NCBI RefSeq assembly: GCF_001942495.1
Contig: NZ_MKZS01000001.1
Coordinates: 1 to 32,927, forward strand
Source: Moorena bouillonii PNG
GTDB taxonomy: Bacteria > Cyanobacteriota > Cyanobacteriia > Cyanobacteriales > Coleofasciculaceae
Direction: 5' to 3'
Length of the DNA stretch: 32,927 bases
Made by a program: the position numbers and the translations under genes. This document shows positions 1-32,927 of this stretch, piece after piece (position 1 is the first letter of the stretch; each line of letters starts with the position of its first letter). Under the pieces are notes generated by a model that saw only the letters and a list, made by a program, of their open reading frames with translations, ran no database searches and had not been told where the DNA came from.

Positions 1-174
1 GCCATTCGCGTAGCGTGGCCATTCGCGTAGCGTGGCCATTCGCGTAGCGTGGCCATTCGCGTAGCGTGGCCATTCGCGTAGCGTGGCCATTCGCGTAGCG
101 TGGCCATTCGCGTAGCGTGGCCATTCGCGTAGCGTGGCCATTCGCGTAGCGTGGCCATTCGCGTAGCGTGGCCA
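1..174. repeat. 17-bp tandem repeat array (10 full copies)
   Basis: Ten uninterrupted identical copies of GCCATTCGCGTAGCGTG occupy 1-170, followed by a partial GCCA. The array starts at the first base of the window, so its true length is unknown. Units abut directly with no spacers, which excludes CRISPR. Each junction creates GGCC, so every unit is bordered by a GGCC palindrome. The 17-bp unit is not a multiple of three and no ORF uses it. Confidence 0.95.
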
Positions 175-222
175 AAGCCTGTGCCACAAAGCACCTCAAG
201 CAGCGTGGGCCAAAAGCCCACG

Positions 223-273
<51 letters not shown>

Positions 274-399
274 ACCTCAAGTAGCGCATATGCTTACCAA
301 AAATTTCTAGAGTAAACCACCAGAGGTTGGCCTCTAATGTCAAAAAACCCTTAATATAGAAATAATCGGCGGTCAGTATAGTTCTAAGATTTAGTAACT

Positions 400-888
400 G
401 TGGCAAGAACTTCAATTCAGTCTCAAGGTAGCCAGGCGATTCAATATCCTGACCGAACTACTAAGCGTGCAGAGCAAGCAATGCGCTGTTTGCCATTCCG
501 GATGCCTCTATTGGCAGCGATGGGTTCTAGCAGTGTTCCACTCTTATCTATAGTAGGTCTTGAAGGAGTCAAGAGAAACTACACAACGCGGCCTAGGTCG
601 GAATTGGCAGTAGAAAATGATTTAATGTGGTTGATTCAAGTGGGTGTATTACGTCGAGAAGTAGACGGTCAGGGAATTACGGATAGTTTTCGATTGACAC
701 CTTTGGGTCGTCAGTTGTTAGAAAAGTGGGAACGGCTTGGAGAAACCTTACCTCCACCCTCACTATCAGATCGACTCCATCATACCTTGAATCGCTGGGT
801 GACATACTCCCACACTGAATCAAAGATTACAGTGTGGGCTTCTTACCAACTCCAGCCATTGCTTAGGATACTCGGTAAGCTTTATTGA
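400..888 (+). CDS. Conserved cyanobacterial protein, Npun_F0494-like, with altered C-terminus
   Basis: A 162-residue ORF starting at GTG. The core (about residues 20-133) has motifs I associate with the cyanobacterial Npun_F0494 family: RCLPFRMPL, SELAVENDLMWLI and FRLTPLGRQLLEKW. The middle looks like a small winged-helix fold, as in DUF-type DNA-binding proteins, but function is unknown. From about residue 135 the protein appears foreign: the DNA from about 800 onward is an IS200/IS605-type right end read in reverse, so the last about 28 residues are probably insertion-derived and replace the native terminus just after LNRW. The family name is recalled from memory and is not certain. The gene may still make a folded product because the truncated part is only the extreme C-terminus. 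Confidence 0.6.
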   Translation: MARTSIQSQGSQAIQYPDRTTKRAEQAMRCLPFRMPLLAAMGSSSVPLLSIVGLEGVKRNYTTRPRSELAVENDLMWLIQVGVLRREVDGQGITDSFRLTPLGRQLLEKWERLGETLPPPSLSDRLHHTLNRWVTYSHTESKITVWASYQLQPLLRILGKLY

Positions 889-925
889 CGATACGGGATG
901 CCCCTCCGCACCGGAACAATACAAT
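800..925 (-). mobile_element. IS200/IS605-type right-end remnant (TnpB omega-RNA-like), no transposase
   Basis: Read on the minus strand, this segment ends with a hairpin (CCCACACTG, 12-nt loop, CAGTGTGGG) followed by AGTATGTCA. That is the typical 3' terminus of cyanobacterial IS200/IS605/IS1341 elements and of the omega-RNA that accompanies TnpB. The preceding GTAAGAAGCCC and GGGGCATCCCG blocks also fit such ends. No tnpA or tnpB coding sequence follows at higher coordinates, so this is a solo end or a decayed element. The left boundary at 925 is a guess. Confidence 0.5.
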
Positions 926-1034
926 AAGTTCTATTTTTTAGGCAAGTAGGTGGCGGTTAGCTCTTAATTTGATTGACCCTACTACTTTCATTATAAACGA
1001 TATAAACGATTTTGAGTTCCCTACTTGTTAAAAA

Positions 1035-1075
1035 CTCTGATCAGGTTTCATCTAGGAGATGAAACCTGATCAGAG
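1035..1075. repeat. 19-bp perfect hairpin upstream of cobQ
   Basis: Arms 1035-1053 and 1057-1075 are perfectly complementary and are separated by a 3-nt AGG loop. There is no T-tract after it, so it is not a classical intrinsic terminator for the plus strand. Its right arm overlaps a second inverted repeat (1069-1084 with 1129-1144). Confidence 0.85.
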
Positions 1076-1144
1076 GGTCGCCTTTATAGTTGGCAGTCTG
1101 TGAGTTAAGGGTTAAATCTCTTTGTAGTAAGGCGACCCTCTGAT
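1069..1144. repeat. 16-bp inverted repeat overlapping the 1035-1075 hairpin
   Basis: Bases 1069-1084 (ATCAGAGGGTCGCCTT) are the exact reverse complement of 1129-1144, with 44 nt between. The left arm shares 1069-1075 with the right arm of the preceding hairpin, so in RNA the two structures compete. The region 889-1293 otherwise holds no gene. A cobalamin riboswitch was sought upstream of cobQ and not recognised. Confidence 0.8.
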
Positions 1145-1293
1145 TGCGGTAACTTCAAGCACTCATGGCGTAGCATTGAGATGTGATGCTTCTCGCGGTT
1201 GAAGCTAAGATTGTCGGTTTAAATCAAGTTGGTGACAGGGTGATATATAAATTTATTTCATCTAGGCTAGTTCTGACCCCCTAACCCTGAATT

Positions 1294-2784
1294 ATGAAAG
1301 CGATTATGGTGGTGGGTACTACATCCCACGCAGGAAAATCCTTGATAAGCACAGCTCTATGTCGCCTTCTTTCGCGACAAGGCTGGCGTGTCTGTCCCTT
1401 TAAGGGTCAGAACATGGCTCTAAATGCCTATGTGACACCTAATGGCGGAGAAATTGGACATGCCCAAGCAGTACAAGCTTGGGCTGCGGGTGTCATTCCC
1501 TGTGTGGAAATGAACCCAATTTTACTTAAACCCCAAGGTGACATGACCTCCCAGGTCATTCTTATGGGTAAAGCCGTAGGGAAGGTTAGTGCTGGGGAGT
1601 ACTACGAAAAGTACTTTGATAAGGGTTGGCAGGTGATTGAAGAATCACTGCGACGTTTAACCAATGAGTTTGATTTAGTCGTGTGCGAGGGAGCTGGTAG
1701 CCCAGTAGAAATTAATATCAAGCACCGCGACTTGACCAATATGCGAGTGGCGCGGTACCTCAAAGCTCCCACCTTGCTGGTGGTAGATATTGACCGTGGA
1801 GGGTCTTTTGCTCAGGTAATCGGTACTCTCGAACTCCTCGAACCAGAGGAGAGAGCTTTGATTAAAGGTGTCGTGATTAATAAGTTTAGGGGTCAGCGAT
1901 CGCTTTTGGACCCCGGGATAAAATGGTTAGAAGAACGCACTGGTATTCCTGTCGTTGGAGTTATTCCGTGGATTGATATACTGTTTCCCGCTGAAGATTC
2001 CCTTGACTTACTAGATCGCAACACCAGGAACAAGTCCAATAAGGAAGTCACTATCGTAGTAATTCGTTTACCTCGAATTTCTAACTTTACTGATTTTGAC
2101 CCCCTCGAAGCTGAACCCAGCGTCTTTTTGAAATATCTGTCACCAAATGAAACCTTGGGATATCCAGATGCAGTGATTCTCCCAGGGACAAAAACTACCA
2201 TTGCGGACATGATGGTACTCCAAAAAAGTGGCATGGCTGAGCAAATTCAAAACTACGCTGCCTCAGGTGGGACAATTTTGGGAATTTGTGGGGGATTCCA
2301 AATGCTAGGCAAAACCCTAGTTGATCCCGATGGATTAGAGGGTAAACAGGGACGTCATCCAGGATTAGGCTTGTTGCCCTTAAAAACCTTGATTACCAGT
2401 GGCAAAGTTGCCCGTCAGCGGATGGTGACCTCCAATTATCCCCAAGTTGGCTTACCCATTACCGGTTACGAAATTCATCAGGGGCGTTCGCGACTGCTTG
2501 AGGCGGAGATGGGAGATAATAAATCTGCTTATCGAGCGTTATTCGATGACCATGGTTTGGGCATTGTTGACGTGAATCAATCAATTTGGGGCAGCTATCT
2601 CCATGGCATGTTTGACAATAGTCCTTGGCGACGTTCCTGGTTGAATCAACTGCGCTCCAGACGAGGGCTACCTTCTCTCCCTACTGGGGTTGTCAACTAT
2701 CGGGAACAACGAGAAGCGCTTTTGAATTCACTGGCTGATACTATCGAATCTCATCTTGATTTAACCCCGATTTTAAGGTCTTAG
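1294..2784 (+). CDS. cobQ: Adenosylcobyric acid synthase (cobyric acid synthase)
   Basis: A 496-residue protein of normal family length. It amidates four carboxylates (b, d, e, g) of adenosylcobyrinic acid diamide using ATP and glutamine, in cytoplasmic vitamin B12/pseudo-B12 synthesis. The N-terminal half is a dethiobiotin-synthetase-like ATPase with the nucleotide-binding GTTSHAGKS (8-16), FKGQNMALNA and the CEGAGSPVEIN signature (131-141). The C-terminal half is a class I glutamine amidotransferase-like domain with ICGGFQMLG, where Cys332 is the nucleophile, and SYLHGMF, where His437 is the catalytic His. The start ATG follows an AT-rich leader. A 2Fe-2S ferredoxin gene follows 131 bp downstream in the same direction. 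Confidence 0.97.
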   Translation: MKAIMVVGTTSHAGKSLISTALCRLLSRQGWRVCPFKGQNMALNAYVTPNGGEIGHAQAVQAWAAGVIPCVEMNPILLKPQGDMTSQVILMGKAVGKVSAGEYYEKYFDKGWQVIEESLRRLTNEFDLVVCEGAGSPVEINIKHRDLTNMRVARYLKAPTLLVVDIDRGGSFAQVIGTLELLEPEERALIKGVVINKFRGQRSLLDPGIKWLEERTGIPVVGVIPWIDILFPAEDSLDLLDRNTRNKSNKEVTIVVIRLPRISNFTDFDPLEAEPSVFLKYLSPNETLGYPDAVILPGTKTTIADMMVLQKSGMAEQIQNYAASGGTILGICGGFQMLGKTLVDPDGLEGKQGRHPGLGLLPLKTLITSGKVARQRMVTSNYPQVGLPITGYEIHQGRSRLLEAEMGDNKSAYRALFDDHGLGIVDVNQSIWGSYLHGMFDNSPWRRSWLNQLRSRRGLPSLPTGVVNYREQREALLNSLADTIESHLDLTPILRS

Positions 2785-2915
2785 ACTGTTAACTATCAGA
2801 TTATTATTGTCAAAAGTAAAAAGTAAAATTGAGAATGGAAAATGGTTAAGTAAAATTATTAATTAAAAATTCAACTAATTAACAATAAACAAATAAATTA
2901 AATGACTAATCAAAC

Positions 2916-3155
2916 ATGAGTGTGAGCGTTCGCTTTCTACCAGATGATGTAACAGTTGAGGCCGAAGTCGGAGAAACCATCCTTTTGGTGGCTGAACGTG
3001 CTGGTGTGTTCATTGCCACAGGTTGCCTGATGGGTTCTTGTCATGCCTGTGAGGTAGAGATAGAAAATGGACCGACTGTTTGTTCTTGTATCACTGCTGT
3101 ACCTGCAGGTTATGAACAGCTGACGATTAATCTATACTCTGACACCAATTGGTAG
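2916..3155 (+). CDS. Small 2Fe-2S ferredoxin-like protein
   Basis: A 79-residue protein with the plant-type ferredoxin start (short beta strands, VGETILLVAERAGV) and cluster motif CX4CX2C at Cys37, Cys42 and Cys45. The fourth ligand would be Cys56 or Cys58, only 10-12 residues later, whereas photosynthetic ferredoxins (about 97 residues) have about 29 residues in this gap. It is therefore a minimal relative and probably an electron carrier. Its position directly after cobQ suggests a link to corrin metabolism, for example supplying electrons for cobalt reduction; this is inference from neighbourhood only. The MnmA gene converges on it from the other strand. Confidence 0.85.
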   Translation: MSVSVRFLPDDVTVEAEVGETILLVAERAGVFIATGCLMGSCHACEVEIENGPTVCSCITAVPAGYEQLTINLYSDTNW

Positions 3156-3205
3156 TCTATAAATACCATGGCAATTGGCTTTGGTCAAGGTCACTATTAG
3201 AATTT

Positions 3206-3262
3206 AGAATGCAGAATGGTGAATTTGGAATTCTACATTCTAAATTCACCATTCTGCATTCT
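3206..3262. terminator. Long inverted repeat between convergent genes
   Basis: Arms 3206-3226 and 3242-3262 are a perfect 21-bp inverted repeat with a 15-nt loop. They lie between the 3' ends of the ferredoxin gene (plus) and mnmA (minus), so the structure could end transcription from both sides. It lacks a clear T-run and may instead be a MITE-type palindrome. Confidence 0.5.
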
Positions 3263-3269
3263 GACCGAC

Positions 3270-3402
3270 AACCTTGGCCAAAAGGCCACGCAATCGCGTT
3301 CAACCTACCCTACACCGAATCGCCTTGGGTGAACAACCTTGGCCAAAAGGCCACGCAATCGCGTTCAACCTTGGCCAAAAGGCCACGCAATCGCGTTCAA
3401 CC
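3270..3402. repeat. Three copies of a 36-bp repeat
   Basis: Nearly identical copies lie at 3270-3305, 3335-3370 and 3367-3402. Each contains TTGGCCAAAAGGCCACG and CAATCGCGTT and is bounded by AACC. The last two overlap by 4 bp and the first is set apart by 29 bp. The inner GGCC-AAAA-GGCC is a small palindrome. The ORFs that cross this region are repeat-driven artefacts. Confidence 0.9.
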
Positions 3403-3410
3403 TCCAACCT

Positions 3411-4499
3411 TCAACCTTCAACCAATTTGCCATTAGCAATTTTCTCTGGTAACTGCTCAATAATGCCACCTCCAAGCACCAGCTCCCCGTCATACAGAAC
3501 AGCAGCCTGTCCTGGGGTGATGCTGAATTGTGGTTCATCGAACACTAATTTGATCCGATTTCCTTCTAGAGGAATCACATTCACAGGTACAGCAGGTGAG
3601 CGATAGCGAACTTGCACAGAAGCTCGAATGGGAACAGTAGGTTCCTGAATCGATACCCAATTGACCCGATGAACAGTACATTCAGGTTGGGTGGCTTGGT
3701 GGCGTTCCCCTACAATTACCCGATTCCTGGCTGCATCCAGGGCAATCACATACAAGGGATTGGGAGCAGCTATACCTAGCCCTTTCCGTTGTCCAATGGT
3801 GTAGTGGTGAATTCCCTGATGTTGCCCTACCACATTTCCATCCAAGTCCACGATGTCACCTGTGGTTTGGGAAATATACTTGTCCAGGAACTTCTGCATG
3901 GAACCGTGGGATTCGATTAAACACAAGTCCTGACTTTCTGGTTTATCAGCAGTCTTGAGATTATACTCAGCAGCCAGGCGTCGCGTTTCTGTTTTCTTCA
4001 GTTCTCCCAAAGGAAATAGGGAAGCCGCCAGCAGGTCTTGAGTCAAGTCATACAGGAAGTATGACTGGTCTTTTGTCAAGTCTAGTGCTCGCCGCAATTG
4101 ATAGCGATCGCATTCGGCATCATAAGTAATCCGGGCATAGTGACCTGTGGCTATTTTATCAATCCCCAATGTCTCATGGGCATAGGTCAGCATCGGACCA
4201 AACTTCACTGCCTTGTTGCACTGAGAACAGGGAAGTGGAGTAATCCCAGATTGGTAACCCGAGACTAAGTAATCCACAATGTTTTCCTGAAAAACATCGC
4301 GACTGTCCACAATATGGTGGGGAATCCCTAATTGTTCACAGATAAACGCTGCATCGACCATTCCCTCAGAGCAGCATTGACCCTTCCCTTTCATTAACCA
4401 AAGGGTCAATCCTACAACTTCATATCCTTTGTGATGGAGGGTGGCGGCAGCTACGGAACTGTCTACCCCACCAGACAAGCCAACGACAACTTTATTCAT
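3411..4499 (-). CDS. mnmA: tRNA-specific 2-thiouridylase MnmA
   Basis: A 362-residue protein that installs the 2-thio group on U34 of tRNA-Lys, -Glu and -Gln, using ATP and a sulfur relay. The PP-loop is SGGVDSS (9-15). The catalytic cysteines are Cys94, in [11 protein letters not shown], and Cys193, in ESQDLCLI, matching the two active-site cysteines of the E. coli enzyme. The C-terminal beta-barrel includes [10 protein letters not shown]. The open frame extends 33 codons upstream to 4598, but the extra residues have no family character and [11 protein letters not shown] is the normal start, so ATG at 4499 is chosen. The C-terminus reaches into the edge of the 36-bp repeat block. Confidence 0.95.
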
Positions 4500-4663
4500 C
4501 AACTCAACAGATTTCTGCCTTAGGGAGGTATTGCATTGTATAGTATTATTGTAGTCCTCCTGACCCTTAAGTCCTTCTACCTTAAGTCGAGTGGGCAAAG
4601 TGGGATTTCACTCCTATCCTGGAATCATAGAGTATTAGGATAACTCTGGGAGTATCAGTGTTC

Positions 4664-5032
4664 ATGGCTGGTTTTGGAAATTTGGTTCAAAAAGCGTTTT
4701 ATCTAGGCGTCGGTATAGCTGCTGCAGCAGGGGAGAGAGCTGGGGGAACCTTGTCCGAAGTGCGAGGTCAAGCTCAGAAACTGGTAGATGAACTGGTAGA
4801 AAAAGGGGAGATGACTACCGAGGAAGCCCGTAAACTGGTTGAAGATTTAGTGCAACAGGGGCAACAGCAATCCTCTCAAGCTAACCCTAATGATCCTAAA
4901 CCTGAGCCGCGCCGGATTGAGATTATTACTGATGAGGAAGAAGAATCAGCACCACCCCAAGAGCAGGATGTTGACAAACTACGCCAGCAGGTGCAAGCTA
5001 TGCAAGAAGAATTGCGTCGGCTAAAGCGCTAA
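4664..5032 (+). CDS. Phasin-like small protein
   Basis: A 122-residue protein. The N-terminus (MAGFGNLVQKAFYLGVGIAA) is a short hydrophobic/amphipathic helix. It is followed by a helical region with KLVDELVEKGEMTTEEARKL, as seen in proteins annotated as phasin or PHA granule-associated-like in cyanobacteria. The centre is acidic and Pro-rich (about 75-100) and the C-terminus is a heptad-type coiled coil (VDKLRQQVQAMQEELRRLKR). An in-frame GTG lies six bases upstream at 4658. ATG 4664 is preferred because a GGGAG lies 11 nt before it. The exact role (polyester granule, membrane or stress) cannot be read from sequence. Confidence 0.65.
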   Translation: MAGFGNLVQKAFYLGVGIAAAAGERAGGTLSEVRGQAQKLVDELVEKGEMTTEEARKLVEDLVQQGQQQSSQANPNDPKPEPRRIEIITDEEEESAPPQEQDVDKLRQQVQAMQEELRRLKR

Positions 5033-5108
5033 CTTATAGCACTTATTTAGCACTTATAATTAATTTGTGAACAACCTAGGGGTTGAGCACATGATGTTTG
5101 TTTAGTAA

Positions 5109-5540
5109 ATGTCTACTATGGAAGATGATTGGTCTAAAAGTATTTATGAAACCCTGGAATCAGTGGCTAATATGGTCGATGAGTTCTTCGAGGGTGTCAG
5201 TGAGGTGGTTGAGGAGTTTGCCAATGAAGTTGAGGAGTTTGCCAATGAGGTAGACAATGCCATTGGTGCGGAAATTGACCAGTGTTTGCAAGAGATTGTT
5301 GAACCGTTTGTTGAGATTTATTTTGACTTTGAGGTTATGGTCAGTGAAACAGACGAGGATTTTCCTGATTCCGTGACACCATCCTCACAGAAACATCCCG
5401 CTTGCATAGGTTGCCGTCATTATCACGGTCAAGCCTACGGTGGAAATTTATTAGTCTGCGCTATGCATCCCTATGGTTGGGACACAGAAGATTGTCCTGA
5501 CTGGGAATCCCATCCTAGAAATTCCTCAAATCGTTTCTAA
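5109..5540 (+). CDS. Acidic conserved hypothetical protein with C-terminal Cys/His cluster
   Basis: A 143-residue protein I do not recognise functionally. Residues 1-75 are a very acidic helical segment with a perfect internal 21-bp DNA duplication (5208-5228 and 5229-5249) that repeats VEEFANE. The C-terminus has CIGCRHYHG, VCAMHPYG and DCPDWE: four cysteines and several histidines in about 35 residues, compatible with a small metal site. Domain order suggests a targeting or interaction helix plus a metal-binding tail. It is the middle of three same-strand genes and lies 14 bp before queF. Confidence 0.75.
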   Translation: MSTMEDDWSKSIYETLESVANMVDEFFEGVSEVVEEFANEVEEFANEVDNAIGAEIDQCLQEIVEPFVEIYFDFEVMVSETDEDFPDSVTPSSQKHPACIGCRHYHGQAYGGNLLVCAMHPYGWDTEDCPDWESHPRNSSNRF

Positions 5541-5554
5541 TCCTAGCAAAACCA

Positions 5555-5974
5555 ATGAGTAATTCCTTTACCCAGGAACAAGCATCACCAGAAGTAGACA
5601 CACCCCAGATTAAATACGGTGAACAGGAGATTGCCCAAGCAAAACTTATTACCTTTCCCAATCCCCGTATCGGTCGTCCCTATCACATAAACATCACCTT
5701 ACCGGAATTTACTTGCAAGTGCCCGTTTTCTGGTTATCCGGACTTTGCCACGATTTACATCACCTACGTTCCCAATCAACTGGTGGTAGAACTAAAGGCC
5801 CTTAAGTTGTATATCAATACATACCGCGATCGCTACATCTCCCATGAAGAGAGTATCAACCAAATTTTAGATGACTTCGTAGCCGCCTGTAACCCGGAAG
5901 ATGTCACCATCAAGGGGGATTTTAACCCACGGGGTAATGTTCACACCGTTGTAGAAGTGCGACACCAAAAGTAA
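5555..5974 (+). CDS. queF: NADPH-dependent 7-cyano-7-deazaguanine reductase (preQ0 reductase)
   Basis: A 139-residue short-type QueF of the tunnel-fold superfamily. It reduces the preQ0 nitrile to preQ1 with two NADPH in queuosine biosynthesis. The diagnostic EFTCKCPFSGYPDFATIYI (51-69) holds catalytic Cys56, which forms the thioimide with substrate, and Asp63. The NADPH-binding QueF motif is ELKALKLY (79-86), followed by the YISHEE substrate motif. Together with mnmA nearby, two enzymes of tRNA position-34 modification lie within 2.6 kb, though on opposite strands. The start ATG is 14 bp after the previous stop, so cotranscription is likely. Confidence 0.96.
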   Translation: MSNSFTQEQASPEVDTPQIKYGEQEIAQAKLITFPNPRIGRPYHINITLPEFTCKCPFSGYPDFATIYITYVPNQLVVELKALKLYINTYRDRYISHEESINQILDDFVAACNPEDVTIKGDFNPRGNVHTVVEVRHQK

Positions 5975-6050
5975 TCGGTACAAAGGTCATAGGTAATCTT
6001 GAGGATCCAGTAAACAATTCCGATATAAACGGAAAATATAGCACTTGCGA

Positions 6051-6818
6051 TCAATTCAGATTGACCCTAGGTGGCGGCAACATAGAACTCTTGAGTTTTT
6101 GCTTCAACACTAACCAAAGGAAGACCGGAGCATCAAACAGGTATCGCCGCCACAATCGTCGTGGTTCAGATATTAGCCTGTGTAACCATTCTAAGCCTAC
6201 CTCGCTCATCCAGACAGGGGACCTTGGTTTGGTTCCTGCTTCAAAATCAAGGGTGGCACCTACTGCCATGAATATTTTAATGCTTGGTAATTGATCTTTG
6301 TACTTGTGTATCCACTTTTCTTGTTTAGGCGCACCAACTCCCACAGCTAGTACTGTAGCTCCAGAGTTGTTAACCATTTCTATGATTTCTTGGCATTCAG
6401 CTTCATTTTTATCAAATCCGAATGATGGGGAGTGCGCAGCGATAACCATTTCTCTGCCAACTTTAGCATTGACATTTTCTTGAGCTTTTTTAGCGACTCC
6501 TTCTCGTCCACCTAAGAGAAATATTTTAATAGTCTCATTGTTTCTGTGATAATTATAAAAAGCTGGAAAAAGGTCAGAACCAGAAATTTTCTCCTGTATG
6601 GGTGACCCCAAAAACCTTGACGCATAATACACAACTTTACTATCACATAATCTATAATCGGCAATTCGATATGCCTTCATGAATTCAGGGTCTTTTTGTA
6701 GCTTGACTAAGTGATCGACATTGGGAGTAAAAATCACCCCGGTCTCGAGCCGCTTTAAAAGCTCTGACTTTGAGATATTATCAATCTCTAAGTTTAGGAT
6801 TTTGACTATTTCTCTCAT
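6051..6818 (-). CDS. WecG/TagA/CpsF-family glycosyltransferase (GT26)
   Basis: A 255-residue GT26 enzyme. Members transfer a sugar, often ManNAc(A), to an undecaprenyl-PP-linked sugar as the second step of repeat-unit assembly at the inner membrane face. Family signatures are FTPNVDHLVKL, ADYRLCDSKVVYYASRFLG, IFLLGGREGVAKKA, GVGAPKQEKWI and the C-terminal EWLHRLISEPRRLWRRY. The frame is open to 6875, but ATG 6818 has an upstream AAAAGG six bases away and begins with the family-like MREIVKILNLEIDN, so it is preferred. It sits 1.3 kb from the export cluster on the opposite strand and likely serves the same pathway (inference). Confidence 0.9.
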   Translation of the reverse strand: MREIVKILNLEIDNISKSELLKRLETGVIFTPNVDHLVKLQKDPEFMKAYRIADYRLCDSKVVYYASRFLGSPIQEKISGSDLFPAFYNYHRNNETIKIFLLGGREGVAKKAQENVNAKVGREMVIAAHSPSFGFDKNEAECQEIIEMVNNSGATVLAVGVGAPKQEKWIHKYKDQLPSIKIFMAVGATLDFEAGTKPRSPVWMSEVGLEWLHRLISEPRRLWRRYLFDAPVFLWLVLKQKLKSSMLPPPRVNLN

Positions 6819-7068
6819 GTTTAACCTTTTTACGATGTCTCTCCTAGCTAAGGGATAAGCACTAAAAACAGCCAAGCTTTTCCCAACAATCTTCAGTCTT
6901 GGAGCCGAACTCAGTCAATTGGCCATTTACCGATCGGCTAACCAAGTTAGCTTGATACTGTTTCGAGCAAGATTTTATTTGGGAAAGAATAAAATTACAT
7001 TATCACAGTTTTAGTAATTTTACTATAAATTTGACTATAGTAGCTCTGAAAAATTGGTAAATACCCTT

Positions 7069-7115
7069 AGGTGCCCTTGACCCGTAATTAAATTCGCCAC
7101 GGGTCAAGGGCACCT
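7069..7115. repeat. 17-bp stem hairpin with a recurring 20-bp core
   Basis: Arms 7069-7085 and 7099-7115 pair perfectly around a 13-nt loop, and GTTTT follows on the plus strand. The 20 bases at 7086-7105 (loop plus part of the right arm) recur exactly at 20893-20912 inside a different hairpin, so this is a dispersed palindromic repeat rather than a simple terminator. Confidence 0.85.
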
Positions 7116-7559
7116 GTTTTATAGATAGCTGAACCTATAGATATTCCCTAATCAAAAAAACAGTAATCCCTTGATGTAGATTACACCAGGGTTTTATAAC
7201 AACTATCTCATAAATTTGACATAAATCTATTTTGGCATTAGCATTAAGCTCTACTTTATTGTGTTAATAAGCGATTAATTTCGATCATTACAGTGTTAAT
7301 TATTTAACGAAATATTTCATCTAATTGTCACAGCGTGATCTAGATCGTATCGAGGTTAGAATTGGTGACTAATTATAACGTTATAGATTAGAGTCAACTG
7401 TGATTGAATCAATCAGGCTGTCTGGGAATGAATTCAATTTTCCATCCTCCTAGTCAACCCCGATGTAAATCCGGATATCCCGATCTGATTAGATGCTTAT
7501 AGCTGAAAAACCTCAAGTCAATTCCTGTCTATAATCCTTAATAAGGATAGCTTATTATA

Positions 7560-7592
7560 GGCTTTATTTAGGCTTTATTTAGGCTTTATTTA
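7560..7592. repeat. Three tandem 11-bp units GGCTTTATTTA
   Basis: Three exact units follow one another at 7560, 7571 and 7582, then a T-rich run. One helical turn per unit places identical sequence on the same DNA face. No known binding motif was recognised. Confidence 0.9.
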
Positions 7593-8150
7593 TTTGTTTT
7601 TTTTAGGGATTTACTTTAATTAAAATTACTGGTTTTTACGGTTACACCAGTCCTCCTTTATGGTTAATTGATGGTTGGTTAATGGTTAATTTTACCATTA
7701 ATATCATAGCCTATGGGCGAGTCCCGGCTAGTATTTTCTCTGAGCTTAATAAAATCTTTAAATAGTCTTCATCGACTCTACATAAATGAGCTAACGATGG
7801 TAATTTTTACTGATCACGAGTCGTTGTCTTGATCAGGTAGTCTTGATCAGGTTTATGGCTTATTTTAAGAAGATTTTTTAGCAGGTAGTAGCTCACCAGC
7901 AGAGTCTGAGAATTAGTCGAGCTAACAAATGCCTCAACTCTTTGCTACTTATACAATGAGACTACATAGTGTGATCGATAGCAGTAGTCTTTACAGAAAC
8001 TTTATAAAAGTCCACTCTAAGATTCATCGATCCTTCAACCTTCATCTGTGTGAAGCCGACTATTGTTATTTGTAGGGTTAGATGCTGAGCTAAACTAGGC
8101 ACACTAATTAACCTACCAGAAAATTACCCACAGATCTACCAACCAAAACC

Positions 8151-9818
8151 ATGAGAAACCCAGTAATTGCCATTGGCTTGGATGCTGCCGACCCTGCCTT
8201 GATAGAGCAATGGATATCTCAAGGGCATCTGAAAAATCTGCGTCGCTTACGAGAACAGGGATCTTACGGACGTCTAAAGACATACGAATACTACCGGGCT
8301 GAGACTCCGTGGACAACATTCCTCACTGGTTGTTCTCCTGAGCAAACAGGATACTGGGCACCTCTGAAAATTAAGGAAGGCACTTACGAAGTAGAAGACA
8401 TTCAAGCCTACGACTTTGCTGAGTATCAACCCTTCTATGCCTTGGGAGATGACTATCGGGTGGCAGTCTTTGATATGCCTCAAGCTCCCCTGTCCAATCA
8501 GGTCAATGGGTTGCAAGTTCTCGCTTGGGGAGCTCACTCTCCTCTGACTCCAAGTCATTCCATACCCAAATCCTTGCTACAGGATGTGATTGATAAGCAT
8601 GGTGAGCATCCTGTCTTACGCAAAGACCATGCCAGTATTATGGATGTGGCAGCACTCAAGGGTCTTCAGGAACAACTGGAGATTGGTATCGCACGCCGGG
8701 GTGCCATTTGTCAAGACTTGTTGGAGCAGATGCCGTGGGATTTCTTCTTAACAATCTTTGGTGAAACCCATACTGCAGGGCATTACTTCTGGCACCTGAG
8801 TCAGCCGGATCATCCTCTCTACCCATCTGTAGGTGCTAAATGCCCTGGAGATCCCGTGTTAGAAATTTTTGAAGCTATTGACGAAGCCATTGGTGGAATT
8901 TTGAGCAAAGCCCCGGATAATGCCCAGGTCGTAGTATTTGCTGCCCATGGTATGGGGTCTAACGTCATGGATCTACCGAGTATGTTGTTCCTGCCAGAAT
9001 TTCTCTATCGCTGGAGTTTCCCAGGTAAATATGGCATTGGTCGTGGCAACTATGGTCAACCCCCAGAACCCCTAGTCAATGATGCCAGGGCGAAAAAGGG
9101 TTGGATGGGGAAAGTGTGGAGCCTCAAGCATGAATCGAATCCACTCAAAGGTTTTTTAAGACGTCAACTCCCTACCAAACTTTTCAATCCTATCGCACCC
9201 TTGTTTGGTTCCACTCCTGGACCAGATCTCATTTCTCCGTTCAAGATGCAGGCAGAATCCGATCCATTCTTTTTCCAGAGTCCATCGTGGTACCAACCCT
9301 GCTGGCCTCAGATGAAAGCATTCGCGCTGCCTAGTTATTCGGAAGGATATATCAGGATTAATCTCCAGGGAAGGGAACCTCACGGTATTGTCCCCCCTGA
9401 TCAGTACGATGCTGTATGTGAGGAATTGACTCAAAAACTTTACCAGCTTAAAGATGCTCGCACTGGGGAACCAATGGTGAAGGAAATTATCCGCACCCGC
9501 CAATCGGCAACTGAAACTGGTCCGAAATTACCTGATGGTGACTTAGTCGTGATCTGGCAAGAAAAATATGCCACTGACGTAGTAGATAGTCCCGATATTG
9601 GACGCATTGGTCCAGTTCCCTTTAATCGTACTGGTTCTCACCGCTCTGATGGCTTTTTGGTGATTCAAGGACAAGATATTGAGCCAGGTTCTAGTTTACC
9701 AGCTGGTCATTCTCTAGATTTAGCCCCCACTATTCTGAATTTGATGGGAGCGCCGATTCCTGACTATTTTCAGGGTAAGCCCCTCTCGGCAATTAAAGAA
9801 ACTGTTGTGGTTGGTTAA
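8151..9818 (+). CDS. Alkaline-phosphatase-superfamily phosphodiesterase (type I PDE/NPP-like)
   Basis: A 555-residue enzyme of the AlkP/phosphodiesterase superfamily, which uses two metal ions to hydrolyse phosphate esters. Predicted metal and catalytic residues are Asp11 in IGLDAADP, Thr53 (or Thr55) in ETPWTTFLTG as nucleophile, GETHTAGHYFWH with His207 and His211, and AAHGMG with His266. There is no signal peptide, so it probably acts in the cytoplasm or at the membrane face. It is the first gene of the same-strand polysaccharide cluster. A role in releasing or recycling a phosphorylated or lipid-linked glycan, or in modifying the polymer, is plausible but inferred. Substrate cannot be read from sequence. 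Confidence 0.9.
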   Translation: MRNPVIAIGLDAADPALIEQWISQGHLKNLRRLREQGSYGRLKTYEYYRAETPWTTFLTGCSPEQTGYWAPLKIKEGTYEVEDIQAYDFAEYQPFYALGDDYRVAVFDMPQAPLSNQVNGLQVLAWGAHSPLTPSHSIPKSLLQDVIDKHGEHPVLRKDHASIMDVAALKGLQEQLEIGIARRGAICQDLLEQMPWDFFLTIFGETHTAGHYFWHLSQPDHPLYPSVGAKCPGDPVLEIFEAIDEAIGGILSKAPDNAQVVVFAAHGMGSNVMDLPSMLFLPEFLYRWSFPGKYGIGRGNYGQPPEPLVNDARAKKGWMGKVWSLKHESNPLKGFLRRQLPTKLFNPIAPLFGSTPGPDLISPFKMQAESDPFFFQSPSWYQPCWPQMKAFALPSYSEGYIRINLQGREPHGIVPPDQYDAVCEELTQKLYQLKDARTGEPMVKEIIRTRQSATETGPKLPDGDLVVIWQEKYATDVVDSPDIGRIGPVPFNRTGSHRSDGFLVIQGQDIEPGSSLPAGHSLDLAPTILNLMGAPIPDYFQGKPLSAIKETVVVG

Positions 9819-9831
9819 CTTAAACTTAACC

Positions 9832-9979
9832 ATAGCGTTTGTATTTGAGATGTAAACCTAGAAGGTCTTTTGTGATTTTGCAATAAAACTCCGGAGCTCT
9901 TGCCCCTCTTTGATCGATGGCTCTTGCCTCTTGCATTTTTCGGCAATACGGCTGTTTACAACCTATATACAAACGCTAT
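9832..9979. mobile_element. 148-bp MITE-like element with 26-bp terminal inverted repeats
   Basis: The left end 9832-9857 begins ATAGCGTTTGTAT. The right end 9954-9979 is its inverse with 22 of 26 positions matching. The inside is non-coding. The termini resemble those of the element at 31168-31278 (both begin ATAGCG followed by a T-rich run). No clear target duplication was found. Confidence 0.65.
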
Positions 9980-10041
9980 AGTTACTTACATAGTTTAGTT
10001 AGTCGCAATGTGATTAAGTGTTTTTTGTTGAATGTTTTTTG

Positions 10042-10070
10042 TTGAGTGTTGATCGTCACTCAACACTCAA
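10042..10070. repeat. 11-bp stem hairpin
   Basis: TTGAGTGTTGA (10042-10052) and its exact inverse (10060-10070) flank a 7-nt loop. It is preceded by two GTTTTTTGTTGA-type T-rich repeats. It could end readthrough from the phosphodiesterase gene, but the T-run is on the wrong side for a plus-strand terminator. Confidence 0.6.
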
Positions 10071-10092
10071 ACAGTCACAGAAACCCCCCTAT

Positions 10093-10144
10093 ACTAAGTG
10101 TTATCACTAAGTGTTATCACTAAGTAATAGCACTAAGTAATAGT
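10093..10144. repeat. Four tandem 13-bp units directly upstream of the export gene
   Basis: Two units ACTAAGTGTTATC are followed by two diverged units ACTAAGTAATAGC and ACTAAGTAATAGT, in perfect 13-bp register. The array ends 21 bp before the start codon at 10166, so it lies in the promoter or 5' untranslated region. Copy-number change would move upstream signals relative to the gene. Confidence 0.9.
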
Positions 10145-10165
10145 TGTAAACCCACAGATTCTTCA

Positions 10166-11227
10166 ATGTCCATTCTCAAGTTTTGGATAGCAGGGTTAAT
10201 TACTACCGTAGCAGCAATAGGTGTATCAGTTCCCAGTTGGGCTCTACCACTGTCTCCTGGCGATCGCCTTAGACTCTTTGTGGCTGGCGAAGAAGAAATC
10301 CCGGAAGCTGAACGCTTCAGTGCCACCTATGAAGTTAATTTGGATGGTTACATCAAGTTTCCCTACCTAGACCCTATAGCGGCAGCGGGTCGAGAAGTAT
10401 CAGAAATCGAGGAAGACCTAGTCAAGGCTTTGCTAGAAGGGGGCTTTTTTCAGCCTGATTTCCTTAAAGTCAGCATTCAACTGTTTGAGTGGGCTCCAAT
10501 TCAGGTAACTGTCGGAGGAGCTGTTTTTGAACCTGGTCGGGTTTTGATTAATGATACGGATTCTAAAGGTCGAGACTTACCGGCATCGATTGCTACTGTC
10601 TCAGGAGACTATCCTCCAGAACGCTACCTAACCTTTGCTATTTTAACGGCTGGTGGCATCAAACCAAATGCTAACATTGAACAGGTGCGCTTGGTTCGGG
10701 GTGAACAAGAACAGGTCATTGATTTATCTGGTGTCTTCAGCGGATCACCAGTAGAAGATATTCCCTTGATTGCTGGAGACCAAATCATTGTTCCTACTCG
10801 GGAGTTGCCTCAATATTATCTAGCCAGACCTTCCCAGCTTACTCCCTCAACTATTCCTGTGTTTTTATCCAATTTGACTAATCCCAATAATGGACGTGAG
10901 CTTAGAATCCAGGAAGTTGAATATGGCTCCCGTCTATCTCAAGCTGTAATTGCTGCTAGTTGTGTTGGAGGTACAGAAAGCACAAATGCAGATCGCCGTG
11001 CTCTGTTACTGCAAACTGACCGTACTACTGGGGAAACTCTGGCAATAGAACGTTCTGTAGAGGACTTGGTGAAGAAACCTAATGATGAGCAAGTTAATCC
11101 AGTGCTGATGCCAAGAGATAGTGTCGCTTGCTATGATTCAACGGTCACTAATGTCAAAAGTGTTTTTGACTTTATTGGCGATATCTTCAATCCCATTCGG
11201 ATTATTAAAGACATATTTATACCCTAA
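10166..11227 (+). CDS. Polysaccharide export outer-membrane protein (OPX, Wza/BexD-like)
   Basis: A 353-residue protein with a cleavable signal peptide (hydrophobic 5-24, likely cut after SWA at 26). A polysaccharide export (PES) domain covers about 27-110, with the start LSPGDRLRLFV and the YEVNLDGYIKFPYL motif. SLBB-like repeats (VTVGGAVFEPGRV and LTAGGIKPNANIEQVRLVRG) cover about 112-205. There is no lipobox cysteine, so it is not lipidated like E. coli Wza. The family forms or contacts the outer-membrane channel for capsule or exopolysaccharide secretion and works with a PCP protein, which is encoded next. Confidence 0.9.
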   Translation: MSILKFWIAGLITTVAAIGVSVPSWALPLSPGDRLRLFVAGEEEIPEAERFSATYEVNLDGYIKFPYLDPIAAAGREVSEIEEDLVKALLEGGFFQPDFLKVSIQLFEWAPIQVTVGGAVFEPGRVLINDTDSKGRDLPASIATVSGDYPPERYLTFAILTAGGIKPNANIEQVRLVRGEQEQVIDLSGVFSGSPVEDIPLIAGDQIIVPTRELPQYYLARPSQLTPSTIPVFLSNLTNPNNGRELRIQEVEYGSRLSQAVIAASCVGGTESTNADRRALLLQTDRTTGETLAIERSVEDLVKKPNDEQVNPVLMPRDSVACYDSTVTNVKSVFDFIGDIFNPIRIIKDIFIP

Positions 11228-11398
11228 TTCATATTTAGGATAGCTCAAATGTTATAATTAATATATCTATCACAAGTTATAAGCTCACGAGATCTGACTC
11301 TTCATCAGGGGTGTATTGGCTAAGGGTTTAAGCCATTGCTTGATAGTGCTATAAAACTATCTGCCAAGTCTTTAATCATATAAAATATAAAAAATTAT

Positions 11399-11450
11399 AA
11401 CTTAAGACTACAACTTAAGACTACAACTTAAGACTACAACTTAAGACTAC
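11399..11450. repeat. Four tandem 13-bp units AACTTAAGACTAC
   Basis: Four exact copies followed by a partial AACTTAC. The array ends 43 bp before the start codon at 11494. It has the same period and copy number as the array before the previous gene, but an unrelated unit sequence. Confidence 0.95.
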
Positions 11451-11493
11451 AACTTACAACTAAAAATGTGGATTTGCCAGGTGAGATGCTCCA

Positions 11494-13023
11494 ATGACTA
11501 CTAATTATAAGACTATAGCCCCATATCCCTATGAAAAATCAAATCTCATGCCTCTACGTTGGCTATTTTACTTGTGTTTAGGGATATCTATTAATGCCGG
11601 AATTTGGGGCTTAACATTTTTTTATTTGAAATCAGCTCAGCCAACTTATACCAGTACATGGAGAGTATCACTTCCTGTCAATGGCTCATCCACCAGAATT
11701 AATATCCCACAATTAGGGGGAGCGAGTTCAGATGTTAGGTCACCATTTGGCGATCGCTCCCATGACCCGAGGGAAAAGATGAAATTCATTGCGGAAAGTA
11801 AGCCGGTACTGAAGAATGCTGCCAGTGTACTGAACATGTCCCCTCAAGAGTTGGGCAAGCCTAGGGTCAAAATCGTTGACAATTCAACTATGATGGCCTT
11901 TGAAATCAAAGGAGACTCTGCTGAAGAAGCCCAACAGAAAGCTTTTGCTATGTACCAGGCTTTCGAGGATAGACTTGAACAACTTAGGCAAGAAGAATTA
12001 GTAGACAATCAGCTACCAGTTCAAGCTGATTTGCAGGCAGCTAAGAAAAATTTAGCAGACATTCAGAGAAGCCTGTCTGAACACAAAGCTAGAACCGGAT
12101 TGAACTCTAAAGAACAAGTCAACCAGCTATCATCCACTATAGAAAGTTTACGACAACAACAAATCGATTTGTTGGCCCAAGGGCGAGAAGCAAAAGCCAA
12201 TCTCAGCAACCTCTCAGCTAATCTAAAGTTATCGTCTGGACAAGCTGCTGATGCTTTTGTACTTAAGGCTGATCAGATATTTCAGCAAACCCTAAGGGAA
12301 TACAGTCAGGCTACCGCAGCCCTGACGGTTTTGAGTTCCAAATACGGTTCCAAGCATCCATCTGTAGTGGACGAAAAGAGCAAGCAAGAAAGTGCTAAAG
12401 CAGCTTTGCTACAGCGTAGTCAATCTTTGTTAGGTCGCCCCATGTCTTTGGCAATTATCGACCAGCTCAGTGTTAACTCTGGGCCTGAAACTGGTTCTTC
12501 CCGGGAAAATTTGCTGCGCCAAATTGTTGAGGTGCAAGCACGGCAAGAGGGTGTGGAAGCTAGGGCGTGGGTATTAAGCAACCAGATTGCTGAGCTGGAA
12601 GCCAAACTCAGACAAATGAGCCAGGATGCCTTGAGGATGGAGATCCTAGAACGCAATATGCGCATTGCGGAAACTATCTATGCTTCAACCTTAACTCAAT
12701 CAGCGATTGGTCGATTTAACCAATCCCTTTCCTATCCTCAAGTTCAGCTACTAGCTGAACCAAGCTTACCCCCAGACGCGATCGCACCGAAAAAGTCATC
12801 GGCTTTACTTGGTGCAACAGCTGGTTCATTGTTAATTAGTGCAGGACTATTTTTACTCTGGTTACGTCCCCATTTGCAAGGTAAATCACAGCCCTCAATC
12901 TACGACAAAGTAGAATCGTTTAACTCTGATGTTCCACCCTTACGTTCTCAACCATCAAATAATAGCTTGACAACATCTAATAGCTTAACATCGCCAATGG
13001 GGAACCAAAGAAAAGATTTTTGA
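11494..13023 (+). CDS. Polysaccharide co-polymerase (Wzz/Wzc-type chain-length protein) without kinase domain
   Basis: A 509-residue inner-membrane protein. TM1 is at about 22-46. It is followed by a Wzz-like alpha/beta part (PREKMKFIAESKPVLKNAA, DNSTMMAFEIKGDSAEEA) and a long coiled coil (about 170-400, with KYGSKHPSVVDEK). The LRQMSQDALRMEILERNM and PQVQLLAEPSLPPDAIAPKKSS segments, typical of GNVR/PCP proteins, lead into TM2 at about 435-458. The cytoplasmic tail is only about 50 residues and has no Walker motifs or Tyr cluster, so no BY-kinase is fused. It should set polymer length together with Wzy and bridge to the OPX protein. A paralogous periplasmic domain is fused to the flippase at 15460-17817. 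Confidence 0.92.
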   Translation: MTTNYKTIAPYPYEKSNLMPLRWLFYLCLGISINAGIWGLTFFYLKSAQPTYTSTWRVSLPVNGSSTRINIPQLGGASSDVRSPFGDRSHDPREKMKFIAESKPVLKNAASVLNMSPQELGKPRVKIVDNSTMMAFEIKGDSAEEAQQKAFAMYQAFEDRLEQLRQEELVDNQLPVQADLQAAKKNLADIQRSLSEHKARTGLNSKEQVNQLSSTIESLRQQQIDLLAQGREAKANLSNLSANLKLSSGQAADAFVLKADQIFQQTLREYSQATAALTVLSSKYGSKHPSVVDEKSKQESAKAALLQRSQSLLGRPMSLAIIDQLSVNSGPETGSSRENLLRQIVEVQARQEGVEARAWVLSNQIAELEAKLRQMSQDALRMEILERNMRIAETIYASTLTQSAIGRFNQSLSYPQVQLLAEPSLPPDAIAPKKSSALLGATAGSLLISAGLFLLWLRPHLQGKSQPSIYDKVESFNSDVPPLRSQPSNNSLTTSNSLTSPMGNQRKDF

Positions 13024-13098
13024 TGCAACTAATCCATTTTTTATCAAGCTAGACATCATAGACTGGCCCCAGTAACCTAAGCCATTAGGCAGCCTTTA

Positions 13099-14337
13099 AT
13101 GAAACCGCAAAACTTTGAAGAAAAAGTAGTTTTCTATTATATAATATCCACCTACTTATTATTTTTTTTAGGTGCACAGTTTGTTTTTGCCCCAGCCCTA
13201 GCTTGGCTGCTAACCTTTTATCTAATTAAAAAGCTTTGGCAGCAAACATCAGATACTCCACCGGAAGAAAGGATTCGGATTCCCATTGGAGTATGGGTCT
13301 GGATTGTTTGCATATCAGTCATTGGCATAGCCTTAGTTGTGGGTCATTTAGATTGGGGTTTCTCAACTGTTAAAACTATAAAATCTTTTATTAACTCCTT
13401 TTTGAGAACTTGGGCCCTTCTCGCCTTATTTCCTTTAATTGGTTGCCTCAACATCCGACCACAAATAATCTATAGAGCAATTTCTATCCTTTCCCTACAA
13501 ACTCTGATCTTGGTGCCAATTACCTATGGGTTAAGTCTGACTGGGTTAGAGATGCCCTTGTATACTAGCACCCTAATGGCAAAAATTGGTGGTAACAGTC
13601 AACGTTACTACGCCGTAAGTCCTTACGTGATAAAAAGTGGTGAAACACGCCTTTTCTTATTTGCGCCTTGGGCTCCAGCATTGGCATTTGCCTGTAACGT
13701 ACACTTTTTCCTGAGTAGTAGAGACCCGGACATAAAGTGGCGTTTTATTGGTATGATTGGCTGTGCTGCTGCAATTGTGGGTTCAGTGTCCCGGATGGGG
13801 ATAATCTGCTTAGTGGGTATACCAATACTGGTAACATTTTTGGGAAATCTCACCGAACCCGCTATCCAAATTACAGCAGGAATAGGGAGTTTTATTGGTG
13901 GTCTATTTGGTCCCCAACTGCTAATGATAGCTAGAAACTTGAAAGACTCTTTTTCCGGTCAAAGATCTGCTTCGTCGCGGGTTAGGTCGGCCTTAGCTCG
14001 GCTTTCTCACCGTAAGTGGGAAGAAGATGCACCGATTTGGGGTCATGCCATTAAAGTGGGTAAAGGCCCTGATGTTGTCGCTGGTATGCCTATTGGGAGT
14101 CACCACACTTGGTATGGTGCTTTATATACTCATGGAATCGTCGGTTTTATTGGAATATTTATCCCTATAGTCTATACTTTTATAGAGCTTTTAATTAAAG
14201 CTCAAAGGAGTAAAGTTGCCACAACAGCACTAACAATACTACTAGTTTGTATCCTGTTCTCGTTTGGGGAAAATCTAGAGGGATTAGCTTACCTCTACTG
14301 GCCTGGTTTGGTTGTAGTAGGGATGGGACTAAAATAA
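13099..14337 (+). CDS. O-antigen polymerase/ligase-like protein (Wzy)
   Basis: A 412-residue integral membrane protein with about ten hydrophobic segments. A large periplasmic loop follows about residue 280, with SSRVRSALARLSHRKWEEDAPIWGH-type polymerase/ligase sequence, and then GSHHTWYGALYTHG near residue 330, which is the conserved loop of the O-antigen ligase/polymerase family. It would polymerise undecaprenyl-PP-linked repeat units on the periplasmic side. Its place between the PCP and GT genes supports Wzy rather than a WaaL ligase, but sequence alone does not separate these. Confidence 0.85.
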   Translation: MKPQNFEEKVVFYYIISTYLLFFLGAQFVFAPALAWLLTFYLIKKLWQQTSDTPPEERIRIPIGVWVWIVCISVIGIALVVGHLDWGFSTVKTIKSFINSFLRTWALLALFPLIGCLNIRPQIIYRAISILSLQTLILVPITYGLSLTGLEMPLYTSTLMAKIGGNSQRYYAVSPYVIKSGETRLFLFAPWAPALAFACNVHFFLSSRDPDIKWRFIGMIGCAAAIVGSVSRMGIICLVGIPILVTFLGNLTEPAIQITAGIGSFIGGLFGPQLLMIARNLKDSFSGQRSASSRVRSALARLSHRKWEEDAPIWGHAIKVGKGPDVVAGMPIGSHHTWYGALYTHGIVGFIGIFIPIVYTFIELLIKAQRSKVATTALTILLVCILFSFGENLEGLAYLYWPGLVVVGMGLK

Positions 14338-14415
14338 AAATGCTCAAGGGGTTTTTAGAGACCTTTTGTGGTAAATTACCATGCAATAATTATATACAAA
14401 AAAAGGATAATCGCC

Positions 14416-15399
14416 ATGCCCACCATATCTGTAATAGTTCCAGTTTATAACGGAGAAAAAACTATATTAGAAACGATCCAATCGATTCAAGCACAAACCT
14501 TTTCAGATTTTGAGTTAATTATTATTAATGACGGCTCAACTGATGGTACATTAGATGTAATCAGTACAGTCAACGATGATCGATTGAAAGTGTTCTCCTA
14601 TGAAAATGGCGGATTGCCAGTGGCTCGTAATCGTGGCATTCGTCGCTCTAGGGGCGAATTTATTACGTTTATAGATGCCGATGATTTATGGAAACCCGAT
14701 AAATTGGAGCTACAGTTAGCAGCACTGCAAAAAAATCCTGAAGCTGGAGTGGCTTACAGTTGGACTGCCTTTATAGATGAGAATAGCAAATTTTTGTTTG
14801 CTTGGCAACCACTTTATTGGGAGGGTAATGTTTATCCCGAATTACTAATTCGTAACTTCATATCCAGTGGTTCCAATATCATGGTAAAGCGGAAGTATAT
14901 TGAAGCCGCTGGAGAATTTGACCCATGCCTAAAATCAGTTGAAGATTGGGATTATTACCTCAGGCTAGCAGCTTTATGTCCTTTTGTACTGGTTCCTAAA
15001 TACCAAATTCTCTACCGTCGCTCTTCCCAGTCAATGACCTCTAAAGTGGATGTGATGGAGAAGGCGAACCTAATTGTAATTGAAAGAGCATTCAAGGCAG
15101 CTCCACCAGAACTTAAGTCTCTTAAAAATAAAAGTTTAGCGAATGCCTATCGTTATCTGGCTAAGCAGTGTATAGCTAATGCTTTTGATGATGAAGGAGT
15201 AAAGCTAGCTAGTCAAAAACTTAGCTATTCCATAAAACTTTACCCCAAATTTTTGCTAAGTAAGGAAACTATCCGTCTAATTTTAAAACTATTAATAATC
15301 AAAATTATGCCTAAAAAATTAGCTGGACATTTAATCAAACTAATCGGCCAGAAAATGCCGATGGTATCTGTGGATAATCGGATGATTTCAGAGCACTAA
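14416..15399 (+). CDS. Family 2 glycosyltransferase
   Basis: A 327-residue GT-A fold enzyme adding a sugar to the lipid-linked repeat unit on the cytoplasmic face. It starts ISVIVPVYNGEKTILETI, with NDGSTDGT (Asp39), the metal-binding FIDADDLW (DADD at 87-90), and the catalytic-base-type SVEDWDYYLRLA. An open GTG start exists at 14368, but ATG 14416 is preceded by AAAAAAAGGA at good spacing and gives the classical GT2 N-terminus. Sugar donor and linkage are unknown. It is less similar to the two downstream GT2 proteins than those are to each other. Confidence 0.93.
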   Translation: MPTISVIVPVYNGEKTILETIQSIQAQTFSDFELIIINDGSTDGTLDVISTVNDDRLKVFSYENGGLPVARNRGIRRSRGEFITFIDADDLWKPDKLELQLAALQKNPEAGVAYSWTAFIDENSKFLFAWQPLYWEGNVYPELLIRNFISSGSNIMVKRKYIEAAGEFDPCLKSVEDWDYYLRLAALCPFVLVPKYQILYRRSSQSMTSKVDVMEKANLIVIERAFKAAPPELKSLKNKSLANAYRYLAKQCIANAFDDEGVKLASQKLSYSIKLYPKFLLSKETIRLILKLLIIKIMPKKLAGHLIKLIGQKMPMVSVDNRMISEH

Positions 15400-15459
15400 C
15401 TACCACTATAATTTGATAGATATCAATCATCAAAAGGATGGCAGGATGGGAGATCCACT

Positions 15460-17817
15460 GTGAACATTGTCAAAACAATCGGGAGTCGCATCAAGCACAA
15501 ACTAGGTAATAGAAGCACTTTTACTCGCAATCTTGGTTGGATGGGAGTGGCCCAGGCATTTATTCGGGTTTCCCGCTTAGGTGCAACGTTTATTTTGCCA
15601 CGCTTCTTAACTCCCCATGACTTTGGATTAGCTGCACTGGTTCTGACGACCTATGAATATTCACAAACAGTAACGCGGATCGGTGTTCATGCTAGAATTA
15701 TACAGGCGGAAGCCGATGAACTGGAAGACATTTGTAATAGTGCTTATTGGTTAAATTGGGTACTTTTTGCAAGTCTATTCGTTATGCAGTGCCTTGCTGC
15801 TTTTCCAGTTGCGTGGTTTTATAAAGATAACCAACTTATTTTACCCATTTGTCTATTAGCATTTAACTTTTTGATTGCTCCCTTAGGGGCAGTACAGTCA
15901 GCACTAATTCAAAGAGATAATCGAATTCAGATAACGGCTACCGCTCGAGCTCTCAGATATGCCACCTCCAATATTTTAACGGCTGTCTTTGCTGTTCTTC
16001 ATATGGGAATGTGGGCGATAGTACTTCCCATACTAATAGCTAGCCCTATAGAATTCATTACCTATCTGTTCAAACATCCCTGGCGGAGAACTGGCTCTTT
16101 CACAACCAAATACTGGGGTAAGATTTTTCGCTTTGGAATCAATTTCCTGGGGATTGAACTTTTAAAGACTCTCAGGGAAACTCTCGACTATCTTATCATT
16201 GGTCGCTTTATAGGAATTGACCTATTAGGTGTTTACTACTTTGCTTACAATGCTGGCTTGGGAATTAGCTTAACTATCGTCCAATCGATTACTACTGCTT
16301 TATACCCTGCCCTATGTGAAGTACGGACAAACTTATCGAAATTTAAGCAAACATACTTTAACAGTCTGAAGACGATTGGAAGAGTGATTGTTGGTTTTGT
16401 TGCTTTACAATCAAGTCTAGTTCCGTTTTATATTCCGATTATGGTTGGGGAAAAAATTCATACGGAAGGCTGGAGTATGGTGGTTCCCATCGTCATTTTA
16501 GTTTGCTTATCAGCAATTCCTAGACCCTTTGATATTGCTGGATTTCAGCTTTTAGCAGCCATTGAAAAACCGCACATTGGCTTGCTCTGGAATGTATTAT
16601 TTACCATGATATTTTCCTGTAGTCTACTGATAGCAGTGAAATGGGGAATCATCACGGTCGCTATATCGGTTTTACTGGTTCATGCGCTTTTAATTCCCTT
16701 ATTTGTGGTTTGGTCTGCTAGGTATGTCTTTGCTAAACCTGAAACCTCTCCTGTAGCCTTAGAGAATACTGTACTCCAATCTCATACTATACTCCAATCT
16801 CACGATGAGACTGATACTGATCAGTTTTATGTCAGCCAATGGACATTATCATTAGCCAGTAGTGGGACATTCCCTAACACTCAGGGTTCTGAATTTCGTG
16901 ATCCTGACAGTAATAACAGTAATAACAGTAATAACAGTAATAACAGTAATAGCAGTGCCGGGTTAAGCGATCGCTTCGATGATCCCAGAAAACACCTGAA
17001 GTTGATAGCTGAAAGTGTGGGGGTTTTAGAAGAAGCGGCAAAGCAGCTAAATATATCTGTAGATAGCTTAGATAAGCCTTCGATTCAACTAATCGATAAC
17101 TCTACAATGATGGTTTTTGAAATTTCAGGAGTCACCCCTGAGGAAGCGCAACGAAGAGCCTTCGCTATTAATCAGGCGTTTAACAAAAGACTGGAACAAC
17201 TCAGAAAGCAAGAAATTGCTCAACAACAAAAGACTATCCCAGTTTATATAAAGTCAGCCGAAAACGATCTAGAAAAAGCACAGCAACGCCTAGCTCAAAA
17301 AACGGCGAACATAGGATTGCCCTTACACCAGCTCTTAGAGACAATAGAAGCACTACGGCGCAAAAAGATTGAATTACGGCGCAAAAAGATTGAATTGCTA
17401 GCTGAGCTAGTACCGACTCAGTCTGATCATAGTCATTGTACAAATACTCAGGTGATGAATCCTGTTCACCATCAGCCTCAAGCTAGCTTATTCCAAGATG
17501 ATCCACCCTTAGAAATGGATGATATTAAACCACAACTACAAGGTAGTGAGGACAAGGCCAGGGATCTAGAGTTTCAGATTTCTCAGCTTGAAGTAAAACT
17601 TAGCAAAATGTCCCAAGATGCCTTGACTCTGGAAATTCTAGAACGAGATTTACGCATTGCACAAACCGTCTATTCCTCTGTTTTAAGCCAATGGGAACTA
17701 GTTAAGTCAGACTCATCTATTATGTATTATCCCCAACTGCAATTGGTAGCCGGTCCTACCTTACCCACCAGATCACAAATGCCAGACAGTCTAGTAAACT
17801 TGGGCAGAAAATTGTGA
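15460..17817 (+). CDS. Wzx-type flippase fused to a polysaccharide co-polymerase periplasmic domain
   Basis: A 785-residue two-part protein starting at GTG behind GATGGGAG. Residues 1-425 look like an oligosaccharide flippase (MOP/Wzx) with about 12 hydrophobic segments, including GVAQAFIRVSRLGATFILPRF and DYLIIGRFIGIDLLGVYYFAY. Residues 426-456 are a polar linker with a short duplication (VLQSHTILQSH). Residues 457-785 match the co-polymerase at 11494-13023: YVSQWTLSL against YTSTWRVSL, DDPRKHLKLIAES against DPREKMKFIAES, DNSTMMVFEISG against DNSTMMAFEIKG, and KMSQDALTLEILERDLRIA against QMSQDALRMEILERNMRIA. The match begins just after that protein's TM1 and ends just before its TM2. The coiled coil is about 100 residues shorter. 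An Asn-rich run (484-499) comes from 9-bp repeats. No frameshift is seen at the join. Confidence 0.9.
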   Translation: MNIVKTIGSRIKHKLGNRSTFTRNLGWMGVAQAFIRVSRLGATFILPRFLTPHDFGLAALVLTTYEYSQTVTRIGVHARIIQAEADELEDICNSAYWLNWVLFASLFVMQCLAAFPVAWFYKDNQLILPICLLAFNFLIAPLGAVQSALIQRDNRIQITATARALRYATSNILTAVFAVLHMGMWAIVLPILIASPIEFITYLFKHPWRRTGSFTTKYWGKIFRFGINFLGIELLKTLRETLDYLIIGRFIGIDLLGVYYFAYNAGLGISLTIVQSITTALYPALCEVRTNLSKFKQTYFNSLKTIGRVIVGFVALQSSLVPFYIPIMVGEKIHTEGWSMVVPIVILVCLSAIPRPFDIAGFQLLAAIEKPHIGLLWNVLFTMIFSCSLLIAVKWGIITVAISVLLVHALLIPLFVVWSARYVFAKPETSPVALENTVLQSHTILQSHDETDTDQFYVSQWTLSLASSGTFPNTQGSEFRDPDSNNSNNSNNSNNSNSSAGLSDRFDDPRKHLKLIAESVGVLEEAAKQLNISVDSLDKPSIQLIDNSTMMVFEISGVTPEEAQRRAFAINQAFNKRLEQLRKQEIAQQQKTIPVYIKSAENDLEKAQQRLAQKTANIGLPLHQLLETIEALRRKKIELRRKKIELLAELVPTQSDHSHCTNTQVMNPVHHQPQASLFQDDPPLEMDDIKPQLQGSEDKARDLEFQISQLEVKLSKMSQDALTLEILERDLRIAQTVYSSVLSQWELVKSDSSIMYYPQLQLVAGPTLPTRSQMPDSLVNLGRKL
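16909..16956. repeat. In-frame 9-bp repeat coding for Asn-Asn-Ser
   Basis: Four AGTAATAAC units, one AGTAATAGC and a final AGT lie inside the fusion gene and encode a Ser/Asn linker at residues 484-499. Being a multiple of three, copy changes would alter linker length without breaking the frame. Confidence 0.95.
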
Positions 17818-17968
17818 TCAGTTTCTGGGAGGATAATAGTGCTCACGAGGTAATTTTTAGTGGTCAGTTGTCAGTTTCATATATTTATCTATTTTACCTA
17901 TTTCAGGATTAATTTTTTAAAAAACGTTTAAATCAAAACTAGTTCTCTTGAAAACCAGTGTCCAAACA

Positions 17969-18994
17969 ATGAAACATGTTTCTGTCATTATTCCAGTCTA
18001 CGGAGTTGAAAACTATATTGCAGCAGCGGTGCAGTCTGTTCTCGACCAGACCTATACCAACTTTGAAGTGCTCATTATTGACGATGAATCCCCAGACAGT
18101 AGTATAAAAATTTGTCAAGAATTTTCGGATCATCGAATTAAGATTATTCATCAAACTAATCGGGGACTTGCTGGAGCGCGAAATACAGGAATTCGCCAGG
18201 CCAAAGGAGATTATTTAGCCTTTTTAGATGGGGATGACTTGTGGTTGCCTCAGAAACTGGAAAGACATATTGAACACTTAGAAAAATTTCCAGAGGTAGG
18301 GGTTAGTTTTTGCCGTTCTGCATTGATTGATGAATCGGGAAATTTATTGAAAACTTATCTAATGCCTAAGTTAAAGAACATTACCCGATCAGATTTATTC
18401 CGGTCTAGTCCTATTGGTAATGGTTCAGCTCCGGTAATTCGACGGGAAGTCTTTGAAGCGATTAGGTATCAAGATAACCTTTACGGCACTACAGAAGATT
18501 TTTACTTTGATGAAAACTTCCGCCGCGCTGAAGATATTGAATGTTGGCTACGTATTGCGATTCAGACAGACTGGAAAATTGAGGGAATCCCTGAAGCACT
18601 AACCCTATATCGAGTGAATTCAGCCAGTCTTTCAGCGAACTTAGTCAAACAGTTAGATTCCTGGAAACAAGTACTAGCAAAAACTCGCTCCTACGCTCCT
18701 GACTTGATTGAGAAGTGGGGAAATTTAGCCCTGGCCTATCGATTGCGAAACTTTGCTCGTAGTGCAGTACGTCTCAAAGATGGACCAATGTCTGTCAAAC
18801 TAATTAATGGTGCTTTGGCAACTTACTGGCGTCTTCTCTTGGAAGAACCAAGCCGTACCCTTCGGACTTTGGCTGCTGCCTATTTACTTTTGCTGTTGCC
18901 TAAGCCCCTATATTACTACCTCGAAGTTCTGGCTGTCAAAGTAGTGGGAATGATCCAAAGACGTCAGATTTTACAAGACAAACTTGGACAATAA
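17969..18994 (+). CDS. Family 2 glycosyltransferase (first of a tandem pair)
   Basis: A 341-residue GT2 with VSVIIPVYGVENYIAAAV at the start, IIDDESPDSS, AFLDGDDLWLPQKLERH (metal-binding DGDD) and AEDIECWLRIAIQTDWKIEG (catalytic acidic pair). A TTG seven codons upstream (17948) is an alternative start. ATG 17969 is chosen for the normal family N-terminus. The C-terminus (about 255-325) has helices with a hydrophobic run LAAAYLLLLLPKPLYYYLEV that could associate with the membrane. It is a clear paralogue of the next gene. Confidence 0.92.
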   Translation: MKHVSVIIPVYGVENYIAAAVQSVLDQTYTNFEVLIIDDESPDSSIKICQEFSDHRIKIIHQTNRGLAGARNTGIRQAKGDYLAFLDGDDLWLPQKLERHIEHLEKFPEVGVSFCRSALIDESGNLLKTYLMPKLKNITRSDLFRSSPIGNGSAPVIRREVFEAIRYQDNLYGTTEDFYFDENFRRAEDIECWLRIAIQTDWKIEGIPEALTLYRVNSASLSANLVKQLDSWKQVLAKTRSYAPDLIEKWGNLALAYRLRNFARSAVRLKDGPMSVKLINGALATYWRLLLEEPSRTLRTLAAAYLLLLLPKPLYYYLEVLAVKVVGMIQRRQILQDKLGQ

Positions 18995-19022
18995 TTGTCT
19001 TAGTCATTCAATATAAGATAAG

Positions 19023-20060
19023 ATGGATTATAAAATGAAAAAAGTTTCCGTCATCACTCCAGTCTACAACGTTGAGAAGTATATTGCTGCTACAGTACAG
19101 TCAGTTTTGGATCAAACTTACCAAAGTTTTGAATATTTGCTGATTGATGATGGTTCTCCTGACCAAAGTGTAGAGATTTGCCAGCAGTTCCTAGACCCCA
19201 GAATCAAAATTATTCGTCAGGAAAATCAGGGAGCTAATGCAGCAAGGAATGAAGGTATCCGCCAAGCCCAGGGAGAGTATTTAGCATTTTTAGATGGCGA
19301 TGACCTATGGTTGCCTGAAAAGCTAGAAAAACATATTGAACATTTGGAAAACAATCCCAATTTGGGGATTAGCTTTAGCTGTTCTGGGTTTATCGATGAA
19401 GCAGGAAATTCCCTAGGAATCTATCAACTACCCAAGCTAAAGGACATCACCATGGGTGACATCATTTGCCGTAATCCTATTAGTAATGGCTCCTGTGCTG
19501 TGTTCCGCAAGGAGGTATTTGAAGCTATTAAGTACCAAGAGACTATTGACGGAAAGACCAAAGACCTTTATTGGGATGAGGGATTGCAAGGGTCACAGGA
19601 TTTGGATTGTTGGTTTCGCATTGCTATCCAAACCAATTGGCACCTGGAAGGCATTCCTGACTCTTTGACTCTATACCGAGTCAATTCTGGTGGTATATCA
19701 GCTAACTTGTTCAAAAAACAAAGGTCTTGGGAACAGGTAATTGAGAAGACTCGTTCCTATGCTCCTGAGGTGGTGGTTGAGTGGGAAAACCGCGCCCGTG
19801 CTTACCATTCGAGGTATCTAGCTCGTCGGGCAGTTACCTTGAGAGATGGTGCCATGGCTGTCCAATTCTTCAACGAAGCTCTGGGGAGCTACTGGCAGAT
19901 GCTCTGGGAAGAACCACGTCGTACCGTGTTAACTGGGGCTGCGGCCTATTTGCTCTGGCTTATACCTGAGAATCTTTACAAGCATATAGAAGCTTTAGCT
20001 TTAAAAACCACAGGGTCTTCACAAAAGCGCCGGATTTCTCAAGCAATCAGAGGTACATGA
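19023..20060 (+). CDS. Family 2 glycosyltransferase (second of a tandem pair)
   Basis: A 345-residue GT2 colinear with the preceding gene: KVSVITPVYNVEKYIAATV, IDDGSPDQS, AFLDGDDLWLPEKLEKHIEH, SQDLDCWFRIAIQTNWHLEG and SLTLYRVNSGGISANL. ATG at 19035 (MKKVSVIT) is an equally possible start. The strong full-length similarity points to a local duplication followed by divergence, probably for a different donor or acceptor sugar. It is the last gene of the export cluster, and a 17-bp inverted repeat follows. Confidence 0.92.
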   Translation: MDYKMKKVSVITPVYNVEKYIAATVQSVLDQTYQSFEYLLIDDGSPDQSVEICQQFLDPRIKIIRQENQGANAARNEGIRQAQGEYLAFLDGDDLWLPEKLEKHIEHLENNPNLGISFSCSGFIDEAGNSLGIYQLPKLKDITMGDIICRNPISNGSCAVFRKEVFEAIKYQETIDGKTKDLYWDEGLQGSQDLDCWFRIAIQTNWHLEGIPDSLTLYRVNSGGISANLFKKQRSWEQVIEKTRSYAPEVVVEWENRARAYHSRYLARRAVTLRDGAMAVQFFNEALGSYWQMLWEEPRRTVLTGAAAYLLWLIPENLYKHIEALALKTTGSSQKRRISQAIRGT

Positions 20061-20109
20061 AATTTCATCTATTAGCAAATAGGTAAAGCTCTGCTACCAA
20101 TACATGCTG

Positions 20110-20159
20110 GTTAATGGGTAATGGATAATGCCTCTGTCAATCATCCATTACCCATTAAC
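20110..20159. terminator. Inverted repeat after the polysaccharide cluster
   Basis: Arms 20110-20126 and 20143-20159 are perfectly complementary (17 bp) with a 16-nt loop. It lies 49 bp after the last glycosyltransferase stop, where a terminator is expected. There is no T-run, so it may instead be a dispersed palindrome built from GGGTAATGG-type repeats. Confidence 0.4.
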
Positions 20160-20174
20160 TATCTGTAGCATCTA

Positions 20175-20288
20175 CAGGACTTACGCGGTGAAGTTTATTT
20201 CGCCCCCCTATCCCCCCAATTCTGGGGGGGAATGATGTCAAAGTCCCCCAGAATTGGGGGACCAACGGGGGCAAATGCGTAAGTCCTG
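20175..20288. mobile_element. 114-bp MITE-like element
   Basis: Terminal inverted repeats CAGGACTTACGC (20175-20186) and GCGTAAGTCCTG (20277-20288) are exact. The interior is a second inverted repeat rich in CCCCC/GGGGG (CCCCCAATTCTGGGGG against CCCCCAGAATTGGGGG). This layout is familiar from cyanobacterial miniature elements. No coding capacity. Confidence 0.75.
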
Positions 20289-20493
20289 ATCTATAAAGCG
20301 ATGCAGCAAAGCAACAGGGAGTCTCCACAGGGCAAACAGCGGTGCCGACACAGGTTACCCACACAGCCCCGGGAGCAGGTCTTGCAATGCTTAAACATTA
20401 GTACTATTTTCCAGTAGAGCAAGCAATTACCCATGAGGGGGCTATAGATAATGTACAAATATTCATCCAGGACTAGCTCCCCTGATGACCTAT

Positions 20494-20600
20494 TATAGAA
20501 GAAGTCAGAAGTCAGAAGTCAGAAGTCAGAAGTCAAACTCTTGCGCTTACTTAGGTTTGAGACTTTTGTCATGTCCGCGCCTGCCCTGGCGACTGCTATA
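20494..20600 (+). repeat. Dispersed repeat with five AGAAGTC heptamers (copy 1)
   Basis: Runs from TATAG to CTATA. Five AGAAGTC units (20500-20534) are followed by about 65 bp of unique-looking core. The core is repeated without visible mismatch, in opposite orientation, at 28543-28663, which has seven heptamers. Confidence 0.9.
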
Positions 20601-20670
20601 CCTATTACCTATTACCCATTACCTATTACCTTAGTACTTTTGTTCGGCAAAAGTGACATGCTCCCCACAG

Positions 20671-21076
20671 CCCCTCCTCACAGGGGTAGGTTTTTAACAA
20701 AGACGTGAGGTGTGGGGTGTAGGGGGACCGGGTGTAGGGTGTGGGTGATCAGAAAGCGATGCAGCGCCGCCAAAGGGGGTTTCCCCCATGAGCGACTGCA
20801 TCAAGACAATATACTTAATTTGTCGTTGTCTTGATGGAATAGCGAGTGGGGGAAACCCCCGCGTGAAGGTAATGGTGCGCTTACAGTCGTCGAATTAAAT
20901 TCGCCACGGGTCGCACCATTAGCATCGCTAAAAATCATCATTGTCTTGATCCCAAGCGCGAGTGGGGGAAACCCCCGTGAGGCCACTGCATCGCTTGTCT
21001 GTACCCCCACACCCCACACCCCACACCCAATACCCCACACCTGAGGTCAAAGTAAAAAACCTACCCTTATGAGGAT
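20671..21076. repeat. Large imperfect palindrome made of nested repeat modules
   Basis: From the outside in, the two halves share in inverted order GGGTAGGTTTT, GGTGTGGGGT-type runs, a GCGATGCAG...GGGGGTTTCCCCC module, and TCAAGACAA. The centre near 20873-20920 has a 9-bp stem (20871-20879 with 20912-20920) holding the same 20-mer as 7086-7105. There is no coding potential. The 54-bp part at 20755-20808 recurs inverted at 23253-23306. Confidence 0.7.
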
Positions 21077-21489
21077 CAGGGGGATGAGCTTGTGCTCAGC
21101 AAGTAACATCACCAGAAAGCAACTTGCTATCAGGGACTTTTGCACTTTTGCATAAGTTCTATCTGTATGATTTACACTGATTCCCTGATTTCCTAAACTA
21201 GCTACTTATTGATTAAGGCTATTCTCAGTGAAAACTCATTAACCTAGGATTTAATAGATTCATGTATCCTGAAAATATCTAGAAATGAATGAGCAGTTAA
21301 AAATGACGATTAACCCTCTCTAAAACTTATAAAATTGAGACGTTAATAATAGCTTTAATGTTACTAACTATAGTAACTATTGATAGAGGATGTGATATAA
21401 TTCGATTCCTAATTAGTTTTTAACTATAAAACTAATGCTATTGAAAAATAACTCTATTTAAAAATCACCAATTACTTTTTAACCAGCTC
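21077..21489. other. AT-rich spacer upstream of the TVP38 gene
   Basis: No ORF, RNA gene or strong hairpin is visible. The last 250 bp are very AT-rich and probably hold the promoter of the following gene, but no clear -35/-10 pair could be chosen. Confidence 0.5.
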
Positions 21490-22188
21490 ATGAAAGTTTC
21501 ATCCTCGACATCTCAAAATCTGCCCCAGTCCAAGATACAGCTAGGACTAAGGTTAGGGATTGGGGCAATAGTTCTAGTGACAGCTGCCTTAATTTTGCTA
21601 TTTACGCCGGTTGGGTCTTGGCTGAAGCTGGAAAATCTGAGATGGCTTCAGGAAAGCATGGGTATTTTTGGACCACTGGGGTACATTTTGATTTATATTG
21701 TTGCCACAGTACTAGCTGTTCCTGATGCGATTTTAACCTTTTCGGCTGGTGCTCTGTTTGGACTAATGCTCGGGACTTTGTGGACTGTGATTGGTGCTAC
21801 TTTGGGAGCAACGGCTGCGTTTATGATTGCTCGCTTTGTTGCTGGTGATTGGGTTAAAGATAAGTTTCAGGACTCTCGTTTGGAGCAACTCAGTGAAGGA
21901 ATTGAGAACAATGGTTTTTGGTTTGTGCTCTCCATTCGCCTGGCACCAATTTTTCCATTCAATGCGGTTAACTATTTGTTTGGCTTAACACCAATTCCTC
22001 TACCCACTTATGTGATAGCCACCGCAGTGGGAATTATCCCGGCTACCTTTGCCTATGCTTGGTTAGGTCGCAGTGGTCTGGAAGCTATCAGCGGTAGTCC
22101 CCCCTGGCAACTGATCGGAGCACTAGTTGTATTAGCGGTGCTATCTACCACTCCCCTACTTTGGAAACAATCAAGACTTGGGCAATAA
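21490..22188 (+). CDS. TVP38/TMEM64-family (VTT domain) membrane protein
   Basis: A 232-residue inner-membrane protein with about five or six hydrophobic helices. The VTT/SNARE-associated domain spans about 70-190: TVLAVPDAILTFSAGALFG, the glycine-rich GTLWTVIGATLGATAAFMIARFV, and the LSIRLAPIFPFNAVNYLFGLT motif typical of the family. Homologues are DedA relatives with lipid-scramblase or undecaprenyl-phosphate-related roles, but the function of the cyanobacterial group is not settled. A paralogue follows 131 bp downstream. Confidence 0.92.
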   Translation: MKVSSSTSQNLPQSKIQLGLRLGIGAIVLVTAALILLFTPVGSWLKLENLRWLQESMGIFGPLGYILIYIVATVLAVPDAILTFSAGALFGLMLGTLWTVIGATLGATAAFMIARFVAGDWVKDKFQDSRLEQLSEGIENNGFWFVLSIRLAPIFPFNAVNYLFGLTPIPLPTYVIATAVGIIPATFAYAWLGRSGLEAISGSPPWQLIGALVVLAVLSTTPLLWKQSRLGQ

Positions 22189-22319
22189 CTCTATTTGTCG
22201 GGTGTGTTAATAACAGACCCTAGACCATCAGGGCGAATATAAAAGCGAATAAAAGTCGAGTTTTGCCTAAGTCCTGACCCTAAGTCCTAAGAATTTAAGG
22301 TGATTAAGGTAGAAGATTG

Positions 22320-22982
22320 ATGAGATTGAACAGATTACTCAAAAGACGAAGCCTTTGGTTAGCGATCGCGCTATTTATTTTAGTCCTATTGTGTTACTCG
22401 ACTCCTGTCAGAGCTTTATTTAACCAGAGGTTCCTAGTGCAACAGTTGCAAGGATTAGGCCATTGGGCAATCTGTTTATTTATCCTGGTTTATGCTCTGG
22501 CAACGGTTTTAGGAATTCCTGGCACAGTACTGACTATCGCTGGTGGTACAGTGTTTGGTTTAGTTTGGGGTACCTTCTGGTCTGTGATCGGAGCAACCTT
22601 AGGCGCATTGGGAGCATTTTGGGTAGCGCGTTACCTATTGCGAGATTGGGTTGAATACAAGTTCAGGCATCATAAAGCATTGGTCAGCTTCAATCAAGCA
22701 GTGATGCAAACACCCCTAATGTTTGTTTTAGCAGTACGCTTTGCCCCCATTTCTCCGTTTAATGTAGTGAATTTCCTGTTTGGTCTAACCCCGATTGGCT
22801 CGGTAGAGTATACCCTTGGCACTTTCTTTGGGATTATTCCTGGTACCCTCGCCTATACTTGGCTGGGAGTAACTGGAGGGGAAGCTTTGCAAGGAGGCGA
22901 TCGCTTACCATTTTTCCTAGCACTCAGTTTCCTAGGTATACTGTCTGCCTTGCCACTGTTGGCAAAGCGAAAAAAGAAATAG
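22320..22982 (+). CDS. TVP38/TMEM64-family (VTT domain) membrane protein, paralogue
   Basis: A 220-residue paralogue of the preceding protein, with TVLGIPGTVLTIAGGTVFG, GTFWSVIGATLGALGAFWVARYL and LAVRFAPISPFNVVNFLFGLTPIG. It has an N-terminal TM and a Lys-rich end (AKRKKK). A TTG codon directly precedes the ATG, which I take as start. The pair probably arose by tandem duplication. Both sit just beyond the polysaccharide cluster, but a repeat-filled 1.4 kb spacer argues against shared transcription. Confidence 0.92.
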   Translation: MRLNRLLKRRSLWLAIALFILVLLCYSTPVRALFNQRFLVQQLQGLGHWAICLFILVYALATVLGIPGTVLTIAGGTVFGLVWGTFWSVIGATLGALGAFWVARYLLRDWVEYKFRHHKALVSFNQAVMQTPLMFVLAVRFAPISPFNVVNFLFGLTPIGSVEYTLGTFFGIIPGTLAYTWLGVTGGEALQGGDRLPFFLALSFLGILSALPLLAKRKKK

Positions 22983-23072
22983 TCTTCCTGTTGCCCATTC
23001 TCCTGTCCAATTCTCCTCATTTTCCCATCTTTCCCATCCTCCCTATCTCCCCTATCAATCAAAGGAAGTACC

Positions 23073-23114
23073 ATGGCAAGAAAGCAACGTGGTATCAGTG
23101 GGTCAATAGGGTAA
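23073..23114 (+). other. 13-codon micro-ORF behind a strong ribosome-binding site (possible decayed gene)
   Basis: AAAGGAAG lies five bases before ATG 23073, and the frame gives MARKQRGISGSIG then TAA. If one base shift is allowed near 23110, a Lys/Arg-rich reading frame continues for roughly 40 more residues. This could be a small gene broken by a frameshift, or chance. No family was recognised. Confidence 0.2.
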
Positions 23115-23252
23115 AAAATTTTCTGATCAACTACCCCGACTTGCTAAACTTTTCCCGAAACGCATCCGTAAGACATGTAAACAAAAAGACAGGGATTTAC
23201 GGGAATCTGTTAAATTTGTTAATATGGAGGGTGTAACCCCTCATCTTTTCCC

Positions 23253-23306
23253 TGTCTTGATGCAGTCGCTCATGGGGGAAACCCCCTTTGGCGGCGCTGC
23301 ATCGCT
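23253..23306 (-). repeat. 54-bp module, inverted copy of 20755-20808
   Basis: The reverse complement of this stretch equals 20755-20808 with no mismatch seen. It contains GGGGGAAACCCCC, a perfect small palindrome, flanked by TGCAGTCGCTC and GGCGCTGCATCGCT. Confidence 0.9.
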
Positions 23307-23453
23307 GAGGTCAGGAGAAAAGAAAGGTTCTGTCAGTAGTCCCGTTTAACTTAAACTTTACTCGTTAAAGTTTTTACCTTACTTTTTTAAACGTTAAGTT
23401 TTCACAACTCCGGTGATACCGAAGGTGAGTGCTTGCCATTCGTTTTGTATAGC

Positions 23454-23526
23454 AAGACACTTAAGGTGTGCGCCTCCAAGGCCGCGAGGGATTGCTTGCG
23501 GCCTTGGGTCGCACCTCAAAGTGTTC
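23454..23526. repeat. Imperfect 73-nt hairpin repeat
   Basis: The inner stem CCAAGGCCGC (23476-23485) pairs exactly with 23498-23507 around a 12-nt loop. Outer sequence (GACACTT/AAGTGTTC and GGTG.CGC/GCACC) extends the stem with mismatches. No gene lies here and it resembles the other dispersed palindromes. Confidence 0.75.
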
Positions 23527-23703
23527 TTCACCAAGTGTTTTTCACCAAAATTTCACATTTGGTAAAATAATTACTATACAATACTGTGGTTAGCCTTCCC
23601 AAGTTTTTCACAATGTGCGATTAAACTCCGTGATTAACTCCAAGAACATCTCAACTAAATACTAATTTTCTATGCATGTAGATAGAGATAAGTGTTTGTT
23701 AAT

Positions 23704-23738
23704 AGGTCATAGGTCATAGGTCATAGGTCATAGGTTAT
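23704..23738. repeat. Heptameric tandem repeat AGGTCAT
   Basis: Four exact AGGTCAT units and a fifth AGGTTAT. It adjoins a longer-range inverted repeat: TAGGTAATTGC (23738-23748) with GCAATTACCTA (23803-23813). The whole 23704-23813 block may be one MITE-like unit of the STRR-bearing type. Confidence 0.9.
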
Positions 23739-23982
23739 AGGTAATTGCAATATACAAGTGTTGTTTAACAGCAGCAATAGTATGATACTCAATTATAAAT
23801 TGGCAATTACCTATTATCATTTACCGATGATATCTACCCCAATAACTATCTCTATCTGACCTTAGATATAGGCGTTAAATTAGGTTTAAGTTTAAGTGGG
23901 GTAACGCTTCCAGAATCGTTTTTACCCCTAGGTCTATTGATAATCAAATATCCACCCTTGGCGACTTTGAGCTTGGCAGGAA

Positions 23983-24711
23983 ATGACTAAAGAACAGTAT
24001 TCTAAAAATTGGGTCAATGGACAATCGTTAATTATTACTTTTTGCCTGTTACCTTCTCTAGTAATTATCGTAGGAGTAATCAGCGTGTTAATGGAAAACA
24101 ACAATTTTCGATTAACGGATTCATCAAAAATTATTGTTAATCCAATAGAATCAATAATTAGTTGGTTCAACGACACGTCAGAGCGCAAAAAATCATTATC
24201 AAGTGTTGCTAAAACTAGTTCTGAACAACTAGTAGATAAAGCGTCAATGATCAATCAACTCATGCTTCCTATTATCACTGAATATGAAGAAAATGGACTA
24301 GGTATAGGTATAGACAAAATCAAGCCTGGTTTTGAAGCCATTGGGTTTACCTTTAACCAGGGAGAAACTATTCATAATCAAATTAATTTGATAGGCAACA
24401 ATACGGGAGGTACAGTATTAATTAATATCCTGGGAAATGTTAACAATATAACTCAAGCATCGATAGCCACTAAAATTCCCTATAAATACTCTCATGAAAG
24501 CCAAGCTGCTTTACTTTTAGGATTATTCATTAGGGTAGTATCACCGGAATGGGAAAATGGTATGGCTTGGATTAACTATGGGTTGAAAGAACTTAGTGAA
24601 AACCAGAAAAGTTTATTAATCACGGAACAAAAAAACTATCAGATTCACTTAAGGGTTGACCGAGAGGTAGATTTGGTGATTCTCACCATAAAATCCCGCT
24701 CTAAATCCTAA
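23983..24711 (+). CDS. Unknown membrane-anchored protein
   Basis: A 242-residue protein not assigned to a family. There is one hydrophobic segment at about 17-38 (SLIITFCLLPSLVIIVGVIS), probably a membrane anchor. Residues 40-90 are polar and Ser/Lys-rich. The C-terminal 150 residues look like a mixed alpha/beta domain with INLIGNNTGGTVLINILGNVNN. It starts at ATG 23983 directly after CAGGA. A hairpin terminator at 24828-24865 follows. Codon use does not look foreign by eye. No neighbour suggests a function. Confidence 0.75.
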   Translation: MTKEQYSKNWVNGQSLIITFCLLPSLVIIVGVISVLMENNNFRLTDSSKIIVNPIESIISWFNDTSERKKSLSSVAKTSSEQLVDKASMINQLMLPIITEYEENGLGIGIDKIKPGFEAIGFTFNQGETIHNQINLIGNNTGGTVLINILGNVNNITQASIATKIPYKYSHESQAALLLGLFIRVVSPEWENGMAWINYGLKELSENQKSLLITEQKNYQIHLRVDREVDLVILTIKSRSKS

Positions 24712-24827
24712 GGTAATAGTCACCTTTAATGGTGTAGGATTACAAATGTGTTGAATTGCGTAATAAACTTTAACTACAATTGCTGATGTCTCTAGATATC
24801 TGTTTTTTTTTGGATATTACAACAGGA

Positions 24828-24865
24828 AAAAGGCAACAGAAACGTTTATGTCTCTGTTGCCTTTT
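24828..24865. terminator. Bidirectional terminator hairpin between convergent genes
   Basis: AAAAGGCAACAGA (24828-24840) pairs with TCTGTTGCCTTTT (24853-24865) around a 12-nt loop. The A/T-tracts on the two arms supply a U-run in either direction, fitting termination of both the 23983 gene and rtcB. Confidence 0.8.
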
Positions 24866-24910
24866 ACGTAATGGTTAAGAGTTAATGATTCGATTCAGTT
24901 TTGAAAGTTT

Positions 24911-26743
24911 TCAACCCTTAACACAAACAACCTGTTTCAGCGTTGCCACTACCTCAACTAGATCTGACTGATTAGCCATCACTTGATCAATTGGCTTATA
25001 AGCACCTGGGATTTCATCGATAACGTCCTTATCTTTACGGCACTCAACACCTTTAGTTTGCTCAACTAAATCATCAATGGTGAACTGCTTCTTGGCTTTG
25101 GTGCGAGACATTAAACGACCAGCACCATGAGCACAGCTGCAGTAGCTGTCATGATTGCCTTTACCTTTAACAATGAAAGATTTTGCCCCCATGGAACCAG
25201 GGATGATACCATAGTCGTCCGTACGAGCTCGCACTGCTCCTTTTCGAGTGACATAAACCTCTTCGGAGAAATGCATTTCTTTCTCGGCATAGTTGTGATG
25301 GCAGTTAACTGATAACAAGGGCTTGAACGACTTACCACCAGCCAGATGTTTCTCAACAATTCGCTTGAAGCGAGCCATCATGATATCGCGATTGTAACGG
25401 GCATAGTTTTGTGCCCATTGCAAATCCCGCCAGTAGGCAGCAAATTCAGGGGTTCCTGCGACAAAGTATGCTAAATCTCGGTCAGGAAGCTTAGTATGTG
25501 CCAGCTTTGCTAATTCTTTAGCAGTATTAATGTGGCACTTAGCTAGCTGATTACCAATATGCCGTGAACCGGAGTGTAGCATCAGCCACACTTGGTTTTC
25601 GGTATCAAGACACAATTCAATGAAATGATTGCCACCACCAAGGGAACCCAGCTGTTTCATGGATTTTCCATCTAGCCGTTGCACACCTGGATGAAGCTCC
25701 TTAAAGTCACGCCAGCCTTGCCAGTTTACTACTGGTTTTTCGATATCTTTGTTTTCATTAAAGCCAACGGGAATAGCTGCTTCAATCTCCAAGCGAATCT
25801 TCTTGAGCTTGCCCTCCAATTGCTCTGCCACAAAAGGGGTTTTGATGGCAGACATGCCACAGTTGTGAACAAACACACCAGCAGTCAGGGCAAAGTTGTG
25901 ATACTCTGGCACGGTTAGGCAGTAGACATCTTGTCTTTCCTGAACTGGTAAGATCTTGACGACTTTGTGATTTGCTCCCCCTACCAGATTTGAGCTTCGA
26001 TGCTCGGCAGGATCAACATTATGGTGATCAATATGGTGGTCAATGACTGTTCTATGACCTGGAAAAGATGGTACTCTTCCTGACAATTGAGATTCTAACC
26101 ATTCAGTGGCAGGGATATCAGTGGTAGGGATATCAGTGGCAGAGATAATCCCATCTGCCTTTTGCCATCTTCCAGAATAGGGTTGCTGGATTAAGGTGTA
26201 ACCATCTTTATCGGTTTGGGAGTAGAAAGGCATCAAGGATGTCCCTGGTTTGAGGTCACGGGCTTCGAGGTAACTGCCATCCCTGAGCATGAATCGATGA
26301 TCGAGAGTACATTTAATTTCTTGTGAGTTGTCGAGAACGACCTTTAAGAGTAGTTGGTTACGGCGGGTTAATTTGGCTGTAGCCTTAGCCGCGACAATTT
26401 TTCCGGTTTGTGTGCAGGAGTAGACAATAATTTCTCGCTGACTGCTGGCTAGTGCTTCGAGGGTGTAAGATTTGCCATCAACCAAGGGAACGAGGGTATC
26501 ACCTGTAAAACAACCAATATCTACCCCGACAGCTGCTGGCAGGATGGCATCTTTGGTGGCAATTACAGAGCCAACTAATGAGCCTTTACCTAGGTGAACG
26601 TCTGGCATTAATGCGACGTGCTTAAACACAAATGGCAGAGACGCCACATTTTTGGCCATTTGGGTTTCCTGAGCAGCTAGGGAGTGATTCGCCCAAGACA
26701 GCACAGGTTTTGGGGTGGAGAGGTCTAGTTTTTCGTAAGGCAT
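24911..26743 (-). CDS. rtcB: RtcB-family RNA ligase precursor containing an intein
   Basis: A 610-residue precursor: N-extein 1-77, intein 78-294, C-extein 295-610, giving a 393-residue mature ligase. RtcB joins 2',3'-cyclic phosphate or 3'-phosphate RNA ends to 5'-OH ends with GTP and Mn2+. Ligase motifs are MPDVHLGKGSLVGS, GVDIG followed after the intein by CGMSAIKT, LGSLGGGNHFIEL, HSGSRHIG, VNCHHNYAE and CSCAHGAGRLMSR, where the His in CAHGAGR is the guanylylated residue. The intein splits the metal-ligand Cys site, so the Cys of CGMSA is both the +1 splice residue and a metal ligand. The gene is divergent from petN. Confidence 0.95.
   Translation of the reverse strand: MPYEKLDLSTPKPVLSWANHSLAAQETQMAKNVASLPFVFKHVALMPDVHLGKGSLVGSVIATKDAILPAAVGVDIGCFTGDTLVPLVDGKSYTLEALASSQREIIVYSCTQTGKIVAAKATAKLTRRNQLLLKVVLDNSQEIKCTLDHRFMLRDGSYLEARDLKPGTSLMPFYSQTDKDGYTLIQQPYSGRWQKADGIISATDIPTTDIPATEWLESQLSGRVPSFPGHRTVIDHHIDHHNVDPAEHRSSNLVGGANHKVVKILPVQERQDVYCLTVPEYHNFALTAGVFVHNCGMSAIKTPFVAEQLEGKLKKIRLEIEAAIPVGFNENKDIEKPVVNWQGWRDFKELHPGVQRLDGKSMKQLGSLGGGNHFIELCLDTENQVWLMLHSGSRHIGNQLAKCHINTAKELAKLAHTKLPDRDLAYFVAGTPEFAAYWRDLQWAQNYARYNRDIMMARFKRIVEKHLAGGKSFKPLLSVNCHHNYAEKEMHFSEEVYVTRKGAVRARTDDYGIIPGSMGAKSFIVKGKGNHDSYCSCAHGAGRLMSRTKAKKQFTIDDLVEQTKGVECRKDKDVIDEIPGAYKPIDQVMANQSDLVEVVATLKQVVCVKG
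25862..26512 (-). other. Intein in RtcB (217 residues) with HNH-like relic
   Basis: It starts at Cys78 (CFTGDTLVPLVDGK, block A) and has the block B TLDHRFML with the conserved Thr and His. It ends with block F VYCLTVPEYHNFALTAG and block G VFVHN before Cys295, so all canonical splicing residues (Cys1, TxxH, terminal His-Asn, Cys+1) are present. Between B and F, HHIDHHNVDPAEHRSSNLV resembles an HNH homing endonuclease core, but the insert is too short for a complete enzyme with flanking domains. A DNA repeat encoding ATDIPTTDIPATEW lies in the linker. Splicing is predicted, not shown. Confidence 0.92.
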
Positions 26744-27078
26744 AACAATAAATTATCTTTCTTTTATATTACATATATAATACACAATAACTACAAGATT
26801 GTCCATAAACTTGAATCTAAGGATCAGGTGATCATCACAAGTTTTCTTGAAGCAATCTGTGGACAGTTTAGTAACTGTCACACTATCCCCTGTCCAGGTC
26901 AAATACTCTTGACCTGAAACCTAGCCAGACTATGGATAATCAGCTTTGGTCAAAGACGGGGGGGCTAACCCTATAACCAGATAATTCCCAAACGAATTCC
27001 ACTTCTGCAGGAGGTGGCGGTGTCAAATTGAATTATTATAAGATTTGGAGTTATTGAGTAATTTTTTTATATATTGCT
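26744..27078. promoter_or_regulatory. Divergent intergenic region between rtcB and petN
   Basis: It must hold the promoters for both genes. Visible features are an 8-bp stem CAGGTCAA/TTGACCTG (26895-26902 with 26909-26916) and a G7 run near 26961. No operator or RNA gene was recognised. Confidence 0.4.
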
Positions 27079-27168
27079 ATGGATATTCTGACACTAGGCT
27101 GGGTTTCTGTACTGGTTTTGTTTACTTGGTCAATCTCAATGGTTGTCTGGGGTCGTAACGGATTTTAA
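27079..27168 (+). CDS. petN: Cytochrome b6f complex subunit VIII (PetN)
   Basis: A 29-residue protein beginning [10 protein letters not shown] and ending MVVWGRNGF: a single transmembrane helix with the invariant Trp and C-terminal VVWGRNG of PetN. It stabilises the cytochrome b6f dimer in the thylakoid membrane, which passes electrons from plastoquinol to plastocyanin or cytochrome c6. Length and sequence match the family over its whole extent. It is too short for standard ORF cut-offs and easy to miss. This gene alone fixes the organism as an oxygenic phototroph. Confidence 0.96.
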
Positions 27169-27196
27169 CAGTATCGTGGAAAATCCCGTAATCACT

Positions 27197-27304
27197 ATGT
27201 TATTCTTTGCTGCCGCTGGATTATTAGTGGTGGTAAGCGGAGGAATCATATATCTAACTGCTGCTGAGTGGCGCGATCGCCGCCGCCAAAAGCGGGATAA
27301 ATAG
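27197..27304 (+). CDS. 35-residue membrane micro-protein downstream of petN
   Basis: ATG 27197 to TAG 27304. It has an N-terminal hydrophobic helix (MLFFAAAGLLVVVSGGIIYL) followed by a strongly basic tail (EWRDRRRQKRDK), a single-TM small protein with positive-inside character. It starts 28 bp after petN on the same strand and may be co-transcribed. The organisation suggests a thylakoid or cytoplasmic-membrane small subunit, but I recognise no family. Confidence 0.55.
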   Translation: MLFFAAAGLLVVVSGGIIYLTAAEWRDRRRQKRDK

Positions 27305-27414
27305 GGATGAAAATCTGACAGCGGATGGCTGGGGGTTTTTATCCCTCTAAACCAAGCACTACCAACTTAATATCTCAACCAAACAAGCAAACGTTAATTT
27401 GTTTTGTTTGAAGA

Positions 27415-27443
27415 GAGTCCTAGGAGCGTAAATCCTTGGACTC
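27415..27443. repeat. 11-bp imperfect hairpin upstream of the sulfurtransferase
   Basis: GAGTCCTAGGA (27415-27425) and TCCTTGGACTC (27433-27443) pair with one mismatch around a 7-nt loop. It lies 65 bp before the start codon, either as a terminator for the petN unit or a leader structure. Confidence 0.55.
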
Positions 27444-27507
27444 ACTTGATATCGCTAAAGCTTATTCGTTCTAAATCAATACTAAAATTTATAATCCGTG
27501 ATGTCAC

Positions 27508-28329
27508 ATGACGGAACAAGCTTTTATAGTTTCTGGTCAGTATCTGAGTGATCATCTTGATGATCCCCACATCGTAATTGTCGATTGCCGTTTTGCTCTA
27601 TCTGATCCAAACCTGGGCTATGAACAGTATAAAGTTAGCCATATCCCGGGCGCTCACTATCTAGATTTGAATAAGGACCTTTCGAGACCAGTAGAGCGTC
27701 ATGGCGGTCGTCATCCTTTGCCTGAACCTGGGAAGTTAGCCCAGAAATTAGCAGCGATTGGTGTTAATTTCCGAAAAACCCTAGTGATTGCCTATGATGA
27801 TTCCCGTTCTGCTTTTGCAGCCCGCTTGTGGTGGCTGCTGCGCTACTTGGGACACGACCAAGTGGCGTTGCTGGATGGGGGTTGGACCCGATGGCATTCC
27901 CAAGGGTATCCAGTATCTGATCAAGAGCCTACCACAAAACCAGGAATATTTGTAGAACAGTTGCGCTCTGATTGGGTGGTGGATATTAATACTGTGAAAG
28001 TACGTAAAGATTTGCCAGAGGTGGCTTTGGTAGATTCTAGGGAAAGCGATCGCTATTTAGGTAAACGAGAACCGATTGACCCTGTTGCCGGTCACATTCC
28101 TGGTGCCATCAACTACCCTTGGCATGGTGTCACGGACACCAATGGTTATTTGCAACCATTAGCATCGCAACAAGAGCGCTGGACTGAGCTGGAGAACAAA
28201 CAAGAAATTCTAGTTTATTGTGGTTCTGGTGTAACCGCTTGTGTGAATCTCTTCTCCCTGGCATTGGCAGGAATTAACACTGGCAAGCTCTATGCTGGGA
28301 GTTGGAGTGACTGGTGCTCTTATCTGTAA
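27508..28329 (+). CDS. Thiosulfate/3-mercaptopyruvate sulfurtransferase (two rhodanese domains)
   Basis: A 273-residue enzyme of the usual tandem-rhodanese length. The inactive N-terminal domain (1-135) has VIVDCRF, YKVSHIPGAHYLDL and LDGGWTRW. The catalytic C-terminal domain (about 150-273) has VDSRESDRYLG and GHIPGAINYPW. Its active loop is CGSGVTA with Cys238. The CGSGVTA loop is typical of mercaptopyruvate sulfurtransferases, while thiosulfate enzymes carry a more basic loop, so mercaptopyruvate is the likelier donor. It transfers sulfane sulfur to cyanide, thiols or protein acceptors in the cytoplasm. Confidence 0.94.
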   Translation: MTEQAFIVSGQYLSDHLDDPHIVIVDCRFALSDPNLGYEQYKVSHIPGAHYLDLNKDLSRPVERHGGRHPLPEPGKLAQKLAAIGVNFRKTLVIAYDDSRSAFAARLWWLLRYLGHDQVALLDGGWTRWHSQGYPVSDQEPTTKPGIFVEQLRSDWVVDINTVKVRKDLPEVALVDSRESDRYLGKREPIDPVAGHIPGAINYPWHGVTDTNGYLQPLASQQERWTELENKQEILVYCGSGVTACVNLFSLALAGINTGKLYAGSWSDWCSYL

Positions 28330-28347
28330 TTTTCCCCACCGGTTGAC

Positions 28348-28391
28348 GTTGCTTGCTTTGAGGAACTGTGGCACTACCCAAAGCAAGCAAC
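28348..28391. terminator. Hairpin after the sulfurtransferase gene
   Basis: GTTGCTTGCTTTG (28348-28360) and its exact inverse (28379-28391) enclose an 18-nt loop, 18 bp after the stop codon. GTTGCTTGC recurs again at about 28402. It is placed as a terminator but has no T-run, so it may be a dispersed palindrome. Confidence 0.45.
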
Positions 28392-28542
28392 AGGTTAGGT
28401 ATGTTGCTTGCGCAAAAGCTTTCCAGTCCCGTTAAACTACCACTACTTTGATACTCCTGATTGTTTCGATCTGAGTTGCTACCCTTCTCCCTAGGACTTA
28501 ACTGAAGCGGTGCGACAAGGCGCTGCCTGAACCTCGCCATGG

Positions 28543-28663
28543 TATAGCAGTCGCCAGGGCAGGCGCGGACATGACAAAAGTCTCAAACCTAAGTAAGCGC
28601 AAGAGTTTGACTTCTGACTTCTGACTTCTGACTTCTGACTTCTGACTTCTGACTTCTGCTATA
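28543..28663 (-). repeat. Dispersed repeat with seven heptamers (copy 2, inverted)
   Basis: Reverse-complement copy of 20494-20600. The core reads identically and the heptamer array (GACTTCT on this strand, 28609-28657) has seven units instead of five, accounting for the whole 14-bp length difference. Ends are TATAGCAG and CTGCTATA, an 8-bp terminal inverted repeat. Confidence 0.92.
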
Positions 28664-28913
28664 ACGCGCACCAAGACAGAGGAGGGTAAATTTTGCATAT
28701 TATCCTCAAAATCCGGAAATTATCCCGCTATTGCTTACTCAATCCCATTGGTAAGTACAGATAAGTCATCTCTATCAGTACTAATCAAATCAGTAATTAA
28801 ATTACCACTAACTAGTTAAGTCTTACCACTACTTACTAATTTACTAGCTAAAAACTGCTAGAATTAAAAGTTATATTAAAGATTATATAGAAAATTGTTA
28901 GGTTTAAGTAAAT

Positions 28914-29432
28914 ATGCATTGTCCACTGAAACGTATGTCTATTTTTGTAGACGGCAATAATATGTTTTACGCCCAACAAAAGAATGGGTGGTTTTTTGAT
29001 CCTAGGCGGGTTTTAGATTATTTTAAAAACGAGCCTGGTATTACTCTAGTTAATGCATTTTGGTACACCGGACTCAAAGATCCTCAAGACCAGCGGGGGT
29101 TCCGAGATGCTCTAATTAGTCTAGGATACACGGTTCGTACTAAAATTTTAAAGGAATATTATGATGATAACTCGGGTCGCTATTCACAAAAGGCTAATTT
29201 AGACATAGAAATTGTTGTGGATATGTTTAATACTGTGGAACAGTATGACAAAGTTATCTTGTTTAGTGGAGATGGAGATTTTGAACGAGCAATTGAATTA
29301 CTGCGTTCTAAAAATACTCATATTACGGTGGTTTCCACAGAAGGGATGATTGCTAGGGAACTGAGGAATGCCACTGACCGTTATATTGATCTAAATGATG
29401 TCCGTGATCAAATTGAAAAAATTGATTCATAG
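28914..29432 (+). CDS. LabA-like NYN (PIN-fold) domain protein
   Basis: A 172-residue NYN/DUF88 protein. The acidic PIN-like active site is formed by FVDGNNMFY (Asp13), DIEIVVDM and LFSGDGDFERA, the arrangement of metal-dependent RNases of this class. The sequence from MSIFVDGNN to GWFFDPRRVLDYF closely matches what I recall of cyanobacterial LabA, a protein that influences circadian output in Synechococcus. Nuclease activity is predicted from fold only. ATG 28914 is used, and ATG 28935 (MSIFVDG) is a possible shorter start. leuA follows 88 bp downstream. Confidence 0.88.
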   Translation: MHCPLKRMSIFVDGNNMFYAQQKNGWFFDPRRVLDYFKNEPGITLVNAFWYTGLKDPQDQRGFRDALISLGYTVRTKILKEYYDDNSGRYSQKANLDIEIVVDMFNTVEQYDKVILFSGDGDFERAIELLRSKNTHITVVSTEGMIARELRNATDRYIDLNDVRDQIEKIDS

Positions 29433-29520
29433 TTATAATTATAAACAAAGCAAACTGTCGGTCTAGTTGACTGACGACCGTTCTCTTCAAATCACTGACT
29501 ATCAACCAATCGAGTTAGTT

Positions 29521-31146
29521 ATGAACCAGCAACCTCAATCAGAACGCATTATCATTTTTGACACTACCCTCCGGGATGGGGAACAATCTCCTGGAGCAAC
29601 CCTCAATGTGGATGAGAAGCTGATTATTGCTCACCAACTGGCACGATTGAGAGTAGATGTGATTGAAGCAGGCTTTCCCTACGCTAGTCCTGGGGATTTT
29701 GAGGCGGTGCAAAAAATTGCTCAAGCCGTGGGCATAGAATCTGGACCAACGATTTGTGGTCTAGCACGGGCAAGTCGTGATGATATCAAGGCGGCGGCGA
29801 ATGCCCTCAAACCGGCAGCTAATGCCCGTATTCACACTTTCATTGCCACTTCGGATATTCATCTGGAGTACAAACTGAAGAAGACTAGAAAGGAAGTGTT
29901 AGAGATTGCGCCAGAAATGGTGGCTTATGCGAAGTCTTTTGTGGATGATGTGGAATTTTCCCCGGAGGATGCAGGGCGCAGCGATCCCGAGTATCTCTAC
30001 GAAGTCCTGGAACGGGTAATCGATGCGGGGGCTACTACGGTTAATATTCCTGATACTGTAGGTTACACTACCCCAAGCGAATTTGGTGGCTTGATTCGTG
30101 GGATTAAGGAAAATGTTCCCAATATTGACCGGGCAATTATTTCTGTCCATGGTCATAATGATTTAGGTCTGGCAGTGGCTAATTTCCTGGAAGCTGTGAA
30201 AAATGGTGCCAGGCAACTGGAATGCACGATTAATGGTATTGGAGAACGGGCTGGTAATGCGGCTTTGGAAGAGTTGGTAATGGCATTACATGTCCGCCGT
30301 CAGTATTTTAATCCTTTCTTCGGACGCCCCCCAGAGTCGAAGGAACCCCTAAGCACTATTGATACTCGTCAGATTTACAAGACATCCCGTCTGGTTTCGA
30401 GTCTTACCGGGATGTTGGTGCAACCGAATAAGGCAATCGTGGGCTCGAATGCTTTTGCTCATGAGTCTGGTATTCACCAGGATGGGGTACTTAAGCACAA
30501 GCTGACCTATGAAATCATGGATGCCGAGTCGATTGGGTTAAAGGAAAATCAGATTGTACTGGGTAAACTATCGGGTCGCAATGCTTTCCGTTCTCGCCTC
30601 AAGGAGTTGGGCTATGAGTTGTCGGATAATGACCTGAATAAGGCGTTTGTTCGCTTCAAAGAGGTGGCGGATAAGAAGAAGGAGATTACGGATTGGGATT
30701 TAGAAGCCATTGTTAATGATGAAATTTACCAGGCACCGGAAGTGTTTCACTTAGAGTTGGTGCAGGTGTCCTGTGGGGATCATGGTAGTCCTACGGCTAC
30801 GATTACGCTGCGAACACCTACAGGTAAAGAACTTAGTGATGCTGCTATTGGTACTGGTCCGGTGGATGCGGTGTACAAGGCTATTAATCGGGTGGTGAAT
30901 GTGCCTAATGAACTGATTGAGTTTTCGGTGCAATCGGTAACAGCAGGCATTGATGCTCTTGGGGAAGTGACTATTCGTTTGCGGCACAATGAACGGGTCT
31001 ATTCGGGTTATGCTGCCAGTACGGATATTATTGTGGCTTCAGCACAGGCCTATGTGAATGCACTGAACCGACTGTATTCAGCCATGCAAAACGGTAAGTT
31101 GAGTAATGATCCTGAGTTATCGATAGGTTCTCGAGCAGGGGTCTGA
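29521..31146 (+). CDS. leuA: 2-Isopropylmalate synthase
   Basis: A 541-residue enzyme condensing acetyl-CoA and 2-oxoisovalerate, the first committed step of leucine synthesis. The HMGL-like TIM barrel (about 8-290) has [15 protein letters not shown] (metal-binding Asp14), [12 protein letters not shown], and SVHGHNDLG with the HxH metal ligands. It is followed by [12 protein letters not shown], a linker with ESGIHQDG, and the LeuA regulatory domain (about 410-530), the site of leucine feedback inhibition. A TTG at 29467 could add 18 residues. ATG 29521 is preferred because the family starts just before [10 protein letters not shown]. Confidence 0.97.
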
Positions 31147-31167
31147 TCTCAAATTGTTATGGAATCA

Positions 31168-31278
31168 ATATAGCGGTTTGCAATTTGGTGAGGTACAAAG
31201 AGATCCCCCTAAATCCCCCTTATCAAGGGGGACTTTGAGGTTGAGAAGTGTACCTCATAATTCCTAGAAACGCTATAT
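31168..31278. mobile_element. MITE-like element, about 111 bp
   Basis: Ends ATATAGCG (31168-31175) and CGCTATAT (31271-31278) are inverted. Inside are GAGGTAC and GTACCTC, and then AAATCCCCCTTATC-type sequence with a GGGGGA counterpart. The ATAGCG terminus recalls the element at 9832-9979. It sits 22 bp after the leuA stop. Confidence 0.65.
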
Positions 31279-31281
31279 CTA

Positions 31282-31436
31282 AGAGGTTGTCTGAGAAGTC
31301 TCATTTGCTACATCCAAGCCCCCGTTGGTCCCCCAATTTTGGGGGACTTTTAGAAGCAAATTGACTCTTGTTCCCCCCAAAGTTGGGGGGCTAGGGGGGC
31401 AAAATTCAGTATCAAAAAACTTTTCAGATATCCTCT
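31282..31436. mobile_element. MITE-like element, about 155 bp
   Basis: Left end AGAGGTTGTCTGAGAAGT (31282-31299) and right end ACTTTTCAGATATCCTCT (31419-31436) are imperfect inverted repeats with 14 of 18 matches. The interior carries CCCCCAATTTTGGGGG and CCCCCCAAAGTTGGGGGG palindromes, similar in style to 20175-20288. Non-coding. Confidence 0.65.
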
Positions 31437-31625
31437 AATATCTAAAAGGCAAACCTCTGCATACTTTGCGTTTCAATAATTGTTCAATAATTGTCCCACT
31501 GGCTGAAACGGTGGGATTTCTTTTTGCTGAAATGTTTTTTTTGACACTCCCCACTACTCGACTGTTCGATAGAATAAGGTTTTATTTGCCAAGATTCAGA
31601 TATAAGTTAGGAATTAGTATTGCGT

Positions 31626-32156
31626 ATGTCAGCTGCCCAGCTAAACACTGACAGAAAACACCAACGTCACACAGAGTCAGGCTTTTACTATTTTGCTTAT
31701 GGCTCTTGTATGTGTCCAGTAGATTTAAAGCGATCGCTTGGGGAAGATACCCATAATTTTGTGATTGGTACTGCTACTCTTAAGGATTATCATATTGGTT
31801 TTTATAGCAAATCTCCAAGTCGTAATTGTGGCACGCTGGATGTGGTGAAAACTCCTGGCTCAAGGGTTGAAGGAGTGTTGTATCATTTACCTTGGCGGGT
31901 GAGTGAAGCTTTGGATCTGCGGGAAGGTGTGCCTCAGCGTATCTACCAACACGAAATGGTAAATGTCCACTGTCAAAATAAGTTGTATCAGGGCGTTCGG
32001 ACTTATGTGGTGGTGAATAAGTTAGACCGGGAAATGGCTCCTAATGATTGGTATTTCGATGTGGTACTTCGGGGTGCTATTACCTGTGGGATATCTGAGG
32101 AGTATTGCTGGAAGTTATTTGACCATATGCACCAGTTGCAACTAAAGGCGAGCTGA
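31626..32156 (+). CDS. Gamma-glutamylcyclotransferase-like (AIG2/GGCT fold) protein
   Basis: A 176-residue protein with the GGCT substrate loop YYFAYGSCM (22-29), where most relatives have YGSN. LDLREGVPQRIYQ holds Glu100 at the place of the catalytic Glu. The family releases 5-oxoproline from gamma-glutamyl amines or peptides, or acts on other small amides. Substrate is unknown. A TTG two codons upstream (31620) is an alternative start. The gene is followed by a long repeat field. Confidence 0.87.
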   Translation: MSAAQLNTDRKHQRHTESGFYYFAYGSCMCPVDLKRSLGEDTHNFVIGTATLKDYHIGFYSKSPSRNCGTLDVVKTPGSRVEGVLYHLPWRVSEALDLREGVPQRIYQHEMVNVHCQNKLYQGVRTYVVVNKLDREMAPNDWYFDVVLRGAITCGISEEYCWKLFDHMHQLQLKAS

Positions 32157-32170
32157 GGATTGCTATTTGA

Positions 32171-32226
32171 AGTAGGGAGTAGGGAGTAGGGAGTAGGGAG
32201 TAGGGAATAGGGAATAGGGAATAGGG
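32171..32226. repeat. Heptameric tandem repeat AGTAGGG/AATAGGG
   Basis: Five AGTAGGG units and three AATAGGG units in continuous 7-bp register. Shorter versions of the same array reappear between the later hairpin units (about 32410-32440 and 32530-32574). Confidence 0.95.
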
Positions 32227-32234
32227 AAAAAGAT

Positions 32235-32927
32235 GTAGGGTGGGCAGTAAGTATCATCCCGATGGTAAGCTTTGGAATTGGTATTATTACTGCCCACCTT
32301 ACGATTAATTTTACTCTATTTTACAATAGCAGTTGATGTAGGGTGGGCAGTAAGTATCATCCCGATGGTAAGCTTTGGAATTGGTATTATTACTGCCCAC
32401 CTTTAGCAAAGGGAATAGGGAATAGGGAGTAGGGAGTAGGAAAAATGGAAAAATATGTAGGGTGGGCAGTAAGTATAATCCCGATGGTAAGCTTTGGAAT
32501 TGGTATTTTTACTGCCCACCTTTAGCAAAGGGAATAGGGAATAGGGAGTAGGGAGTAGGGAGTAGGGAGTAGGAAAAATGGAAAAATATGTAGGGTGGGC
32601 AGTAAGTATCATCCCGATGGTAAGCTTTGAAATTGGTATTATTACTGCCCACCTTACGATTATTATCACTCTATTTTACCATTAATTTTATGTTGGTGTG
32701 CAGTGCCAATTTAACTTTATAAAACCTTTAAAATTTCTAGGAAGCACTGCCCACCATCCGATTTACTTTTACTATATTTTACCATTGATATTATGCTGGT
32801 GGGCAGTGCAAATCTACCCTACAACAAGATAGAAACTTATTAGGAAGCACTGCCCACCCTACGATTTATTTTACTCTATTTTACCATTAATTTTATGTTG
32901 GTGTGCAGTGCCAATTTAACTTTATAA
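32235..32927. repeat. Higher-order array of hairpin units with about 103-bp period
   Basis: Four type A units begin at 32235, 32338, 32457 and 32590. Each is about 66 bp, with inverted ends GTAGGGTGGGCAGTAA and TTACTGCCCACC. Three diverged type B units, with GGTGTGCAGTGC or GGTGGGCAGTGC and GCACTGCCCACC ends, begin at 32692, 32795 and 32897. The last runs off the window. Spacing is 102-103 bp except where AGGGAGT heptamers lengthen the A2-A3 (119) and A3-A4 (133) intervals. No coding potential; ORFs on the minus strand are repeat artefacts. Confidence 0.93.

Follow-up and report, generated by a model that had tools for sequence, protein, structure and literature searches.

In the parts of two papers that outline Wzx/Wzy-type polysaccharide systems (PMC7809406, PMC10030265), Wzx flips and Wzy polymerizes, while polysaccharide co-polymerases (PCPs) form oligomeric rings, are thought to surround Wzy, and determine chain length. 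Cooperation between flippase and co-polymerase is also considered in passages on proposed Wzx-Wzy-Wzz complexes (PMC10030265) and on the rhizobial proteins PssL, PssT and PssP (PMC4182512). In those complexes the proteins are separate, whereas in the locus described here a PCP-derived piece is covalently attached to the flippase and the full PCP is kept. At the level of titles and abstract beginnings, no natural flippase-PCP fusion could be found among the papers listed from the open-licence literature, which agrees with a preliminary description of this DNA that had called the architecture unusual. The words 'fusion', 'fused' and 'Moorea' are absent from the main text of a survey of cyanobacteria (PMC4594306), and the wording 'Wzx fused' occurs in PMC3412221.

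The window, that is, the whole stretch of DNA analyzed (32,927 nucleotides of Moorena bouillonii PNG), contains the fused gene and its parts as follows.

15460..17817, + strand: fused gene, 785 aa, Wzx-type flippase plus PCP-derived domain (ORF, BLASTP, Pfam; same fusion in genomes G002 and G003)
15460..16734, + strand: complete flippase half, residues 1-425, probably 12 transmembrane segments (PF13440; stand-alone homologs stop at about the same point)
16735..16827, + strand: hydrophilic linker without a transmembrane segment, residues 426-456 (hydropathy)
16828..17796, + strand: PCP-derived domain lacking TM1, TM2 and the coiled-coil tip, residues 457-779 (paralogy, alignment, models)
16909..16956, + strand: SNN-repeat low-complexity insert, residues 484-499, varying in length or sequence among three genomes
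17410..17529, + strand: variable loop, residues 651-690, in place of the native coiled-coil tip (alignment, omega)

The frame begins with GTG and runs for 785 codons without an internal stop to a stop codon ending at 17817, as had been claimed for a single uninterrupted frame over both halves. The assignment of residues 1-425 to a flippase also held: residues 45-332 matched PF13440 with an E-value of 4.5e-49 (167.7 bits against a cut-off of 23), and this half further matched PF01943 (E 2.8e-27), while the NCBIfam models matched by it in a scan of the fused protein stayed below their cut-offs. Thus, it was confirmed that 15460-17817 encodes a MOP/Wzx-type flippase joined to a PCP-derived domain. 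The neighboring genes, including the native PCP of the cluster, are listed below.

10166..11227, + strand: polysaccharide export (OPX) gene, PF02563 (Pfam)
11494..13023, + strand: native PCP of the cluster, 509 aa with two transmembrane segments, paralog of the fused domain
12220..12519, + strand: coiled-coil tip of the native PCP, residues 243-342, largely absent from the fused copy
13099..14337, + strand: Wzy/O-antigen-ligase-like polymerase, PF04932 at 1.4e-4, under the cut-off (Pfam)
14368..15399, + strand: family 2 glycosyltransferase, directly upstream of the fusion (Pfam)
17948..18994, + strand: family 2 glycosyltransferase, directly downstream of the fusion (Pfam)
19023..20060, + strand: family 2 glycosyltransferase, similar to the 17948..18994 product (Pfam)

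The fused gene is therefore placed in a Wzx/Wzy cluster together with Wzy, PCP, OPX and glycosyltransferase genes, the Wzy assignment being based on the weak PF04932 match and on synteny. Other genes were noted in the window: a WecG/TagA/CpsF-type glycosyltransferase (PF03808) near the cluster but on the opposite strand (6051-6875, - strand), two adjoining genes for VTT-domain membrane proteins, perhaps tandem paralogs (21490-22188 and 22317-22982, + strand), and an RtcB RNA ligase whose residues 87-294 match an intein-splicing domain (PF14890; 24911-26743, - strand).

The second half of the fused protein had been described as a paralog of the 11494-13023 product, borrowed from between its two membrane anchors and with a shortened coiled coil, and alignment bore out each of these points. 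By BLASTP, residues 457-650 matched the native PCP with 38% identity (E 1e-33) and residues 688-779 with 45% identity (E 8e-19). Together the matches span native residues 52-431; hydropathy and a simple topology program placed TM1 at 23-45 and TM2 at 437-457, so that the match starts six residues past TM1 and ends just ahead of TM2. In the alignment, native residues 1-51 (including TM1) and 444-509 (including most of TM2) had no counterpart in the fused copy, and the same was true of 71 positions within native 243-342 and of four more at 205-208. The position of the tip is taken by a loop of some 40 residues (651-690) that aligns poorly.

Scans of the fused protein against Pfam and NCBIfam gave no Wzz, PCP or GNVR match for residues 457-785, an outcome that the preliminary description had named as evidence against its own reading. 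We attribute this miss to insensitivity of the libraries, because the native cluster PCP likewise had no Pfam match and because Foldseek ranked PCP chains first (see below); the BLASTP paralogy also favors a PCP origin. For the native protein only weak TIGR03007 and TIGR01005 matches were obtained, under the NCBIfam cut-off. At E-values of 0.01 or better, GNVR matched 16 and Wzz 3 of the 30 rows of PCP alignment A2, and neither matched its fused row. A model of the fused domain, built from four sequences of which two were native PCPs, had a pLDDT of 68.2 and showed the order b-a-a-b-b-long helices-b. When it was searched with Foldseek, the first 26 rows were PCP chains (Wzc, WzzB and KpsE), five with E-values of 0.001 or lower, and in a separate Foldseek search of models rows 1-11 were again PCP chains. 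The domain is thus predicted to have the PCP fold. The full-length model was poor (pLDDT 41.5, with residues 1-459 below 50). Taken together, homology and the predicted fold link the domain to PCPs, and neither the two flanking transmembrane segments nor a Pfam Wzz/GNVR match was found; because the flanking segments were tested for and are absent, the fusion is not classed as a PCP.

The origin of the module was analyzed in a PCP tree of 38 rows (35 native PCPs and 3 fused domains). The fused domains joined the Moorena cluster PCP with support of 99/86, within a clade holding the g2 and g8 orthologs, and the branch leading to them was long (1.4 versus 0.36 for the native copies). Derivation from the second PCP of the genome (4040559-4041962) was rejected by the AU test (p 0.0009). 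Joining the fused copy to the g2 orthologs instead was not rejected (p-AU 0.116), nor was an origin before the split from g2 (p 0.116 and 0.101), so that duplication after that split is the history of the best tree only. On the basis of these trees, a duplicate of the cluster PCP is the most likely source of the module, acquired at or close to the base of the lineage. The history of the flippase half is separate, as this half groups with the f32 and g2 flippases (84/89).

The side of the membrane on which the module lies is important for its possible function. Stand-alone homologs of the flippase half end in RYVF plus a short tail, at about the point where the fusion continues, and the averaged hydropathy of 26 flippases is compatible with six hairpins. 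When loop borders were drawn by eye, even (cytoplasmic) loops and tails carried 22.5 Lys and Arg residues per protein versus 3.5 for odd loops, the difference in density being modest (0.173 over 131 residues versus 0.133 over 26 residues). No strongly hydrophobic, membrane-spanning-like segment could be observed by hydropathy after residue 426, where the best KD19 value was 0.74 versus 1.59 and 1.98 for the native PCP segments. A simple dynamic-programming topology run with uncalibrated emission values assigned a cytoplasmic C-terminus to 22 of the 26 flippases, with margins of at most 4.8 but just 8-10 helices, which is an undercount. For the family profile, it gave 12 helices with the C-terminus inside at one of three penalties, 2.7 ahead of 11 helices with the C-terminus outside, and 8 helices at the other two. 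In two of the three fusions, nine helices were followed by a further one within the fused part, an arrangement that would leave the linker outside. As a control, the two segments of the native PCP were found but oriented with the N-terminus outside, the reverse of the known orientation of PCPs.

The preliminary description had offered two arrangements: an odd number of helices, with TM12 acting as the missing TM1, or a domain working on the cytoplasmic side. The first is not supported, given that stand-alone homologs end at about the same place, that the hydropathy can be taken as six hairpins and that the charge counts differ (22.5 versus 3.5, the odd loops being short). Hydropathy and charge favor the second without settling it, since they point to a cytoplasmic C-terminus of the flippase; the case is not strengthened by the topology program, whose margins were small, or by the low-quality model of the flippase half. 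On these sequence features, the module is probably cytoplasmic. We know of no precedent for a PCP fold in the cytoplasm. For comparison, WzxE has 12 transmembrane segments and requires its arginine-rich C-terminal tail, according to part of a published account (PMC11706664).

We tentatively favor, as a reading that is about as likely to be right as wrong, a lineage-specific flippase with a built-in PCP module that lacks transmembrane segments and has been reused for assembly or scaffolding. Within the Moorena lineage, a complete Wzx-type flippase would have acquired at its C-terminus a module taken from a second cluster PCP copy. Trimming of this copy would have spared the alpha/beta base and the lower coiled coil and removed the two membrane anchors along with most of the tip. 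Judging from homology, the flippase half would still flip the lipid-linked repeat unit. With no anchor of its own and a probably cytoplasmic C-terminus before it, the module would most likely sit in the cytoplasm just beneath the flippase, where the retained base and helices may self-associate in the manner of ring-forming PCP modules and so cluster several flippases. The module might also bind the flanking glycosyltransferases, in which case units could be made and flipped at one spot. A cytoplasmic module would be out of reach of the periplasmic portion of the native PCP and would have to scaffold at the inner face, and the missing tip speaks against a stand-alone chain-length regulator on either side of the membrane. 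The more specific proposal that a PCP domain moved across the membrane has become a cytoplasmic flippase-assembly module, forming a hub of several flippases beneath the polymerization site that perhaps also binds glycosyltransferases, is possible but somewhat less likely.

The fused domain could alternatively be periplasmic, through an odd helix number or a re-oriented tail, with TM12 replacing TM1, so that a short-armed subunit of the native ring would tie the flippase to the Wzy/PCP complex and alter chain length. We consider this unlikely, although several observations are in its favor: the PCP base, the DPR motif and the prolines near the lost TM2 are kept, purifying selection resembles that on the native copy (see below), the crude topology program puts the linker outside in two of three fusions, and mutant complementation has led to the proposal of a complex of Wzx, Wzy and Wzz, as cited in a passage of PMC10030265. 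However, charge bias and hydropathy favor a cytoplasmic C-terminus, stand-alone homologs end at the same short tail, the passage on WzxO157 in PMC11706664 places the arginine-rich Wzx C-terminus on the cytoplasmic surface, and the tip, where constraint on the native copy is strongest, is largely absent.

Somewhat less probable still is that the module serves as a cytoplasmic docking platform, either for glycosyltransferases or for those ends of the native PCP that lie in the cytoplasm, without a role in self-assembly. The fused gene does lie between glycosyltransferase genes, and a two-hybrid assay detected contact between PssC, a glycosyltransferase, and the rhizobial PCP PssP2, yet the heading of that two-hybrid section names PssT, PssP and PssC as partners and not the flippase PssL (PMC4182512). 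In addition, the PCP-conserved residues that are kept suit PCP-type assembly at least equally well.

We also measured selection across the three fusion genomes, and residue conservation relative to native PCPs. Pooled over residues 506-650 and 691-779, omega was 0.178 (0.095-0.315), and none of 2000 bootstraps reached 1, whereas linker and loop (426-505 and 651-690) gave 0.68 (interval 0.35-1.50). The folded parts of the fused domain are thus under purifying selection. The homologous part of the native PCP had an omega of 0.206. Its tip (12220-12519) was exceptionally conserved across the three genomes (0.026, upper bound 0.11) and may serve in contacts, for instance with the export protein. 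Among positions at which at least 90% of the 27 native PCP rows agree, 43 are still present in the fused domain, of which 33 are kept and 10 changed, 8 of the latter in linker or loop; outside these two regions 33 of 35 are kept. Another 16 such positions were deleted along with TM1, TM2 and the tip. A tolerated and decaying accident of fusion would be consistent with the long branch after duplication, the lost anchors and tip and the weak constraint on linker and loop. Nevertheless, the omega of 0.18 in the folded parts with a bootstrap interval well under 1, the absence of stops in three genomes and the kept conserved residues make such a passenger improbable.

A search for the same two-domain layout in cyanobacteria, as had been suggested, revealed the fusion in three of four genomes of the genus (frames of 801, 801 and 807 aa; 100, 94 and 92% protein identity), the same join thus being present in two further assemblies. 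In the fourth (G001), only distant homologs of either half could be identified. The order OPX-PCP-Wzy-glycosyltransferase-fusion-glycosyltransferase was identical in all three. Because this join recurs in two other assemblies whose proteins are 94% and 92% identical to the fusion, misassembly is very unlikely and was rejected, and an artefact of gene calling at this point is equally unlikely.

At the family level, three of 20 genomes carried the fusion, and the remaining flippase matches had frames of 423-489 aa. Three other genomes of the family (G004, G015 and G010) shared the same gene order with flippase frames of 464, 466 and 434 aa. Two stand-alone flippases of another genus of the family (G004 L040:7450-8817 and G015 L041:8545-9918) were extended at the same place by some 30 residues that form an acidic C-terminal tail. 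In the order sample, where up to four candidates were scored per genome, 99 of 388 genomes had a flippase homolog at E 1e-60 or better, and among the matches listed no frame exceeded 491 aa apart from the three fusions. In the class sample (388 genomes, profile search), one further true long form was identified among the matches listed and inspected (G526); apart from this one and the frames discussed next, the remaining long frames among the matches listed were of 501-519 aa. The 928-aa frames of G455 and G400 were rejected as fusions and read as upstream frame extensions, because the flippase match starts at residue 443 of a 915-aa ORF, just past an internal methionine, and because other long ORFs overlap the preceding stretch. 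In G451, G599 and G432, the ORFs turned out to be of 515, 488 and 426 aa. A peptide-pattern scan of genome contigs gave, among the matches listed, one relative of the fused domain, in Moorena sp. SIO3I8.

In the long form of G526, another cyanobacterium (L080:3796-5925, 709 aa), the flippase is followed by a hydrophobic segment that was recognized by eye, then by a region rich in Ser and Pro and by MORN repeats (PF02493, 5.8e-11). It shares with the Moorena fusion the flippase family and a C-terminal extension, and its gene lies directly after a Wzy gene, but its MORN domain is unrelated and comes behind an extra hydrophobic segment, an independent event. The C-terminus of this flippase family has therefore accepted an added domain at least twice. 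Compared with Wzx/MOP flippases (PF13440, PF01943; Escherichia coli WzxE), the Moorena protein has the same PF13440 match and OPX-PCP-Wzy-glycosyltransferase setting and shares the RYVF end with stand-alone homologs; these stop within about 5-45 residues of that point, whereas the fusion has 360 more. With PCPs (WzzB/WzzE/FepE, Wzc, KpsE and the cyanobacterial cluster PCP) the fused domain has in common its 38-45% identity to the cluster PCP, the predicted fold and the conserved residues of the folded part. Unlike them, it lacks TM1, TM2 and most of the tip, follows a flippase and is probably on the opposite side of the membrane.

Both halves belong to known families; what was not seen among the papers listed is their joining, together with the missing anchors and the module's probable transfer to the other side of the membrane. 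That flippase, polymerase and co-polymerase work as one machine is a proposal, still open, that a passage of PMC10030265 bases on mutant complementation, and a natural, selected flippase-PCP fusion offers a ready covalent link for testing it. If the module is indeed cytoplasmic, the PCP fold would be able to serve outside the periplasm, and attached domains would be able to organize Wzx proteins.
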